A DNA stretch of 64,000 nucleotides, from contig JADFQA010000010.1 in the NCBI GenBank assembly GCA_022562055.1, positions 1-64,000 on the forward strand. Reading direction: 5' to 3'. Of this stretch, positions 1 through 64,000 are shown one piece after another. Both the position numbers and the translations under genes were made by a program. The stretch's first letter is position 1. Every line of letters starts with the position of its first letter. Below the pieces are notes generated by a model. The model made no database searches and was not told where the DNA came from. It was given only the letters and a program-made list of their open reading frames with translations. The DNA is from Acidobacteriota bacterium (lineage in GTDB: Bacteria > Actinomycetota > Acidimicrobiia > Spongiisociales > UBA5794).

Positions 1-2
1 AG

Positions 3-110
3 GCTATGCGCTGCCTCAAACGCAAGATCGCCGCCCACGTCTGGCGTCGCATGCTCGCCGACGAACAACACCGTCAGGCCGTCTGCGCGTCCCTCAACGA
101 CGCTGCTTGA
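3..110 (+). CDS. IS110-family transposase, C-terminal end (partial)
   Basis: Only the last 35 codons are inside the window. The frame reads A-M-R-C-L-K-R-K-I and ends at a TGA at 108-110. The AMRCLKR stretch followed by a basic and polar tail is typical of the extreme C-terminus of IS110/IS1111-type (DEDD) transposases. The downstream IS end must lie between this stop and the point where phosphofructokinase similarity begins, around position 160. IS110 elements lack long terminal inverted repeats, so the exact end cannot be read from this side alone. Confidence 0.6.
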   Translation, partial: AMRCLKRKIAAHVWRRMLADEQHRQAVCASLNDAA

Positions 111-120
111 CAAACACAGA

Positions 121-531
121 GGCACCCCGGGTTTCATAGAGACTCGGGGCGATTCATCGACGCTCGATGAAGTCGGCGCCACCGTCGCCTCGGCATTCGA
201 CCGAGGTCGCCACCACGAATTTGTGGTCGTCGCTGAAGGCGCGGAATTGAGCATTCACGCCATCGCGCGCCATCTCGACGATCGAGGTATTGGATTCGAA
301 TCGCGAATAGCGACTCTCGGCTACGTCCAACGAGGCGGATCTCCTTCGGCATTCGACCGGATGCTCGCCTCGCGCATGGGAGTGGCCGCTGTTAAAGCAA
401 TTGGCGAAGACGAATCCGATGTGTTTACAGCGCTGAAGGGTCAAAGCATAGAACTGGCTTCACTGGTGCCGACCACTACGGCGCCGAGGACTGCCGAGAT
501 TCGGCGAGTGACGGAGATCTTCTCGCGCTGA
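121..531 (+). pseudogene. pfkA: 6-phosphofructokinase C-terminal fragment
   Basis: The reading frame contains VVVAEGA, then LGYVQRGGSPSAFDRMLASR. These are hallmark C-terminal motifs of ATP-dependent PfkA-type phosphofructokinases, where the QRGGSP segment contributes to the fructose-6-phosphate site. Similarity begins near position 160, so roughly the N-terminal half, including the ATP-binding GGD region, is absent and replaced by the IS110-like tail. A GTG at 223 could start a 102-residue peptide, but this cannot be an active kinase. The simplest reading is a gene cut by insertion-element activity. A class II fructose-bisphosphatase (GlpX) further along is intact. Confidence 0.65.
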
Positions 532-819
532 GAACGCGCTCGAGCCGGCCGAGTCAACGCCAAGCGTCGAGCACGGCTGGGCAACATCCTGCAAAGATCG
601 AGGACGATTCGGCGCCGCTGCGGTTCGCCGCACCCCGGGGTGGGTGCTCCGATACTCGAACACTCGTCGTGGCATGTGGGATCTCGTAGGTACTCGCGCC
701 GATACAGAGCTTGACCGCCCAGGTGAGCTGATCCATGCGGATGTCGAGAAGATTGCGCGTGTACCTGACGGCGAGGCTCCGGGTGCAGGGGACACTACTA
801 CCACTGAAGTGTGCTCGTG
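532..819. other. Intergenic stretch without a recognised gene
   Basis: Between the pfkA remnant and the repeat-containing promoter region I see no coding frame with recognisable motifs. A 141-codon reading frame on the minus strand runs through it, but it crosses the pfk remnant and the direct repeats and is low-complexity in residue use. I treat it as non-coding or decayed sequence. Confidence 0.4.
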
Positions 820-825
820 TTGACT

Positions 826-870
826 TGCGTTAACTACGACGCACGTGTATGCTGCGTTAACTACGACGCA
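826..870 (+). repeat. Two 18-bp direct repeats upstream of a small gene
   Basis: The 18-mer TGCGTTAACTACGACGCA occurs exactly at 826-843 and again at 853-870, separated by 9 bp. Its ends are inverted (TGCGT and ACGCA), so each copy is also a short interrupted palindrome. A TTGACT at 820-825 adjoins the first copy, and the Shine-Dalgarno sequence of the next gene (GGAGG at 874-878) follows the second. The position fits a dimer-binding operator over a promoter. Iterons of a mobile element are an alternative. Confidence 0.55.
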
Positions 871-885
871 TATGGAGGTGCACAC

Positions 886-1179
886 ATGTACACGGAACGT
901 AGCCGTCCACCCCGGAAGCCCTTCGATAGGTCATCGAAGTGGTCACAGTCCGTTGACGAGGCCAGTGAGGATCGAGGGGATTGGCGGCGGGTCTTGCATC
1001 TGCTGAAGCACTCCACTGCCCAGCAGATGGCAAGTGATATTAAGTCACGGAGGAAGCTTCCCCGCGGCCGGTTCGGGACTCGTCCCGGAGAGGGGTGGCA
1101 GACGTCCTACGGCCAAGTAGAGAAGGATGGTCCCTGGTTCGTGAGGTTCCTCCTCGAGGAGGAACCATCGGTCGCTTAG
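886..1179 (+). CDS. Hypothetical protein of the mobile segment
   Basis: The start ATG at 886 is preceded by GGAGG at 874-878. It encodes 97 residues. The N-terminal third is basic and Ser/Pro-rich. The middle resembles a small helix-turn-helix-like region (WRRVLHLLKHSTAQQMASDIKS), and the C-terminus contains aromatic residues (GWQTSYGQ, GPWFVRF) reminiscent of short actinobacterial mobile-element proteins. I do not recognise a named family. The gene sits directly behind the pair of 18-bp repeats, so autoregulation is conceivable. Its stop overlaps the end of the convergent AlpA-like gene by 4 bp. Confidence 0.5.
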   Translation: MYTERSRPPRKPFDRSSKWSQSVDEASEDRGDWRRVLHLLKHSTAQQMASDIKSRRKLPRGRFGTRPGEGWQTSYGQVEKDGPWFVRFLLEEEPSVA

Positions 1180-1379
1180 AGGCGGTCGGTCTTCCTTGCC
1201 CATGCCTCTACGTCGGGCCAGTTCCATACCTTCACGCGGGTGAGTCGTGCGACCGGCTTGGGAAAGTCCTCATGACGGCTAATCCAGTCGTGCACGACCT
1301 GAGGACGCTTGATACCTGGAAGACGCTTCGCGATCTCGGAAGCGTCCACGAGTTGATCGGCGTCGACTTTGCGTCCCAT
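1176..1379 (-). CDS. AlpA/MerR-like helix-turn-helix DNA-binding protein (excisionase-like)
   Basis: A 67-residue protein containing LVDASEIAKRLPG followed by VHDWISRHEDFPKPVARL and VKVWNWPDVEAWA. This is the arrangement of AlpA/excisionase-type winged helix proteins: a helix-turn-helix, the FPKPV wing, then a W-x-x-x-D/E-x-x-x-W helix. The start at 1379 is supported by TACGCT (minus strand, 1387-1392) 7 nt upstream, a leaderless arrangement. Such proteins act as recombination directionality factors or regulators of mobile elements, which agrees with the divergently oriented recombinase gene that follows. Confidence 0.7.
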   Translation of the reverse strand: MGRKVDADQLVDASEIAKRLPGIKRPQVVHDWISRHEDFPKPVARLTRVKVWNWPDVEAWARKTDRL

Positions 1380-1513
1380 GGACCGCAGCGTAGCCGCTTG
1401 CGTAGGAGCCGGATTGCTGCTCGAAAGCGGGGAAGCAGGGGTCTCGCGCCTCACTTCGAAAGTTCAAGCAGAGTACGGGTATTCACCGATACCGCGTTGT
1501 ATCGTGCCGACCT

Positions 1514-2665
1514 ATGGCCCTATCCCACGAGCCGGAGTTCTTCTTCCAGGCGGGACCAGACCCTACTTGTCAACGGTTACCGATATCGGGACGAGGACAA
1601 TCTGATCGCGGACAATGGGATCCACGCGGACCGCCCTCGGTGGATACGCATAATCCGAAGTCAGGCGCACTTCGACTCGGCATCTACAAGTCGCCTTGGC
1701 GGTGGCGAGTGACCGCTTTCCAACCAGACCCATTCGGCTTCATCGACTCTATCGAAGCGTCACCCCCCGACCGGACACTTCTTGATCCTCCCGTGCTCCT
1801 AGAAGAAATCGGACAGCGCCTTGAGGCCTACGTCCCTCGGAAGGTGAGCGGGGACATCTGGCGAATGATCCGTGAGCTTGTTCTCGATGCGGTTCACCGT
1901 TCACACGCTGGCAGCCCCTCGTCTCTGAACCAGCGTCTCAACTACACCTCGCGATTGTACGCATACGCCGCGAAGGTCGGACGAACGATGGACCATGAGA
2001 CGGTTTTTCACCCTGAGTTCGTGGGCCGGTTTGTGAGACAGATGCAGGCGGACGGCGTGCCAGAGCCGACGGTTCGAACCGCGAAGTGGGTGCTCGAGAC
2101 GATGGGGCCCATTGTGACGGTTAAGGCACCTTGGGTTCCCAGTGTCACCGCGGCCCGATCGAATGCTCAGCTCCCCTACAGCGAGTCTGAGATCACCCGC
2201 TACATCCACGGTGCCACGGCCCAAGCGACGCTCGTTCGCGGTAACCAAGCCTGCATTGTGATCGGATTGGGTGCTGGTGCGGGTCTCCGCTCCGCGGAAG
2301 TCCACTCCTTCGCAGAAGAGGACCTCCTCCACGATGGCTCGAGGTGGGCTGTCGCGGTTCGAGGTCCGCTGGAGCGTCAGGTTCGTATCGACGCCCGGTT
2401 CGCCGGGCTGGTGGGTGATGGGCTCACAGGTGAAGGCGGGCGCGTGTTCCCTCCCCACAAGAACGCCGTGGGGGACGCGATCGCCCGGCTCAAGCTCGGG
2501 CAGACCCTTCCCAAACTGTCGGTGATCCGACTTCGCAACACGTGGATCGATAGCCAACTCGACACCCTGACCGTCACGCAACTCGACAGCGCAGCCGGAG
2601 GACTGTCGGAACGGGTTCTAATCGATCTACTTCGCAGACGGAACACCAGCGGGGTTCTCTGTTGA
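1514..2665 (+). CDS. Degenerate tyrosine recombinase/integrase-like protein
   Basis: A 383-residue protein. The C-terminal half looks like a tyrosine-recombinase catalytic fold: GAGAGLRSAEV near residue 255 matches box I (G-L-R-x-x-E), and LSVIRLRNTWI near residue 336 occupies the box II region. The expected HxxR is only partly kept (R-L-R), and no nucleophilic Tyr is visible before the protein ends in a basic tail. Catalytically altered integrases of this kind occur in actinobacterial mobile elements. The ATG at 1514 has TATCGT (1500-1505) 8 nt upstream. The 3' end meets the DDE transposase frame, so the normal C-terminus may have been replaced by an insertion around 2640-2660. Confidence 0.55.
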   Translation: MALSHEPEFFFQAGPDPTCQRLPISGRGQSDRGQWDPRGPPSVDTHNPKSGALRLGIYKSPWRWRVTAFQPDPFGFIDSIEASPPDRTLLDPPVLLEEIGQRLEAYVPRKVSGDIWRMIRELVLDAVHRSHAGSPSSLNQRLNYTSRLYAYAAKVGRTMDHETVFHPEFVGRFVRQMQADGVPEPTVRTAKWVLETMGPIVTVKAPWVPSVTAARSNAQLPYSESEITRYIHGATAQATLVRGNQACIVIGLGAGAGLRSAEVHSFAEEDLLHDGSRWAVAVRGPLERQVRIDARFAGLVGDGLTGEGGRVFPPHKNAVGDAIARLKLGQTLPKLSVIRLRNTWIDSQLDTLTVTQLDSAAGGLSERVLIDLLRRRNTSGVLC

Positions 2666-2709
2666 CCGTCAAACGTGCCCTGTTCATCGCGCTTGCGATC
2701 GTTAAAGCC

Positions 2710-4218
2710 ATGACAGTCTTCGAGGAGTTGGAGCGCCGTCTCCAAGCAGACGACCTGCGACCGTCCCGACCTCGGATTCTGACCGTACCAAAGTTGTTCG
2801 TGCTGTTGATCTGTATGGCTCTCACCAACCGGAACCTGCACCTCAACACGGTCCCCATCATGTTGAGAGACATCAACGACGTCATGCCAGGGGCCCTCGG
2901 CATCTACGACATCACTGAGAACCAGGTGTACTACCTGTTCGACCGGATTCATGACCACCTGAACATCGAATGGCCAACCCCAGACAACCGTCCGGGTCGA
3001 TCCACACACCACATTCCGTTTCTCCAGTCGATACTTGATGCCGCGGCAGACAGTACAAGCGGCATCAGGGCTGGCTACGTTCGAAAGGGCGCGATCGACG
3101 CGACCAGGATCCACAAACCGGCACGAGCCATCAAGTGGCGAATCAAGCACGAAGACCTGAACAAGCCGACGAGCAAACAGAAGAAGTACCCCGTCTACCC
3201 GGACCCTGACGTCACGTTCCATACCATGCCCGAAGAGGACAAGAGAGGTAACAAGGACTACCGCCCCGATCAGGGCTGGGGCTTGACCTCGATCGTCAAC
3301 GTTATTGACGGTGACCATATCCCACAGACGGTCTCTGCGTTCGCCGTGTCGGACATGGTGTTCTCGTACACGAGCGAGCATGTGATGCTACGTCCGGTAC
3401 TCGCCCATCTCAGCGAATCTACGGACATTACCGACGTCCTGGCCGACCGCGGATACTCCGGACACCCGGGGAGCTGGATCGTTGCCAAGCGACACGGCAT
3501 GAACTTCATCGTCCAGCTAACTGAGAACCACCAGAAGGTCCACAACATATACGACGGTGTCCGTGCGGTCGACGACGTTCTCGTATGCCCATACGTCCCC
3601 GACAAGAATCTCTCGATTCTTGGACTTAGCGGCGACGAGCTGACCCGGCGTGTAGAGGACCGAGCGCCGTACACACTCCGTCTCCACGGCAAACCCCTAC
3701 CAGATGGATCATGTCGCGCCATGTGTCCAGCCAAGGCCGGTCGAGTCCGGTGTCCATTCGTTTCAGAAAGCCTCCGACTCGATCCAGGCCTTCCGACAGT
3801 CGAGACTCCCGACAAGCCCGAATTCCGAATCTGTGCGGCCAAGGGAGGCACCATCACGCTTCCCGCATCGATGGTGATGTTCCTACAGAAATACACCCAC
3901 GGATCCAAGGGATGGAAAAGCCGCATCCACGCAAGGAACACGGTCGAATCTTCGTACCGACTCCTGAAGTCCAACACCTCGGGGAATCTCACCGGAGACG
4001 AGCTCCTCGTTCAGCGACTCGTCAAGAACTCACTCCTCATCATGTGCAAGATCATCGGTGAGAACGTGAAACGAATCGCGAACAAGCTGCGGAGGCACGC
4101 AGGTGACCGGCTCGAAACGCTTACAGCACGTTTCGCGTGGCTCGACAGCACATCCCCGGCAATCCTCGCCATCAACGAAGCGCACAAGTCCGAACGACGA
4201 GCTCGCGACGGGCCCTAA
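2710..4218 (+). CDS. DDE transposase (IS1182/IS4-like)
   Basis: This gene of about 500 codons has the three acidic elements of a DDE transposase: GAIDATRIHKPA (first Asp), DVLADRGYSG (second Asp) and RNTVESSYRLLKS (Glu, with the Y-x2-K-pattern of IS1182/IS4-like enzymes). The ATG at 2710 is my choice. A TTG at 2662 would add 16 hydrophobic residues and overlap the recombinase stop by 4 bp (TTGA). No Shine-Dalgarno is obvious for either. The protein is long and appears intact. The element ends are not resolved, since no clear inverted repeat was seen around 2640-2700 versus 4219-4260. Confidence 0.75.
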   Translation: MTVFEELERRLQADDLRPSRPRILTVPKLFVLLICMALTNRNLHLNTVPIMLRDINDVMPGALGIYDITENQVYYLFDRIHDHLNIEWPTPDNRPGRSTHHIPFLQSILDAAADSTSGIRAGYVRKGAIDATRIHKPARAIKWRIKHEDLNKPTSKQKKYPVYPDPDVTFHTMPEEDKRGNKDYRPDQGWGLTSIVNVIDGDHIPQTVSAFAVSDMVFSYTSEHVMLRPVLAHLSESTDITDVLADRGYSGHPGSWIVAKRHGMNFIVQLTENHQKVHNIYDGVRAVDDVLVCPYVPDKNLSILGLSGDELTRRVEDRAPYTLRLHGKPLPDGSCRAMCPAKAGRVRCPFVSESLRLDPGLPTVETPDKPEFRICAAKGGTITLPASMVMFLQKYTHGSKGWKSRIHARNTVESSYRLLKSNTSGNLTGDELLVQRLVKNSLLIMCKIIGENVKRIANKLRRHAGDRLETLTARFAWLDSTSPAILAINEAHKSERRARDGP

Positions 4219-4432
4219 CACCCCACTTCGAACCTCACCCGGCCTCTCAGGCCTCTTCGGCGCGCCCAGAACTCGCTAGTAGCGTTTCGATTCGCGCCGA
4301 TTTCTCACAGGCGCGCTCAGACCTTCGCGAATTCCCAGGAGATTCGGACACACAGGGCCACAGAATCGGGACAGCGCAAGATCTGCCGGCTTTCACGAAC
4401 GAAACGGCGCACTTTCACGAATTACCCTACTG
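4219..4432. other. Non-coding stretch between transposase and tRNA-Gly
   Basis: No gene is seen. The stretch contains a small palindrome (GGCCTCTCAGGCC) near 4240 and the decamer CTTTCACGAA twice (about 4390 and 4412), just before the 3' end of the tRNA gene. It probably holds the right end of the transposon and, if the segment integrated at the tRNA, one attachment junction. I could not identify either precisely. Confidence 0.35.
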
Positions 4433-4503
4433 AGCGGGTGAGGGGAATCGAACCCCCGTATTCAGCTTGGGAAGCTGATGTTCTGCCATTGAACTACACC
4501 CGC
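4433..4503 (-). tRNA. tRNA-Gly (anticodon CCC)
   Basis: On the minus strand the sequence begins GCGGGTG and ends CACCCGC, forming a complete 7-bp acceptor stem. The D-arm, an anticodon stem TCAGC/GCTGA with loop TTCCCAA, and a T-arm with GGTTCGATTCC follow. The loop puts CCC at positions 34-36, giving tRNA-Gly reading GGG codons. The discriminator is encoded as T at 4433, and no CCA tail is encoded. The tRNA is 71 nt, as expected for Gly. Its 3' end faces the mobile segment. Confidence 0.92.
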
Positions 4504-4538
4504 GGATGGGGAAAGTGTACTCCGGTGTCGACGACACG

Positions 4539-4763
4539 TCAGGCAGCGAGGATGCTCACAAGACCCCACACGCTGACGACGGCGCCGACGGCCAGCAACC
4601 ACCTTGCTCGGCCGATGTTGAACGGTGTGTCGACACCTTTTGGGGTTTTCCCTTGTTTGTGTTGGTAGAGGGCAAATGCGTTACCGAAGAGCATGGCCGC
4701 CCCGATTGCAAGCACGAATTGTGCGAGCAGATCGTCAAGCCCGAGGAATTCAAGAACGTCCAT
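4539..4763 (-). CDS. Small two-helix membrane protein
   Basis: A 74-residue protein starting MDVLEFLGL. Two hydrophobic segments (about residues 8-28 and 48-70) flank a short polar loop containing LYQHKQGKTPKG. I do not recognise a named family, although short proteins of this kind are widespread in actinobacteria. The ATG at 4763 was chosen because TACGGT lies 7 nt upstream (minus strand, 4771-4776), the leaderless pattern used by other genes here. A TTG two codons upstream is possible but poorly placed. The gene lies just upstream of the tRNA on the same strand. Confidence 0.6.
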   Translation of the reverse strand: MDVLEFLGLDDLLAQFVLAIGAAMLFGNAFALYQHKQGKTPKGVDTPFNIGRARWLLAVGAVVSVWGLVSILAA

Positions 4764-4883
4764 CGGCAAAACCGTAGCTGGCGAACGTCACGTCGGGTAG
4801 TCCGTTGGCTCGCGGGCGCACAGCACCTGGGGTTAGGCTGTCCCTGTTGCGTCGTGGATTCGAATTGCGCTGACTTCGGTACC

Positions 4884-5807
4884 ATGAGAACTCGCATGGC
4901 ACCCGTTATCGAGATCAAGAACCTCACCAAGTTTTACGGCGATGTTCGTGGTGTCGAAAACATCGATATCACAGTGAACCAAGGCGAGATCTTCGGGTTC
5001 CTGGGACCAAACGGTGCAGGCAAGTCGACCGCCATCCGAGTACTTCTCGATATGCTGAGGCCCACGTCGGGGACTGCGGCCGTCTTCGGACTCGACAGCC
5101 AGGCCGATTCGATTGAGATTCATCGACGTATTGGCTATCTGCCGGGCGAGCTTGCAATGTACGATCGAATGACAGCTCGGCAGATGCTGGGCTACTTTGC
5201 GTCGATCAGCGGCTTGGACAGTTTGTCAGAGATGCATGCGTTGGCTGATCGCTTCCAACTCGACCTCGATAGACCCTTTCGATCGTACTCGAGTGGCAAC
5301 CGGCAGAAGGTCGGGTTGGTGCATGCGTTTATGGCTTCACCCGAACTTGTCATCCTCGATGAACCAACAACTTCGCTCGACCCCCTTATGCAGCAGGAGT
5401 TCTACCGACTACTCGATGAGTTGAAGGAGGAGGGCCGTACAGTGTTTCTCAGCTCGCATGTCCTCCCGGAAGTCGAACGCGTAGCGGATCGCGTCGCGAT
5501 CATCCGCGCCGGCCACATCGTTGCCATAGAGCGTATTGTGGATCTGAAGGCGCAGGCTCGCAGAGTGATCGAAGTTACTTTCGAGTCACCGGTTCCGATG
5601 AACGAGTTTGATGGCCTGGGGTCGGTTGCAGACATCGCTGCACTCCCCGACGGGCGTAGCCTGTCTTTTACGGTTGTCGGGTCCATGGACGAGCTTGTGA
5701 AGGCGCTGGCACGTCATCCGGTGAGGAACATGGTGAGCGCTAACGGCAACCTCGAGGACGTGTTTCTTGAGTTCTACTCGGAGGCCGGGGGTCGCGATGC
5801 TAAGTAG
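4884..5807 (+). CDS. ABC-2 type exporter, ATP-binding protein
   Basis: A 307-residue nucleotide-binding subunit. Walker A GPNGAGKS is at 41-48. The signature YSSGNRQKVGL (the G-N replaces the usual G-M/Q), Walker B VILDEPTTSLDP and switch His in FLSSHVLPEVE are all present. The C-terminal 80 residues form the accessory domain typical of DrrA/CcmA-type ABC-2 exporters. The next gene is the matching permease, overlapping by 11 bp, so the two form a drug, lipid or polyketide-type efflux pair. Substrate cannot be inferred. A second in-frame ATG at 4896 is possible. Confidence 0.85.
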   Translation: MRTRMAPVIEIKNLTKFYGDVRGVENIDITVNQGEIFGFLGPNGAGKSTAIRVLLDMLRPTSGTAAVFGLDSQADSIEIHRRIGYLPGELAMYDRMTARQMLGYFASISGLDSLSEMHALADRFQLDLDRPFRSYSSGNRQKVGLVHAFMASPELVILDEPTTSLDPLMQQEFYRLLDELKEEGRTVFLSSHVLPEVERVADRVAIIRAGHIVAIERIVDLKAQARRVIEVTFESPVPMNEFDGLGSVADIAALPDGRSLSFTVVGSMDELVKALARHPVRNMVSANGNLEDVFLEFYSEAGGRDAK

Positions 5808-6597
5808 CGTGTTCGGTAAGACTGTCTGGGATCGTCGCAAGTCCATCTTCTGGTGGATCGGTGGACTCGGATTTCTCGCACTTGTCACTATATTCTCGTA
5901 TCCATCCTTCAAAGACACAGAGGGTCTCGAGGACATTTTCGAGAACATGGAACCAATGCTGGCCATGTTCGGTGTTGAAAGCGCCTCTGAATTGTTTTCA
6001 CCTGTGGGTCTAATGAATGCGCGTCTGTACGAGTCGATCGGCATCCTCGTCGTTGGGGCGTTTGGTGTGTCCATGGGGACGGCTGCACTGGCAGGCGAGG
6101 AAGACAAGGGAACGATGGAGTTGCTCTTGATGCAGCCGATCTCGCGCACCTCGATCATCCTGCATAAACACGCGTCGATGATCGTCCTGCTCGGCGCCAT
6201 CAATGTGTTTCTCGCGGTTGTACTGTTTGCCGGCAATCCGATCATGGACAATCTGTTGCCGGCCGACGGAATCCTTGCGGCGAATGTCGGGTCGGCGCTT
6301 GTTGGGTTCTTGTTCGGGTCCCTCGCTATGGCCATCGGTGGTTTGACAGGAAACCGGGGACTAACCAACGGCGTTGCGGCCGGGTACATGGCCGCCGCGT
6401 TCTTTTTTAACGGCATCGCTAACACTGTCGACTCGTTGAAGTGGACGCAGAAGCTCACTCCGTTCCACTGGTTTAGCCGGTCGAATCCACTTCAGAATGG
6501 TTTCCCCATGGGGGATTTCGCGGTACTCTTCCTGGTTGGGGTCGGTCTCGTCGGCATCGCAATTTGGGGATTCGGGCGACGTGACATAGTGGTGTAG
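5797..6597 (+). CDS. ABC-2 type transporter permease
   Basis: A 266-residue membrane protein with about six hydrophobic segments, including an N-terminal helix (WWIGGLGFLALVTIFSYPSF) and the ABC-2 hallmark EDKGTMELLLMQPISR cytoplasmic loop that precedes the second helix. It overlaps the ATP-binding gene by 11 bp, and translation is probably coupled. With its partner it forms a complete two-component exporter. The family is ABC2_membrane_3-like, and the substrate is unknown. Confidence 0.8.
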   Translation: MLSSVFGKTVWDRRKSIFWWIGGLGFLALVTIFSYPSFKDTEGLEDIFENMEPMLAMFGVESASELFSPVGLMNARLYESIGILVVGAFGVSMGTAALAGEEDKGTMELLLMQPISRTSIILHKHASMIVLLGAINVFLAVVLFAGNPIMDNLLPADGILAANVGSALVGFLFGSLAMAIGGLTGNRGLTNGVAAGYMAAAFFFNGIANTVDSLKWTQKLTPFHWFSRSNPLQNGFPMGDFAVLFLVGVGLVGIAIWGFGRRDIVV

Positions 6598-6702
6598 CCC
6601 CACACCCGCCGCGGTGGAGTTCGTCGCGGGGCGAAGTGATTGGGGGACCGTTTCTCAACCAGATCGCGGGATCGTAGTCAAAACCTTCTACGCTTCACGT
6701 CC

Positions 6703-7614
6703 ATGGCGATCGGATCAAAGAAACTCGTTTTGCTTGCCCTTGTCGCAAATGTCGGCATTGCCGTCATCAAGGGACTGGCGTTTCTTGTGTCCGGGAGTTC
6801 GGCGATGTTGGCTGAAGCAATCCACTCCGTAGCCGACTCGACGAATCAGCTCTTCTTGCTGCGCGGCGAGTCGGCATCTCGGCTGGCGCCAGATTCTCGT
6901 CACCCATTCGGCAGAGGGAAGGAGGCGTATTTCTGGAGTTTCATGGTCGCGGTGTTCCTATTTGTGGGCGGCGCGGTGTTTGCACTCGTTGAGGGTTACC
7001 GGCGTGTCTCGAATCCGCATGAAAGCGAGGGTGGCATCGTTCTCGCCCTGATTGTCCTCGGTATCGCCGCATTGTTCGAGGGTCTGGTTGCATTTAGACC
7101 AGCGTTGAAAGCTTTCAACGAAACCCGTGCTGGCCGGTCGATTGTCTCGACGGTCCGTGAATCCAAGGACACCGTATTGATCGTTGTTCTATTTGAGGAC
7201 TCTGCAGCCGTCGTCGGCCTCGCTATTGCAGCCACCGGCCTGGTGCTTTCGGAAGTGACCGGCTGGGTGCAGTGGGATGGGATTGCATCGATTCTCATAG
7301 GCGTGCTTCTCGCTTCTGTCGCGTGGATTCTCGCCTACGAAATGAAGGGCTTGCTTATCGGGGAAAGCGCGGTGCGCGAAGATCGAGCTCTTATCAGAGC
7401 GGCGGCACTTAGCGTGCCCGCGGTGACCAGCATCTCACGGGTTCTCACCATGCAGCTCTCTCCGCACGAGATCTTGGTGAACATGGATGTTCGGCTCGAC
7501 AGGGGGATGGCTGTCGAATCCGCAGAGGAGGCGATTGACGAGATCGAGGCGCGCATTCGTGAGAAGGTTCCGGACGCGACACGCATTTTCATAGAGCTGG
7601 AACCAGGCGAGTGA
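6703..7614 (+). CDS. Cation diffusion facilitator family transporter
   Basis: A 303-residue CDF protein. The N-terminal transmembrane block contains AEAIHSVADSTNQ, matching the CDF metal-site helix (H-x3-D). A later helix has FEDSAAVVGL. A cytoplasmic domain of about 90 residues follows (VNMDVRLDRGM...EEAIDEIEARI). Members usually export Zn, Co, Fe or Mn using proton antiport. The first Asp of the usual HxxxD pair in the second metal helix reads ED here, so metal preference is open. The ATG at 6703 has TACGCT (6689-6694) 8 nt upstream. The stop overlaps the thrB start by 1 bp. Confidence 0.85.
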   Translation: MAIGSKKLVLLALVANVGIAVIKGLAFLVSGSSAMLAEAIHSVADSTNQLFLLRGESASRLAPDSRHPFGRGKEAYFWSFMVAVFLFVGGAVFALVEGYRRVSNPHESEGGIVLALIVLGIAALFEGLVAFRPALKAFNETRAGRSIVSTVRESKDTVLIVVLFEDSAAVVGLAIAATGLVLSEVTGWVQWDGIASILIGVLLASVAWILAYEMKGLLIGESAVREDRALIRAAALSVPAVTSISRVLTMQLSPHEILVNMDVRLDRGMAVESAEEAIDEIEARIREKVPDATRIFIELEPGE

Positions 7615-8453
7615 TGGGCACCGCATCGGCGCCAGCGTCCTCAGCGAATCTCGGTCCGGGGTTTGACTGTCTTGGGTTAGCCCTCGAGTTACGTTGCACG
7701 ATCACCTCCGTCCCATCAGACCGGTGGGAGATAGAAGAGGGTGGATCGGTGGGGGAACCCGAAGATGGTGACCTCGTTGTTCGAGCAGCAATACTGGCGG
7801 GTGGTCCGCCGTGTCGAATCTCGATTTCGAACGATATTCCGCGAGCCCGAGGCCTTGGCTCGAGTGCGGCGGTGATTACCGCGTCCGCCGCGGCCGCGTT
7901 CCGCGCTATCGGAGTTGAGCCATCCGACCGCGAGCTCTTTGCGATTGTGCAAGAGCTGGAGGGCCACGGTGACAACGCGGGTGCCTCAGTCTACGGAGGC
8001 CTAGTCGCCGCGTTCGGCGGTGAATTGGTCAGGTTGACGCTGCACCCTTCAATTCGGGTGGTGGCAGCCATACCGGACTTTGAGCTCAAGACCGATGCAG
8101 CCCGGAGCACACTGCCGTCCGAGGTAAGCCACGGTGCAGCGGTTCGCAACGTTGGCCGTGTTGCGTTTCTGGTCGAAGGACTGCACACCGGCAACAGGGA
8201 AGTGCTGGCAATGGCGCGCGGAGATGAGCTTCACGAAAGTTTCCGAGCTTCGCTTTCTCCTGTGACGGGGGAGCTCATTGAAGCCGCACTCAGTTCTGGG
8301 GCCCTCCACGCCTCGTGGAGCGGAGCGGGTCCCACGGCGCTGGCGTTCGTCACTGACGATCATGCGTCGGCGGTTGTCGGCGCGATGGAGGAAGCTCTCG
8401 GCGATCTCGGGCAGGTCCGCGAGCTCCAGGTCGCAACTACCGGCTGGCGGTAA
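7614..8453 (+). CDS. thrB: Homoserine kinase
   Basis: A 279-residue GHMP kinase. Motif 1 (PASSANLGPGFDCLG, about residues 7-21), the ATP-binding motif 2 (PRARGLGSSAA, 76-86) and the C-terminal motif 3 (SWSGAGPTALAF) are all present. It phosphorylates L-homoserine to O-phosphohomoserine for threonine synthesis. The short length fits a single-domain ThrB. It is linked to the CDF transporter (TGATG overlap) rather than to hom/thrC. The aspartate-pathway genes lysC and asd lie about 17 kb away in this window. GTG at 7611 is an alternative start. Confidence 0.92.
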   Translation: MGTASAPASSANLGPGFDCLGLALELRCTITSVPSDRWEIEEGGSVGEPEDGDLVVRAAILAGGPPCRISISNDIPRARGLGSSAAVITASAAAAFRAIGVEPSDRELFAIVQELEGHGDNAGASVYGGLVAAFGGELVRLTLHPSIRVVAAIPDFELKTDAARSTLPSEVSHGAAVRNVGRVAFLVEGLHTGNREVLAMARGDELHESFRASLSPVTGELIEAALSSGALHASWSGAGPTALAFVTDDHASAVVGAMEEALGDLGQVRELQVATTGWR

Positions 8454-8513
8454 TTGCGACATCACCTGCAGGCCGGTTGCGTTCGATGGTCCAAGGTGGC
8501 CGAGGGTACGCCG

Positions 8514-8924
8514 TCAGAGTTCGCTAGACCCGAGGCGCTCCATGAGTGCGAATTCGATCGCGTCGGCCGTCTTTTGATACATCTCGAGTCCGCCGCCTAG
8601 CGGGTCCTCGATATCCATGTGCGCGGCCAGACGATTGACGGACGCGCCGAACAGTCGCTTCGAACTGCGAACCTGCGAGTCGGTCATGGCGAACACGATG
8701 TCCGCCCAATCGAAGTCAGTCTCAACGAGCGGTCTCGGCACATGGTCCACGATGAGATGGCCTGCGCCGCCGGCGGCAATCAGGGCGTGTTCGGAGACAG
8801 TGGAATTGTTCTCGACGTTGAGTCCTCGGCTGCGCCAATCGTGCTCAGGGTACCGGGATGCCCCAAGGGCCTCAGCCATTGGCGACCTGCAGGTGTTACC
8901 CGAACAGATCAGGAGCAATTTCAC
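8514..8924 (-). CDS. Low-molecular-weight protein-tyrosine phosphatase family
   Basis: A 136-residue protein with the phosphate-binding loop C-x5-R-S (CSGNTCRS, residues 7-14) at the N-terminus and the general-acid DP motif (IEDPLGG, residues 105-111). These define LMW-PTP/arsenate-reductase-like phosphatases. The mild size and absence of the arsenate-reductase Cys pair favour a phosphatase acting on phosphoproteins or low-molecular-weight phosphoarginine/tyrosine substrates. The start overlaps the stop of the upstream amidotransferase by 4 bp (ATGA). Confidence 0.85.
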   Translation of the reverse strand: MKLLLICSGNTCRSPMAEALGASRYPEHDWRSRGLNVENNSTVSEHALIAAGGAGHLIVDHVPRPLVETDFDWADIVFAMTDSQVRSSKRLFGASVNRLAAHMDIEDPLGGGLEMYQKTADAIEFALMERLGSSEL

Positions 8925-9649
8925 CGGCTCGCAGCGTTTTCGATAAGCGCCTCGAATATGAGACGGGAGTGCTTGTCGTCAACCTGGTCAAGGTATTCGG
9001 GATGCCACTGAACGGCGACCAACCACCACTGCGCGTCCTCGTGCTCAATTACTTCGATTACGCCGTCGTCAGAACGTCCCACAATTGTGAACCCTGTGCC
9101 GAGTTTGTCGACACTCTGATGGTGTATCGAGTTAACGAGAATAGTCGTCGCATCCGTGATCTCGGCAACTCGGCACCCAGCGTCGAGCTGAATAGTCTGG
9201 TGCGCGGTGAACACCCCATCACCCCTGACGGTGTGCTCGGTGCCGAATGTCGTCGGTATGTCAGCGATCAGTGTGCCACCAAATGCCACGTTAACGATCT
9301 GCAACCCGCGACATATTGCAAGGGTTGGCGTTTTCGACTTCGCAGCGCTGCGCGCCAGGGCGATCTCAAACGCGTCTCGTTCGTCGGAAACGCCGTAAAA
9401 CGTGTCGGTTCGCTCGTCGCCCCAGACCTCGGGATTGACGTCGCCCCCGCCTGATAGGACAAGGCCATCGAGGGAATCGAGGAGCGCGTCGGTGTCTTCC
9501 ACCGGCACCGGAGCGAGCGATACCGGGATACCGCCGGCGTGGACGATCGCGTCCCGGTAGGTGTGTTGCAGGCAATAGGCGCGCGACTCGCCACTCGAGG
9601 TCTTGACCAATCTAGGGCGCGAACTGATGCCAATGAGGGGTTTTGTCAT
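8921..9649 (-). CDS. Class-I glutamine amidotransferase / gamma-glutamyl-GABA hydrolase family
   Basis: A 242-residue peptidase C26 protein. Visible are the oxyanion-loop SGGGDVNPE (about 66-74), the nucleophile elbow AICRGLQ with Cys113, and the catalytic His-Glu pair in QWHPE (His216, Glu218). Family members such as PuuD hydrolyse gamma-glutamyl-GABA in putrescine use, while others act in gamma-glutamylamide metabolism. No puu genes are nearby, so the exact substrate is unknown. TAGACT (minus strand, 9658-9663) lies 8 nt upstream of the ATG. It is the first gene of an operon with the phosphatase. Confidence 0.85.
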   Translation of the reverse strand: MTKPLIGISSRPRLVKTSSGESRAYCLQHTYRDAIVHAGGIPVSLAPVPVEDTDALLDSLDGLVLSGGGDVNPEVWGDERTDTFYGVSDERDAFEIALARSAAKSKTPTLAICRGLQIVNVAFGGTLIADIPTTFGTEHTVRGDGVFTAHQTIQLDAGCRVAEITDATTILVNSIHHQSVDKLGTGFTIVGRSDDGVIEVIEHEDAQWWLVAVQWHPEYLDQVDDKHSRLIFEALIENAASR

Positions 9650-9820
9650 AGCTCGACAGTCTACGATGTTGCGCCGTCCCGTGAACGTGTCGGCGTGAAT
9701 TCAGCGCGGGCACTGCGACTCGGCTTGCACAATCGCGTGTGTTTCGCGAACCTATCAGTGTTGAGACCGCAAGGGCGATCTCTTCGGCACGACTTCCCTA
9801 TCGATTTTGAGGTTTTCTGG

Positions 9821-9910
9821 ATGAGTTCGCTGATAAAAAAGCGTCGTAAGAAGATGAGCAAACACAAGTACCGCAAGCGCCTCAAGGCCAACCGCCACAA
9901 GCACAAGTAG
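9821..9910 (+). CDS. Small ribosomal subunit protein bS22 (AURKAIP1/COX24-like)
   Basis: A 29-residue, extremely basic peptide beginning MSSLIKKRRKKMSKHKYRK. It closely matches the pattern of actinobacterial bS22 (for example the roughly 33-residue mycobacterial protein with xxVIKKRRKRMSKKKHRKLL), a tiny subunit near the decoding centre that shares the COX24/AURKAIP1 domain. A longer in-frame extension exists upstream, but its residues look non-coding, so the ATG at 9821 is taken as the start. A strong hairpin follows 9 nt after the stop. The gene is easily missed by gene finders because of its size. Confidence 0.85.
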   Translation: MSSLIKKRRKKMSKHKYRKRLKANRHKHK

Positions 9911-9919
9911 CTCGTCTTC

Positions 9920-9953
9920 AAGCCCCAGCATCACGCTGGGGCTTGTTGTTTGT
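9920..9953 (+). terminator. Intrinsic terminator after bS22
   Basis: A 10-bp perfect stem AAGCCCCAGC/GCTGGGGCTT (9920-9929 and 9935-9944) with a 5-nt loop is followed by a T-rich stretch GTTGTTTG. It lies directly after the stop of the bS22 gene. Confidence 0.8.
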
Positions 9954-9987
9954 TTGGGGAAGTCGGCGTCCGCACGAACGCCAATCT

Positions 9988-10371
9988 TTAGATGGTGACG
10001 GCGAGCCAGAACGTCAGAAGGCTCAGGGCAAGGATCGCACCCTGGATTGCGCCCCGCAGCGCTGCCGTGGTCCTCTTTGCGGTGATCTGGTGTACGACCA
10101 CGAACCCGATCATCACGCCAACCACCTGCACTTTGGTGCCGAGCGGTCCGTCCGATAGTCGATACCCGAAGTCGTTCGCTTGGATGAGTCCCGTCACCAC
10201 TGCAACACCCATTGCTACCCACGACAGACGACCGAACTGCCGTGCAGCAGCGCGGATGATTTCGATGTCGGCGCCGGCCCTGCGCATCGCCGGCACAAGG
10301 GCGGCCATGGTGATGAGACCGCCGACCCACACTGCGGCGCCCAGAAGATGGATCCACCGCACGACGTTCAC
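9988..10371 (-). CDS. CopD-like / DUF2269-type membrane protein
   Basis: A 127-residue protein with four hydrophobic helices: WIHLLGAAVWVGGLITMAAL, LSWVAMGVAVVTGL, VVGVMIGFVVVHQ and AILALSLLTFWLAV. The N-terminal W-I-H-x-L-x-A-x-x-W-V-G-G signature is that of the CopD/copper-resistance and related four-helix families, in which the His can bind haem or copper. The gene begins with GTG 3 nt after the PAC2 gene and is probably translated in the same operon. Function is unknown. Confidence 0.65.
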   Translation of the reverse strand: MNVVRWIHLLGAAVWVGGLITMAALVPAMRRAGADIEIIRAAARQFGRLSWVAMGVAVVTGLIQANDFGYRLSDGPLGTKVQVVGVMIGFVVVHQITAKRTTAALRGAIQGAILALSLLTFWLAVTI

Positions 10372-10374
10372 GGA

Positions 10375-11247
10375 TTATCGGCTGCTGTCTGGGTTCTGGC
10401 GTAGGAAGTCCTCGATCTCGTCGAGGAAGCCCTCAGCTTCCTCAGAGACCAATTGTTGGTTGATACCGGACTCATCCTCGTCTCGCTCTAGATTGGTGAT
10501 GTAGTCGCTGAGATCTTCGGAGGCGCCGATAGCGCTTTCTACCTTGTCGAGGTATTGCCTGACGACGTCGTTGAGGTCAGCGAGATCAAGCGGGAGGCCG
10601 CTGATTTCGCTAGCCTTCTTGAGCAGAGCCAGCATCGCCTGCGGGTTCGGACTTGCCGCGAGGTAGTGAGGGGTGGCTGCCCAGAGAGATATTGCCGGGA
10701 TCCCAACTTCTCGACAAGCTTCCATGACGACGCTGATGATGCCCGTGGGTCCCTCGTAGTTCGACGGCAACAGGTCAAAATGACCGACTCGTTCGGGTTG
10801 GGTTGCGACACCGATAATCGGCGTCGGTCTGCGATGCCCGACTTGGCCAATAAACGCACCGAGAAGGATCACCTGTTCAACGTCGTGCTCTACAAGGATG
10901 CTCGTGACTATGCGGGCATAGGTCCGCCAGCGGAAACTTGGTTCGTCGCCGGTGACAACGATGAGATCTTGAGGATGGTCGGGAATCTTCACGGCGTGAA
11001 ACCGCGTTGTCGGCCACGACAACGATCGGTGACCACCGTCGTTCGCGGTGACAATGGGGCGGTGCTGCTGAAAATCGTAGAACTCGTCAGGGTCGATCAC
11101 CGCAAATGGTTCGGTGCGTTTCCCAACATGAAGCGTGTAGGTCGCGGCGGACGATGCTGCTTCGCAAGCATCGTTCCATCCCTCGAACGCGATGATTGCC
11201 ACAGGCTTGCGAAGACGTGGTTCGTGAAACCGGCGGACTGAATTCAT
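10375..11247 (-). CDS. PAC2 (proteasome assembly chaperone) family protein
   Basis: A 290-residue protein with the PAC2 core. The N-terminus AIIAFEGWNDACEAA is followed by SLSWPTTRFHAV, ILLGAFIGQVGHRRPTPIIGVAT and SLWAATPHYLAASPNP. This matches the actinobacterial and archaeal PAC2 family, homologues of proteasome-assembly chaperones. The last 50 residues are acidic (SEEAEGFLDEIEDFL). No proteasome genes are in the window. TAACGT lies 7 nt upstream of the ATG (minus strand, 11255-11260), so a leaderless transcript is likely. Confidence 0.85.
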   Translation of the reverse strand: MNSVRRFHEPRLRKPVAIIAFEGWNDACEAASSAATYTLHVGKRTEPFAVIDPDEFYDFQQHRPIVTANDGGHRSLSWPTTRFHAVKIPDHPQDLIVVTGDEPSFRWRTYARIVTSILVEHDVEQVILLGAFIGQVGHRRPTPIIGVATQPERVGHFDLLPSNYEGPTGIISVVMEACREVGIPAISLWAATPHYLAASPNPQAMLALLKKASEISGLPLDLADLNDVVRQYLDKVESAIGASEDLSDYITNLERDEDESGINQQLVSEEAEGFLDEIEDFLRQNPDSSR

Positions 11248-11480
11248 GGGCGGTACGTTAGAGACTTTCGGAGGTTGTGTTTTGGTGATGAGCGTGGACC
11301 AGCCTTCGACGCCCTAAACATTCGAGAGGCGGCCTCGCGCTTGCGAAGGTTCACGCGGTGGCTAACTCATCGGATCGCCAGGCTCCTTGATCTCCGTTGC
11401 GCTAGAGCGTTGAGCGTCGCCCCCATGCGGATCGGTCGGACGTACCGTGTCTCGGGACGACAGCGGAGTCCGTCCGATGG

Positions 11481-13637
11481 TTACTGCATCGGTGAGAAAC
11501 GGCGCAGTCGCACCGAGTTCGAGACGACTGATACGGATGACAGCGCCATGGCGCCCGCGGCGATCATCGGGTTGAGCAGACCGGCAGCAGCGAGCGGGAT
11601 TGCTGCCGTGTTGTAGGCGAAGGCCCAGAACAGATTCTGCTTGATCACCCTGAACGTAGCGCGGGCGAGCCGCATGGCTCCGACCACAAGTTCGGGATCC
11701 GGTGAGAGAAGCACGACATCAGCCGATTCGATTGCAACGTCCGTGCCAGAGCCGACGGCGATGCCGATGTCGGCGGTCACGAGTGCCGCGGCGTCGTTGA
11801 TGCCGTCGCCGACAAATGCTACCGCGCCCTTAGCGCTCAGCTCCCGGATCTTTGCAGCCTTCTCGTCCGGTCTTACCTCGGCAACAATGTCGTTGATCCC
11901 GAGCTGAGCACCAATGCGTTCAGCCGTGAGACGTCGGTCACCGGTCAGCATGATCGTCGCCATATGGTCGTTGTTGAGTTCCTTGACGGCCGTCACAGAA
12001 GTTGGTCGCAGAGCATCAGCGATACCGAGCACCCCGGTGCTCTCACCGTTCCACCCGACCATGACCGCGGTCTTCGCCTGATCGGCGAGCGTATCGATGG
12101 CTGCACGGTGATCATCCGAGACCTTCAGCCCGAGTTCACCAAGAAACTCTGGCGTGCCGATGGTCACTTCGACGCCTTCGGTCATGGCATGCACACCCCC
12201 GCCGGGTGTAGCGGTGAAGTTTGATGCCATGCCGATTTCGATGCCGCGCTCTTCGATACCTAGAACAATTCCGCGAGCAATCGGGTGTTCGCTGAGGTTC
12301 TCGACGGCCCCGACACGCCGAAGGAGCAGAGCTTGTTTATCAGAGATCACATCGGTGAGCGTCATCGCTCCGAGGGTCAGCGTACCTGTCTTGTCGAAAA
12401 CGACGGTGTCGATTTTGTGGGCGCGTTGAAAAATGTCTGCGCCCTTGAACAGTATCCCAAGTTCGGCGCCGCGCCCCGAACCAACCATGATTGCGGTCGG
12501 AGTTGCCAGTCCTAGAGCACACGGGCAGGCGATGATCAATACGGCAATTGCGTTTTGTAACGCGGAGCCGAATTCAGCTCCAGAGATCATCCATCCCACA
12601 AAGACCGCCAGCGCCAAGCTCATTACTATCGGCACGAAGATGCTCGATATCTTGTCGGCAAGACCCTGAATCGGTGCCTTTGTGGCCTGGGCGTCTTCGA
12701 CGAGACGAATGATCTCGGCGAGAGTCGTGTTTGGCCCGACGTGTGTCACCTCGACACGAAGGCTGCCGTTCTGGTTGACAGTCGCACCGATCACCTCGTC
12801 ACCGGGTCCGCGTTCCACAGGTATCGACTCGCCCGTGAGCATTGACTCATCGACCGTTGACGTACCTTCGACGATTACTCCGTCGCAGGGGATGCGCTCC
12901 CCAGGTTTGACGATCACGATGTTGCCAGGGGCGAGTTCAATCGGATCGACCATCACCTCTTCGCCGTCGCGGAGCAGCCGGGCCTCGCGGGCACCAAGCT
13001 CGGCGAGTCTTGCGATCGACTGCGAGGCCCGGCCCTTGGCGCTTGCTTCGAAGAACCGCCCAAGAAGGATCAGTGTGATAATCATTCCTGCGGTTTCGAA
13101 GAAAACGTCGGTCTCTCGAACGATCGCTGCTAGCGACGCGAAATAGGCTGCGAGCGTGCCCACCGAAATCAGCGTGTCCATGTTCGCCGTCAGCGCTTTG
13201 AGTCGTGTCCATGCGGCCGTGTGGAATTGGCGTCCAAAGAAGAACACAACAATGGTTGCGAGAAGCGCCTGAAATACCAGCCAGGGGCGGCTGTCTGGGC
13301 CGAATATTGCGATTCCCATCAGCGGAACAGCAAGGGCGGCGGAGCCCATAACAAGTTTGAGTTGGTGTCGAGCCTCGGTGGCGAAACGTTCGGTTGGGGA
13401 GATCCGTTCGTCGCCCTCTGCAAGCGCCTTGATCTTGTAGCCGATCTTGCCAACAGCGGCTTCAAGCGCCTCGATGTCGGTGTCAGCAGAGATGGTCGCC
13501 CGTGCCTCTTGGCCAGCAAACGAAACGACGGCATGATCGACGCCCTCCTGCTTGCCGAGCACGCGCTCGATCCGGATGGCGCACGACGCACAAGTCATGC
13601 CATCCACATCGAAGATGATGGTGTCGGTTTTTGCCAT
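11481..13637 (-). CDS. copA: Copper-exporting P1B-type ATPase
   Basis: A 718-residue P-type ATPase with one N-terminal HMA domain (GMTCASC, Cys16 and Cys19). The actuator-domain TGES is at 268-271, the membrane CPC metal site at 371-373 (IIACPCALG) and the phosphorylated Asp415 in DKTGT. The C-terminal [11 protein letters not shown] hinge motif is also present. The CPC motif and the copZ/csoR neighbours indicate Cu(I) efflux. It is the last gene of the csoR-copZ-copA operon, starting 2 nt after copZ, and should respond to copper through CsoR. Confidence 0.95.
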
Positions 13638-13639
13638 TG

Positions 13640-13846
13640 TTATTGAGCTACGTCGTAGCCCTGAGACTCAATGGCATCGATGATCGTTTCGGTGGTGAGC
13701 GATTCGGCAAAAGCGATGTCGACCGTGCGCTTGTCGATGTTCACTTCAACCGTGTCCACGCCGTTGAGTTCGGAAACTGCGCCTTCGATCGAGGTCTTGC
13801 AGTGGCCGCACGAAATATCGAGTACGGAAAGGGTGACACTGGTCAT
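13640..13846 (-). CDS. copZ: Copper chaperone CopZ-like HMA protein
   Basis: A 68-residue single HMA domain with the CxxC metal site (ISCGHC, Cys13 and Cys16) and a ferredoxin-like beta-alpha-beta pattern. The usual Met/Thr before the first Cys is replaced by Ile-Ser, a minor variation. It delivers Cu(I) to CopA, encoded immediately downstream, or to CsoR, encoded immediately upstream. The start overlaps the csoR stop by 4 bp (ATGA). Confidence 0.92.
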
Positions 13847-14139
13847 AGTGATATCTCCTGGTTTGGTCCGGTAACTCCGGGTGTGTACCGAAGCGTTTCC
13901 ATAAGTTCGTCGACGATTTGTTCGACGCGATTCTCTCGAACGGCGTCCATCACACAGGTCTCAACGTGGTTCTGCAACAGAACTCGGTTCACTTTCTCAA
14001 GAGAACCTTGTACTGCAGATACCTGTTTCATCACGTCCGGGCAGTATCGTTCGGCTTCGATCATTTCGATGACAGCGTTGACATGTCCGCTGATCGTTTT
14101 GAGTCTGAGTAGTGCCGCCTTTTTGTGTTCTTCCTTCAT
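13843..14139 (-). CDS. csoR: CsoR-family copper-sensing repressor
   Basis: A 98-residue four-helix repressor. The copper triad is visible: Cys33 in RYCPDV, His58 and Cys62 in NHVETCV. Apo-CsoR binds GC-rich palindromes and is released by Cu(I). It heads the csoR-copZ-copA operon. The ATG at 14139 has a -10-like TAGACT only 6 nt upstream, implying a leaderless mRNA. A GC-tract palindrome covers the -35 region. Confidence 0.95.
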   Translation of the reverse strand: MKEEHKKAALLRLKTISGHVNAVIEMIEAERYCPDVMKQVSAVQGSLEKVNRVLLQNHVETCVMDAVRENRVEQIVDELMETLRYTPGVTGPNQEISL

Positions 14140-14145
14140 GGAAGC

Positions 14146-14190
14146 AGTCTACCACGATTTCTATTCCCCCACCCCCCCAGGGGTAGGGTA
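14146..14190 (-). promoter_or_regulatory. csoR promoter: -10 TAGACT and candidate CsoR operator
   Basis: On the minus strand, TAGACT (14146-14151) is 6 nt from the csoR ATG. Upstream of it, 14163-14190 reads TACCCTACCCCTGGGGGGGT followed by GGGGGAATA. This is a C-tract/G-tract palindrome of the type bound by CsoR proteins. It would overlap the -35 region, so binding should block RNA polymerase. No canonical -35 is visible. Confidence 0.75.
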
Positions 14191-14259
14191 GGTGAGTCCC
14201 CCGTTTTTCCGGTGGCCGAGGGCTTGCGGTACCATTTGGGGCAGCACAAGGAGTCCACG

Positions 14260-15441
14260 TTGTCATTCCCGGTCATTTGTTCTATAGCTCGCACCCCGAT
14301 TGGACGGTTCAACGGTGTGTTTTCGCCGCTCAGTGCAGTGGATCTCGGTGGCATCGCGATTGCGGCGGCGCTTGAGCGGGCGACCATAACGGGGGATCAG
14401 ATCGACGAGGTGATTTTCGGGCATGTTCTTCAGGCCGGTCAGGGGCAGATAACCTCCCGTCAGGCAGCCGTAAAGGGCGGGATACCGATGACGGTTCCCT
14501 CGACGACTGTGAACAAAGTGTGTCTCTCGGGGATGACTGCCATTGCCGATGCGAGTCGGCGAATTCGTCTCGGGGAGGCTTCGTTCATTGTTGCGGGCGG
14601 CATGGAATCAATGTCGAACGCACCTCACGTTTTGCCAAACGCTCGCACGGGTGTCGGATATGGTGATGCGACTTTGGTCGACATTCTCACGCACGACGGG
14701 TTGTTTTGTGCGTTTGATAGCTGTCTCATGGGCGAGTCTTCGGACCACAAAAACGCCAGTCTCGGTATTGACCGCGAAGTACAGGATGCGTGGTCGGCGC
14801 GCTCGCATCAACGTGCCGAGGCAGCGACTGCATCTGGTGCTTTCGACGAAGAGATCGTGCCCGTTTCGGTGCCCCAGCCGCGCGGTGAAGCACTCCTTGT
14901 CTCCCAAGATGAAGGTTTTCGCCCGGGCATGACCGTTGCGAAGTTGGCGACATTGCGAGCGGCGTTCGTACCAGACGGAACGATTACGGCGGGGAACGCC
15001 TCCCAGATATCTGATGGTGCTGCGGCACTCGTTGTTGCAGACCGTGTGGCCGCCGAACAAGCAGGTCTTCCGATTCTTGCCGAGATCTTGGGTTATGGGC
15101 AAACCGCTGGTCCCGATGCCACGTTGCAGGAGAGGCCGGCAGAAGCGATCCGACTCGCGGCCAAGTCAGCGCAGGTCTCTATTCGTGACATTGACCTTTT
15201 CGAGTTCAATGAGGCGTTCGCCTCGGTGGCATATTGGGCGGGTAAGTCGCTGGATGTTTCTGACGAAATAATCAACGTCAACGGCGGTGCCGTTGCGTTC
15301 GGCCATCCGCTCGGTGCGACGGGAGCCCGCATCGTTGTTACTCTTGTCAGTGCGCTGCGAAGCCGCGGTGGTGGAATTGGTGGGGCGGCGCTTTGCGGGG
15401 GAGGCGGTCAGGGAGATGGGCTGATCGTGCGTGTTGTCTGA
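14260..15441 (+). CDS. Acetyl-CoA C-acetyltransferase (thiolase)
   Basis: A 393-residue thiolase. The acyl-carrying Cys88 lies in TVNKVCLSGM. The C-terminal GGAVAFGHPLGATGAR supplies the catalytic His, and CGGGGQGDG the second Cys. It condenses two acetyl-CoA to acetoacetyl-CoA or thiolyses 3-ketoacyl-CoA. The start is the TTG at 14260, placed 6 nt after AAGGAG (14248-14253). Upstream reading is non-coding and overlaps the csoR operator, so longer starts are rejected. It is divergent from the copper operon and precedes glpX. Confidence 0.9.
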   Translation: MSFPVICSIARTPIGRFNGVFSPLSAVDLGGIAIAAALERATITGDQIDEVIFGHVLQAGQGQITSRQAAVKGGIPMTVPSTTVNKVCLSGMTAIADASRRIRLGEASFIVAGGMESMSNAPHVLPNARTGVGYGDATLVDILTHDGLFCAFDSCLMGESSDHKNASLGIDREVQDAWSARSHQRAEAATASGAFDEEIVPVSVPQPRGEALLVSQDEGFRPGMTVAKLATLRAAFVPDGTITAGNASQISDGAAALVVADRVAAEQAGLPILAEILGYGQTAGPDATLQERPAEAIRLAAKSAQVSIRDIDLFEFNEAFASVAYWAGKSLDVSDEIINVNGGAVAFGHPLGATGARIVVTLVSALRSRGGGIGGAALCGGGGQGDGLIVRVV

Positions 15442-15468
15442 CCGTCTCGCATCAATCGAGGGAGAACA

Positions 15469-16437
15469 ATGAGTGACGCACCAGATCGGAACCTAGCCAT
15501 GGAGTTGGTCCGCGTGACCGAAGCGGCGGCCGTGGCAGCTTCCCGGTGGCAGGGTCGTGGGGACAAGAACGCTGTCGATCAGGCTGCTGTGGACGCCATG
15601 CGGGCGATCCTGGCAACCGTTGAAATGGACGGCATTGTTGTTATCGGCGAGGGTGAGAAGGATGAAGCCCCGATGCTGTACAACGGTGAGCGTGTCGGTA
15701 ACGGCAACAAACCCGAGGTCGATGTCGCCGTTGACCCGGTCGACGGCACAACCCTCACTGCCCGCGGCGCCGACGGGGCCCTTGCAGTGATTGCCCTCGC
15801 AAGCCGAGGATCCATGTTCTCACCCGGTAGCCTTGTATACATGGACAAGATTGCAGTCGGCGAACAAGCTGCCGGCTCCATAGATATCGAGGCTTCTATC
15901 GAGCACAACATTGTTCGGGTCGCCAAGGCGCTGGGCAAAGGTGTTGGGGATGTCACGGTGATGATTCTTGATCGCCCCCGGAACGAGGCGACGATCCGCG
16001 AAGTGAGAGCGGTCGGCAGCCGGTGTGCGTTAATCACGGACGGTGATATTGCCGGCGTCATCGCCACTACGAAAGCTGATTCGGGTGTGGACATGTTGCT
16101 GGGCATCGGAGGTTCCCCCGAAGCGGTGACCGCGGCGTGCGCCATGAAGGCGCTCGGTGGTGAGCTGCAGTGCAAGATTTGGCCGCGCAACGACGCAGAG
16201 CGCCAGTACGCGGCCGATAACAGCATCGACCTCGACCGGGTTCTCCTGACGCATGATCTGGTGGCGAGCGACGACACCTTCTTCGCTGCAACCGGGGTGA
16301 CGCCCAGTGCATTGCTCAACGGGATTCAAATGTTTGGTAACACGGCCCGCACCCATTCGGTTGTCATGCGGTCCCGGACCGGAACGGTCCGCTTCGTGGA
16401 GGCGATCCACCGCTTCGACCGGGTAAAGTCTCTCTAA
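15469..16437 (+). CDS. glpX: Fructose-1,6-bisphosphatase class II
   Basis: A 322-residue GlpX-type phosphatase. Metal and catalytic motifs GEGEKDEAP (60-68) and DPVDGTT (89-95) are intact, as are the later DRPRNEATIREVR and GIGGSPEAV segments of the family. It dephosphorylates fructose 1,6-bisphosphate in gluconeogenesis. GGGAGAAC before the ATG gives a good Shine-Dalgarno. It stands 27 nt behind the thiolase and may be co-transcribed. Confidence 0.95.
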   Translation: MSDAPDRNLAMELVRVTEAAAVAASRWQGRGDKNAVDQAAVDAMRAILATVEMDGIVVIGEGEKDEAPMLYNGERVGNGNKPEVDVAVDPVDGTTLTARGADGALAVIALASRGSMFSPGSLVYMDKIAVGEQAAGSIDIEASIEHNIVRVAKALGKGVGDVTVMILDRPRNEATIREVRAVGSRCALITDGDIAGVIATTKADSGVDMLLGIGGSPEAVTAACAMKALGGELQCKIWPRNDAERQYAADNSIDLDRVLLTHDLVASDDTFFAATGVTPSALLNGIQMFGNTARTHSVVMRSRTGTVRFVEAIHRFDRVKSL

Positions 16438-16466
16438 CATCCCTTGGGATTGGAGGGTCGGCGACG

Positions 16467-17567
16467 TCAGGCCGTAGCCGAACCCTGCACGATCGACGTT
16501 AGCCGATCGTCATATTGGGGACCGACGACTGACCAATCGAAGAGGCCCACAGAGGACCGCAGCAGCCCGCTCGTCTCAGAGCGCTCAGGTGCACTGCCCA
16601 CTAGGTCGACCAGCCGTTGGATAAGGTGCGGGGTATTGTCGAACAGAACTCGATCTTGAAGCTCGCTCGGTATTCGTTCTGGGTAGACGACGCGGTTGGG
16701 AAGGAGGGGGGTTGCCCCTGCGTAGATAGCCTCGGTCACAGCAATGCCGAAGAACTCATGGTCCGCAGTTGAAACGACAATGTCCGCTGATCGAAGCAAG
16801 CGCCGGTAGAGGCCTGTATCTGCAAAGCCTGCCTGGACGGTGCGCTCACCAAGAAATTCGATGAGATTCGTAATGATTTTTGGTGGCGAGGCGGGCGATT
16901 CTCCGAGGAAGGCCACTCTGAAGTCGACGCCGGCACTGACCAACCCACGCAGCGCGACATCGAGCTGGCTGAGGCCCTTGTCATACTCCCACCGCTGGTT
17001 CCAAACGATGAGCGGAGGTGAGCCTGATGTTCGCGGTATGTCGTCGAACGGTTCGAGGTCGACACCGAGCGGCATGACGAGCGATCGGGATTGGACACCA
17101 TCTACGAGAGCGGTGTGCGAGTCTCCGCGATATCTGCCGAGGACGCCGGGGATGCTGGCGTACCAACTGTCCAGATGGAACCGGGAGTTGAACCACACCT
17201 CGTCCGCGACAAGTGTTGCGGCCCAGTTTGTCAGTACGTGTTCGACATCGGGCGCTCGTCCCTCGCGCAACGGGTACGTCAGTTGGTTCTCGTGCATGTA
17301 CTGAACAACCGGTGTCCGACCCAAAAAAGCGCGCGTGGCGCCGAGGAATCTAGCAGTGTCGAGCAGCGACGACGCGATGATGGCATCGAATTCGCCAAGA
17401 CCCCCGGCTTGGTCCGCGAGCGTTGCCCATGAGCCACGCATCCTCCACTTCCACGAGTGCCCGGCGTGCCCCAGAACAGTCACGTCATGTTCGGAATGTT
17501 GTGCATACCCCTCGGCCCAGGCTTGGTGGGAGCCACCCAGAAAAGGCTCAACAAGAAGGATCCGCAT
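16467..17567 (-). CDS. DUF3524/GTDC1-like glycosyltransferase (tRNA-queuosine mannosyltransferase-like)
   Basis: A 366-residue protein. The N-terminus has the DUF3524 signature: LLVEPFLGGSHQAWAEG (4-20), HSWKWRMRG (37-45), a HENQLTYP motif at 92-99 and ADEVWFNSRFHLDS (121-134). The C-terminal half is a GT4 glycosyltransferase lobe with STADHEFFGIAVTEAIYAG and Glu pairs that bind the nucleotide sugar. This domain order is that of vertebrate GTDC1, reported as the tRNA-Asp queuosine mannosyltransferase (QTMAN). Bacterial function is inferred from the family only. The ATG at 17567 follows the recR stop by 1 nt, so it is the third gene of ybaB-recR. A 23-residue longer start is possible but overlaps recR. 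Confidence 0.8.
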   Translation of the reverse strand: MRILLVEPFLGGSHQAWAEGYAQHSEHDVTVLGHAGHSWKWRMRGSWATLADQAGGLGEFDAIIASSLLDTARFLGATRAFLGRTPVVQYMHENQLTYPLREGRAPDVEHVLTNWAATLVADEVWFNSRFHLDSWYASIPGVLGRYRGDSHTALVDGVQSRSLVMPLGVDLEPFDDIPRTSGSPPLIVWNQRWEYDKGLSQLDVALRGLVSAGVDFRVAFLGESPASPPKIITNLIEFLGERTVQAGFADTGLYRRLLRSADIVVSTADHEFFGIAVTEAIYAGATPLLPNRVVYPERIPSELQDRVLFDNTPHLIQRLVDLVGSAPERSETSGLLRSSVGLFDWSVVGPQYDDRLTSIVQGSATA

Positions 17568-17568
17568 G

Positions 17569-18162
17569 TCACATCTCCAGGCGACCTGAGAGTGCTCGAC
17601 CAAGAGTGACTTCGTCTGCGTAGTCGAGGTCACCACCGACTGGGAGACCGCTCGCCAGGCGGGTCACGGTGATCTTGAGCGGCTTTATCGATCGAGCCAA
17701 GTACATCGCTGTCATGTCGCCTTCAACCGTGGGGTTGGTGGCAACAATTACTTCTGTCACTCCTTCATGATCGAGGCGGGAGAGGAGTTCTTTGATTCGT
17801 AACTCGTTGGGGCCGATTCCTTCGATTGGAGAGATAGATCCGCCGAGCACGTGGTACCTCCCATGAAACTGGTTGGTTCCTTCGAGGACCGCAATGTCCT
17901 GAGCGCGTTCGACAACGCACAGCACAGTCGGGTCGCGTCGCAGGTCAGCGCAGATCGAACACAGTGTTTCTGCCGTCATGTTGAAACACTGGCTGCACAG
18001 CCTGATCTTTTCTTTGAGATCGACGATCGCCTCTGACAGGCGCACCGCATCGACGTCGTCGATGTTGAGGATGTGGAACGTCAGCCGCTGAGCGCTCTTA
18101 CGGCCGATTCCTGGAAGTCGTGCGAACTCGTCGATAAGCCGTTGTACCGGCGGCTCAAACAT
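17569..18162 (-). CDS. recR: Recombination mediator protein RecR
   Basis: A 197-residue protein of normal RecR length. The N-terminal helix-hairpin-helix ([15 protein letters not shown], 13-27), a four-Cys zinc finger (Cys56, 59, 68, 71) and the Toprim domain ([13 protein letters not shown] to [10 protein letters not shown]) are all present. RecR works with RecO/RecF to load RecA on gapped DNA. The ATG overlaps the ybaB stop by 1 bp, and the glycosyltransferase starts 1 nt after its stop. dnaX, a frequent neighbour, is not here. Confidence 0.96.
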
Positions 18163-18488
18163 CAGCCCAGGAGGCCACCGAGGCCCATCCCCCCGGTAAG
18201 ACCACCCATTGCCGAACTCGCGTCCTGCGCTGCGGAAGCCATTGCCTGGTTCACCGCAGCGACGACGAGATCGCCCGCCATCTCGGGGTCTTCGGGGTCG
18301 AGTGCTGACGAATCGAATACCACCTCGAGAAGTTCACCCGAACCGTTCACCGTCGCCTTAACGACACCGCCACCTGCAGTGCCTTCATAGGTTCTGTCGG
18401 CGAGTTCTGACTGAGTCTTCTGGAGCTGTGCTTGCATCTGCTGCGCTTGCGCCATGAGCTGGCGCATGTCTTTTGGCATGCGTCCCAT
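18162..18488 (-). CDS. ybaB: YbaB/EbfC family nucleoid-associated protein
   Basis: A 108-residue protein with the YbaB core: [22 protein letters not shown] helix, [15 protein letters not shown] strand pair, and AAVNQAM C-terminal helix. It ends in a Gly-rich tail ([10 protein letters not shown]). YbaB dimers bind DNA and sit next to recR in most bacteria. The ATG at 18488 is supported by TAACCT (18496-18501, minus strand) 7 nt upstream. A second Met four codons in is possible. It is the first gene of the three-gene operon. Confidence 0.93.
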
Positions 18489-18590
18489 GGACACGAGGTT
18501 AGCGCATTGCAGTGGTTTCCCTGGTGTCGCCGGCGCCGTGGTCGGCGCTGCTCGTGGGTGTATCGGCGTGGGTGCGAGTATCGTGGAGTC

Positions 18591-19001
18591 ATGCTCCCGT
18601 ACAATCTCGATCACGTGGCCATTGCGGTCCATGATCTCGACGCCGCTATCGATGGTTACCGCACGATGTTCAACATTGATGTGCTTCATCGTGAGGTGGT
18701 CGCGGATCAGGGTGTCGAAGAAGCGATGCTCGCGGTCGGTGGGTCGCATGTCCAGTTGCTTCAAGCGTTGAGTGATGACAGTCCGGTTGGCAGGTTTGTC
18801 GCTGCGAACGGAGAAGGGCTACACCACATCGCGTTTGCGGTCCCTGACCTTGCTTCTGCGCTGGAGCACCTCAAGGAGCAGGGTGCAAGGCTGATCGATG
18901 AGACTCCGCGTACCGGAGGCCGGGGTGCCAAGATAGCGTTCGTACATCCACTCGAACTAGCCGGAACGCTGATCGAACTTGTCGAGGTAGCCGATGGATA
19001 G
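18591..19001 (+). CDS. mce: Methylmalonyl-CoA epimerase
   Basis: A 136-residue vicinal-oxygen-chelate protein. His8 in LDHVAIAV, Gln in GSHVQLLQAL, His in GLHHIAFAV and Glu in LIELVEV supply the metal ligands of methylmalonyl-CoA epimerases. It interconverts (R)- and (S)-methylmalonyl-CoA in propionate metabolism. The ATG at 18591 is preceded at 6 nt by TATCGT (18579-18584), with no Shine-Dalgarno. The stop overlaps the next small gene by 8 bp, linking it with an acyl-CoA carboxylase epsilon-like subunit. Confidence 0.9.
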   Translation: MLPYNLDHVAIAVHDLDAAIDGYRTMFNIDVLHREVVADQGVEEAMLAVGGSHVQLLQALSDDSPVGRFVAANGEGLHHIAFAVPDLASALEHLKEQGARLIDETPRTGGRGAKIAFVHPLELAGTLIELVEVADG

Positions 19002-19209
19002 TGTTGAAATCACTGGCGGTGCGGGACCGCACGAAGCCGCGGCGGTGATGGCGGCCATCGTTCAGTCGATGCAAGAACAGGCTGCGGCGAGTTCGATCGG
19101 TGAGGTTACCGCACGGCCCTCGGGCTGGCAGCGCGCAGATGACGATCCCGCTGTTTGGCGCCCGACCGGACACGATCGGTCTGGGCTGGAACCCAGACGC
19201 GGGGAGTAA
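18994..19209 (+). CDS. Acyl-CoA carboxylase epsilon subunit-like small protein
   Basis: A 71-residue protein. The pattern VEITGGAGPHEAAAVMAAI then ARPSGWQRA matches the short actinobacterial AccE/PccE epsilon subunits: an N-terminal strand, a P-x-E-A/E-x-A-A helix, then a Trp-containing tail. These subunits stabilise acetyl- or propionyl-CoA carboxylase complexes. It overlaps methylmalonyl-CoA epimerase by 8 bp, which fits the propionyl-CoA route. The alpha and beta subunits are not in the window. Identification rests on a short motif only. Confidence 0.5.
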   Translation: MDSVEITGGAGPHEAAAVMAAIVQSMQEQAAASSIGEVTARPSGWQRADDDPAVWRPTGHDRSGLEPRRGE

Positions 19210-19261
19210 ACGGCGACCCAGCGATGATGCGTTCCGTCCCCACGTCAGAATCTGCGCAACC

Positions 19262-20612
19262 ATGACCTGGGACGTCGACGTATACGACCTCCATGCCGAG
19301 GCTCTTGTGAGGCTAGCAACCGTACTTGTCGGCCCAGATCGTGCTCCTGAGGTTGTGTCCCGGGTGGTGCTCCAAACTCTTGTACGCAGACCTTTGGCCG
19401 ATCTCGACAATCCGGCGGTTGTTTCTTTTACGGGAGGTTGTCCGCGAGGCTCAAAGCAGGAGCCGGCAGGGTCTGTCGAACAAGCAGGACGTACCTGTCA
19501 TTCCTGCGCCCACGATCGGTACCAGGTTGTTGTTGGAGATGCCGATGAAGCAGCGTGCTGCTGTGTACTTCGCATACTGGGTGGGCCTCAGCTCGTTCGA
19601 AACTGCGGGCATCCTGAAGGTCCGACCGTTCACCGTTCGTCGCTTTTTGAGTATGTCCCAGCGTCGGATGCGTGAGTCGGGATCCGACAAAGGGGAACAC
19701 GGACATCCATGGGTACGTGCAGAGTTTCGTGAGGCGCTGAAGCCAATCTTGGCCAAAAGTCCGCGGGAAGAGAGTTACGAGAGGATTCGCTCAAGGGTGT
19801 TGCAAACACACAGACGTCAGCGTTTGCGGACCTTGGTTGCAGTTGCGGTCGGTATCGCGATGGTGGTTGGAGTGGGTGCGCTTGTTTCATCGGAGCAACG
19901 CAAATCGGCGCAACCCTCGCCCGATGCGGTACCCGCATCGACGACGGTGGTGACGGTGGCGGAGAGTTCGACAGCGATCTCAAAAGGAGGCATCACCATC
20001 ACCGCGCCCGGTCCGAGTCCACGGCCAGCATCCGACACTCTGTGCTGCGCAGGCGATCCGTTCGGATTCGGTACCTCGATCGGTGCCGATGGCCTTACCG
20101 TTGCACTCCAGAACGAGCTGTTTGGTGCGCTCGCGGGCGTAGAGATCCCCGGTGTGGACACGGTCGTCGCTCAAGGTGGAAAACCAGTTGGTGTCATCAA
20201 GACGACGGACGGTGTCTTCGCTGCTTTCGCTTCGGGCTCGACTCCGTGGGTGGAGGTCGTAACGCGAAAGAACTGGGGGTGGATCACAACCGTACGCCTC
20301 GTGTGGACGGGTCTACCCGACGACACTGCTGTGGTCCGACTTTCAATGTCCGGCGCTGCCAGCGTTCTCCAACGTCCCGTTGGTCAGACTGTATTCTTCG
20401 ACATCCCCAGACTAGGTTGGGATCAGATCGCCACGCTCACAGCGTTCGACAGCTCTGGAAAACCGACCGCCGTGAGTAGGGTCGAACTCGAAGGCGGCGG
20501 GTGTTCCGGTAGGTTGTCCGACGTACCGTTTCCAGATCGCACCTTGCCTGACGACATTGGTGCGGTCCGCAACACAATTCTTGATGCAGCATTAGGTGTG
20601 AAGCTTCCTTGA
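19262..20612 (+). CDS. Membrane-anchored ECF sigma-like protein, interrupted by an apparent frameshift
   Basis: Two overlapping frames make one sensible protein. From the ATG at 19262 the first frame reads YDLHAEALVRLATVLVG...VVLQTLVRRP...DNPA, which looks like sigma region 2. Near 19415-19430 similarity moves to the +1 frame: FLLREVVREAQSRSRQ, then LLLEMPMKQRAAVYFAYWVGLSSFETAGIL...VRRFLSMSQRRM, resembling sigma region 4. A transmembrane helix (LVAVAVGIAMVVGVGALV), a Thr/Ser/Pro linker and a roughly 220-residue extracytoplasmic beta-rich part follow. The interruption may be a sequencing error or a real mutation. The 19326-20612 frame alone lacks region 2. The next gene overlaps the stop by 4 bp. 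Confidence 0.6.
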
Positions 20613-21253
20613 TCGACGAGATTCTGCGTCAGCGTCCCGGCACCACGATCTCTGTCAACGGTGTTGCTCGTATTGGTGGCATGTCACGCTTCGATCTTGA
20701 TTTCCCCATCATGTTCAACATCGGGCTGGCGTTCACGGAGCCGTGGAACATCGAACCCGGGGCCGCCGGAGATATCTTCGTATGGACGCTCGAAACCGAC
20801 GACACCACAGTGCAGATAGAGGTACCGCTTGTGCCGCGACCCGACAACAGTCGTCCGGTTCTAGCGATCCGCGGTCTTGTTGTGGACGTCATGACGGCTC
20901 TGCGCGCGGTGGAGCCACGGATTCAACCGTCATCCGTCCCTCCCCATTCATTAGTCGGATTCACCATCCCTGGAGATGACGATCCTCTGTCGCTGTGGGT
21001 CTGGGCAATCGGCGACGATGCAATTGTCGCTGTTGCCCTCTCAGGTCTCGATGCATTTCCTCCTCCGATAAGTGTCATTGAGACCGCGATCGGTCCGATC
21101 GAGACTTACGACCTGCGCGTCGGTGACCGCGAAAGCGACCTCGTCGTAGCGAGGGGGGTCTGCGAGTATTTCCAGGTGGCGATTGCGTCGGGGAGCGGCA
21201 AACCCCGCGCCGACCTGCTTGAGCGTGCTGTCGCTGCTATCGACTGCCGATAG
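20609..21253 (+). CDS. Hypothetical protein coupled to the sigma-like gene
   Basis: A 214-residue protein starting at a TTG that overlaps the upstream stop (TTGA). No signal peptide or membrane helix is seen. The residue pattern is beta-rich, with conserved-looking segments FNIGLAFTEPWNIEPG, DIFVWTLETDD and LSLWVWAIGDDAIVAVAL. I do not recognise a family. The upstream protein's extracytoplasmic part also has VRLVWTGLPDDTAVVRL, so a related or partner role is conceivable. If the sigma-like gene is truly broken, expression of this one may be affected. Confidence 0.45.
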   Translation: MIDEILRQRPGTTISVNGVARIGGMSRFDLDFPIMFNIGLAFTEPWNIEPGAAGDIFVWTLETDDTTVQIEVPLVPRPDNSRPVLAIRGLVVDVMTALRAVEPRIQPSSVPPHSLVGFTIPGDDDPLSLWVWAIGDDAIVAVALSGLDAFPPPISVIETAIGPIETYDLRVGDRESDLVVARGVCEYFQVAIASGSGKPRADLLERAVAAIDCR

Positions 21254-21402
21254 CAGACAGCGCGCTGACCCTCGACCCTCACGTTGCCTGATGGTTCAGC
21301 TTGTGGCCATGCCGAGCATCTGCCACAAGCGATTGCTGCTCGGTACGCCGGCGCATAGTGCTGGGTGGGTATGTTCGGCACCTACCCCGTTTGGCTGTGC
21401 GG
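21254..21402. other. Convergent intergenic region
   Basis: This is 149 bp between the hypothetical gene and the convergent histidine kinase. No gene was seen. TATCGACTGCCGATA at the 3' end of the upstream gene forms a small palindrome that could aid termination. Confidence 0.3.
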
Positions 21403-22722
21403 CTAGCCCGTAACGCGTTCGGAACGATTCTGTTGGAACATCGCGACTGGCGAACCCTGTAGGCCCGATGGGGTCTCTGCGATTTCGGGTGTCGCGATTC
21501 CGACGAGTTCGACCGTGAAACAGAAGCGGGATCCGGTTGGGAAGCGTGGTTCGAACCACAGATCCCCGTTCATTGCTCGTAACAGCTTGCGCGCAATCGG
21601 CAGACCGAGACCGACGCCCTGCTCGGCGCGACCGCTGCCTTTTGAGCCCTGTTCAAAGTGCTCGAAGATCTTGGCGCGGTGGTCTAGTGGAACACCTGGC
21701 CCGTTGTCTGAGATAACTACCTTGTAACGATCGCCCGACGCCGAACCTTCAATGAGGACTTGGTCTCCGCCGTACTTGCGGGCATTCTCGAGAAGATTCC
21801 TAAGTACTTGTTTGACTCGTACGTTATCCGCAAAGACCGTGACGCCACGGGGGACGGTGATAACGAATTCCTTTTCGGACTCACGGAAGATCGCCTCCGC
21901 GATTTTCAACGCTTCGTCCCCAATGTCGAACTCTGCGGGGTCCATGCGGAGCTGTCCCGCCTCAAGCCGCGGGATAACGAGTATGTCTTCCACGAGGTCT
22001 GTCAGGTGTGTGGTTTCTTCACGAATGATTGCGAGGAACTCATTGATTTCGGCGGCCTCAAGCACATCCCAGCTCTCTGTGAGCGTGTCGGTGAAGCCCT
22101 GGATCGACGTCAGCGGGGTTCGCAGCTCGTGGCTAACCATCGAAACGAATTCGTTCTTGATCGCGGACGCCCTACGCTCGGATTCGAGTGCTTCGAAATG
22201 CGCTTTCTTCGCTCGGTACAGAGCGACGCCGGCGGATATCAAAAGTTGTGCAACGTAGATCGTGAGAATCGTGGTCACTAACCACGCGAACACAACGGAT
22301 ATCGTGTTGAGCATCGAGTCGAACAGCACAATTGGGATACCCCACATCGCGGCATACGAAATGGCCCCGAGCGCTTGGGGGGCGGGTAGCAGAAGCAATG
22401 CGGACGTGAGTGTATAGAGGATTCCCGCAACGACCACTGCCGGTTCGACGCCGTTAATGAACAATCCCGCGGCGGTGATTGTGATGTCGAGGACTAGGGG
22501 GTACAGGGCTGATTCGCCATGTGATAGCCGCCACAACGCGTCCCCTGTCATGACGACGCCCGCGCCTAGAACGAGTCCAGCGCCAGGGCCGCCGAGAATG
22601 AAAATGGCCAGCGCACCGAGCAGCACGAACACGCCGGCAATCGCTCGTACGGCGTTGTATGCCGTGCGTACGGCGGTGTAGCTAATCGGTGCTGCGAACC
22701 GCGCAACCAAAGTATCCGGCAT
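21403..22722 (-). CDS. Membrane sensor histidine kinase
   Basis: A 439-residue kinase. Five or six N-terminal transmembrane helices (about residues 25-165) form an integral-membrane sensor without a large periplasmic loop. HisKA follows, with H198 in VSMVSHELRTPL, and then HATPase_c with N box NLLENARKYG, G1 SDNGPGVP, F box IFEHFEQGS and G2 GVGLGLPIAR. No response regulator is adjacent. The ATG at 22722 has AAGGAAGGAA about 8 nt upstream, which decides against the 14-residue longer start. It is probably transcribed after the PHP gene. Confidence 0.88.
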   Translation of the reverse strand: MPDTLVARFAAPISYTAVRTAYNAVRAIAGVFVLLGALAIFILGGPGAGLVLGAGVVMTGDALWRLSHGESALYPLVLDITITAAGLFINGVEPAVVVAGILYTLTSALLLLPAPQALGAISYAAMWGIPIVLFDSMLNTISVVFAWLVTTILTIYVAQLLISAGVALYRAKKAHFEALESERRASAIKNEFVSMVSHELRTPLTSIQGFTDTLTESWDVLEAAEINEFLAIIREETTHLTDLVEDILVIPRLEAGQLRMDPAEFDIGDEALKIAEAIFRESEKEFVITVPRGVTVFADNVRVKQVLRNLLENARKYGGDQVLIEGSASGDRYKVVISDNGPGVPLDHRAKIFEHFEQGSKGSGRAEQGVGLGLPIARKLLRAMNGDLWFEPRFPTGSRFCFTVELVGIATPEIAETPSGLQGSPVAMFQQNRSERVTG

Positions 22723-22779
22723 GTTCACTGTTCCTTCCTTGCTGGTGTATCGGCACGCCGACATGCAAGGTGAAGCAAA

Positions 22780-23622
22780 TCAGCGGCTGGCTTGCTCTAG
22801 TAGATGTTGCAGCGCTAGGTCTGATACGGAGAGATCTCCTAAGCCGATCCCGACTTTGATGTCTGGCTTGTACGTGCCGTGAAAGTCGGAGCCTCCAGTG
22901 GCGGCTATTCCGAGATCCGTGCAAATCTGTGCAACGTGCTCGCGCAGGTCTTGGCTGTACTCGGTGTAGTACGCCTCGATACCGCCTAGGCCCGCATCGG
23001 CGAGTTCTGAAAACGCATGCGCGTAGTCTGTCGCATCGAGGCCCAACGTGTGTGGGTGAGCAATCACCGGCACTGCGCCCGACTGACGCGCAAGCTCAAC
23101 CGCTTCGAATGCGTCAAGCCGGGTGCGGGCAACGTAGCCGGGTTGTCCCGTTCCCAGCCATTTGTTGAATGCTTCCGACATGGTCGTGACGACACCTTTG
23201 TCGACAAGTACTTTTGCGAAATGTGGCCGCCCCATTGACCCCTCACCGGCGACGGATGCGACTTCGGCCATTGTGATGTCGATCCCATTGGCCTGCAACG
23301 CTGAAATGATCTGAATGTTGCGCGAAGCACGCCCCTCCCTGACCGCAACAAGTTTGTTCTGAAGCGGACCCTCTTCGTCTTCGAGGAAATAGACCAACAG
23401 ATGCATGGCCGATCCTTGCCAATCGACCGACATCTCGACGCCTGCAATGAACTGCAGGTCGTTGGCCTCCGCCGCTGCCCGAGCCTCTGGGATGCCCTCA
23501 AGGATGTCGTGGTCTGTGAGCGCTATCCCCGTGAGGCCAGTCTCAACCGCCAATTCGACGATTTCGCTCGGCGTGGCACTTCCATCCGAAAAGTTGCTGT
23601 GCAGGTGGAGATCAACTGCCAC
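22780..23622 (-). CDS. PHP-domain phosphoesterase (RNase AM / TrpH-like)
   Basis: A 280-residue PHP protein. Metal ligands appear in the family order: DLHLHSNFSDGS (His6, His8, Asp13), ALTDHDI, GVEMS, the long insertion with MGRPHFAKVLV, VIAHPHTLG and GGSDFHGTYKP. Related proteins such as E. coli RNase AM (YciV/TrpH) are 5'-3' exonucleases or 3',5'-nucleotide bisphosphate phosphatases. The start overlaps the end of the upstream small membrane protein by 11 bp, and the histidine kinase follows after 57 bp. Confidence 0.85.
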   Translation of the reverse strand: MAVDLHLHSNFSDGSATPSEIVELAVETGLTGIALTDHDILEGIPEARAAAEANDLQFIAGVEMSVDWQGSAMHLLVYFLEDEEGPLQNKLVAVREGRASRNIQIISALQANGIDITMAEVASVAGEGSMGRPHFAKVLVDKGVVTTMSEAFNKWLGTGQPGYVARTRLDAFEAVELARQSGAVPVIAHPHTLGLDATDYAHAFSELADAGLGGIEAYYTEYSQDLREHVAQICTDLGIAATGGSDFHGTYKPDIKVGIGLGDLSVSDLALQHLLEQASR

Positions 23623-23839
23623 TGGTCGTCGTGGTCGTTATGACCGTTGTCGTCGTAACCGACGCCGCGTCGTTGCCGGTAAAAATGGTGATGAGCCCAA
23701 TCACGACCGCGAAGGAAACCGCGATTTTGGCGACTCTGATGGCGGTCGCCTTCACCGACGCGATCCTTGCTGCCTTAGCCTCGACAGCTCGTTTGGCATC
23801 ACGGTTTGCCCGCTGGCGTTCTCGTTTCGTAGTTCCCAT
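23612..23839 (-). CDS. Small single-pass membrane protein with basic N-terminus
   Basis: A 75-residue protein. The first 36 residues are strongly basic and helical (TKRERQRANRDAKRAVEAKAAR), followed by one transmembrane helix (IAVSFAVVIGLITIF) and a Thr-rich tail (VTTTTVITTTTTSGS). Topology is likely N-in. TACTCT (minus strand, 23846-23851) stands 6 nt before the ATG. It lies between a lipoprotein cyclophilin (upstream) and a PHP phosphoesterase (overlapping downstream). No function can be assigned. Confidence 0.65.
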   Translation of the reverse strand: MGTTKRERQRANRDAKRAVEAKAARIASVKATAIRVAKIAVSFAVVIGLITIFTGNDAASVTTTTVITTTTTSGS

Positions 23840-23917
23840 TCGGCAAGAGTACCCAACCCAGAGTTGGGGCGCGTTAGCGGCTGTGCAGAGACGGGTCGCG
23901 CACCTCTAGCGGGGTCC

Positions 23918-24676
23918 CTAACCGAGGGGCACGATGGTTATCGATTCGATGTAGATGGTCTCGAGCGGTACGGAAAGCTCGCCTTGAATGTTCACACCCA
24001 GGGGCACGTTTTCAATGTTGGCTAGCACGTCGAGACCCTCGGACACCCTGCCGATCACCGTGAACTGCGCGGGTAGGTGGCTCGCATCTCCAGTCACGAT
24101 AAAAAATTGCCCGCCCGTCGTACCGAACCCTGCGTTCGCCATCGCGACGACTCCGGCTTCGTAGACGAACCCATCGGCGGGAAACTCGTCGGGAAGCGTG
24201 TATCCGGGACCACCAGTACCGGTGGCCGTCGGGTCGCCCACCTGGACCATGAAGCCGGGTATCACACGATGTGACACGGTGCCGTCGTAGTAGCCGGCGT
24301 CTGCAAGGAAGACGAAGGAGTTCACGGTCCGGGGCGCGAGTGACGGGTCAAGCTCAAGCAGAATTGGGCCACATGACGTGTTGAGCGTTGCGAGGAGTTT
24401 GACCCCTTGGTCGAGACCCATATCGTCCGGCGCGCTGAAGCTCAATGAACGCGTTTCAGGCGGTGTGTCTGCGCCGCATGCCGTCGGCTGCCGGCGAAAC
24501 TGCTCGTACGACGCTGGGGGCCGTTGAAATGGTTGGGTGGTGGTCGTCGCGAGGGTGATCTGCGTCGGCGCTTGTGAAGTGGTTGCCGCTGTTGTCGTCG
24601 TGTCGGCACCGCCTCCGCAAGCCGAGATGAGGAGCACGCCGGCGACGAGCCTTGGTCGAAGTCTCTTGATAGCCAT
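23918..24676 (-). CDS. Peptidyl-prolyl cis-trans isomerase, cyclophilin-type lipoprotein
   Basis: A 252-residue exported cyclophilin. A signal peptide ends in the lipobox ISAC with Cys20, followed by a Thr-rich linker. The cyclophilin domain (about 90-250) has NSFVFLADAGYYDGTVSHRVI, GGPGYTLPDEF, GVVAMANAG, GGQFFIVTG and FTVIGRVSEG. It probably assists folding of extracytoplasmic proteins. The start ATG at 24676 has TATGCT (24684-24689, minus strand) 7 nt upstream. Four more residues (from 24688) would be possible but would lose this spacing. Confidence 0.9.
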   Translation of the reverse strand: MAIKRLRPRLVAGVLLISACGGGADTTTTAATTSQAPTQITLATTTTQPFQRPPASYEQFRRQPTACGADTPPETRSLSFSAPDDMGLDQGVKLLATLNTSCGPILLELDPSLAPRTVNSFVFLADAGYYDGTVSHRVIPGFMVQVGDPTATGTGGPGYTLPDEFPADGFVYEAGVVAMANAGFGTTGGQFFIVTGDASHLPAQFTVIGRVSEGLDVLANIENVPLGVNIQGELSVPLETIYIESITIVPLG

Positions 24677-24930
24677 GCGAATAAGCATAGGAGCGCACCG
24701 GGGCCATACAGCTTCGTGGTTGATGTTCTGGCCAATGGCTGGGCGGACAAATGGATGGCGGAGCGAGTGTCAGAAATCGTTCTTGTGTGTGCGTGTGCAC
24801 GCTGAGCCGAAACAGCAGCGGTCGTGCGTCCGTTGAGCCGATCGGCGTTGATCGTTCGAACTCGCAGCGCATCATGGTGCCAGTCGTTGGTGGGTTGGTG
24901 TATCTGTTTACCGACCTACACTTCCAGACC

Positions 24931-26163
24931 ATGGTCTTGGTCGTACAGAAGTTTGGTGGTACCTCGGTCGGCGATGCGAAGCTGCTCACGAACGTTGCTC
25001 GTCGTATCGCTGAAACCTTTCGTGGTGGTAGTCAAGTCGTCGTTGCGGTGTCCGCCATGGGCAGGTCTACCGACGAATTGATCGCTCTCGCCGGCGAGGT
25101 GAGTTCAAACCCGCACCCTCGCGAACTGGACATGCTGCTTACGGCTGGCGAACGTATTTCGATGGCCTTGCTGGCAATGGCGCTTGACGACCTTGGCGTT
25201 CCTGCCGTGAGTCTCACGGGTTCCCAGGCTGGCATTCTCACCACTTCGACTCATGGTCAAGCTGAGATCATTGACATCCGCGCCGACCGCGTGCGCGAGG
25301 GGATTGAGGCCGGCAAAGTGGTGATCGTTGCCGGATTTCAAGGCGTAGACCCGCGTTCAAGGGACGTCACAACTCTCGGCCGTGGCGGTACCGACGCAAC
25401 CGCGGTTGCGTTGGCGGCTGCGTTGGGGGCAGACTTCTGCGAAATCTATACTGATGTCGACGGGGTGTTCACAGCCGATCCGCGCGTTGTCTCTGATGCC
25501 AGCTTGTTATCAGAAATCTCTTTCCAAGAGATGCTTGAGCTGGCGACTGGGGGTGCGGGGGTACTTATGGCACGCTCGGTCGAGGTTGGCCGCCGCTATT
25601 CAATACCGATTCATGTTCGCTCATCGTTCCATGATGGAGAGGGTACCTGGGTCAAGGAGAAAATGATGGAGGAAGCGATAGTTCGTGGAATTGCTCACGA
25701 TAAATCGGAAGCAAAGGTGACGATTCAAGGCCTTGCGGACACGCCCGGCATTGCTGCAAAAGTATTCGAGCCTCTCGCGCAGGCCGGGGTCACCGTTGAC
25801 CTCATCGTGCAGAACGTTTCGACCGACGGTGTCACGGACATTTCGTTCACTGTGCCCAAAGTTCAGGTGGAGAAGGCACGCACGACCGCGGAGGCGATCG
25901 TTGCCGGTCTTGGAGCGGGGGGCGTTGATGTCGATGAAGCCATCGGCAAGGTTTCCATTGTCGGCGCAGGAATGAAGAACGAACTCGGTATCGCCGCCAA
26001 GATGTTTCGTATTCTTTCGGACCACAACATCAACATCGGCATGATCGCTACATCCCCGATCCGCATTTCATGTATTGTCGCCGAACACCGCACCGAGGAC
26101 GCCGTACGAGCGCTGCACGCGGGATTCAAGCCGATTCTTGAGCCGCAGGAAGAGTCATTGTGA
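24931..26163 (+). CDS. lysC: Aspartate kinase
   Basis: A 410-residue monofunctional aspartokinase. The N-terminal KFGGTSVGD (Lys7 on), the catalytic [43 protein letters not shown], and two C-terminal ACT domains (from about residue 265) that bind Lys/Thr are present. It makes L-aspartyl-4-phosphate for Lys, Thr, Met and diaminopimelate synthesis. The start at 24931 has TACACT (24917-24922) 8 nt upstream. An in-frame extension to 24751 looks non-coding. The stop overlaps asd by 4 bp. Confidence 0.96.
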
Positions 26164-27188
26164 ACGGCATCAGCAAACCGTCAGTCGCGATTGTCGGTGC
26201 AACGGGGGCCGTTGGCACCACGATGCTGTCAATTCTTGTCGAACGCGACTTCCCGCTGACATCACTCCGGTTGTTGGCTTCGCATCGTTCCGCTGGGAAG
26301 GTTGTCTCGACGCCGTGGGGAGATGTCACGATAGAAGACCTCGCGACCGCAGATCCCGCGGGCATTGATATAGCGCTCTTTTCAGCCGGCGGTGCGCGCT
26401 CCAAAGAGTACGCACCGCAGTTCGCGGCCGCCGGAGCTGTCGTGATCGACAACTCATCTGCGTTCCGAGCTGATCCGGATGTACCTCTTGTGGTCGCTGA
26501 TGTCAACGACGACGCTATCTATGCACATGCTGGCATTGTCTCAAATCCGAACTGCACGACAATGGCGCTGATGATGGCGGCAGGTCCTCTTCACCGAGCA
26601 GCCGGGATTGATCGGATGGTGGCGACGTCGTTTCAAGCGACCTCAGGATCAGGTCAAGAGGGTATTGAGGTTTTGATGCACGAGAACGACATCCTCTCCA
26701 AGGACGCTGACGCGCTCGGAAACGGCACCTGGACGGACCCCGGATCAACACTCTATTCGCGGCCGATCGCGTTCAATGTCCTTCCCCATCTCGGCACGAT
26801 CGTTGATCAGCACTACACCGACGAGGAGTGGAAGTTGGTGACCGAGACACGCAAGATCCTTGGTGCTAGTGGGATCAGGGTCGAACCAACTTGTGTGAGG
26901 GTTCCTGTCGCGGTTGGTCACTCGATTGCCGCAACAATGTTTTTCGATCGTCCCGTCGACCGAAATGAGGCGCTCGCGATCCTCGCCGAAGCCCCCGGGA
27001 TAGAAGTGTGGGGCGATGAGAAAGTCCCGACTCCGCTGGATGCGGCCGGGATTGATGAAACTCTGGTCGGGCGAGTTCGCGACACGCTTGGCGAAAAAGG
27101 TGGTATCAACCTCTGGGTCGTCAGCGACAACCTCCGCAAGGGGGCGGCTTTGAATACGGTTCAGCTCGCCGAATTGCTACTCGCCTAA
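26160..27188 (+). CDS. asd: Aspartate-semialdehyde dehydrogenase
   Basis: A 342-residue enzyme with the NADP-binding GATGAVG (13-19) and the catalytic Cys132 in NPNCTTM. The substrate-binding [12 protein letters not shown] and the C-terminal [10 protein letters not shown] His are also present. It reduces aspartyl phosphate to aspartate semialdehyde, the step after LysC. The GTG start overlaps the lysC stop (GTGA), so the pair is translationally coupled. Confidence 0.96.
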
Positions 27189-27250
27189 TGATGCGCGCTA
27201 AGCCTGCCGATACTCTACGCTAAGGACCGTCAGGCGCATTGGAGTCCGTC

Positions 27251-27691
27251 ATGGAGACAACCTCTACTATCACGATCGATCGTCCCGTCGACGATGTGTT
27301 TTCGTACGTCTCTGACGTGTCGCGCATGCCTGCTTGGATGACCGGTGTTACCGCGGCGAAGATGGTCACGGATGCCAAGGAGAAAGGCGCCAAGTTCGTT
27401 GCCACATACCTGGTTGCGCGCCGACCCGTTGACCTTGAGTTCAAGATCACGAAGTGGGAAGCCAGAAAAGTGTTCGGCTTTGCCTCCTCAAAGGGTCCGA
27501 TGTCTTTCAAGGGTCGTCTCGAGTTCAGCGGGAACAACGGCTCCACCGAAGTGACGTCGGTGATTGAATCCGGCCCGGATAGCTTGGCGAGTCGCCTACT
27601 CTTTTTCATCGGCGGTCCGCTGCTCAAACGGTCAATGCGCCGACGCCTCGACAGAGAACTAGAAGCCCTAAAAGCCGCCGTCGACGCATAA
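27251..27691 (+). CDS. SRPBCC-family protein
   Basis: A 146-residue START/Bet v 1-like protein. The N-terminal beta-strand and helix TITIDRPVDDVFSYVSDVSRMPAWMTGV match polyketide-cyclase/dehydrase-type SRPBCC proteins, and a long C-terminal helix (MRRRLDRELEALKAAV) completes the fold. It likely binds a hydrophobic ligand, but the function is unknown. GGAG sits 6 nt before the ATG at 27251, and TACTCT/TACGCT around 27211-27221 may be the -10, so this gene has a short leader. It ends 17 bp before the convergent CNNM gene. Confidence 0.75.
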   Translation: METTSTITIDRPVDDVFSYVSDVSRMPAWMTGVTAAKMVTDAKEKGAKFVATYLVARRPVDLEFKITKWEARKVFGFASSKGPMSFKGRLEFSGNNGSTEVTSVIESGPDSLASRLLFFIGGPLLKRSMRRRLDRELEALKAAVDA

Positions 27692-27707
27692 CCTGGTGCC
27701 GGACGCG

Positions 27708-28955
27708 CTACGTGCGTTCCACTTTGATGCGATCTATGCGATTGCGGTCCATCCGAAGGACGGTCAGCTCCAGATTCTTACCCGCTTCGATGCGGTCACC
27801 TTCGGCCGGGATTCGGCCGCAGAGATCCAGAAACAGTCCCGCCATCGTCGAGTACGGCCCATCAGCGATCTCAACGCCGGTCGCCGTGGCCAGGTCGTCT
27901 ACGTCTACCCGCCCGTCTGCGATCCATGTTCGTAGTCCGAGCGGCACAATCGCCGGGGCTCCCGGGTCGTACTCGTCCTGAAGCGTGCCAACAAGCTCCG
28001 CTATCAGGTCCTTTATCGTGACAATCCCCTCGATGCCGCCGTGCTCGTCGGTGACCACTGCAAATGCCGACCTGTTGGTCCGCAGCGTTTGCAGCGCCTC
28101 GAGGATCGGTGTGGACTCTGGGATGTATAGCGGTTGTCTGAGCAAACGCCGGATCGCTTCGGATGTGGCGCCCTCTCCGAGCAGCAGCACGTCCTTCACG
28201 TAGAGAATGCCGAGTACGTCCTCGACGCTAGTCCCGGTCACGAGGTAGCGGCTGTGACCGGTTGCGGACACCAATTCGCGCACGTCGCGCGCGGTGACGG
28301 GCGCGACCATCGTTGCCAGGTCCACCCGTGGTGTCATGACGTCGCGCACCGGTTTCTCAGCGATGGCGAATAGGGAGTCAATGATTTCACGTTCGACGGT
28401 TTCGATGCCGCCTTCTTCGTGGCCGAGGTCGGCCAGCGCCAGGATGTCCTCCTCAGTGACGTTGCTCAAGTCCGTATGGTCACTAGATCCGAAGATCTGC
28501 AGGATCCGTTGGGTGATCGCAGTGAAGAACGAGGCTATCGGGGCCAATGCAATCGACAGCCGGTAGATCGTCGGCGCAACGACGAGCGAGAACCTTTCAG
28601 GAGATCGTCGGGCCAACGTTTTCGGTGTGATCTCACCAGCGATGAGGATCACGACCGTCACCAAGACAGTGGCGACGATTGGTCCCCGGGTCGTCCCCAG
28701 CAGATCGATGAACAATGCGGTCGCAATGGCGGTGCCGAGGATGTTGACGGCGTTGTTTGCGACAAGGAGGGTCGACAACAACCTCTCCGGGTTGCTCACG
28801 AGCTGTTGGACTCGGAGTCCGCGACGCCCCCGGTCTGCGAGCTGGTGCACCCTTTCCTTGCCGAGGGACATCAACGCCGTCTCGGACCCGGAAAAGAACC
28901 CCGAACCTAACGTGCTCAATACGAGGATGATGATGTAGGCAAGACGAAGGTTCAT
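27708..28955 (-). CDS. CNNM/HlyC-CorC family transporter with CBS domains
   Basis: A 415-residue protein. The DUF21/CNNM transmembrane domain (1-150) has GFFSGSETALMSL and the EITPKTLARR motif. A CBS pair (about 205-325; RDVMTPRVDLATM and FAVVTDEHGGIEGIVTIKD) and a C-terminal CorC_HlyC domain follow. Family members are linked to magnesium or cobalt efflux and tolerance. No clear ribosome site or close -10 element is visible at the ATG. Confidence 0.88.
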   Translation of the reverse strand: MNLRLAYIIILVLSTLGSGFFSGSETALMSLGKERVHQLADRGRRGLRVQQLVSNPERLLSTLLVANNAVNILGTAIATALFIDLLGTTRGPIVATVLVTVVILIAGEITPKTLARRSPERFSLVVAPTIYRLSIALAPIASFFTAITQRILQIFGSSDHTDLSNVTEEDILALADLGHEEGGIETVEREIIDSLFAIAEKPVRDVMTPRVDLATMVAPVTARDVRELVSATGHSRYLVTGTSVEDVLGILYVKDVLLLGEGATSEAIRRLLRQPLYIPESTPILEALQTLRTNRSAFAVVTDEHGGIEGIVTIKDLIAELVGTLQDEYDPGAPAIVPLGLRTWIADGRVDVDDLATATGVEIADGPYSTMAGLFLDLCGRIPAEGDRIEAGKNLELTVLRMDRNRIDRIKVERT

Positions 28956-28988
28956 GATTGAGTCGGGGAGCCGCGCCTCTGTATTGCT

Positions 28989-29363
28989 CTATATCTCGGG
29001 GCTTGAAACGCAGCTACGGATGGCGGCACGTAGTTCGTGCGGGTCGGTTGGTTTGGTGACCCATGCAGCCGCACCTGCTCGCTTGGCGATGAACGCATCG
29101 GCGGCTCGGTCGATCAATATCACGACCGGCGTCTCTGCACCATTTTTTGTCGAGGCGTCTCGCACAGCCCGGGCTACCGCCATGCCACCCATTGCGGCGA
29201 TCTGTAGATCGACCACCGCGACGTCAACACGGTTCGCGACCGTCGCGGCCGCAGCGGTCTGGGGATCCTCGTGGTCGATGATCTCGAATTCGGGCGTGGT
29301 GAGTGCCGCGTGCACCCCGTTGCGCGCCCATGGCGTTTCGACGACGAGAAGAACCTTGGTCAT
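28989..29363 (-). CDS. Stand-alone receiver-domain protein
   Basis: A 124-residue response-regulator receiver fold without an output domain. The likely phospho-acceptor is Asp in VAVVDLQIAAMGG, with the conserved Lys in WVTKPTDPHEL. The usual acidic pair near the N-terminus reads VVETPW, so one acidic ligand is weak. The ATG at 29363 has TACTCT (29371-29376, minus strand) 7 nt upstream. It lies behind nothing obvious, and the only histidine kinase in the window is about 7 kb away. Confidence 0.7.
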   Translation of the reverse strand: MTKVLLVVETPWARNGVHAALTTPEFEIIDHEDPQTAAAATVANRVDVAVVDLQIAAMGGMAVARAVRDASTKNGAETPVVILIDRAADAFIAKRAGAAAWVTKPTDPHELRAAIRSCVSSPEI

Positions 29364-29468
29364 GGTGCAGAGAGTATCGGCAGTCCTTGGTGCTGACAAG
29401 ACAAAGACGCCGCGGCAGCCGATCCGGGGAACTTCAACGCATTGGCATTCGCTTAGAATCTGCTTGGA

Positions 29469-30731
29469 ATGCGCCGAATCACTACATCCATCATCTTGCT
29501 CCTTGCGGTCTTCGGGTTCTTAACATCGGCCGCTCTCGCCCAGACCGCCACCAGCGACGGCCCCATTGTTGTGGCCGATGTCAGTGGCCCGCTCGACCAG
29601 CGAGCACTTGACTTTCTCACCGAGACGGTGCAAACCGAAGACGCTCAGCTTGTGATCATTCTTCTCGCACAGCCCGGCATAGCGTCTGGTGACCCGACCG
29701 AGCTGTACGAGGCGATTCTCCAATCAGACATCCCGATCGGCGCATGGGTTGGACCTATCGGTTCAACTGTCCAGGGCGGCGCCGCCCAGATACTTCGGTA
29801 CGCGCATGTCACCAGTGCAGCGCCTGACGTCACCATTGGCAATTTGCAACCCGTTGTCTGTTGCACGGACAGTGCTGTCGTTTTCGGTGTCCGCGATATC
29901 GATCCGGCTCTCGACCACAGCACCATTCGGATCACAGAGCCTGTGGACGATCTCATCGACTCTATCGATCCGACGATTGGTGAGTTTATGGGGAGTCTGG
30001 ACGGGCGGACGATTGAGACGGCGAACGGTCCGGTGACGTTGGAGACCGCTGAGCTTGTCAATATCGACGGCGCAACGGTGAACGTCTCGTCTGTCTCGAT
30101 ACGGTTTGTGAAACCCGGACTGACCACCAGGTTTCTTCGCCTCGGCGCACGTCCGGAGGCCGCGCTGTTCTTCCTAGTGGTGGGTCTCTCGTCAGTGGCT
30201 TTTGAGTTTTATGCAGCTGGCGTTGGCATCACAGCTGCGGTGGCGGCCCTATCGCTATTTCTGGCGGGCTATGGCTTTGCGGTCCTTCCGATGAATTGGT
30301 TCGGGGTTGGAGCAGTGTTCGGCGGGCTTGCGCTGTACACAGCAGATTTCCAGCGGAGTTCGCTTGGGCCTCTCACCGGTGTTGGCACGCTGCTGCTGTT
30401 CTTCGGGGGAGCGACGTGGGTGCGCTCTGACCAATTCGGTCCACAATGGTGGGCGGTACTGTTGACCGTGCTTGCCGCGTTGTTTTTCTTTGCGGTCGCT
30501 CTTACGACCGTTGGTCGCTCCCGGTTTGCGACTGTGACGATCGGTCGCGAGTACCTGATCGGCCAACATGGAGAGGCCGTTTCCGTGTTCGATCCCCACG
30601 GAATGGTCGAAGTCAACGGAGCAAAGTGGCGGGCAACTGCTACCAGGGCGGCAAACATTGTGCCCGGCGATCGTCTGGTCGTTGAGGCGGTAACCGGCGT
30701 AGTTTTGGACGTTTCGCCGCTTGATCGGTGA
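29469..30731 (+). CDS. NfeD-family membrane protein with a degenerate ClpP-like domain
   Basis: A 420-residue protein. A signal peptide (1-24) is followed by a ClpP/SppA-like luminal domain to about 200, four or five transmembrane helices (235-350) and a C-terminal OB-fold NfeD domain (370-420; GQHGEAVSVFDPHGMVEVNG). Long NfeD proteins normally carry a Ser protease site (ASAG-like). Here the equivalent stretch is VGPIGSTVQGGAAQIL, without the Ser, so the protease is probably inactive. NfeD proteins partner with membrane stomatins, none of which is nearby. TAGAAT lies 9 nt before the ATG. Confidence 0.8.
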   Translation: MRRITTSIILLLAVFGFLTSAALAQTATSDGPIVVADVSGPLDQRALDFLTETVQTEDAQLVIILLAQPGIASGDPTELYEAILQSDIPIGAWVGPIGSTVQGGAAQILRYAHVTSAAPDVTIGNLQPVVCCTDSAVVFGVRDIDPALDHSTIRITEPVDDLIDSIDPTIGEFMGSLDGRTIETANGPVTLETAELVNIDGATVNVSSVSIRFVKPGLTTRFLRLGARPEAALFFLVVGLSSVAFEFYAAGVGITAAVAALSLFLAGYGFAVLPMNWFGVGAVFGGLALYTADFQRSSLGPLTGVGTLLLFFGGATWVRSDQFGPQWWAVLLTVLAALFFFAVALTTVGRSRFATVTIGREYLIGQHGEAVSVFDPHGMVEVNGAKWRATATRAANIVPGDRLVVEAVTGVVLDVSPLDR

Positions 30732-30852
30732 ACCAAAATTGGCCGATTGTGAAATGTCGCTGAACGATGGAAAACTTTTCCTGGACGGAGCGGTCCGCAG
30801 CGGCTAGTTTTCTTCCACCGTTTGGATATCTCCCATCCCCTCAGGAGGAACC

Positions 30853-31110
30853 GTGGTCCCTATGGATCGTTCGTGGCAGCCAGTCGCATTGTGTCGTGGA
30901 AACCGTTCTCACCTCTTTTTTCCACCGAATCGGAGCGAGAGAAAAGACGAACGTGAGCGGAGGGAGTTTCGTGCAAAAGCAGTTTGCGCAGCCTGCCCGG
31001 TGAAGAGAGATTGTCTTGAGTTTGCTATCGAGATCAACGAGCCATACGGTATCTGGGGCGGACTCACCGAGGCCGAACGCCGCCAAGTTCTGACTAAGGC
31101 CGCTGTCTAA
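30853..31110 (+). CDS. WhiB-family Fe-S transcriptional regulator
   Basis: An 85-residue WhiB-like protein. Four cluster-binding cysteines are Cys14, Cys45, Cys48 and Cys54 (C-x30-C-x2-C-x5-C). The turn GIWGGLTEAERR (66-77) replaces the common GVWGG. Wbl proteins bind a [4Fe-4S] cluster and region 4 of the principal sigma factor. AGGAGG (30843-30848) precedes the GTG at 30853 by 4 nt, and an ATG at 30862 is a possible alternative. It has an ordinary leader, unlike many neighbours. The 3' end overlaps convergent selB by 17 bp. Confidence 0.93.
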   Translation: MVPMDRSWQPVALCRGNRSHLFFPPNRSERKDERERREFRAKAVCAACPVKRDCLEFAIEINEPYGIWGGLTEAERRQVLTKAAV

Positions 31111-32878
31111 GGGTACGTACGTCCCCGGTTCTCGTCGTCCAACCGTTTGAGTCGAGCCATTCGAGAAGTGGCACCGCCTGTCTCCGGCTCACACCGAGGG
31201 CGTCCCTGAAATCGGCGACGCTGAAAGTCCCTTCGAGATCAGCGAGCCGCGACGTGATTGTGATCATCTGCTCTGGCAGATAGACGAGGTCGCTGTCGAT
31301 GCGTTCCAAGGAGTGTTCGCGGATGAGTGCATGAAGCAGTTCTTCGTCGAGTCCGAGCTCTGATAGACGTGGCACGCTTAGATCGTTGGCGAGAAGAGTC
31401 GCACGGGCATGCTGCCACGCCGAGTCGTTTTCTCTTGTGTAGGTAGCTATGAAGTCATCGAGCCTCAGGGTCGGGCCATCGTCGTGGATGGTGTCAAGAT
31501 CTGACCCGAGATATTCAATGACCGCGACGTCGACACCTAGCTGTGTTGCCAAGGTTGCTTTCGGGGTTCCCGGCCGAAGGGGGAACTCAATGTGAAATGT
31601 CGCGATGAACTCGGACAGCTTTTCGCCAAGCATCGCAAGACGCTCGTCGGTGAAAGCGGTCGACGCCACCACGGTCCCGGCTGTCGGCACACCACCAGTA
31701 TCTCGGCGCAGTTCTTCGAGGTCGGTCGAACCCCGCGCCTGCAGGAGGGCATCGGCAAACGACGTCCGGTTTTTCAAAGCGTGGCGTAGTCCGACGATGG
31801 TTTTCCGGTAGCGACGGCTCTTTGGCGCTGGATGTGGGTCAAGAACCCGCCCACCTGCCGCGACCATCCGGCGCCCCGTGTCGCGGATGATCACCCGGTC
31901 TCCCATCCGTAGCGGGACAGGGGTCTGCGTTGTGACAAGGGCGACACCCTCTTTGTCGGATAGACCCTCCACGATTCGTAGCGTCGCGGGCCAACTCCCT
32001 GACCCCACATGCAAGTGATAGGCGCCGCGATCGGTCAGCTTTTCAACGGTGCGAACCTTGCGTAGCTTTGTAAGAAACCGCGATGTCGGTCGGTACGTGT
32101 CTGGCGGCGCAAGCACGGTACCGCGACGAACCTGCGCTGCGTCGATTCCCGACAAGTTCACCGCCACGCGTGAACCCGGCGCAATTTCATCAGCGTCTCG
32201 CCCCAGCGTCTGCAGACCACGTATGCGGACGGGCTTGTCCTCGGGCCATTGCACGAGAGCCGTGTCGCGAGTGATCGGACCGCCGGCGAGAGTCCCGGTG
32301 ACGACAGTCCCCGCTCCGTCGATGGTGAACGATCGGTCGACCCACAGATATGGGTCCCCGGTGTTCCTGCTGACGAGAGCAAGAGCATCGAGTAGTGCCC
32401 GTTTGAGTTTGCCGATGCCTTCGCCGGTGATGGCAGACACCGGCACCACCGGCCAGTGTTCGAGTGTCGTCCCGACGGTGCGTTCGGCCACCTCGAACTC
32501 ACAAAGTTCTACAAGGTCATGGTCCACCAGGTCGATACGGGTAACGGCGATCACGCCATGGGTAACTTCGAGGAGGTCAAGTACGGCTGCGTGCTCCTCG
32601 GTTTGCGGCATCCAGCCGCCATCTGCGGCGACGACAAGAAGAGCCACGTCGAGTCCCCCGATCCCTGCGAGCATGTTCTTGATGAACCGCTCATGCCCAG
32701 GAACATCTACGAAGGCGACTTCCGTGTCGTCGTCGAGTTTGGCCCAGGCGAAACCAAGATCGATCGTAAGCCCCCGTTCCTTCTCTTCGGTCCAACGATC
32801 CGGGTCAATCCCGGTCAACGCAATGATGAGCGTTGACTTGCCGTGGTCTACATGGCCGGCGGTCGCGACGATAGGCAT
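31094..32878 (-). CDS. selB: Selenocysteine-specific translation elongation factor
   Basis: A 594-residue SelB. The GTPase domain has GHVDHGKST (8-16), DVPGHERFI and TRIDLVD. EF-Tu-like domains 2 and 3 follow. The C-terminal 200 residues contain winged-helix repeats (FSVADFRDALGVSRRQAVPLLEWLD) that read the SECIS hairpin. It delivers Sec-tRNA(Sec) to UGA codons. It starts 3 nt after selA. No tRNA-Sec, selD or obvious selenoprotein gene was recognised in the window. Confidence 0.95.
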   Translation of the reverse strand: MPIVATAGHVDHGKSTLIIALTGIDPDRWTEEKERGLTIDLGFAWAKLDDDTEVAFVDVPGHERFIKNMLAGIGGLDVALLVVAADGGWMPQTEEHAAVLDLLEVTHGVIAVTRIDLVDHDLVELCEFEVAERTVGTTLEHWPVVPVSAITGEGIGKLKRALLDALALVSRNTGDPYLWVDRSFTIDGAGTVVTGTLAGGPITRDTALVQWPEDKPVRIRGLQTLGRDADEIAPGSRVAVNLSGIDAAQVRRGTVLAPPDTYRPTSRFLTKLRKVRTVEKLTDRGAYHLHVGSGSWPATLRIVEGLSDKEGVALVTTQTPVPLRMGDRVIIRDTGRRMVAAGGRVLDPHPAPKSRRYRKTIVGLRHALKNRTSFADALLQARGSTDLEELRRDTGGVPTAGTVVASTAFTDERLAMLGEKLSEFIATFHIEFPLRPGTPKATLATQLGVDVAVIEYLGSDLDTIHDDGPTLRLDDFIATYTRENDSAWQHARATLLANDLSVPRLSELGLDEELLHALIREHSLERIDSDLVYLPEQMITITSRLADLEGTFSVADFRDALGVSRRQAVPLLEWLDSNGWTTRTGDVRTLRQRP

Positions 32879-32881
32879 GGG

Positions 32882-34228
32882 TCAAACGGTGTTGAGGGCG
32901 TTGGCGATTTCCCCGTCGCGGGTCTCGTCGACGGAGCGCAGATCTATGACGAGACACCCATCACGGCGGCGGGCAAGAATTGGAGTGTGTCGATCAAGGA
33001 GTTTGTGCCACACGTCGTCAGCGTTGCACTCGAAAGTTGCGACGATCGACGGAATGCCCACACCGGGGACCGTGCCTGCTCCCGGGACCGAATCTGCTGT
33101 GACGAGGTCGCCGGTGAATCTCACAGTGTCGATCAAGCGGCGGTGCCTCTCCGACAGGGCGTTGAGTCCCATGGTCGCTCTCCGCCAGAACGGGATTTCG
33201 AGGGTTTTCCCCTCTGCGTAGAGCGCGAGCGTCGTCTCGAGGGCAGCGAGCGAGGCCCCGTCGATTCGGACACCGCGTGCGATCGGATGGACTCTTAGCC
33301 GATCGACCAGGTCAGACGTGCCAACGATGATCCCCGCTTGGGGGCCCCCGATGAGCTTGTCGCCTGAGAAGAGCACGAGATCGGCGCCATCCGCAAGAGT
33401 CTGTTTCACTCCGGGTTCGTCGGAGAGCCACGCAGGTGGTGGCCCAGGTATCCACGGTACGGTTGCGTCAAGCAGCCCCGATCCGATGTCGGCGACGAAA
33501 GGAACTCCGTGCTCGGTGGCCACGTCGGCAACATCACGCCAGCTCGTTTCCTCCGTGAAGCCCTGCAAGATGTAGTTCGACGGGTGCACCTTTAACACGA
33601 TGCCCGCCCCCAACGTGGCTCGTTCGTAGTCTGACTTGCGCGTCCGGTTTGTTGTGCCGACTTCGTCGATCAGTGCCCCACTGGCCGCCATGAGTTCTGG
33701 TAGACGAAACGAGCCCCCGATTTCAATCAATTCTCCACGTGACACAACGGTCCGTTGACCGTTCGAGAGGGCTGCGAGCGTGAGGAGTAACGCCGCGGCG
33801 TTGTTGTTTAGAACGAGCGCGGCCTCCGCACCTGTCAGCGCAGTGAGCAGCGCCTTGACGTACCCTGCCCTACCGCCGCGGTCGTGTGTCGATAGGTCGA
33901 ATTCGAGGTTCGTCGACTCGCGCATTGCGGTGGCCGCGGCCTCTGCCGCTTCGGCGTGCAGGGGTGCCCGGCCAAGGTTGGTGTGCAGCAATACACCGGT
34001 TGCGTTGATGATTGGCCTCGTGGAGGCCACCGACAACACTGTGATGGTCGCGCGCGCGGACTGATCAGCCGGGCGCGGACTGCTCCCGACCTGAAGATCG
34101 CGTCTTGTCTCGTCGATTGCGCGGCGTGCGATATCAACGATGAGCGCTTCTGGGAGGCCTGTCGAAAATTTCTCGGCGCTCAAGGTTTGCACGAGGGTGT
34201 CGACACCCGGGAGATCGCGTAGGCTCAT
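32882..34228 (-). CDS. selA: L-seryl-tRNA(Sec) selenium transferase
   Basis: A 448-residue fold-type I PLP enzyme. The PLP Lys291 lies in LVLFSGDKLIGGPQ, and NATGVLLHTNLGRAPL (75-90) and ADIGSGLLD are SelA signatures. It converts Ser-tRNA(Sec) to Sec-tRNA(Sec) with selenophosphate. The ATG at 34228 is chosen because TATGCT (34236-34241, minus strand) lies 7 nt upstream. Longer starts at 34240 or 34261 would run through that element. It is divergent from fxsA and operonic with selB. Confidence 0.95.
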   Translation of the reverse strand: MSLRDLPGVDTLVQTLSAEKFSTGLPEALIVDIARRAIDETRRDLQVGSSPRPADQSARATITVLSVASTRPIINATGVLLHTNLGRAPLHAEAAEAAATAMRESTNLEFDLSTHDRGGRAGYVKALLTALTGAEAALVLNNNAAALLLTLAALSNGQRTVVSRGELIEIGGSFRLPELMAASGALIDEVGTTNRTRKSDYERATLGAGIVLKVHPSNYILQGFTEETSWRDVADVATEHGVPFVADIGSGLLDATVPWIPGPPPAWLSDEPGVKQTLADGADLVLFSGDKLIGGPQAGIIVGTSDLVDRLRVHPIARGVRIDGASLAALETTLALYAEGKTLEIPFWRRATMGLNALSERHRRLIDTVRFTGDLVTADSVPGAGTVPGVGIPSIVATFECNADDVWHKLLDRHTPILARRRDGCLVIDLRSVDETRDGEIANALNTV

Positions 34229-34235
34229 GTGGCGC

Positions 34236-34257
34236 AGCATACCCGCCGCGGTATCCT
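34236..34257. promoter_or_regulatory. Divergent leaderless promoters of selA and fxsA
   Basis: On the minus strand, TATGCT (34236-34241) stands 7 nt before the selA ATG. On the plus strand, TATCCT (34252-34257) stands 7 nt before the fxsA ATG at 34265. The two -10-like elements are only 10 bp apart, so each promoter's upstream region overlaps the other's coding start and the two polymerases should compete. Confidence 0.6.
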
Positions 34258-34264
34258 TCAATGT

Positions 34265-34738
34265 ATGCGAACTTCCAGCTTCCTGTTTCTTCTCTTTGTG
34301 GCGATGCCGATCGCAGAGATCGCGCTTTTTCTCAGAGTTTCAAACTCGGTCGGCTGGGGGTCCACGTTGCTGTTTGTCATCATGACGGCGCTTATCGGCG
34401 CGGCCCTTGTTTCCCGCCAGAGCCGGGTCGCATGGCAGCAGGTTCAGACGACGTTTGCGCAGGGCGAAATTCCGACTAAGGAAATAGCGCACGGTTCGAT
34501 GATCTTGGTGTCCGGCGCATTGTTGGTAACACCCGGGTTCATCACGGATGCCATCGGATTTGCGTTGCTGATACCGGGCATACGAGAAGTTCTCCGGATT
34601 TTCGCGATTCGTATGTTTCGCGGGCGACTACGGGTGCAGACCTTCGGCGGTCCGTTTGCAGGCCCAAATGGACCTTTCCCGAATGCGCCAACCGAGCCCG
34701 ACAATGACGATCCCCCTCCCGGTGTGATTGACGTATGA
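34265..34738 (+). CDS. fxsA: FxsA-family membrane protein
   Basis: A 157-residue protein with the FxsA core. Helices FLFLLFVAMPIAEIALFLRV and STLLFVIMTALIGAALV are followed by the QGEIPTKEIAHGSMILVSGALLVTPGFITDAIGFALLIP motif region. It has a Pro/Gly-rich cytoplasmic tail. FxsA is a conserved cytoplasmic-membrane protein, named for suppression of phage exclusion in E. coli. It leads an operon with NUDIX, MBL and M23 genes (overlaps of 4, 11 and 4 bp). Confidence 0.88.
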   Translation: MRTSSFLFLLFVAMPIAEIALFLRVSNSVGWGSTLLFVIMTALIGAALVSRQSRVAWQQVQTTFAQGEIPTKEIAHGSMILVSGALLVTPGFITDAIGFALLIPGIREVLRIFAIRMFRGRLRVQTFGGPFAGPNGPFPNAPTEPDNDDPPPGVIDV

Positions 34739-35556
34739 CGACCGAAAGTAGCGCGCCGCGGCCTGCATCGACTGTCTGTGCCGTACGCCAGAACGGTGAT
34801 CGCTTAGAGGTCCTTATGGTCAAGCGAGGTCCTACCGCAAAGTTCATGGCGAATGCTTGGGTGTTTCCCGGTGGGGTTCTCGACCCCGAGGACGGTCTTG
34901 CTGAAGCTGTTGCCCTGACCGGCGTCGATGACGCCCTCGCGCCTTGGGTTTCAGCTGCAGCACGTGAGCTCTGCGAGGAGACCGGCATCTGGGTCACTAC
35001 TGAAGGGGCTTGGGTCGCTAGCGGCTTCGCTCGCGCCCTGCGCAACGCAACGGTGAACGAACACCTGGCCGCAAGCGGCCGCCGGTGGGCAGGCGCAAGC
35101 TTTTCGTGGTTTACGACATGGGTGACGCCGACGATTGTGCCTATGCGTTTCGAGGCGCGATTCTTTGCAGTTGGACTCCCGATGGGTATCGACCCTGACC
35201 CCGACCCGGGAGAAATTGCGGACGCGGAGTGGATCCATCCGGGCGATGCTGTGAAACGTTCTGAATCGGGTGAGTGGACGGTACCATTTCCGACCGCACG
35301 AACGCTTGAGACGATTTCCCGTTACGAGTCTGTATCAGCATGGCTTGGGCACATCGAGGCGCTCGACCAGGTCGACGTGATCCAGCCGAGGATGAGGATT
35401 CTCGACGACGACTCATTCGAGGTTCTGCTCCCCGGCGACGACGGTTTCGATGCGGTGGGCGACCTTCCGGCGAACCCGCAGGCGTTGAGCCGTGCCGCGT
35501 CGGTCGCTCTCAAGTCTGGCGACGGGTCGATGGTCGAGGTCTCGAATGCGAGTTGA
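34735..35556 (+). CDS. NUDIX hydrolase (NUDT7/NUDT19-like)
   Basis: A 273-residue NUDIX protein. AWVFPGGVLDPEDG starts the box, and AARELCEETGIWV ends it after an insertion of about 25 residues. This extended Nudix layout is typical of NUDT7/8/19-type CoA or acyl-CoA diphosphatases. The C-terminal part (TPTIVPMRFEARFFAV) is also family-like. CoA hydrolysis is inferred from the layout only. It overlaps fxsA (ATGA) and the MBL gene (11 bp). Confidence 0.82.
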   Translation: MTTESSAPRPASTVCAVRQNGDRLEVLMVKRGPTAKFMANAWVFPGGVLDPEDGLAEAVALTGVDDALAPWVSAAARELCEETGIWVTTEGAWVASGFARALRNATVNEHLAASGRRWAGASFSWFTTWVTPTIVPMRFEARFFAVGLPMGIDPDPDPGEIADAEWIHPGDAVKRSESGEWTVPFPTARTLETISRYESVSAWLGHIEALDQVDVIQPRMRILDDDSFEVLLPGDDGFDAVGDLPANPQALSRAASVALKSGDGSMVEVSNAS

Positions 35557-36334
35557 ACGCGTCCTGTGCCCGAACCCCGGTCCGTACACGGGTCGTGGGA
35601 CGAACACCTACGTGATCGCTGACAGCGGGGTCGCCCTCATTCTCGATCCAGGGCCGATCATCGGCATCCATCTCGACGCGATCCGTCACGCTCTTGGGTC
35701 CGACGAGGTGATCGGTGTAGCCGTGACCCACACTCATCCCGACCACGCACCCGCGGCGAATCCGCTGGGAAATGAGTTTGGGGTGCCGGTGTACGGTTTT
35801 CGTCCCGGTCCCGAGTTCGAGCCGTCTGACACGCTTGCGCACGGCGACGTCCTGGAGGTCGGCTCGTACTCCCTCAGCGTGATCCACACTCCCGGTCACA
35901 CGGATGACCATCTGTGTTATCTAGGCGACGATGTTCTGTTTAGCGGCGATCACATTATTTCGGGATCGACAGTCATTCTCGAAGACGCTACCGCATACAT
36001 GGAGTCGCTCGATGTTGTTGACATGGTCGCTCCCGAGGTCATTCTCCCCGGCCATGGCGAACGAATTGAAGATGGGCGGGCCGCAATACAGGCCTACATT
36101 GCGCATCGCACGATGCGTGAGGATCAGTTCGTTGCTGCCATCGCCGCGGGCGCATCGAGTGTCGGCGACATTGTTGACGCCGTGTACACGGGCTTGGCGA
36201 GCGCCCTCGTGCCGGCAGCTATGCATCAGGTGGGCGTCGTATTGCAAAAGCTTGCCAAGGATCAACGAATCGACGAGTGGGATGGCAACGTTCTGGCTGC
36301 GACCCGACTTTCCTTGAGCACCGGCACATCGTGA
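35546..36334 (+). CDS. Metallo-beta-lactamase fold hydrolase (LACTB2-like)
   Basis: A 262-residue MBL protein. The zinc motif THTHPDHAPA gives His62, His64, Asp66 and His67, with further ligands in HTPGHTDDH, FSGDHI and LPGHGE. A C-terminal winged-helix-like region (MHQVGVVLQKLAKDQRIDEW) matches the LACTB2 group, whose members act as endoribonucleases or thioester hydrolases. The start at 35546 overlaps the NUDIX stop by 11 bp. It is followed, with a GTGA overlap, by the M23 peptidase. Confidence 0.85.
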   Translation: MRVERVLCPNPGPYTGRGTNTYVIADSGVALILDPGPIIGIHLDAIRHALGSDEVIGVAVTHTHPDHAPAANPLGNEFGVPVYGFRPGPEFEPSDTLAHGDVLEVGSYSLSVIHTPGHTDDHLCYLGDDVLFSGDHIISGSTVILEDATAYMESLDVVDMVAPEVILPGHGERIEDGRAAIQAYIAHRTMREDQFVAAIAAGASSVGDIVDAVYTGLASALVPAAMHQVGVVLQKLAKDQRIDEWDGNVLAATRLSLSTGTS

Positions 36335-37485
36335 AACGGCTGCTGCTTGTGTTCTCGTTGGTTGCGGTGGTGATTGCACCGGCGTACGCAGCCCGCGACA
36401 TCACGCAGTCCGATCTCGACGCCGCCGACAGAGAGCGGATCGCGTCTCAGGATCGGCTAATCGATGCGACTACCGAATACGAACAGAGCATCGTGCGTCT
36501 CGACGAGTTGCAGAGCGAGGTCGCTCGCCTGTCAATTTCCCTAACCCGGACAGAGGCAGAACTCGCCGTGACCCGCGAGAGTGCCGCCGCGCTGCTTGGG
36601 GAAATCTATCGACGCAACGAGTTGACAGGTATCGGCACCTTCTTCACCACGGCGGACATTGGTGAAGCAGCAATCAAGTTGGAGTACCTCAGCCGTCTCA
36701 CCTCCCGCGAGACGGCGGCGATTGGGCGCGTAGAGGCCTTGTCCGCTAGTTACGCCGCGCAGGGGGAGCGGATGACTGATGCGTTGGAGCGCCAGGTCGT
36801 GACGAACGAACGGCTCGCTGTGCTGGCCGAACAGATCATCAGCGAACTCGATCGTGCCAACGAGGCCTACAAGGAGATCACCGCGGCGTACGAAGAGCAG
36901 GAGTACCGCAAGTGGCTGGCAACGTCCACGACGACCACCACGACGACGACCACCACCACAACGACCGCGGCGCCGGTGGTGACCTCGACGACAACCGTCC
37001 CGACAAGTACGACAACTGTTCCGACAAGTACGACTACCACAACGCCTCCTCCTGAACCGCCACCGCCTCCTCCGCCAGTAGGTGGTTTCGCGTGTCCGGT
37101 CGACGGCGCAAGCTCGTTTGTCGATACCTGGGGTGCCCGCCGCTCGGGAGGCCGTTCGCATCAGGGTGTTGACATGATTGCGGTGCGAGGAACGCCGCTC
37201 GTAGCGATCGAAGCCGGGGTTGTGAAGCGGATGAGTAGCGGGTCGCTGGGTGGCATCACCGTGTGGTTGAAAGCGGCCAACGGCGACGAGTACTACTACG
37301 CCCACATGGATGGTTGGGCGCCGGGGCTTTCGGTAGGCCAATCGTTGGCGGCCGGTGAGCTGCTGGGTTACATCGGCAACTCAGGAAATGCCCGCTACAC
37401 CGTCACGCATGTCCACTTCGAGTACCACCCCGGCGGAGGTGGCGCCGTCAACCCCTACCCACTCGTGAAGGGCCTCTGCGGGTAA
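36331..37485 (+). CDS. Secreted M23-family peptidase with coiled coil
   Basis: A 384-residue exported protein. A signal peptide (to about residue 20, APAYAA) leads into a long coiled coil (25-200), as in EnvC/NlpD- or RipA-type regulators. A Thr run and (V-P-T-S-T-T) repeats (205-245), then a poly-Pro linker, lead to a LytM/M23 domain (265-384) with HQGVDM and HVHFEYH supplying the zinc ligands. It probably cleaves or regulates cleavage of peptidoglycan at division. The GTG start overlaps the MBL stop by 4 bp. A strong terminator hairpin follows. Confidence 0.9.
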   Translation: MKRLLLVFSLVAVVIAPAYAARDITQSDLDAADRERIASQDRLIDATTEYEQSIVRLDELQSEVARLSISLTRTEAELAVTRESAAALLGEIYRRNELTGIGTFFTTADIGEAAIKLEYLSRLTSRETAAIGRVEALSASYAAQGERMTDALERQVVTNERLAVLAEQIISELDRANEAYKEITAAYEEQEYRKWLATSTTTTTTTTTTTTTAAPVVTSTTTVPTSTTTVPTSTTTTTPPPEPPPPPPPVGGFACPVDGASSFVDTWGARRSGGRSHQGVDMIAVRGTPLVAIEAGVVKRMSSGSLGGITVWLKAANGDEYYYAHMDGWAPGLSVGQSLAAGELLGYIGNSGNARYTVTHVHFEYHPGGGGAVNPYPLVKGLCG

Positions 37486-37506
37486 CAGACGAAGCGCGGC
37501 CCTTCA

Positions 37507-37581
37507 CACAGACCGTTCTGGCGTCCAATAGTGCAGCAGGATCCTGCACTATTGGACGCCAGAACGGGTTTTTTTTCTGTG
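37507..37581 (+). terminator. Exceptionally long perfect hairpin with T8 tract
   Basis: A perfect 23-bp inverted repeat (37513-37535 with 37545-37567) encloses a 9-nt loop containing GGATCC. It is followed by G and eight T residues (37569-37576). An outer pair CACAG (37507-37511) and CTGTG (37577-37581) flanks the whole. It acts as a textbook rho-independent terminator for the fxsA-M23 operon, but the stem is far longer than usual. Confidence 0.85.
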
Positions 37582-37606
37582 TTGTCCTCGCCCTTTTCGG
37601 TCGGGA

Positions 37607-38581
37607 CTATGCGTTGACTGGGTAGTCGATGCCGTTTGAGACCTTGACGATTGCTTTCCAACCGGCCTGTTGGGCCTCCAGGTCGTGGAAGTGCACATGC
37701 TCCATGCGTTCGAGCGAGCCGGTTACCTTCTTCGGCCGTGATGCGAAAAACTCGCCGTTGACATCGTCGCCAAACTCCAACGCCTGCAAATACCGCGACG
37801 CCCCCGTGGCGGTGGAGTGTTTCATGCCGAGAAACTTGGGGGAGTACTTGAACATTGGAAGCATGACATATTTCATGAAGGCGTTCGCGTTCCGCCCCGC
37901 GTCGGTGTCCGGTGCGCTTCCCGGAGAGATGGTGTTCACCGTCACGCCGTCGGGCAGTTTTTTCGCGAGCTGCTGGCTCCACCAAGCAACGAACATCTTT
38001 GCGTTTGCATACGACACCGCGGCCTTGAACTTCTTGGGTTCTTCTCCACGGATCACAGATACCGCAGTTGCGACAAGGTCGCCGCCGTACCGCTTGGACG
38101 CATCGCTGAGATCGGTCACCTTGAAGGTCGGCATGTCGCCGCGAGCTGCCTCTGACCCGGCAATCACGATTTTCGCCCTCTCTGCCAGCAGGCCATCCTC
38201 AAGGATCTGCATCGTGAGCTGATGATGTCCAATAAGCGAAGAAGAGAAGGTCATATCGATACCGCTGTCGGTCTGACGTAGTTCGCTTCCCGAGACCAGT
38301 CCTGCGTTCAGTAGCAGGAAGTCAATGGTGTCTCCGTTGGCGGCAAGCTCCGCCGCGGCCGCCTTGACGCTGGCCGGTTTGTTAAGGTCGAGCGCAAGTG
38401 GTGAAAACACGTCCTTCCCGGTCCGTTGTGCAAGGGTGGCCGAGGCTGCTTTAGCTTTAGCTTCGGTGCGCCCGGTCACGGTCACCTTCGCCCATCCGGC
38501 TTCAGCGAGTTGGGCCGCTGCTTCCAGGCCGAGGCCCGACGTCGCACCCGTGACGAGTGCGTGATTGGTGTTGCTGGTCAT
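37607..38581 (-). CDS. Short-chain dehydrogenase/reductase
   Basis: A 324-residue SDR, similar in length to retinol/protochlorophyllide-reductase-like enzymes. The nucleotide motif TGATSGLG (about 10-17), NAG in LLLNAGLV, and the active-site YxxxK in VSYANAKMF are present. The catalytic Ser is in VIAGSEAARG. Substrate is unknown. The ATG at 38581 overlaps the stop of the upstream SRPBCC gene by 4 bp, with AAGGAGAG a few bases before. This pair diverges from a SARP-type regulator. Confidence 0.85.
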   Translation of the reverse strand: MTSNTNHALVTGATSGLGLEAAAQLAEAGWAKVTVTGRTEAKAKAASATLAQRTGKDVFSPLALDLNKPASVKAAAAELAANGDTIDFLLLNAGLVSGSELRQTDSGIDMTFSSSLIGHHQLTMQILEDGLLAERAKIVIAGSEAARGDMPTFKVTDLSDASKRYGGDLVATAVSVIRGEEPKKFKAAVSYANAKMFVAWWSQQLAKKLPDGVTVNTISPGSAPDTDAGRNANAFMKYVMLPMFKYSPKFLGMKHSTATGASRYLQALEFGDDVNGEFFASRPKKVTGSLERMEHVHFHDLEAQQAGWKAIVKVSNGIDYPVNA

Positions 38582-39081
38582 GGTATCTCTCCTTGTTCTG
38601 CGGTTTGGGGTATGGACGTGTGTCCGCCCGCTCCCTTGCGCGTTAGCGATTCTGTGTATAGGCGAAGCCCTTCGAGGCTGCGTTCCCACGCCGCGCTGAG
38701 TTGGCGATGGACAATAAGCCGATCGATGACCGGACCAAGCGGCCCTAGTCGCACGCTGTATCGAAAGCTTGCCTTGATCCGTGTCGCCGTCGCTTGGTCA
38801 GTAAGTTCAAAACGTATCAGACCGTGTTTCAGCGGCGACGCATCGTGGATGCTGTAGCCGACAAGCGAACCCTCGTCCCACTCGACCACCGTTTCGGTCA
38901 TCCATCCGCTTGGACTCATGGAGCATCTGCGGGTGGCACCGATCCCAAGCGGTTCGTCGGATCTGCGCTGAATTTCGCGTATTGCAGGGTTCCATTCGAC
39001 GACCGCATCGCCGTCCACGAGTGCGTCCCACACGACGTGGCGAGGCGCTTCGATGATCATGTCGGCCCTCATCGGTTCCAT
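38578..39081 (-). CDS. SRPBCC-family protein (polyketide cyclase/dehydrase-like)
   Basis: A 167-residue START-like protein. MIIEAPRHVVWDALVDGDAVVEWNPAI is the typical first strand and helix, and ATRIKASFRYSVRLGPLGPVIDRLI is the C-terminal part. AAAGGAG is 7-8 nt before the ATG, so it has a normal leader. Together with the downstream SDR (4-bp overlap) it may form a small catabolic or biosynthetic pair. The divergent BTAD regulator 114 bp away is a candidate controller. Confidence 0.75.
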   Translation of the reverse strand: MEPMRADMIIEAPRHVVWDALVDGDAVVEWNPAIREIQRRSDEPLGIGATRRCSMSPSGWMTETVVEWDEGSLVGYSIHDASPLKHGLIRFELTDQATATRIKASFRYSVRLGPLGPVIDRLIVHRQLSAAWERSLEGLRLYTESLTRKGAGGHTSIPQTAEQGEIP

Positions 39082-39195
39082 GGGCTACTCCTTTCAAAGT
39101 GAATGATGGATCAGGGTGCTGTGTATTTGCTGTGGTCCTGGTGTACTCGACCCGGACCGGCGGTCAGCTGTGTGCGAGCGCGGTACAGTCGGTAC

Positions 39196-42039
39196 ATGCA
39201 CGTTGCAATTCTTGGACCCCTCGAGGTCCGTCAGGACAACACGCTATTGGTCCTCGGCGGCCCTAAACAGAGGGCCGTTCTCGCGATGCTTGCCATCCAT
39301 CTCGGCGAGGTCGTTTCTCAGGATCGGCTGATCGAGGCTGTCTGGGGCAACGATCTGCCCGCAAACCCATCAAACACATTGCAGTACCAGGTCGCACAGC
39401 TGCGGAAGCTTCTCGAAGATGATCCGTCCAAGCCACGGCGGCTCGTTACGCTATCGCCCGGCTACCTTCTCGAGTCGTCGACGATCACGGTCGACAATGT
39501 CGAGTTCGAGCGTCACGTTGGTGCCGCCAGGTCGCATCTCGCAGTTGAGGCCAACGCAGAGGCGCGAAATTCCATCGAAGCTGCGCTTCGGTTGTGGCGT
39601 GGGCCGGCGCTCGACGAGTTCCGCTACGAAGCCTTTGCGAGTGCGGAAGCTGACCGGCTCGATGCTGAGCGTGTTAGCGCACAGGAGTTGAGCATCGACA
39701 TTGCCCTTGCACAGGGTCGCCACGGCGAAATGATTCCGCTGCTCGAGGACCTCACGTCTCGCTACCCGGTCCGCGAGGGGCTGTGGGCACAGCGAATGAC
39801 TGCCCTCTATCGCGACGGCAGGCAAACAGAAGCGTTGCGCGCGTATCAGGACGCTCGCGGTGCTCTGGTGGACGCCGGCATCGAACCGTCAGCCAAGCTG
39901 CGCGATCTTGAGCAAAATATCATCGACCAAGACGCAGATCTCGATGCGCCAGCGTTGTCCATCGACCCCTCCCGCACCAATCTCCCAACCCCGACCAATC
40001 GTCTGATCGGCCGGGAATCGGCGGTTGCGGACACCATCGGCACTCTTTCGGTGTCTCGGTTGGTCACGTTGGTTGGTTCGGGAGGAGCCGGCAAAACGAG
40101 ACTCGCTATTGCGGTGGCCAACCAGCTTCACTCGAGCTATCGCGACGGTGTGTGGTTTGTCGAACTCGACGGTCTCGAGGAGCCTGAACTTGTGCCTGCT
40201 GTCGTCGGTCGAACGTTGGGAGTCAAAGAAGACCCGGCAGCGGAAGTTGTTGACACCGTTGCCGCGGCGCTGCGACATAAATCCGTGTTGATAGTGCTCG
40301 ATAACTGTGAACACCTCGCGGAAGCCGCGGGGGACCTCGTGGAAACTCTTCTGCAACGCTGTCCGGGCCTATCGGTGCTTGCGACCAGTCAGTCGACGAT
40401 GAACGTTTCGGGTGAGGTTGTGGTCAATGTCCCGCCGTTGGCATTGCCTGGCGAAACGGACTCGATATACGACCGTCTCGACGAGGTTGCCGCGGTTGCC
40501 CTGTTCTTGGAGCGATCCAAGGGCGCAAGCGGCCAACGACGTGATTGGACCGAAGCTGATCTCGCTGCCGTGGCCAACATTGTGTCAGAGCTCGACGGCA
40601 TGCCGCTTGCTGTAGAGCTTGCCGCGGCGCGTACACGGTCGATGTCCCTCGATGAGATTGCAAGAGGGTTGAGCGACAGATTCGAGATACTTGGGCGCGG
40701 TCCACGGACCGCACCGATACGACAACAATCGCTTCTTGGGGCGGTCGAGTGGAGTGTGTCGCTGCTTCAACCGCCGCTTCTTGACGCCTTGCTGAGATTG
40801 AGTGTCTTTGCCGGCAGTTATGGTGTGGAAACTGCGGCCAGCGTTGTTGGTGTGTCAGACAACGAGATGCGCGAGGTGTTGGCCGCTCTCGTTGATCGGT
40901 CTCTGATCTATCGGGTGACCGACCTCATTGGATCCGCTCGGTACGCGATGCTCGAAACGATCCGCAAGTACGGAGCGCGGGAATTGTCCGACACCGAGCT
41001 AGCGTCGGCGCAAGACGCTCACCTAGACACATTTATGTCGTTGGTCGCTGAGTCCGCCGATGGAATTTGCGGGCCGGACCAGGTCACCTGGCTGCACCGT
41101 CTGAACGGCGAGTACGAGAACATCAGGGCCGCTCTCGCTTGGAGTATCGCTGGCGGCTCGATTGAAAGTGGCATCCGGATGGGCGGACATCTTGGCGGTT
41201 ACTGGGATTGGACCGGCCACTTGAAGGAGGCGTTCGAGTGGTATCGGAGGCTCGATGAGGCGGTGTCAGAACCGATCGTCGGACTCGGTGCGATCCAGGG
41301 ATGGCGCGCCTATTTGGCATGGGAATTCGGCGACATGGATATGGGCAGGCGGTTTGGCGAACAGGCGCTTGAAACAGCGACCGCGATTGGTGACACGGTT
41401 GATGTGATTCTAGCTCTGTCCGTGGATGCCCTCTTGGCGAGGTCGGCCGGCGATCTAGATGCAGCCCGAGTCTCAGCGGAGACGATCGTCCGCCTTGCTA
41501 CCGAAGCTGGGAACGATTGGAGGGTGGCGTGGGCATACAGCGCTCTAGCTACGATCGCCCTTGTGGCGAAGGACTTAGACGCCGCCCTCACCCACGCTGA
41601 GACCACGATCGAAATTTTCGACCGGTGCGGCGACCAGCGGGGCATAGCGTGGGGCCTCATCGCCCATGCCCACGTCTCCCTCGATCGAGATGATCTCGAT
41701 GCCGCAGACGCATACGCTTTGGATGCTCTCGCCAAGTCCGTTGACGTCTTTGATGACCGCAACATCTCGTGGTGCTTGGAGATACTCGCCGACATCGCCC
41801 GCCGTCGCGGAGAATTTGATCGTTCGGCGCGCTTATGGGGCGCGGCACATCCGCTTCGTGAGCATCGGGGGCTGCCCGGCTCGCCATCGAAGCTCGGCGA
41901 GCTTGATGACCTCGAACGTGCCTTGCGTTCTGAGATCGGTGACGATGTCGATCTGATGATGCGCGCGGGTCGCGCCGATCCGCGGGGCGTCGTGGCCGGC
42001 GAAATCGCGAGGGTCGATCGATGGAAAGTGGCGTCCTGA
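39196..42039 (+). CDS. AfsR/SARP-type BTAD transcriptional regulator with NB-ARC ATPase and TPR domains
   Basis: A 947-residue multidomain regulator. An OmpR-like winged helix (VAILGPLEVRQDNT...GGPKQRAVLAMLAIH...VVSQDRLIEAVWG) starts at residue 2. The BTAD all-helical domain continues to about 250. An NB-ARC/STAND ATPase has the P-loop GSGGAGKTR near residue 292 and Walker B VLIVLDNCEH. TPR-like repeats fill the C-terminal 300 residues. Such proteins activate nearby operons, often secondary metabolism. TACAGT (39184-39189) is 6 nt from the ATG. The likely target is the divergent SRPBCC-SDR pair. Confidence 0.9.
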   Translation: MHVAILGPLEVRQDNTLLVLGGPKQRAVLAMLAIHLGEVVSQDRLIEAVWGNDLPANPSNTLQYQVAQLRKLLEDDPSKPRRLVTLSPGYLLESSTITVDNVEFERHVGAARSHLAVEANAEARNSIEAALRLWRGPALDEFRYEAFASAEADRLDAERVSAQELSIDIALAQGRHGEMIPLLEDLTSRYPVREGLWAQRMTALYRDGRQTEALRAYQDARGALVDAGIEPSAKLRDLEQNIIDQDADLDAPALSIDPSRTNLPTPTNRLIGRESAVADTIGTLSVSRLVTLVGSGGAGKTRLAIAVANQLHSSYRDGVWFVELDGLEEPELVPAVVGRTLGVKEDPAAEVVDTVAAALRHKSVLIVLDNCEHLAEAAGDLVETLLQRCPGLSVLATSQSTMNVSGEVVVNVPPLALPGETDSIYDRLDEVAAVALFLERSKGASGQRRDWTEADLAAVANIVSELDGMPLAVELAAARTRSMSLDEIARGLSDRFEILGRGPRTAPIRQQSLLGAVEWSVSLLQPPLLDALLRLSVFAGSYGVETAASVVGVSDNEMREVLAALVDRSLIYRVTDLIGSARYAMLETIRKYGARELSDTELASAQDAHLDTFMSLVAESADGICGPDQVTWLHRLNGEYENIRAALAWSIAGGSIESGIRMGGHLGGYWDWTGHLKEAFEWYRRLDEAVSEPIVGLGAIQGWRAYLAWEFGDMDMGRRFGEQALETATAIGDTVDVILALSVDALLARSAGDLDAARVSAETIVRLATEAGNDWRVAWAYSALATIALVAKDLDAALTHAETTIEIFDRCGDQRGIAWGLIAHAHVSLDRDDLDAADAYALDALAKSVDVFDDRNISWCLEILADIARRRGEFDRSARLWGAAHPLREHRGLPGSPSKLGELDDLERALRSEIGDDVDLMMRAGRADPRGVVAGEIARVDRWKVAS

Positions 42040-42072
42040 CATGCCGCAGACTGGGATGGTTGCCCCCGGTGG

Positions 42073-43224
42073 CTAGGCGCGAGCGGTCTCCATGTCTTCA
42101 AGACGTTGGGCAATGATATCCATCCGGGTTCCACACGAGTCGTCCTCGGCGGGTGGGACCACACCAACCAATGTTTTTGCAGCGGCGATAATTGCCTTTC
42201 CTGCGGGGCCGTCAGGGTAAAAGCGTACAACCGGCTTGCCATTGTCGCCGCCTTCGACGACGTGTGGATCTAGGGGAATCTTGGCTAGCAGCGGCACCCC
42301 GATCTGATCCGCGAGTTCTTGACCTCCGCCTTCGCCAAACAATTTGTAGTGGCTGCCGTCCTCGGTGGTGAATCCAGACATGTTTTCAATGACCCCGAGC
42401 ACCGGCATGAACGACCGTCGAGCCATGTCGGCCACTCGCGCGGCGACTTTTTGGGCGGCCTTTTGCGGGGTGGTGACAACGATCATCTCGGCTTGAGGGA
42501 GGAGGCGACCCAGCGCCATCTGGATGTCCCCTGTGCCGGGCGGCATGTCGATCAGTAGGTAGTCGAGGTCTTTCGACCACGCCACATCACGCAAGAACTG
42601 TTCGAGAGCCTTCGACAGCATCAGCCCCCGCCACATCAACGCAGTTTGTTCATCCTCGATGATGAGACCGGTCGAGACGACTTCGATCCCGTAGGCGATT
42701 GTCGGCTGGATCTTGCGATCATCGGCTGCTTCGAGCCGGGTGTCGAGCGAACCGAGGATGCGGGGGATGGAGAACCCCCAAATGTCGGCGTCGAGAATGC
42801 CGACCTTGTGACCCAAGTCCACCAGCGCGACCGCGAGGTTCGCGGTCAACGACGACTTACCGACGCCTCCTTTCCCGGATGACACCGCAATGACGCGGGT
42901 CGTCGGGCTCACCATGGTTGTTTCGGCGTTGTCGCGGACCCGCAGTCGGGCCTTCTCCATCAGCTCGGTGCGTTGTGCCTTGGTCATCGCCGAGATCTTG
43001 ATCCTCACATCGTCCACACCTGGAAAGCTGCCGACCTTGCGTACGACGTCCGTTTCGATCTGGTCGCGCATCGGGCACGCCGCAATCGTGAGGGCGATTC
43101 CGATCGTCACCTGGCCACCGTCGATAGTGATCCCGGCGACCATGCCGAGCTCGACAATGTCGATGCCCAGTTCAGGGTCGATCACGCCCCTCAGGGCTCC
43201 TTCAATGTCGTCGCGGCGAATCAT
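42073..43224 (-). CDS. mrp: Mrp/ApbC-type Fe-S cluster carrier ATPase
   Basis: A 383-residue protein. The N-terminal MIP18/DUF59 domain (1-95; GVIDPELGIDIVELGMV) leads into a deviant-Walker P-loop NTPase (SSGKGGVGKSS, 116-125; DYLLIDMPPGTGD). It is expected to bind and transfer Fe-S clusters. The CxxC pair found in E. coli Mrp is replaced here (NMSGFTTEDGSHY), as in other actinobacterial members as I recall them. TACCAT (43231-43236, minus strand) is 6 nt from the ATG. A 24-residue longer start is rejected on that basis. Confidence 0.9.
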   Translation of the reverse strand: MIRRDDIEGALRGVIDPELGIDIVELGMVAGITIDGGQVTIGIALTIAACPMRDQIETDVVRKVGSFPGVDDVRIKISAMTKAQRTELMEKARLRVRDNAETTMVSPTTRVIAVSSGKGGVGKSSLTANLAVALVDLGHKVGILDADIWGFSIPRILGSLDTRLEAADDRKIQPTIAYGIEVVSTGLIIEDEQTALMWRGLMLSKALEQFLRDVAWSKDLDYLLIDMPPGTGDIQMALGRLLPQAEMIVVTTPQKAAQKVAARVADMARRSFMPVLGVIENMSGFTTEDGSHYKLFGEGGGQELADQIGVPLLAKIPLDPHVVEGGDNGKPVVRFYPDGPAGKAIIAAAKTLVGVVPPAEDDSCGTRMDIIAQRLEDMETARA

Positions 43225-43338
43225 GCCCGTATGGTATCTGAGTGAGACGTCAGCCACGACGTCCCACTGAGCGTTGCTATCGTGACGGCCGACCACCTAG
43301 TACCCAAGCCGTCAGCGCGCTCGCGCTCGGAGGATCAT

Positions 43339-44355
43339 ATGAACGTTCTTGTCACCGGCGGCGCCGGTTACATCGGCAGTCACATCGTCATCGAACTGAC
43401 CGCCGCTGGGCACAATGTGGTCATTGCCGACAACCTGGTGAACAGCGACCGCAAAGTGATCGACCGTCTTGAGACGATCATCGGCCACCCCACGACCTTT
43501 GTGCAAGTCGATATCACCGACGCGATTGCGCTCAACGACGTCTTCGACGAACACAGTTTTGACTCGGTTATCCACATGGCCGGACTCAAGGCAGTAGGCG
43601 AGTCTGTGTCTCGGCCGATCGACTACTACCTCAACAATATTGGGAGTGGGGCGGTCCTGGCCCGAGTCATGGCGAACCATGGCGTGAGAAATCTGGTGTT
43701 TTCCTCCTCGGCCACGGTGTATGGCATCCCCGATGAGCTTCCTCTAACAGAGGAGTCCACTCTGTCTGCGATCAACCCGTACGGGCGGACGAAGTTGATG
43801 CTCGAAGAGATGTTCCGCGATGTTGCCGCGTCAGAACCCGGTTGGAACATCATTTTGCTGCGCTACTTCAACCCGATCGGCGCCCACAGCTCCGGTCTTA
43901 TCGGCGAAGACCCTGCCGGCATACCCAACAACTTGCTGCCCTTTGTTGCACAGGTCGCGGTCGGCCGTCTCGAAAAACTCAGTGTGTTCGGTGACGACTG
44001 GCCGACCCCTGACGGCACCCCGATCCGTGACTACATCCACGTCTTCGACCTGGCAACAGGTCACGTCGCAGCCCTCGCCAAACTTGCTGAGGACCCCGGT
44101 GTTGTGGTGTACAACCTGGGGACAGGTAGAGGCGTATCCGTGCTTGAGGTGGTGGCAGCCTTTGAGAAAGCCACCGGCGTTGAGATCCCGTACGAAATCG
44201 TCGGCCGCCGCGACGGGGACGCCGCCGAGGCCTGGGCCGACGTTTCAAAGGCCGAACGTGAACTCGGTTGGAAGGCGACCAAAACGCTGGTTGAGGGCTG
44301 CGCCGACTCTTGGAATTGGCAGTCGAATAACCCCCATGGCTTCAAAGGGTCTTAG
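43339..44355 (+). CDS. galE: UDP-glucose 4-epimerase
   Basis: A 338-residue extended SDR. The NAD motif GGAGYIGSH (7-15), Ser in SSSATVYG, the active-site YxxxK in NPYGRTKLM, and the substrate loop RYFNPIGAH are as in GalE. It interconverts UDP-glucose and UDP-galactose for cell-surface polysaccharide. GGAGGATC precedes the ATG at 43339. The stop is followed directly by the MOSC gene without a gap. Confidence 0.93.
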   Translation: MNVLVTGGAGYIGSHIVIELTAAGHNVVIADNLVNSDRKVIDRLETIIGHPTTFVQVDITDAIALNDVFDEHSFDSVIHMAGLKAVGESVSRPIDYYLNNIGSGAVLARVMANHGVRNLVFSSSATVYGIPDELPLTEESTLSAINPYGRTKLMLEEMFRDVAASEPGWNIILLRYFNPIGAHSSGLIGEDPAGIPNNLLPFVAQVAVGRLEKLSVFGDDWPTPDGTPIRDYIHVFDLATGHVAALAKLAEDPGVVVYNLGTGRGVSVLEVVAAFEKATGVEIPYEIVGRRDGDAAEAWADVSKAERELGWKATKTLVEGCADSWNWQSNNPHGFKGS

Positions 44356-44997
44356 ATGAAGCTGCTCACCATCCACCGAGCCGACCACGCCGAGACGATC
44401 TCGCTTGCCCGCCGCGTCGTCGACACCGGAATCCGTAAGACCGAGGTCCCCGAGGTCCGTATAGATGCATTGGGACTAGTTGGTGACATCATTGCTGACA
44501 AGGTCAATCACGGCGGCCTTGACCAAGCCGTCTACGTGTACAGCCGAGAGGACGCCGACTGGTGGCAATCCGAGTACGGGTATGCGGTCCCGAGCGGTGG
44601 TTTTGGTGAGAACCTCGTGTTTGATGGATATGACGGTGCAACGTTGCGTGTGGGGGACCGGTTCACGATCGGTGACGTCGTGCTCGAAGCGACCGGTCCT
44701 CGCATAGCGTGTGCGGTTGTTGTGCACCACGTTGGGGACTCCGAGTTCCTCAAACGTTTCCGGGTCGCGCAACGCCCCGGTTTCTACACAAGAGTCCTGA
44801 CTTACGGGACGGTTCAATCCGGAATGCGCGTCGGGTACAAACCGGCGTCAACCGACAACCCGACGATCTTGGAACTCGTCGAGGGCTATTTCGACTCTTC
44901 GAAGGACCGTGCGTTTCTCGACTACGTCCTCGGCGCTCCGATCTCTGAAAGAGACCGCGTCATGTATCAGGCGCGATGTGACCGCCTGGGGACGTGA
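44356..44997 (+). CDS. MOSC domain-containing protein (YiiM-like)
   Basis: A 213-residue MOSC protein. VRIDALGLVGDIIADKVNHGGLDQAVYVYS and GGFGENLVFDG are the YiiM signatures, and the conserved Cys lies in PRIACAVV. The C-terminal three-alpha region is present (ERDRVMYQAR). YiiM-type proteins reduce N-hydroxylated substrates using molybdenum cofactor. It is immediately downstream of galE with no gap, probably a shared transcript without shared function. A moaA gene is elsewhere in the window. Confidence 0.85.
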   Translation: MKLLTIHRADHAETISLARRVVDTGIRKTEVPEVRIDALGLVGDIIADKVNHGGLDQAVYVYSREDADWWQSEYGYAVPSGGFGENLVFDGYDGATLRVGDRFTIGDVVLEATGPRIACAVVVHHVGDSEFLKRFRVAQRPGFYTRVLTYGTVQSGMRVGYKPASTDNPTILELVEGYFDSSKDRAFLDYVLGAPISERDRVMYQARCDRLGT

Positions 44998-45012
44998 CGT
45001 CTCAAAGGATTA

Positions 45013-45048
45013 CATTCTGTCAAGAATGCCCGAATTTGGTCGTATAAT
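45013..45048 (+). promoter_or_regulatory. Promoter of the Fe-S insertion gene: palindrome and consensus -10
   Basis: TATAAT at 45043-45048 is a perfect -10 consensus, rare in this window. Just upstream, CATTCT-GTCA-AGAATG (45013-45028) is a perfect 6-bp inverted repeat with a 4-bp spacer, located where the -35 would be. It could be an operator for an Fe-S or iron-responsive regulator. GGAAAAGG before the start codon suggests a normal leader of about 20-25 nt. Confidence 0.6.
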
Positions 45049-45077
45049 GAAGAAGTCTCCGGAAAAGGCTTTTGTAC

Positions 45078-45461
45078 ATGTTGACCAATGATGTTGCCAC
45101 CAAGGCGGTTGTTCTAGATGCCGCTACCGAAATAATCCCTGTGATGCTCACCACGGCGGCCGCCGCCAAGGTCGGCGAACTCATCGCGGCTGAGGGCGAC
45201 ATCAGCCTCGGATTGCGCCTCACCGTGCGTCCCGGTGGTTGCTCCGGCTTCTCGTACGAAATGTACTTCGATTCGAAGATCGACGAGTCAGACGTCGTCT
45301 CCGTCACCGATGGTGTTCGTCTGATTGTTGACGAGGACAGCACGATGAAGCTTTCTGGCTCGACTGTGGACTATAAAGAGCAGGGTCTGCAGGGTTCCGG
45401 CTTTGCGATCAACAACCCCAATCAACAGCGAGGTTGCGGCTGCGGCCAATCGTTCAGCTGA
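45078..45461 (+). CDS. HesB/IscA/ErpA-family iron-sulfur cluster insertion protein
   Basis: A 127-residue A-type carrier. Three cluster-binding cysteines are present: Cys in RPGGCSGFSYEM and the C-terminal C-G-C pair (QRGCGCGQSF). It transfers [Fe-S] clusters to apoproteins. The N-terminal 24 residues before MLTTAAAAKVGEL look like an extension, so the ATG at 45144 is an alternative. A consensus -10 and an inverted repeat lie upstream, and a terminator follows, so it is a single-gene unit. Confidence 0.9.
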   Translation: MLTNDVATKAVVLDAATEIIPVMLTTAAAAKVGELIAAEGDISLGLRLTVRPGGCSGFSYEMYFDSKIDESDVVSVTDGVRLIVDEDSTMKLSGSTVDYKEQGLQGSGFAINNPNQQRGCGCGQSFS

Positions 45462-45505
45462 ACGGATACCGCTCCGGCGACAACCGTCGTGCAACAACGA
45501 ACAGA

Positions 45506-45527
45506 GCGACCTGAGGGTCGCTTTTTT
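45506..45527 (+). terminator. Intrinsic terminator
   Basis: GCGACC (45506-45511), a 4-nt loop and GGTCGC (45516-45521) are followed by six T residues (45522-45527). It lies 45 nt after the stop of the Fe-S insertion gene. Confidence 0.85.
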
Positions 45528-45662
45528 CGTGCGAGCACACCGGCCGCGGCGAAACAACCGAGTCCCGTGTCGATGGCCACCTTTGCATGCCGGTTCTGTT
45601 CGTGTCGTGGTTGATTTCAGTTAGCCTTGCCTGGCAGCAACTCTTCTAGGAGCGTGACTGAC

Positions 45663-46043
45663 ATGCCAAAACTCATACCTGACCTTCCCAACGCCGCCAC
45701 ACCGATTGGTCCGTACTCGGTGGCCTGTGAAGCGAATGGGTTCGTGTACATCTCGGGTCAGATCCCGGTCGACCCTGCTACCGGCGAAGGTGTGCAAGGC
45801 GATGCCGCTGTGCAGGCTGCTCGCGTGATGGAGAACATTTCGTTGCTGCTCAGCGATCTTGGCATGGACTTCACCAACGTTGTGAAAACGACCATTTTCT
45901 TGACTGACATGAGCGACTTCGCCAAGGTCAACGCGGTGTACGCCGAACGTTTCCCGGTCGATCCTCCAGCGCGCTCCACCGTAGAGGTGTCTGCTCTTCC
46001 GGGTGGTTACAACGTTGAGATCGAAACCATCGCTACCCGCTAA
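45663..46043 (+). CDS. ridA: RidA-family enamine/imine deaminase
   Basis: A 126-residue YjgF/RidA protein. PIGPYSVACEANGFVYISGQIPVDP is the N-terminal signature. PPARSTVEVSALPGG contains the substrate Arg, and the C-terminal Glu strand is VEIETIA. It hydrolyses reactive 2-aminoacrylate-type enamines. AGGAG precedes the ATG by about 10 nt. It is followed 52 bp later by an aldehyde dehydrogenase. Confidence 0.93.
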   Translation: MPKLIPDLPNAATPIGPYSVACEANGFVYISGQIPVDPATGEGVQGDAAVQAARVMENISLLLSDLGMDFTNVVKTTIFLTDMSDFAKVNAVYAERFPVDPPARSTVEVSALPGGYNVEIETIATR

Positions 46044-46095
46044 ACCTGCACCGACGGAAACCAGCCCACCACATCACACCTTTTCGGGAGAACCC

Positions 46096-47610
46096 ATGGA
46101 TCGAGCAAACCTTCTCAGAGAACTTGGCATCAGCGAAACCAATTCTGGTGTGTACGCGGGGGGTTGGCGGGACGCCGGTGGTCAATCAATCACCAGCGAG
46201 AACCCCGCAACCGCTGAACCGATTGCATCGGTCACGATGGCCAACAGCTCCGATTTTGAGGCGACGGTCCAATCTGCCGAGGAGACATTTGCACGGTGGC
46301 GGATGGTACCTGCCCCTCAGCGTGGCGACTATGTCCGCCAGATCACTCTTGCCCTTCGTGACTACAAGGAGCCGCTTGGTGCGCTCGTTTCGATGGAGAT
46401 GGGCAAGATCCTCCCCGAGGGTCTTGGTGAAGTTCAGGAGATGATCGACGTCGGAGACTTCGCGGTTGGTCTGTCTCGCCAACTCTATGGACTCACCATG
46501 CCGTCGGAACGGCCACGCCACCGCATGTACGAGCAGTGGCATCCGCTAGGTCCTGTTGGGATCATCACTGCCTTCAACTTCCCGGTTGCCGTTTGGGCTT
46601 GGAACGCCTTGCTTGCCGCGGTGTGTGGTGACACGATGATCTGGAAACCTTCTCCTGCGGTGCCGCTCACGTCGATCGCGGTGACGAATATCGTCCACGA
46701 AGTCATGGCGGGCACCGGGTTTGAGGGTGTGTTCAACCTTGCTGTCGGTGACGTCGATCCTGTCGGGGAAGCAATGGTGAACGACCCACGCATCCCGCTG
46801 ATTTCTGCAACCGGGTCGACTCGTATGGGCACGATTGTTGGCACCGCGGTGGCGCGACGCCTCGGCCGATCGCTGTTGGAACTTGGCGGAAACAACGCCA
46901 TCATCGCTCTTGACGACGCTGATCCCGAGCTGTTGTTGCGTGGCGCACTCTTTTCCGCCGTCGGTACCGCAGGCCAGCGTTGCACGAGTCTGCGACGTTT
47001 GATCGTTCAGAAGGACGCGACCGCAAAACTTGTCGGTCCGCTTGTGGAGGCGTACGGCACCATCCCGATCGGCGATCCGCTCGACGACGGCACACTGATG
47101 GGTCCGCTTATCAACCAATCCGCCGTCGAGACGACCTCGGCGGCTGTCGCCATTGCGCAAGAACAAGGCGGAGAGGTTCTCTTTGGGGGAAATCCGATTG
47201 CAGGCGACGGGTACTTCTTCGAACCAACCTTGATCCGTATCCCCGCTGACGCTGCAATCGTACAAGAGGAGACCTTTGGTCCGATCATGTGGCTCATCGA
47301 AGTTGAAGATCTCGATGAGGCGTTGGCGGTGCAGAACGGTGTGCGACAGGGGCTCTCGTCGGCAATCTTCACGGATTCGATACGGTCCGCGGAACGGTTT
47401 CTCTCCGCGGAGGGCTCTGATTGCGGAATTGCGAACGTCAACATTGGCACCTCAGGAGCCGAAATCGGCGGCGCATTCGGCGGCGAGAAGGAGACCGGCG
47501 GTGGCCGCGAGTCCGGGTCCGATGCGTGGAAGGCATATATGCGACGCCAGACGGTCACGATCAACTGGTCGTCCGACCTGCCGCTGGCGCAGGGCATCGA
47601 GTTCGGCTAG
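46096..47610 (+). CDS. Aldehyde dehydrogenase, ALDH7 / alpha-aminoadipic semialdehyde dehydrogenase type
   Basis: A 504-residue ALDH. The catalytic Cys is in GTAGQRCTSLRR and the general-base Glu in LLELGGNN. The C-terminal signature NVNIGTSGAEIGGAFGGEKETGGGRESGSDAWKAY, here split for reading, is characteristic of ALDH7 (antiquitin/AmaB). Members oxidise alpha-aminoadipate semialdehyde in lysine catabolism. GGGAG is about 8 nt before the ATG. With ridA it may form a detoxification or amino-acid degradation unit, but no lysine-degradation partner is nearby. Confidence 0.9.
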   Translation: MDRANLLRELGISETNSGVYAGGWRDAGGQSITSENPATAEPIASVTMANSSDFEATVQSAEETFARWRMVPAPQRGDYVRQITLALRDYKEPLGALVSMEMGKILPEGLGEVQEMIDVGDFAVGLSRQLYGLTMPSERPRHRMYEQWHPLGPVGIITAFNFPVAVWAWNALLAAVCGDTMIWKPSPAVPLTSIAVTNIVHEVMAGTGFEGVFNLAVGDVDPVGEAMVNDPRIPLISATGSTRMGTIVGTAVARRLGRSLLELGGNNAIIALDDADPELLLRGALFSAVGTAGQRCTSLRRLIVQKDATAKLVGPLVEAYGTIPIGDPLDDGTLMGPLINQSAVETTSAAVAIAQEQGGEVLFGGNPIAGDGYFFEPTLIRIPADAAIVQEETFGPIMWLIEVEDLDEALAVQNGVRQGLSSAIFTDSIRSAERFLSAEGSDCGIANVNIGTSGAEIGGAFGGEKETGGGRESGSDAWKAYMRRQTVTINWSSDLPLAQGIEFG

Positions 47611-47655
47611 GTGCCCGCCGCTCTCAGCTAGGAGGGCCGGGCGCGAACATCGATG

Positions 47656-48564
47656 TCAGGTCTCGCGTTTGACGGCGTGCCCGCCAAACTGGTTCCGCAT
47701 GGCTGATAACAACCGATCGGCGTATTCGACCTCGTCACGCGATCCGATGCGACGCATGAGCGAGAGAGAAATGACAGGCGCAGATACGTTGAGGTCGATC
47801 GCTTCAAATACCGTCCAACGTCCTTCCCCAGAGTCGGGTACGAACGGTGCGATCCCGTCCATTGTCGGGTTTTCGTCGAGGGCCGACTCGATGAGTTCGA
47901 GAAGCCATGATCGCACGACGCTGCCGTGGTGCCAGATCGACGCTATCTGGGCAAGGTCGAAGCCGTAATCGTCCTTCGCCTCCATGAGGGCGAACCCCTC
48001 CGCGTAGGCCTGCATTAGACCGTATTCGATGCCGTTGTGGACCATTTTCACATAGTGACCGGCGCCCGAGTCACCCGTGCGCCCCCACCCTTCGTCAGGT
48101 GCCGGCGCCAGCGTTTCGAAAATCGGCCGTAGGTATTCGACGGTGTCGTGATCTCCTCCGATCATCATCGAATACCCCTGTGCAAGCCCCCAGATTCCTC
48201 CACTTGTGCCTACGTCGACAAAGTGGTGACCTTTTTCGCGCAACATTTCGGCGCGGCGCTGCGTGTCCTTGTAGTTCGAGTTTCCACCGTCGATGACGAT
48301 GTCCCCCTTGCTAAGGAAAGGCAGCAGCGCATCGATGGTGGAGTCCACTGGCGCTCCAGACGGCACCATGATCCACAAGATCTTTGGTGTAGGTAGCTTG
48401 CCCACGAGTTCTTCGAGAGAGTCGACCCCTTCGGCGCCACGTTCGATGAGGCCGGCAACGGCCTCCGGGTTCAAGTCGAACCCGACAACTCGGTGGCCGC
48501 CTCTTACGAGCCGGTCAGCCATGTTGGCCCCCATCTTTCCCAGCCCGATCATGCCAATTTCCAT
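47656..48564 (-). CDS. gnd: 6-phosphogluconate dehydrogenase, short (decarboxylating) type
   Basis: A 302-residue enzyme, like GntZ/YqeC-type short 6PGDHs rather than the roughly 470-residue form. NAD-binding GLGKMGANMA, the DGGNSNYKDT loop, TSGGIWGL, and the catalytic Lys/His/Asn in VKMVHNGIEYG are present. It converts 6-phosphogluconate to ribulose-5-phosphate and CO2. The ATG at 48564 follows GGAG by 6 nt. An in-frame ATG at 48582 overlaps the upstream HAD stop (ATGA) and is nearly as good. Confidence 0.92.
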   Translation of the reverse strand: MEIGMIGLGKMGANMADRLVRGGHRVVGFDLNPEAVAGLIERGAEGVDSLEELVGKLPTPKILWIMVPSGAPVDSTIDALLPFLSKGDIVIDGGNSNYKDTQRRAEMLREKGHHFVDVGTSGGIWGLAQGYSMMIGGDHDTVEYLRPIFETLAPAPDEGWGRTGDSGAGHYVKMVHNGIEYGLMQAYAEGFALMEAKDDYGFDLAQIASIWHHGSVVRSWLLELIESALDENPTMDGIAPFVPDSGEGRWTVFEAIDLNVSAPVISLSLMRRIGSRDEVEYADRLLSAMRNQFGGHAVKRET

Positions 48565-48578
48565 TGTGTTCTCCTGTG

Positions 48579-49190
48579 TCATACCGCTACGCCGAGGCTT
48601 TCCAGCGAGTCCCTCAGATTGGCAACGTTGGTGAAGTGGATCGGGATGATGCCCGCCAGGTCAGCACACTCCAGGTTGAGTTCCCGATCGTCGATGAAAA
48701 CGCACTGGTCGGGGTCGTGTTGTGTGATGTCGACTGCAACCTTGTATATCGCTTGATCCGGCTTCGCTAATCCGAGGTAGCTCGACGAGAAGAACACCGA
48801 GAACGACTCACGTAGTCCAAACTTCTCGATGCGATAGTCGTTCAGTTCGCGTGACTCGTTGTTGAGGGTGGCCAAGAGGTATTTACCGGTGCGGGCGAGT
48901 TCGCGCGCTAGGTCCAGCGTGCCTGGGAGAACCGTCGACTGAGTTTTCATAAACTCGATGAACCCCGGCTCGGAGAAGTCTCGCTGCCGGTAGAACACCG
49001 TGCGTCCGAGGTACTCGGAAATCGACAGATGACCCTTCTCGAAGTCGAGCGCAACGAATTCGTGACGATCTTGGAACTCCTCCCAGTCGAGTCCGAATCG
49101 CTCGCACGCTATTCGGCGAGAGGACCTATCCCACCCGTTGCTAAGCAACACGCCGCCTACGTCGAAGAACAACACTTTGATATCAGCCAT
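48579..49190 (-). CDS. HAD-superfamily hydrolase
   Basis: A 203-residue class-I HAD. Motif I FFDVGGVLLSN (the second Asp is Gly, as in the epoxide-hydrolase-N or HAD-IA variant 3 group), motif II ATLNNES, and motif III/IV LAKPDQAIYKVA with VFIDDRELN are present. Replacement of the second motif-I Asp suggests altered or weak phosphatase activity. It overlaps the gnd alternative start by 4 bp and is probably co-transcribed. AAAGGTGGG precedes the ATG. Confidence 0.82.
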   Translation of the reverse strand: MADIKVLFFDVGGVLLSNGWDRSSRRIACERFGLDWEEFQDRHEFVALDFEKGHLSISEYLGRTVFYRQRDFSEPGFIEFMKTQSTVLPGTLDLARELARTGKYLLATLNNESRELNDYRIEKFGLRESFSVFFSSSYLGLAKPDQAIYKVAVDITQHDPDQCVFIDDRELNLECADLAGIIPIHFTNVANLRDSLESLGVAV

Positions 49191-49399
49191 GGTGCCCACC
49201 TTTCAGATTGACCGCACACCGACCCCGGTACTCGACGTCGTTGCTGGGGGATGATTTGCCGACAAAAGACCAAGTTCGTCGTGTAGTGGACGATAGCGGC
49301 GCACAATGGCGTCTCTTTGTGACCGGTGGTGCTGAACCGACCGTCGCACCACGCGGAGCCGATGCTCGGTGTGTATTGGGTCGACGCTGTAGGTGGCTG
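49191..49399. other. Intergenic stretch
   Basis: This is 209 bp between the HAD gene and a zinc-ribbon membrane protein on the same strand. A plus-strand frame passes through but has no recognisable motif, and it runs antisense into the next gene. I see nothing supportable besides the HAD ribosome-binding region. Confidence 0.3.
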
Positions 49400-49792
49400 C
49401 TAAAGCGTGTCGAATGGACCAGCGGTGGAGTCTCGCGGGAGTGGTTCTCCGCAGAACTGGCAGGCGGTCAGTCCCGGTGCGACCATCGAATCACAGTTCG
49501 CACACCGGTGCGCTTTTGCCGAAATGGTGCCGTCGACGACGCCGTCGGCTGCGTCGATCTCTTCGATTCGTTGAAGGAGCTGCTCCTGGGTGGCGCCGTT
49601 CTCTTCCATGATCGACCACATCGCTGCGGACATCAGCACAAGGCGGTTGATCCGTTCAGAGATGTCTTCGATGTCGTCGACCGAAACACTCGAGTGGGCC
49701 GGTATCGACGCGGCACGTTGCACGGTGTTCGCAGCTGCCCGCTGACCCATTGCGTATGCAAGAAAGAATCCAACACTCATGAACAATGCCAT
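49400..49792 (-). CDS. Membrane-anchored zinc-ribbon protein
   Basis: A 130-residue protein. One N-terminal hydrophobic helix (ALFMSVGFFLAYAMG) is followed by a helical, acidic middle (SVDDIEDISERINRLVL...EEQLLQRIEEIDA-like coiled coil). A C-terminal zinc ribbon (CANCDSMVAPGLTACQFCGEPL) has four Cys. No family name is recognised. Similar short ribbon proteins are frequent in actinobacteria. It lies upstream of nothing on the same strand. The ATG at 49780 is a possible later start. Confidence 0.65.
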   Translation of the reverse strand: MALFMSVGFFLAYAMGQRAAANTVQRAASIPAHSSVSVDDIEDISERINRLVLMSAAMWSIMEENGATQEQLLQRIEEIDAADGVVDGTISAKAHRCANCDSMVAPGLTACQFCGEPLPRDSTAGPFDTL

Positions 49793-49888
49793 CGGCCAGC
49801 TATGGGAGTCTCTTGAGTGAGCGAGATGGTCTCCACGGGATTCGCGACATCTAGCTGCGGCGTCTGGGGCGCTGCTTCTTGTGCTCTG

Positions 49889-50572
49889 TTAGCCGTGGAT
49901 GATCTTGGTGATCACCTCGGGGTCGGGCTCACCGTCGTAGACGAGTTCGCCGTCTCGCAACCCGACACACCTCGTCGCAATAGCAGTGATATTTGTTTGG
50001 TGGGTCGAAACAACAACGGCGACCCCGTCAGCGGCGAGCGACTTGAGGATGTCAACCAGCGTTTGCTGGCCGGTGGCGTCGATGCCAAGAAACGGCTCGT
50101 CGATCAACAGTAGTTTGAACGGGCGCACCAGACCGATGACGATTGCCGCCTTCTGGCGCATCCCGCGTGAGAACTTTGCGGGTAGCCCGTCTGCACGGTC
50201 CGTGAGACGGAACCCTTCGAGCAGATCGGTGGCCGCAGCCTCCCAATCCGGCGTGCTGTGGAGCGCGGCGTTATAGGCAATGTGTTCCCACAAGGTGAGG
50301 TCGTCGTAGAGGATGGGTTGGTCAGGCAGATAACTGCGGGCGATGCGGGCTCTCACGCTGTCAGCTGAGGAACCCACGATCAGTGCCTCACCCTCGGTTG
50401 CCTTCAGCAGACCCGCCGCGAGGCCAAGCATCGTGCTTTTGCCCGAGCCGTTGTGGCCAACAAGAAGCAGTAGCTCTCCGGCGTGGACCTCAAGATCGAG
50501 AGGAGCAAGGCCAAAGCCGTCGCCGTAGTCCTTTGCCACGCCCTGGGCTTCAAACACTGGTGTTCGGCTCAT
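49889..50572 (-). CDS. ABC transporter ATP-binding protein
   Basis: A 227-residue ATPase. Walker A VGHNGSGKST, signature FSRGMRQKAAI (SRG replacing SGG), Walker B LLLIDEPFLGID and switch His VVSTHQTN are all present. The CcmA-like compact size and the downstream position to a large membrane protein indicate an ABC-2-type system. The start overlaps the permease stop by 4 bp (ATGA). Substrate is unknown. Confidence 0.85.
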   Translation of the reverse strand: MSRTPVFEAQGVAKDYGDGFGLAPLDLEVHAGELLLLVGHNGSGKSTMLGLAAGLLKATEGEALIVGSSADSVRARIARSYLPDQPILYDDLTLWEHIAYNAALHSTPDWEAAATDLLEGFRLTDRADGLPAKFSRGMRQKAAIVIGLVRPFKLLLIDEPFLGIDATGQQTLVDILKSLAADGVAVVVSTHQTNITAIATRCVGLRDGELVYDGEPDPEVITKIIHG

Positions 50573-52080
50573 ATCAACCCGGGACTCTTGCGAGATATCC
50601 ACAGCAGGGCTGCACCAGTTCCGAGCGCCCCGAGGGCGACCGTGTTCGGCAAAAACAAGTTGGGCAGAGATCCGGCGGCAAGCCCGGCGACGATCGGGGC
50701 GAAAGGCAAGACCACAATGACCGGTGGCAACACGATGCGGATCACTACTGCAAGACCAAACAGCTCGCTACTCGCCGCCGTGTCTGGGACTCCCAGCAGT
50801 GTGCTGACAGCGGCCGCACCCGCAGCCGCCAGTGCTGCCACCGGGAATGCCACAATCGCGATCGGTAGGGTGTCGAGGCCTCCCACTGCTGTAGCGGCGA
50901 CTATCGAGACGTATGCCACGGCCAGCATTGATACTGCGGCGGACAGGGTAAAACGTACGGCCAGTTCACCAGGTTCGGCGGGGTATGTGACCCACCGACC
51001 CGGGTTGTCCACCTCTTGCGCGAGAGGCTCGGTGAAGTCGAAGCCTGCGACGAGCATCAAGAGACCTGACAGCAGTGCGAATGCCGCGACACCCCGGTTG
51101 GCCAGACCGAGACCGATGCCGGCGCCGATGCCGATCACGAATATTCTGATGACGGCGGGCAGCGGGAGTCGTAGATGACTGTGCAAGCTGCGGCGAAACA
51201 CAGGGAAGCGTGTTCCGGTCGACCGTGGAATCGGAATCCATGGACGCGCACGGTACGTGTGGTTCGCGAGGCGTCGGCGCAGCAACACGACGGTGCGGAG
51301 ATCGTTCATCGTGAGGGCAAAGCGTATCTGGTTTACAAGGCCAGACCTCTGCACTGACGCTTCGAGCGAGAATCCGCCAGCGCTTTGGAAGCCGACGACG
51401 ACGATGGCCGCGACCATGGCAACGCCGACGAACGTGAGAGAGCTTCCCGAAATCGGCCACAAGCCGATACGACCGATGAGTGTGAACGGTGACGTCGTCG
51501 ATGTCGACGCAATGTCAAACACCGACCATCCCAAAAGAGCCAGGGCCGCGGTGGTAGCAGCCACTGGTCGCAGCGACAGGCCTGAGACGACAAGTGCCGA
51601 ACCAAACAGCAGCAGTCCGGCAAGGCCACCGACGATACCGAACCCGAGCACAAACTCGACGGCGTTGCCGGGAAGTGATGCTGAAATCGCCAGTCCCAGA
51701 CCCGCTCCTCCCGCGGTACCCCAGGTGACGGCGGTCCTAAATTGGCGCAACGCCTCCCGACGCGCCACGAATGCGCGGTCGACCGGCGATTGGAGAACGT
51801 ACTGAACCGTCGCTGCTTCGAACACGAGTGGTCCGCCGTGGATCCCCGACCGCACACCGAGGTACAGGGCAAGAACGACGACAGCACCGAGGACGGCTGG
51901 TCCCCAGCGGGCCAAATCTTCTATCGCGGCCGTACTGATTTCGCTCTGCGGCAACAAGGAAGCGACGACCGCGACGACCATCGCCATGACAAAGCCAGCG
52001 ACATAGGCTTGGTAGATGGCCTCCCAGAAGTCGATAACGGTGCGCCTTGTTTTGCGCCGAGCCCGTTCCAGGTCGAGCAC
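50569..52080 (-). CDS. Large multi-pass membrane protein, putative ABC permease
   Basis: A protein of about 503 residues with roughly 12 hydrophobic helices. It is tightly linked to the ATP-binding gene and is most likely its membrane partner (ABC-2 or DUF-type). The central cytoplasmic stretch is basic (VVLLRRRLANHTYRARPWIP). The start is uncertain: GTG at 52080 gives a natural N-terminus (LDLERARRKTRRTVIDFW), with TAGGAT about 10 nt upstream. GTG at 52176 would add 32 residues that look non-coding. Confidence 0.65.
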   Translation of the reverse strand: MLDLERARRKTRRTVIDFWEAIYQAYVAGFVMAMVVAVVASLLPQSEISTAAIEDLARWGPAVLGAVVVLALYLGVRSGIHGGPLVFEAATVQYVLQSPVDRAFVARREALRQFRTAVTWGTAGGAGLGLAISASLPGNAVEFVLGFGIVGGLAGLLLFGSALVVSGLSLRPVAATTAALALLGWSVFDIASTSTTSPFTLIGRIGLWPISGSSLTFVGVAMVAAIVVVGFQSAGGFSLEASVQRSGLVNQIRFALTMNDLRTVVLLRRRLANHTYRARPWIPIPRSTGTRFPVFRRSLHSHLRLPLPAVIRIFVIGIGAGIGLGLANRGVAAFALLSGLLMLVAGFDFTEPLAQEVDNPGRWVTYPAEPGELAVRFTLSAAVSMLAVAYVSIVAATAVGGLDTLPIAIVAFPVAALAAAGAAAVSTLLGVPDTAASSELFGLAVVIRIVLPPVIVVLPFAPIVAGLAAGSLPNLFLPNTVALGALGTGAALLWISRKSPGLI

Positions 52081-52550
52081 GACATTTCTGATCCTAGTTT
52101 GTGAGTCGTCGATAACTTCGCAATCCCTGGTAGACCGCCAACGGGCGGACGCGTCGTTGACAGTATTGCACCGCACCGCAGCCCCGATTCTCCCTGCCTG
52201 GCGGGGTTCCCGGCGCTTCGCGGTCTTTCACACGCGGTGTATTGGACTCGGGGTCCGAGCTCGTTCCCTCCATTACTCTAAAAGTCTTCTAGTACTGGAG
52301 AGAACGGAGATCTCGTGCAAAAGCGACTTTCGACGGTGCTGCAACTCCCCGCTGGCGAAGTGGAACCAGGATTGCTCTGGTCGAGAACTAGTGGTTCGAT
52401 AATAAGAGTATTTTGGCCTCGCCGCTGTTGCGGCCATTGGAGTCGCCGCCGACTCGCTGTCGGCGCGTAGCTTTGCAGGTCTGATCGGGCGGGATTGAGC
52501 GGAAGAGTGGAACGAGTTCGATGGAAGGCCTGGCTCGGGAGGAATAGGTG
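52081..52550. other. Region without a confident gene
   Basis: About 470 bp between the ABC permease and the small membrane protein region. One frame around 52415-52497 encodes a hydrophobic stretch (FGLAAVAAIGVAADSLSARS) but has upstream stops and no start, so it may be a gene remnant. A GTG at 52315 behind GGAGAT opens a short frame with no recognisable content. Nothing further can be supported. Confidence 0.3.
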
Positions 52551-52640
52551 TCAGTCCATGTTGAGGTCGAACTGGTCGCCGCTTTCGTTGTCCTCGCGGA
52601 CGATTGCCCTTGACTGTTCTTCTTCGATCACATGCTCCAT
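52551..52640 (-). CDS. Possible 29-residue acidic peptide downstream of the repeat membrane protein
   Basis: ATG at 52640 reads MEHVIEEEQSRAIVRED and ends DQFDLNMD. The same frame is open upstream as far as the TAA of the small membrane protein (52677-52679), so the segment could be a detached C-terminal tail of that protein rather than a separate gene. No ribosome site is visible. It is short and has no known family. Confidence 0.25.
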   Translation of the reverse strand: MEHVIEEEQSRAIVREDNESGDQFDLNMD

Positions 52641-52676
52641 TTCTGGTTTGAAAATGGCGGCGACACCAAGAGCTGC

Positions 52677-52874
52677 TTAGGACCGCGAACCCTTCTCGCC
52701 CTTCGGGTAGAGATATCCCTGTTCGACAAGCCACGGTCGCGCCACGGTTGAGGCGACGACGGCCAAAATCGAGGCGACGACGGCCAAAATCGAGGCGACG
52801 ACGGCCAAAATCGAGGCGACGACGGCCAAAATGAGTGGTATTCCGAGGATGATGAAGAAGATCCACAAAATCAT
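52677..52874 (-). CDS. Small membrane protein with tandem-repeat transmembrane segment
   Basis: A 65-residue protein starting MILWIFFIILGIPLILAVVAS. The 7-residue unit L-A-V-V-A-S-I is repeated four times (residues about 14-41), encoded by 21-bp DNA repeats, and a polar tail (VARPWLVEQGYLYPKGEKGS) follows. The hydrophobic stretch of roughly 42 residues is twice a normal helix. The start ATG at 52874 has TACGGT (52881-52886, minus strand) 6 nt upstream, which argues that the gene is expressed. No family is recognised. Confidence 0.6.
   Translation of the reverse strand: MILWIFFIILGIPLILAVVASILAVVASILAVVASILAVVASTVARPWLVEQGYLYPKGEKGSRS
52750..52833 (-). repeat. Four tandem 21-bp repeats
   Basis: The plus-strand unit GAGGCGACGACGGCCAAAAT plus one base (C, or G in the last copy) occurs at 52750-52770, 52771-52791, 52792-52812 and 52813-52833. 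The copies are identical except for the last base. The unit is a multiple of three and is read in frame by the small membrane protein, so gain or loss of a copy keeps the frame. Confidence 0.95.
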
Positions 52875-52935
52875 GGCACAACCGTAGTTGCGGCACGGCA
52901 CTCATCCACGCGTTGTGTGCCGTGCCGACTGGTCG

Positions 52936-53586
52936 TTACCCGAATCTGTACCCAACCGAGCGGACGGTGGTGATCCATGACGAACGCTCTTCGCCGAGTT
53001 TTGAGCGCAGGCGCCGCACGTGCACATCAACCGTTCTGGCGCCGCCGAAGTAGTCGTACCCCCACACTTTCTTGAGGATTTGGTCTCGCGACCACACGCG
53101 GCCCTGGTTCTCAACAAAGAATCGCAGCAGCTCATATTCCATGAAAGTCAGGTCACGGGGGTCACCGCCCACCGTTGTCTGGTATGTCGCGGTGTTGAGT
53201 TCGAGGTCGCGGTATCTGAGTATGTCATCGTCTGTGACGGTTGTTTCGATCAGCGTGATTCGACCGAGCCGGGCTTGCAACTCTGCCCGATCAATCGGTG
53301 AGAGGATGAAGTCGGTGTAGCTGTCGTCGTCCGAGACGGTTGTCGTCATCGTCCGGTCAATAACAACCAGGACCGGGAGCGAGAACTCTGTCTTGAGCTT
53401 CGCCGCGACTGAGAGACAACGCCCAACATCTTCTGTGATTTCTACTACCGCCGCGGCCCATCCGAGTTCCGGCATCTTGGCTGCGACGTCGTCGAGGTTC
53501 TCGATCGGGATCGGCTGATACCCCGCCGCGACCAGTCCGGCAATGAGAGCGGACGTTGGGGTGGGTGGCCAGACAGGAACGTACAT
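52936..53586 (-). CDS. glnR: GlnR-like OmpR-family transcriptional regulator
   Basis: A 216-residue regulator. The N-terminal receiver-like domain lacks the phosphorylation residues: the acceptor position reads VVEITED (Glu, not Asp) and the conserved Lys position reads ILSPID. This matches the atypical actinobacterial GlnR, which is not phosphorylated in the usual way. The C-terminal winged helix (LTFMEYELLRFFVENQGRVWSRDQILKKVWG...TVDVHVRRLRSKLG) is intact. It follows glnA with a 1-bp overlap (TGATG). A GlnR-box array lies upstream of glnA and glnII. Gene order and array support GlnR. Confidence 0.75.
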   Translation of the reverse strand: MYVPVWPPTPTSALIAGLVAAGYQPIPIENLDDVAAKMPELGWAAAVVEITEDVGRCLSVAAKLKTEFSLPVLVVIDRTMTTTVSDDDSYTDFILSPIDRAELQARLGRITLIETTVTDDDILRYRDLELNTATYQTTVGGDPRDLTFMEYELLRFFVENQGRVWSRDQILKKVWGYDYFGGARTVDVHVRRLRSKLGEERSSWITTVRSVGYRFG

Positions 53587-54884
53587 CACAGGATCGGAAG
53601 ATACTGTTCGAGTTCGAATCGCGAAACGTGATGTGAGTACCGATCCCACTCGTCGCGTTTGTTGCGCAAGAACCATTCGAACACATGGTCGCCGAGGGTG
53701 TTGCGGACGAGTGACGACTGTTCCATTGCATCGAGCGCTTCGGCCAGAGAGGCCGGCATGCGGTCCCTCCCGGCTGCCTGCGGTTCCGGTGAATCCGCAA
53801 GGTCGTAGTCGCCTTCGATGCCGGCAAGACCTGCGGCAAGAATCACCGACAGTGCTAGATACGGGTTGCAGGCGGGATCGGGGGCGCGGTACTCGATGCG
53901 CGTAGACGCACTCTTTCCCTTCTTTGCCTGCGGCACACGGAGGACTGCGCTCTGGTCGCGCTGACTCCACGACTGGTAGATAGGTGCGTCGAAACCCGAC
54001 ACGAGTCGCTTGTACGAGTTCACCCACTGGTTCGTAATCGCGGTGATCTCCCTGGCGTGAGCGAGAAGCCCTGCCATGAAGGCACGTCCCACCTTTGACA
54101 TGTGGTGTTCGGCGCCTTCCTCGAAGAACGCGTTGGTGTCGTTCTCGAACAGTGACAGATGCAGATGCATGCCGGAGCCGTCGAATCCCTCGAGCGGCTT
54201 CGGCATAAAGGTTGCGTAGATGCCGTGCTCCATGGCAACCTCCTTCACCGCAAGGCGTGTGGTCACGAGGTTGTCGGCCATGCTTAGCGCATCGCTGTGG
54301 CGGAGATCGAGTTCGTGTTGGCTTGGTGACACCTCGTGATGCGAAGACTCCACGGGGATGCCGAGTTTTTCCAAGGCCATGATGGTGTCGCGTCGGTATT
54401 CCTGGGCGACGTCTAACGGTGTCAGGTCGAAGTAGCCGCCTCGATCCAAGACTTCAGGGTCCGGCCCTGAGTCCTTGAAGTAGAAATACTCCACTTCGGG
54501 ACCGACGTAGAACGAATATCCGAGGTCGGCTGCGTTGCGGAGATTCTTGCGCAGCACCCAGCGAGGATCACCTTCAAACGGTTCGCCGTCGGGGGACACG
54601 ATGTCGCAGAACATTCTCGCGACCCCACCGTCGCCGCGGCGCCATGGCAGGATCTGAAACGTGTGGGCGTCCGGCATTGCAAGCATGTCAGACTCTTGGT
54701 CTCTTGTGAATCCATCAATCGCTGATCCATCGAAGCGCATCCCCTCTGTGAAGGCATTCTCAAGTTCTGTCGGGGTGATCGCAAATGACTTCAAGGATCC
54801 GGAAATGTCGGTGAACCACAGCCGAATAAACCGTATTCGGCGCTCTTCAACGGTTCTGAGAACGTAGTCTTCTTGTTTCTGCAT
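53586..54884 (-). CDS. glnA: Glutamine synthetase, type I
   Basis: A 432-residue GSI. MRFDGSAIDGF, the metal/Glu region GPEVEYFYF, the ammonium/Glu site HHEVSPSQHELD and the ATP/Glu loop NSYKRLVSGFDAP are present. The segment around the adenylylation Tyr reads GDYDLADSPEP, so a Tyr is retained in altered surroundings. It makes glutamine from glutamate, ammonia and ATP. The ATG at 54884 follows GGAGG by about 10 nt. A GlnR-box array lies 60-110 bp upstream. Confidence 0.94.
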   Translation of the reverse strand: MQKQEDYVLRTVEERRIRFIRLWFTDISGSLKSFAITPTELENAFTEGMRFDGSAIDGFTRDQESDMLAMPDAHTFQILPWRRGDGGVARMFCDIVSPDGEPFEGDPRWVLRKNLRNAADLGYSFYVGPEVEYFYFKDSGPDPEVLDRGGYFDLTPLDVAQEYRRDTIMALEKLGIPVESSHHEVSPSQHELDLRHSDALSMADNLVTTRLAVKEVAMEHGIYATFMPKPLEGFDGSGMHLHLSLFENDTNAFFEEGAEHHMSKVGRAFMAGLLAHAREITAITNQWVNSYKRLVSGFDAPIYQSWSQRDQSAVLRVPQAKKGKSASTRIEYRAPDPACNPYLALSVILAAGLAGIEGDYDLADSPEPQAAGRDRMPASLAEALDAMEQSSLVRNTLGDHVFEWFLRNKRDEWDRYSHHVSRFELEQYLPIL

Positions 54885-54942
54885 CGGTCGCCCGACCTCC
54901 TCGCGAGACATCGTACGGCACATAGACCCGCCTGCACAGACC

Positions 54943-54991
54943 GTGACTGCCACGAAACATGATGTTCACAAATCAGCAATCCGCATGAAAC
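54943..54991. promoter_or_regulatory. GlnR-box array between glnA and glnII
   Basis: Five 5-mers stand at exact 11-bp intervals on the plus strand: GTGAC 54943, GAAAC 54954, TTCAC 54965, GCAAT 54976, GAAAC 54987, with 6-nt spacers. The actinobacterial GlnR box alternates GTnAC and GAAAC with n6 spacing. The first pair and the final GAAAC are perfect, and TTCAC and GCAAT are weaker. The array sits between the divergent glnA and glnII genes and should control both. Confidence 0.75.
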
Positions 54992-55063
54992 CACGCTATG
55001 GCACTATTGCACTGCGCCGCATGACAGGCGTATTCAGTGTGCCCAAAGAGGAAGACAGCAACA

Positions 55064-56068
55064 ATGGTGTATCGAGCCGAATATATTTGGATCGACGGAC
55101 AGAAACCAACCGCCAAGATGCGGTCCAAGACAATGGTCGTGCCTGACGGAAAAGAGCCGCCTATTTGGGGTTTCGACGGTTCGAGCACCGAGCAGGCTCC
55201 GGGTGCAAACTCGGACTGCGTGTTGCAACCGGTTCTAATCACCCCGGACCCCATTCGGGGGGGAGACAACAAGCTCGTTCTGTGTGAAGTTCTCAACATT
55301 GACCTGACGCCGCATGTTTCGAACACGCGCGCTGCTTGCGCGCAGGCCAGCGAGAAGTACGCATCGCATGAGCCGTGGTTCGGGATTGAACAGGAGTACA
55401 CGTTCTTCAAGGATGGGCGTCCACACGGATGGCCACAGGGTGGCTTCCCTGCACCGCAGGGTGGGTATTACTGCGGCGTCGGGTTTGACGAGATCTACGG
55501 CCGCGACATTGTGGAGGCTCACACCACGGCGTGTATCGACGCAGGGATCCTCATCAGCGGCACCAACGCCGAGGTACTCATTGGGCAGTGGGAGTTTCAG
55601 ATCGGCCCGTTGGATCCCTTGGCGGCGTCCGACCAGGTGTGGCTGGGGCGCTGGTTGTTGTACCGCGTTGCTGAAGACTTCGGAGTTTCGGCAACGCTCG
55701 ATCCGAAGCCGGTGAAGGGCGACTGGAACGGCGCAGGTGCACACACGAACTTTTCCACGGAAGAAATGCGCAAAAACTACGACGCGATCATCGCGGCGTG
55801 TGAAGCACTTGGCGAGAAGACAGAGGAGCACGTCGCTAACTACGGCGCGGGCATCGAGCTGCGTCTCACCGGTCTCCACGAGACCGCCCCTTGGACCGAG
55901 TACAGCTACGGGGTCTCGGATCGCGGCGCTTCGGTTCGCATCCCCTGGCAGGTCGCCAAGGAGGGTAAGGGTTATATCGAGGACCGCCGACCAAACGCCA
56001 ACATGGACCCGTATGTTGTTACCAGGTTGATCACAGAAACCGTTTGCGACTATCTAGAGAAGGTCTAA
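55064..56068 (+). CDS. glnII: Glutamine synthetase, type II (eukaryote-like)
   Basis: A 334-residue GSII. WGFDGSSTEQAPGANSD, WFGIEQEYTFF, the NAEVLIGQWEFQIGP site, DWNGAGAHTNFST and SVRIPWQVAKEGKGYIEDRRPNAN are GSII signatures. It provides a second, GSI-independent glutamine synthesis route, often induced under nitrogen limitation. GAGGAAG before the ATG suggests a leadered transcript. It is divergent from glnA with the GlnR-box array in between. A strong hairpin follows. Confidence 0.95.
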   Translation: MVYRAEYIWIDGQKPTAKMRSKTMVVPDGKEPPIWGFDGSSTEQAPGANSDCVLQPVLITPDPIRGGDNKLVLCEVLNIDLTPHVSNTRAACAQASEKYASHEPWFGIEQEYTFFKDGRPHGWPQGGFPAPQGGYYCGVGFDEIYGRDIVEAHTTACIDAGILISGTNAEVLIGQWEFQIGPLDPLAASDQVWLGRWLLYRVAEDFGVSATLDPKPVKGDWNGAGAHTNFSTEEMRKNYDAIIAACEALGEKTEEHVANYGAGIELRLTGLHETAPWTEYSYGVSDRGASVRIPWQVAKEGKGYIEDRRPNANMDPYVVTRLITETVCDYLEKV

Positions 56069-56105
56069 CCAAACTTCCTCGGAGAGCGGCCTGTTCTCTT
56101 AGGGC

Positions 56106-56140
56106 CGAGAAGCCCCACACGCGGTGTGTGGGGCTTCTCG
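56106..56140 (+). terminator. Hairpin after glnII
   Basis: A 15-bp perfect stem CGAGAAGCCCCACAC/GTGTGGGGCTTCTCG (56106-56120, 56126-56140) with loop GCGGT lies 38 nt after the glnII stop. No T tract follows, so it may act as a terminator of the non-canonical actinobacterial type or stabilise the mRNA 3' end. Confidence 0.65.
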
Positions 56141-56187
56141 ACGTAGTGAACGGTGGCCAGGCCAACGAGACTGGCTACTCTCGATGT

Positions 56188-56628
56188 ATGAAGTCAAGCG
56201 CTGCAACAGTGGACGAGTATCTGGGCGAGCTCCCCGATGACCGGCGCGAGGCGATGAACTCTGTGCGCGCAACCATTCTTGATAATTTACCGACAGGGTA
56301 TGTCGAGTCGATGGGATCTGGAATGATCGTGTACGAGATACCACTTGAAACGGTGCCCGACACCTACAACGGGCGGCCGTTGATGTATGCAGCTTTGGCT
56401 TCGCAGAAGAACCACATGTCCGTCTATCTGATGGGCATCTACGCCGACGAACCCACCAACGCCACGTTTCTGAAAGCGTACAAAGCCTTCGGGAAACGAC
56501 TCGATATGGGGAAGAGCTGTGTCCGATTTAGAAAACTCGCCGATCTTCCACTCGGGGTTATCGGCGACGCGATCGCCGCACACACAGTTGTACAGTTCAC
56601 CGAACTGTACCGACGGTCTCGGCCCTAG
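56188..56628 (+). CDS. DUF1801-domain protein
   Basis: A 146-residue protein of the DUF1801/YdhG type. TVDEYLGELPDDRREAMNSVRATIL is the N-terminal helix, followed by YVESMGSGMIVYEIPL, ALASQKNHMSVYLM and MGKSCVRFRKLADLP. Family members are of unknown biochemical function. TACTCT (56176-56181) lies 6 nt before the ATG. It follows the glnII hairpin and is convergent with the next gene. Confidence 0.82.
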   Translation: MKSSAATVDEYLGELPDDRREAMNSVRATILDNLPTGYVESMGSGMIVYEIPLETVPDTYNGRPLMYAALASQKNHMSVYLMGIYADEPTNATFLKAYKAFGKRLDMGKSCVRFRKLADLPLGVIGDAIAAHTVVQFTELYRRSRP

Positions 56629-56642
56629 ATAGACGCTGTCAG

Positions 56643-57218
56643 CTAGCCCACCGTTCCGATGGCGGAAAGAAGCTCGACTAGTGCGGCATCAAGGGCCTCC
56701 TGGCTGATACCAATGGCGGCTAACCCGTCGCGACGGCCGGTAGCCGACTTTGCGTCCAGCAGACCTTCGAGCATTTCCCCTGCGGCATCAGTCATGGCTT
56801 GTGTCGAATTCACGACGGGCGCCCACACGTCATCGAGCTCCTCGAGAACGGACGCCGACAGGACCTCGTTCTTAAAGTCGTTCACCGAATCTCGGTACTC
56901 GGTGAACTTTGTTTTGGCGGTTGTGAAGTTGAAGTCGCCGTTGTCCCATTCGGCGTTCAGATCGACGGCAGACACAGCTAGAGCAGCGGCTGCCTCGCGA
57001 AACTGCGTCGCGTTAGCGGTCAGCACCGCAAGCGCAGGATCGATCGTGGTAGTACTGGTACTAGATGAAGTCGGTACCAACGTCACCGTTGTAGTAGTTG
57101 TCTTGATCGAAATAACCGCCTCCGGAAGGCGGTTTACAAATACCACCGTTGCGCCGATGATTCCGGCGATCAACACGGGCAGGATCCAAATACCATGACG
57201 AGGGTCGTTTCTACTCAC
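56643..57218 (-). CDS. Hypothetical single-pass exported protein with Thr-rich linker
   Basis: A 191-residue protein. One hydrophobic helix (GIWILPVLIAGIIGATVVFV) near the N-terminus, a Thr/Ser-rich linker (IKTTTTTVTLVPTSSS), then an all-helical domain (about 60-191) with Ala-rich heptads. The GTG start at 57218 is favoured by TAACCT (57227-57232, minus strand) 8 nt upstream. The helical part is probably outside the membrane. Function is unknown. It diverges from folM. Confidence 0.55.
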   Translation of the reverse strand: MSRNDPRHGIWILPVLIAGIIGATVVFVNRLPEAVISIKTTTTTVTLVPTSSSTSTTTIDPALAVLTANATQFREAAAALAVSAVDLNAEWDNGDFNFTTAKTKFTEYRDSVNDFKNEVLSASVLEELDDVWAPVVNSTQAMTDAAGEMLEGLLDAKSATGRRDGLAAIGISQEALDAALVELLSAIGTVG

Positions 57219-57293
57219 AGCGGGGAAGGTTAGCGCCACCGACGAAATGAGTGTCGGACCCGAACGCGCCGACAACGTCGTATTCTTAGCCCC

Positions 57294-58022
57294 ATGGAAA
57301 TACCTGACCTGAATGCGCTTGTAACGGGTGGAGCGCACCGCGTTGGTGGAGCAATCAGTCGCGCACTGGCGGAGGCCGGGGCGAATGTTTTCATCCACTA
57401 CGGGCGGTCAGCCAATGCCGCCGAGTTGATGGCGACGGATCTCTCCACACTCGGCGTCCGGGTCGCAATCGGCGGCGCTGACCTCTCGAACCCGCGCACT
57501 GCCGGTGAGTTGCTTGACACCGCGACGGAAGCTCTCGGACCGATTTCCATTCTCGTGAACAGTGCATCGGGGTTCCCCGAAGACTCGTTGGCCGATATCA
57601 CCCTTGACGGTCTGCGGAGCACGATGGCGTTGACCCTCGAATCGCCGATCATGTTGATGCAGGCAATGGCGAGCAGGCTCGACGGTGCGCCTGGCGCAAT
57701 TGTCAACATCAGCGACGTTAGGACCCAAACTCCGTATCTCAAACATTTCTCCTACACGGTCGCCAAGGGTGCCATAGACACAGCAACTCGCGCCGCGGCG
57801 CTTGCGTTGGCTCCGGCCGTTCGCGTCAACGCGGTTGCGCTCGGTGTGATCTTGTCCCCGCTCGGCGAAGGAGCTGATTACGTCGCCGAGCTTGCTTCAC
57901 GACTCCCGGCCAAGCGCGCTGGTGGATCTGAAACGGTGACTCAGGCCGTCCTCCATTTCATCTCGAACGACTTTGTGACTGGCGAGATACTCCGGCTCGA
58001 CGGCGGTTCCCACCTGGTGTAG
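57294..58022 (+). CDS. FolM/pteridine-reductase-like SDR
   Basis: A 242-residue SDR. The cofactor motif TGGAHRVGGAISRAL with an Arg after Gly (as in NADPH-using pteridine reductases), NSASGFPEDS and the active-site Y-x3-K in FSYTVAKGA are present. The C-terminal GGSHL follows TGEILRLDG. Its place directly before folB and folK-folE supports dihydrofolate or dihydromonapterin reduction. TATTCT (57281-57286) is 7 nt from the ATG. Confidence 0.75.
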   Translation: MEIPDLNALVTGGAHRVGGAISRALAEAGANVFIHYGRSANAAELMATDLSTLGVRVAIGGADLSNPRTAGELLDTATEALGPISILVNSASGFPEDSLADITLDGLRSTMALTLESPIMLMQAMASRLDGAPGAIVNISDVRTQTPYLKHFSYTVAKGAIDTATRAAALALAPAVRVNAVALGVILSPLGEGADYVAELASRLPAKRAGGSETVTQAVLHFISNDFVTGEILRLDGGSHLV

Positions 58023-58068
58023 CCGATGTGTTGGGGTCGCCTCCTCGCAGGCGCGGTACCCTTCGGTC

Positions 58069-58440
58069 ATGGACAAGTACGACAAAGTTCTGATACGAGA
58101 TCTCTCGGTGATGGGGATCCTGGGGGTCAACCCTGGCGAGCGAGTCACTCCGCAGGAAATTCTCGTCAACGCAACACTGTTCGTTGACACCCGGGATGCG
58201 GCGGCTACAGACGACATTGGCGCTGCGGTCAATTACCGCACGCTTACCAAAGCAATGATCGCCCACATCCGCAACGGCAGACCGAAACTTGTTGAACGCC
58301 TTGTGCAAGAACTTGCTGACATCTGTTTCGAGCTGGACTCGGGGGTGCAGGCTTTGACGATTTCAGTTGAGAAGCCCGGCGCCCTGCGACACGCACGATC
58401 TGTGGGAATTGAAATCACCCGCGAGCGTGTTGATGGCTGA
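58069..58440 (+). CDS. folB: Dihydroneopterin aldolase
   Basis: A 123-residue FolB. The N-terminal KVLIRDLSVMGILGVNPGER, the dimer/pterin Tyr in AAVNYRTLTKAM, VERLVQELADICF, and the C-terminal SVEKPGAL with catalytic Lys are present. It cleaves 7,8-dihydroneopterin to the 6-hydroxymethyl dihydropterin. TACCCT (58057-58062) is 6 nt before the ATG, so it may also be transcribed without the SDR. It is followed 15 bp later by the FolK-FolE fusion. Confidence 0.93.
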   Translation: MDKYDKVLIRDLSVMGILGVNPGERVTPQEILVNATLFVDTRDAAATDDIGAAVNYRTLTKAMIAHIRNGRPKLVERLVQELADICFELDSGVQALTISVEKPGALRHARSVGIEITRERVDG

Positions 58441-58455
58441 AGCGAGGAGGCAACC

Positions 58456-59577
58456 ATGGATACACTTCCAAAGAAACTAGCCGTACTAACGCTGGGTTCG
58501 AACATTGACCGTCAACGCCATTTACCCGAGGCGATTCGCCTACTAAGGCGTCACCCCGACATTGAGGTGCGCGAGGTTTCGCAGTTTTTCGAGTCGGCAT
58601 CCGTGGGCGGACCCGCCGACGCTCCTGACTACTACAACGCTGCGATGCTGGTGTGCTCGGCATTCTCCCCTGAGGAGTTAAGGGCCGAGCTTCGTGAGAT
58701 CGAAAACGGTCTCGGCCGGGTGAGGACCGAGGATCCCGACGAACCGCGTACGATCGATATCGACATTGCATACTTTGATGACATCGTTGAAAGCTTCGAG
58801 GACTGGGAACTTCCAGATCCCGACGCGCTGGTTGCTCCCCACATAGCAATTCCGGTAGCGGAGGTGGCCCACGACTGGATTCATCCCGTCGACGGTCGAA
58901 CGATGCGACAGATAGCTCGCAGCGTCGAAGACGGCAACGTAAGAACGGCGCGCGCTATCAAATTGAGCGCTCCACACGTCGCTCGGGCGATCGAGGACTT
59001 TGATACACCGGACGAGGTGTACGCCCCGAGATTCGAAGCCTTGGTGCGTCAACAGCTAATCGAAATCGGAGAGCAACCATCGCGAGAAGGGCTTCTCCGC
59101 ACGCCGATCCGTGTCGCCAAGGCGTTCGACTTCTTGACTAGCGGATACACGATGTCTCTGGACGACGCGGTGAACAACGCAATTTTCGACGCCGAGGGTG
59201 CTGACGAAATGGTCCTCATCAAAGACATCGAGTTCTACTCGATGTGCGAGCACCATATGCTGCCGTTCTTCGGTAAAGCGTCGGTTGGCTACCTCCCGGA
59301 TGGGAAAATCATCGGGCTGTCGAAGGTCGCAAGGATCGTCGACCTGTTTGCCAGGCGGCTCCAGGTCCAGGAGCGGTTGACCAACCAGATCGCCGACGCT
59401 CTCAGTGAGGTGCTTGACCCGCTTGGGGTCGCTGTTGTGATCGAGGGCAAGCATTTCTGCATGATGATGCGCGGCGTCCAGAAGCAAGATTCCTCGATAG
59501 TGACGAGCGCCATGCGAGGCACGTTCCGCAGAGATGCGCGCACGAGGAGTGAATTCCTCTCCTTTCTCAACGACTAA
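58456..59577 (+). CDS. folK-folE: Bifunctional HPPK (FolK) - GTP cyclohydrolase I (FolE) fusion
   Basis: A 373-residue two-domain protein. Residues 1-165 are 6-hydroxymethyl-dihydropterin pyrophosphokinase: [23 protein letters not shown], and the D-x-D pair in TIDIDIAYF (Asp101, Asp103). Residues 175-373 are GTP cyclohydrolase I: zinc ligands in [11 protein letters not shown] (Cys264, His267) and HFCMMMRG (Cys335), with [23 protein letters not shown]. It links the first and third pterin steps of folate synthesis in one chain. A good GAGGAGG precedes the ATG. folP is not in the window. Confidence 0.93.
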
Positions 59578-59607
59578 CCGCACGCCGGGAGCGCTTGTCG
59601 GGTTTAG

Positions 59608-59613
59608 TACACT
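59608..59613 (+). promoter_or_regulatory. -10 element of leaderless moaA
   Basis: TACACT lies 6 nt upstream of the moaA ATG at 59620. With this spacing the transcript is expected to begin at or next to the A of the start codon, leaving no room for a riboswitch leader. No clear -35 is seen. Confidence 0.55.
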
Positions 59614-59619
59614 GGCTGA

Positions 59620-60627
59620 ATGGCGACACGGGATACCCTCGGGCGGTCGCTGCGAGACTTCCGCATCTCCGTCACGGACCGCTGTAACTTTAGATGCACC
59701 TACTGCATGCCAAAAGAGGTGTTCAACAGCGACTACAAGTTCCTGCCGCGCTCCGAGCTGCTGACGTTTGAGGAGTTGTCTCGTGTCGCCGGCGTTGTTG
59801 CCAGGCTCGGCACCCGCAAAGTCCGCTTGACCGGTGGCGAGCCACTGATGCGCCGAAACATTGATCGGCTCGTGTCCCAAATAGCTGCGATCGACGGATT
59901 GCATGACATTGCAATGACCACCAACGCTTCCCTTTTGGGTAGGCATGCTGTTGCGCTGAAGGCAGCGGGGCTCAACCGGGTGACTGTCAGTCTCGACGCG
60001 ATCGACAACGATGTGTTCCAGGCGATGAACGACGTTGGAGTCGACGTTCGGACCGTGCTCGACGGCATCGACGCCGCGGCAGAGGCGGGTCTTGGTCCGA
60101 TCAAAGTGAACATGGTCGTGAAGAAAGGAGTCAACGATCAAGAGGTTGTCGAGATCGCGGAACACTTTCGCGGGACCGGCCATATCGTTCGGTTTATCGA
60201 GTACATGGACGTCGGTGTGACAAACGGTTGGCGTATGAACGACGTTCTGCCAGCCAGGAGCATCCTCGGCCTCATAGAGAAGCGTTACAAAGTGGAGCCT
60301 GTGGACCCAAATTACGATGGGGAAGTAGCGACTCGGTACAGGTATATGGATGGGTCTGGCGAGTTCGGAATTATCTCATCAGTTACGAAGCCGTTCTGTG
60401 GTGGGTGCACCCGCCTCCGGCTCGGCGCCGACGGTCGCCTGTTCACTTGTCTCTTTGCAAGCAAGGGCACAGACATCCGCGGCCCGATGCGGGACGGGGC
60501 GACCGACCTCGAACTGGAGCAGCTCATCAAGGGCCTTTGGCAGGTCCGCACCGACCGCTATTCCGAGCAACGCACCGAGTCAAACATTCCGATGCCAAAA
60601 GTGGAGATGTCGTACATCGGCGGATAG
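59620..60627 (+). CDS. moaA: GTP 3',8-cyclase (molybdenum cofactor biosynthesis)
   Basis: A 335-residue radical SAM enzyme. The N-terminal cluster motif CNFRCTYC, LTGGEPLMR, and the C-terminal cluster CGGCTRLRL with the later Cys in LFTCLF are present. The protein ends in Gly-Gly, the conserved C-terminal tail needed for catalysis. It makes 3',8-cyclo-7,8-dihydro-GTP. Placement after the folate cluster (both use GTP) may be coincidental, and no other moa gene is near. TACACT is 6 nt before the ATG. Confidence 0.95.
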   Translation: MATRDTLGRSLRDFRISVTDRCNFRCTYCMPKEVFNSDYKFLPRSELLTFEELSRVAGVVARLGTRKVRLTGGEPLMRRNIDRLVSQIAAIDGLHDIAMTTNASLLGRHAVALKAAGLNRVTVSLDAIDNDVFQAMNDVGVDVRTVLDGIDAAAEAGLGPIKVNMVVKKGVNDQEVVEIAEHFRGTGHIVRFIEYMDVGVTNGWRMNDVLPARSILGLIEKRYKVEPVDPNYDGEVATRYRYMDGSGEFGIISSVTKPFCGGCTRLRLGADGRLFTCLFASKGTDIRGPMRDGATDLELEQLIKGLWQVRTDRYSEQRTESNIPMPKVEMSYIGG

Positions 60628-60891
60628 AGATCTCCGATGGCGCCGGCAGCTTTCGTTGGGGTGATAGCCCGCCGGATTTTCGGAAACGGTTCGTTTTCCA
60701 TAACCACGTGACCACCTTGTGGTGCGTTCGGGTTCGCTGTTCGTTGGCCCCCGCATGTGACCATGCTCTCATAGGCAATCCGATCCGTGTCGCGATGTTC
60801 CGGGCCTGCTCATGATCGACGTTGTAGGTCGCGAAAAGTTCCTCGCGTCAACCCCCTTGTATCGCTACCAGCGGGTCCGTACGGTCGAGGC
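60628..60891. other. Intergenic region with a short palindrome
   Basis: No gene is supported. ACCAC (60703-60707), ACCAC (60711-60715) and GTGGT (60719-60723) give a direct and inverted arrangement. This could be an operator for the LysM gene, but the distance to its start (about 170 bp) is long. Confidence 0.3.
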
Positions 60892-61314
60892 ATGGATACA
60901 TCTGTTGCTCTTATGGTCGGTGGTACTGCAGTCTCGGCGCTTGCGGTCCTCCACGGAACGTTCTCCTCTCGGGGACTGCGAAACGCCGTCGCAGCCGTTG
61001 GAGTCGTGCTACTTTTCGTACCCTCGCTCGCCGCATATGCTGAGGTCACACCCCCGGCGAGGCGTCTGGCTAGCGCGACGGTCGTCTATGAGTCGCCTGC
61101 CGAGACGTCATTAGCGGCTTTTTACACCGTTCAGAAGGGCGACACTCTGTGGAAGATAGCGGCGCATGATCTAGCGAGTCGGGTGGGTGATACAACACCC
61201 GAGGCGATCTCTGATCGGTGGGTCGGAATCTACAGGGTGAATCTCTCTGTGATCGGTGACGATCCGAACCTTATTTACCCCGGGCAACGCTATGACATGG
61301 GGGAGGGGCGATGA
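60892..61314 (+). CDS. LysM-domain membrane protein
   Basis: A 140-residue protein. Two hydrophobic segments (LMVGGTAVSALAVLHG and LRNAVAAVGVVLLFVPSLAAY) precede a C-terminal LysM domain (about 76-137; FYTVQKGDTLWKIAA...DPNLIYPGQRY), which binds peptidoglycan. It may anchor to the cell wall or act at division. TACGGT (60880-60885) is 6 nt before the ATG. It overlaps the next gene by 4 bp (ATGA). Confidence 0.8.
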   Translation: MDTSVALMVGGTAVSALAVLHGTFSSRGLRNAVAAVGVVLLFVPSLAAYAEVTPPARRLASATVVYESPAETSLAAFYTVQKGDTLWKIAAHDLASRVGDTTPEAISDRWVGIYRVNLSVIGDDPNLIYPGQRYDMGEGR

Positions 61315-62198
61315 CTGACGAGCATGTAGAAGAGTTCGAGGAAATCCCATGGTCACAGCTCATCCCCGACTCAACACCGGCCGGCAACCGGACCGTGATG
61401 ATCGCGGGTGGGATCGTGATCGCGCTCGTTGTCGGTGTTTTTGGCGCGAAACTGCTGGGTAGCGGTTCGCAACCAACGGTCGTCGAGACGTTCTCCGAGG
61501 CGGTGCCGTTGAGTGTCGAGGTACCTCTCGAAACCTCGATCACTAGCGAGAGTGCTCCGCCCACGACCGGTCCGGCACAGAGTGTCTTGTATGCGGAGGC
61601 CGATCTCATGGCCTCGATCACTCCGCCGTCCGACACCGTGGTCGGGGCGAACTACGTTGCGACCCGGTTCGTTAGGGAGTTCTTCACAGTCGACGGCGAC
61701 AAGGCTGCCCGTCCTAACATCACGGCGCTTTTCGCCAACGGTGTCCAGTTACCTCTGCCGCACGGGCAAGAGGGGCTCACAACGTACGTGGAGTGGGCGC
61801 AGGTGGTCAGATCCGAAATCAATCCGGACGGACTTGATGTGACGGTTGCATTCCAGATGCTTGAGGAGTCAGCGGGTGTACCTGAAGTGTTCGTCCGCTC
61901 AGAAGTACTTGAGGCAACGATTGCATTGATCGCGACTCAAGATGGGTATGCGGTGGGTGCGCTACCGAATGTTTCACCTGCCGCTTCGCCCACCTCGATC
62001 GCCGCTTGGGAGGGTGTCGACTCTGCACCGCAGGCTGTGATTGACGCCGCTATCAAGAAAATAAGCGGCTTTGCAACCGAAGGCGCCGTTATCGCGCAAG
62101 AGCAGCTGTCCGGAGGGGCTTGGCGGATAGTGCTGCTTGCCAAACGTGCGGACGGTCTTAGCTGGCCGCTGCAAGTGATCGTTCCGCAGGTCCCGTAA
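61311..62198 (+). CDS. Hypothetical single-pass extracytoplasmic protein
   Basis: A 295-residue protein. An acidic cytoplasmic N-terminus (TDEHVEEFEEIPW) is followed by a transmembrane helix (MIAGGIVIALVVGVFGAKLL) and a large extracytoplasmic part beginning with a Thr/Ser/Pro linker. That part has a mixed alpha/beta pattern (VATRFVREFFTVDG, VEWAQVVRSEINPDG, GAWRIVLLAKRADG). I recognise no family. It overlaps the LysM gene (ATGA), suggesting a joint envelope role. Confidence 0.6.
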   Translation: MTDEHVEEFEEIPWSQLIPDSTPAGNRTVMIAGGIVIALVVGVFGAKLLGSGSQPTVVETFSEAVPLSVEVPLETSITSESAPPTTGPAQSVLYAEADLMASITPPSDTVVGANYVATRFVREFFTVDGDKAARPNITALFANGVQLPLPHGQEGLTTYVEWAQVVRSEINPDGLDVTVAFQMLEESAGVPEVFVRSEVLEATIALIATQDGYAVGALPNVSPAASPTSIAAWEGVDSAPQAVIDAAIKKISGFATEGAVIAQEQLSGGAWRIVLLAKRADGLSWPLQVIVPQVP

Positions 62199-62295
62199 TC
62201 GCCGCGAACATCTCCGCTGCGGGGCGATGCAACGGCGACCGATATCTCGCTTCGGCGACTGCGTTCCACGGGTCGTTGTTGGGCCGGGAGGCCGG

Positions 62296-62550
62296 TTAGC
62301 TGAAGTGAGCCTCGAGTATCCGAATGGTGTGTGGCTCGATTGTGTCCCAAGACACGTCTGGGACTTTCGAAATGGTCACGAAATCGGCCGACATGAACAC
62401 GCTTTTGGTGCCCTCGATGCCGAGTAGTGCCGTTGCGAGCTCATTGCCTTGTGCGTTGGCCGGCACGAATGTTGAGGGTCCACCTACGTCCATACCGACG
62501 GTGAACTTCCTCGCGTTGTCGTTTGGTGTTATCGAGACCGTAACGGGCAT
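62296..62550 (-). CDS. Stand-alone Nfu N-terminal domain protein
   Basis: An 84-residue protein. ITPNDNARKFTVG, GGPSTFVPANAQGNELATALLGIEGTKSVFMSADFVTISK and WDTIEP match the N-terminal domain of NFU1/NifU-like scaffold proteins. The C-terminal CxxC domain that binds the Fe-S cluster is absent, and the gene stops just after the N domain. The start ATG at 62550 is preferred, and a 13-residue longer start is weaker. Its function, probably protein interaction in Fe-S maturation, is inferred. Confidence 0.75.
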   Translation of the reverse strand: MPVTVSITPNDNARKFTVGMDVGGPSTFVPANAQGNELATALLGIEGTKSVFMSADFVTISKVPDVSWDTIEPHTIRILEAHFS

Positions 62551-62635
62551 TGACCATCCAGACGTTTGCCTGCCCGTATCGTACCCCAACAGTCATCAGC
62601 GACTTGGCGGCAAGGGTGACGGCGTTGCTGGCGTA

Positions 62636-62641
62636 TAGAAT
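62636..62641 (+). promoter_or_regulatory. -10 element of the hydantoinase A gene
   Basis: TAGAAT, within TATAGAAT, is 6 nt before the GTG start at 62648. This indicates a leaderless transcript and supports the GTG as the start codon. Confidence 0.55.
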
Positions 62642-62647
62642 CATCCC

Positions 62648-64000
62648 GTGTCATCTGAAGCCATTCTCGCCGTGGATGTCGGCGGGACGTTTACCGATCT
62701 TGTTGTTTGGGACGGAGAGAGGCTGCGGTCAGGCAAGACATCGTCCACTCCGCACGATCAAAGTCTTGGTGTTGTCTCGGGGGCCAGTGTTTTGCTTGAC
62801 GACCCGGTCGCCCGTTTCGTGCACGGCACAACTGTTGCGACAAACGCACTTCTTCAGCGCCGCGGGGCGCGTACCGCGCTCGTCACCACACAAGGGTTTA
62901 GGGACGTCATCGAGATAGCGCGCCAGGACCGGCCGAGCCTCTACGACAGCTTCGATGACCCTGCCCCGGCCCTCGTGCGGCGTACGGATCGCTACGAGGT
63001 GGACCGCACCGCCCCGGATGCCGCTGCTATCCCGACCTCGATTGGGGACGCTGACTCGATCGCGATTTCGTTGCTGTACGGATACGAACGTCCAGACGAA
63101 GAAGCTGCCGTGGCCGATGGTCTCCGGTTGCGAGGGATCACCGTTCCTATCAGCCTATCAAGCACCGTCGCTCCAGAGTTTCGGGAGTACGAGCGCACTG
63201 CGACCACTGTCCTCAACGCGTACCTGGTGCCAGAAACTGGCCGGTACCTCCGTCAGCTCGTAGATCGCTGCGCCGAGGCGGGTCTGCCGGAGAACTTTCA
63301 GGTGATGCGATCGTCTGGAGGTCTCATCGACGTTGATCAAGCTGCGGACCTCCCCGTGGCAGTCCTGCTGTCTGGTCCTGCCGGTGGTGTCATCGCCGCG
63401 GCTGCATTGGGTGACTCCCTCGCGATGAGTCGAGTGATCTCGTTCGATATGGGCGGCACGTCCACTGATGTTTGTCGTATCGACAATGGACGTCCCGATG
63501 TCAGCTACCAACGTGACGTTGCGGGCTATCCGTGCCGGATGCCGTCCGTTGCGATCCACACCGTGGGAGCCGGCGGCGGGTCGATCGGATGGGTCGACGG
63601 TGGCGGATCGCTGCGAGTCGGTCCCCGGTCTGCGGGTGCTGTACCGGGACCCGCAGCGTACGGGCGTGGCGGGACGGAACCGACCGTTACCGACGCAAAT
63701 GTCGTCGTAGGTCGAATTGCCGGCGGGTCAAGACTTGCCGGGGAACTCACGGTGGACTTCGGACGGGCGGAGTCAGCAATAGATGCTCTGGCGGCTGGCG
63801 TCGGTCTGAACATCGCGGATACCGCGCTGGGAATGCTCACCGTCGTTGAGGAAATCATGGCGGGCGCAATTCGCAAGATTTCCGTTGATGAAGGGGCGGA
63901 CCCGCGTGGTGCGGCGCTGGTGGCCTTTGGAGGAGCGGGTGCGTTGCACGGGTCCGCGGTTGCGAGAATACTTGGTGTGTCGCGGGTTGTGGTCCCACGG
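62648..64000 (+). CDS. hyuA: Hydantoinase/oxoprolinase A-subunit family protein (partial, 3' end outside)
   Basis: The first 451 codons are in the window. The N-terminal phosphate motif VDVGGTFTDLVVWD is followed by HGTTVATNALLQRRGAR, FDMGGTSTDVC, VGAGGGSIGWVD and VGPRSAGAVPGPAAYGRGGTEPTVTDAN. These are signatures of the ATP-dependent N-methylhydantoinase A/5-oxoprolinase/acetone carboxylase beta family. The typical length is near 680-700 residues, so about 230 remain beyond the window, probably followed by a B subunit. The start is GTG at 62648, supported by TAGAAT 6 nt upstream. Confidence 0.9.
   Translation, partial: MSSEAILAVDVGGTFTDLVVWDGERLRSGKTSSTPHDQSLGVVSGASVLLDDPVARFVHGTTVATNALLQRRGARTALVTTQGFRDVIEIARQDRPSLYDSFDDPAPALVRRTDRYEVDRTAPDAAAIPTSIGDADSIAISLLYGYERPDEEAAVADGLRLRGITVPISLSSTVAPEFREYERTATTVLNAYLVPETGRYLRQLVDRCAEAGLPENFQVMRSSGGLIDVDQAADLPVAVLLSGPAGGVIAAAALGDSLAMSRVISFDMGGTSTDVCRIDNGRPDVSYQRDVAGYPCRMPSVAIHTVGAGGGSIGWVDGGGSLRVGPRSAGAVPGPAAYGRGGTEPTVTDANVVVGRIAGGSRLAGELTVDFGRAESAIDALAAGVGLNIADTALGMLTVVEEIMAGAIRKISVDEGADPRGAALVAFGGAGALHGSAVARILGVSRVVVPR

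Follow-up and report, generated by a model that had tools for sequence, protein, structure and literature searches.

A probable decaying remnant of an ECF sigma factor fused to a membrane-bound sensor, split by two reading-frame changes

Positions 19262 to 21253 of the window, by which we mean the whole stretch of 64,000 nucleotides that was analysed, correspond to one ancestral protein, now in pieces. Joined in order, the pieces begin with a degenerate ECF sigma region 2, followed by region 4; a short helix on the cytoplasmic side leads to a single transmembrane (TM) helix, and the rest forms an extracytoplasmic domain without a recognised family. This locus is probably the decaying remnant of an ECF sigma factor fused to a membrane-bound anti-sigma-like sensor. 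A preliminary description had proposed a frameshifted gene for a sigma-like factor joined with its own sensor or anchor in the membrane, and the finding of an intact orthologue in a single ORF (L079) agrees with this proposal. The features of the locus and its immediate neighbours are as follows.

18432..18998, + strand: upstream neighbour, methylmalonyl-CoA epimerase-like (glyoxalase family; Pfam Glyoxalase_4, 5e-24).
19262..19414, + strand: sigma region-2-like segment, first part of the fused protein, in frame 2; it starts MTWDVDVYDLHAEALVRLATVLVGP.
19415..19425, + strand: first reading-frame change, from frame 2 to frame 3 (tblastn of the intact orthologue).
19425..19680, + strand: end of sigma region 2 and region-4-like helix-turn-helix, in frame 3 (Sigma70_r4_2, family HMM and alignment).
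19681..19828, + strand: short cytoplasmic helical segment, FREALKPILAKSP, putatively sigma-holding (alignment of pre-TM segments).
19829..19891, + strand: single TM helix of positive-inside orientation, RRQRLRT-LVAVAVGIAMVVGVGALVSS (hydropathy).
19892..20590, + strand: extracytoplasmic domain, first part, with a GGGCSGR motif, in frame 3.
20579..20594, + strand: second reading-frame change, from frame 3 to frame 2 (tblastn; AAxRCD motif split across the frames).
20594..21253, + strand: extracytoplasmic domain, C-terminal part (the "partner gene" of the preliminary description).
21403..22764, − strand: downstream neighbour, convergent sensor histidine kinase (HisKA and HATPase_c).

The epimerase-like neighbour also adjoins the fused gene in two other genomes, G001 and G002, and the histidine kinase gene is syntenic and intact in G002. 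Within 18994-19260, the small accE-like ORF that follows the epimerase gene is shorter in the window than its counterparts in G001 and G002, and from the end of this ORF to position 19262 the window shows poor conservation. An Rfam scan of the window returned nothing but a tRNA.

When the intact orthologue was compared with the window by tblastn, it aligned with positions 19259-19414 in frame 2, 19425-20594 in frame 3 and 20588-20827 in frame 2. The first switch, near 19415-19425, coincides with the frame change noticed previously; the second, near 20579-20594, shows that two frame changes, instead of the single-base shift that had been suggested, interrupt the gene. The frame that opens at ATG 19262 comprises only 137 codons, with a stop at 19673, and of its predicted 137-residue product only about the first 51 residues would be read in the sigma frame; the window strain is expected to have no functional sigma. 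The second break splits the conserved AAxRCD motif, which is unbroken in L079 and in more distant sensors: the orthologue reads through as LDAAIRCDAGSIEQILR, and the window has LDAA / RCEASLIDEILR. Because the orthologue is continuous at this point and the motif is split, the ORF at 20609-21253, previously taken for a coupled partner gene, encodes the C-terminal part of this one protein. Alignment with the orthologue also revealed that about 18-20 residues are missing from the window gene where region 4 begins. In the comparison with G002 over the same 40 kb, most of the syntenic neighbours show about 60-92% identity and align in single frames, and the window gene, with 38-52% identity, is among the most diverged.

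The orthologue L079 (JAADIG010000069.1, from an Actinomycetota MAG) is the copy carried by a congener, that is, the G002 gene. It is one intact ORF of 544 aa, in an open frame of 550 codons, that spans both break sites and includes region 2, so that this orthologue does not begin at the second frame. Its start, neighbours and architecture match those of the window gene, and in G002 the epimerase-like and accE-like genes lie upstream and several more genes are collinear. Identity to L079 is 50-52% for 19262..19414 (L079 residues 1-52), 43% across most of 19892..20590, and 52% for 20594..21253 (L079 residues 461-541). The orthology of the two genes is based on this synteny and on the identity outside the sigma domain, and not on the joining of long branches in the tree. 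L079 is the one intact orthologue of exactly this fusion that was found; in the second congener, G001, the same gene start, MTGDVDVYDEHAEAL, which follows the pattern MTxDVDVYDxHAEAL, was located directly before the end of a contig. The length of the sensor differs between species, since the orthologue (L079:5001-6632) ends about 130 residues earlier than the window protein, whose corresponding stretch is 20840-21253.

The sigma domain was evaluated with a profile HMM built from stand-alone relatives, using 200 shuffles of the joined segment as a control. The joined window segment scored 105 bits, the region-2 fragment from ATG 19262 scored 47.9 and the region-4 fragment 51.6, and the best shuffle reached 4.3. 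These values, together with the hydropathy profile, support the earlier assignment of a region-2-like segment to the first frame, and of region 4, a TM helix (about 19829-19891, after RRQRLR) and an extracytoplasmic domain to the frame at 19416-20610. The proposed check against curated models gave a weak signal, much less clear than that of the family profile. Sigma70_r4_2 exceeded its cut-off in the orthologue (26.8 bits in L079, cut-off 25.7) and remained below it in the joined window segment (20.5 bits), whereas Sigma70_r2 had no match in the N-terminal fragment. We rejected the silence of Sigma70_r2 as evidence against region 2, since the family HMM with its shuffle control detects this region. 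Sigma similarity was also recovered by the SigE family model TIGR02983, with an E value of 4e-8 over residues 8-138 of the joined window sequence. This was the best-ranked NCBIfam model for both the window and L079, at scores (33.2 bits for the joined window segment, 23.5 bits for L079) that fall far short of its curated cut-off of 141.55.

A property that the preliminary description did not mention is the degeneration of this domain. Among 44 conserved sigma columns, 17 are changed in the window and 16 in L079, whereas the stand-alone relatives have a median of 4 such changes and never more than 12; neither protein has thus kept the conserved positions of the stand-alone family. In the tree, the end branches of the pair measure 1.29 and 1.69, versus a median of 0.25. 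Judged from these comparisons of sequence, the sigma domain is real by descent and degenerate in both species.

The segment that precedes the TM helix (19681..19828) has the same position and motif as the N-termini of stand-alone partner membrane proteins; the motif, roughly IRxAhxxhVxxAPxPPxh, is common to partners and fused proteins in an alignment that took in the stand-alone partners and three fused proteins. In L079 the TM helix is found at residue 203, in the same single ORF as the sigma domain. The linker, in which Pfam detected no zinc finger, is free of cysteines in the window and has a single one in L079, and the Pfam search of linker and sensor revealed no FecR-like part and no other family. 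A match of the sensor to MacB_PCD (E 0.0025, below the cut-off) was absent from the orthologue and was judged to be due to chance. The sensor profile search against the PDB gave no significant match, the best being TodS with an E value of 0.28. The sensor domain of the window also occurs in separate membrane partners of G007 and G011.

Most related sigma genes of the same order (51 of 56) are stand-alone and are followed directly by a single-TM gene; the sigma proteins are mostly about 155 aa long, and the TM gene most often overlaps. This arrangement indicates that the window gene is a fusion of a sigma/anti-sigma-like pair. A second fused protein, L011 (G042, L011:1102-2697), combines sigma, TM and META parts and has a well-kept sigma domain. 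In the tree, where the window and L079 each form a long branch, L011 sits among the unfused pairs L002, L038 and L043, apart from the window/L079 pair, and the starred branches force at least two changes. Read in this way, the tree requires fusion to have occurred independently at least twice, once in the window lineage and once in that of L011. A third and more distant fusion, L019 (G013, L019:1252-2943), has a divergent sigma domain, with a region-4 match over the Pfam cut-off; its extracytoplasmic part is long.

Many of the sigma genes (L002, L011, L030, L026 and others) carry a clade-specific ECF-like promoter less than about 150 bases upstream of the start. The class A pattern, TGYAAC-N17-CGTG, was present in 15 of 58 upstream regions, in 14 of them near the start codon (0.22 in shuffles), and its −35 part alone in 28 of 56 (1.5 in shuffles). 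Class B, GTCACCC-N17-CGTC-like, was recognised in 12 of 56, all with 17-base spacing (0.05 in a cruder shuffle control), and class C, TGTCAGCGA-N14-GGTGTCT, in 5 of 58 (none in shuffles). These contrasts with the shuffles are inflated by the kinship of the genes and by the derivation of the patterns from the very sequences tested. The promoter class tracks the sigma clade, as autoregulation would give, which suggests that a promoter code runs parallel to the sigma tree. In L079 (G002) and in G001 the sole element observed was a class A −35-like one; upstream of the window gene no promoter of these classes was recognised, nor even a −35-like element. Across the whole genomes G000, G001 and G002, class A sites were no more numerous than in the backward control, and hence no regulon can be read from these counts.

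The window and L079 were compared codon by codon in three segments. The pN values were 0.30, 0.38 and 0.28, versus pS values of 0.95, 0.71 and 0.63, and change at third versus second positions was 0.77 versus 0.26, 0.66 versus 0.34 and 0.54 versus 0.27; the region-4/linker part was the least constrained of the three. In addition, the frames stay open after the breaks, for 431 and 222 codons. The excess of third-position change and these open frames imply that the gene was constrained during most of its history and that the breaks are recent or artefactual. It follows that the gene retained a function of some kind over most of the period since the window and L079 species split. Codon comparisons for the neighbours asd, 33664, 36969 and accE were out of frame and do not enter this analysis.

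The same observations could be accounted for if the organism carried an intact gene and both frame changes had arisen as errors of sequencing or assembly in the draft. We consider this unlikely, though it has points in its favour: the codon pattern is of the purifying type in all three segments, long frames stay open after each break, the first break lies inside a T-rich stretch and the genome is a draft of 83 contigs. However, the syntenic neighbours compared with G002 over 40 kb show no comparable frame switch, the second break is outside any homopolymer, and indel errors would not explain the loss of about 18-20 region-4 residues and of the promoter element. It is the missing promoter element and the missing region-4 residues that tip the balance towards decay. 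Programmed ribosomal frameshifting, which would join the frames into a regulated full-length product, is also in line with frames that are open and constrained after each break, but it would require two shifts in opposite directions at sites through which the orthologue runs in one frame, and by eye no slippery motif is common to both sites; we regard it as highly improbable. We give hardly any credence to an arrangement of two genes, in which a sigma-TM protein is followed by a translationally coupled extracytoplasmic partner from 20609. The ORF 20609-21253 does overlap the preceding stop (TTGA), but the orthologue and the distant sensors of G007 and G011 continue from the AAxRCD region into the next stretch within a single chain.

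A different possibility concerns the genus and not the breaks: the fused protein may survive as a non-sigma protein, with the sensor and anchor kept and the sigma domain serving as a non-initiating scaffold or sequestering module. The sensor is tighter than the sigma/linker part between the two species (dN of 0.37 vs 0.74), conserved sigma residues have been lost in both orthologues, and the L079 frame is still open. Against this, the window copy is broken, the helix-turn-helix pattern of region 4 is partly kept, with L079 over the Pfam cut-off, and the comparison involves two sequences only, so that we find this reading rather doubtful. Decay of a fused sigma factor and sensor remains our preferred interpretation of the window locus.

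In the ancestor of the decaying gene, the short pre-TM helix and the TM anchor would have kept the sigma domain at the membrane; given that there is no zinc-finger anti-sigma domain, unlike in ECF52, the pre-TM segment is the sole candidate for holding it. Once the C-terminal domain had sensed a signal outside the cytoplasm, the sigma would be released; by analogy with IutY, the simplest route would be stepwise proteolysis with an M50 site-2 protease as the final enzyme. Both G000 and G002 encode M50 site-2 proteases, but these enzymes are nearly universal (14 of 14 control genomes), so their presence only permits the release model. The freed sigma would drive a small regulon, its own promoter included, and in this genus the sigma domain would have drifted from the conserved core of the family. 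We advance, as a tentative generalisation with a low probability, that sigma/sensor pairs of this order repeatedly fuse into single membrane-tethered sigma proteins without a zinc finger, in which only a pre-TM helix of about 45 residues holds the sigma, and that in this genus sigma competence was lost while the sensor stayed constrained. If this were true, the genus would be left with a membrane sensor whose sigma domain is vestigial. The fused and unfused versions within one order, with clade-specific promoters adjoining, constitute a natural series in which one may ask what the minimal membrane anti-sigma segment is and what becomes of a sigma covalently tied to its sensor. For such questions the window copy represents mainly a stage of decay, and the useful material is provided by the intact relatives L079 and L011.

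Close counterparts exist within the same order. Stand-alone pairs such as L008, L002 and L030 share with the window gene a homologous TIGR02983-like sigma and a homologous pre-TM segment, and the partners in L006 and L008 have a sensor domain homologous to that of the window gene. In contrast to the window gene, these pairs consist of two overlapping genes, keep the conserved sigma residues and in many cases have class A, B or C promoters upstream. L011 has the same layout as the window gene, derived from an independent fusion of a related pair, but its sigma domain scores 206 bits instead of 105, its class C promoter is kept and its sensor is a META domain.

Membrane-fused ECF sigmas are already known, namely ECF48, ECF52, ECF53 and ECF243/IutY (PMC8999054), and the layout, which had been described as unusual, is uncommon but not unprecedented. 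ECF52 (SCO4117) and ECF48/ECF53 of Actinobacteria resemble the window gene in having sigma, TM helix and a long extracytoplasmic domain in one chain (PMC5826349, PMC8999054), and their activation by release from the membrane has been proposed (PMC8999054, PMC5826349). Unlike the window gene, they carry a zinc-finger anti-sigma domain that separates sigma from the TM helix; in the window, moreover, the sigma is degenerate and no carbohydrate-binding domain was found. IutY of Pseudomonas putida (ECF243) likewise unites a sigma and a membrane anti-sigma-like part in one protein, which is released through Prc/RseP proteolysis (PMC8999054); it belongs to a proteobacterial iron-starvation surface-signalling system, whereas no FecR-like domain was found in the window gene. 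The ancestral gene most likely resembled the ECF48/52/53 and IutY fusions, minus the zinc-finger domain.
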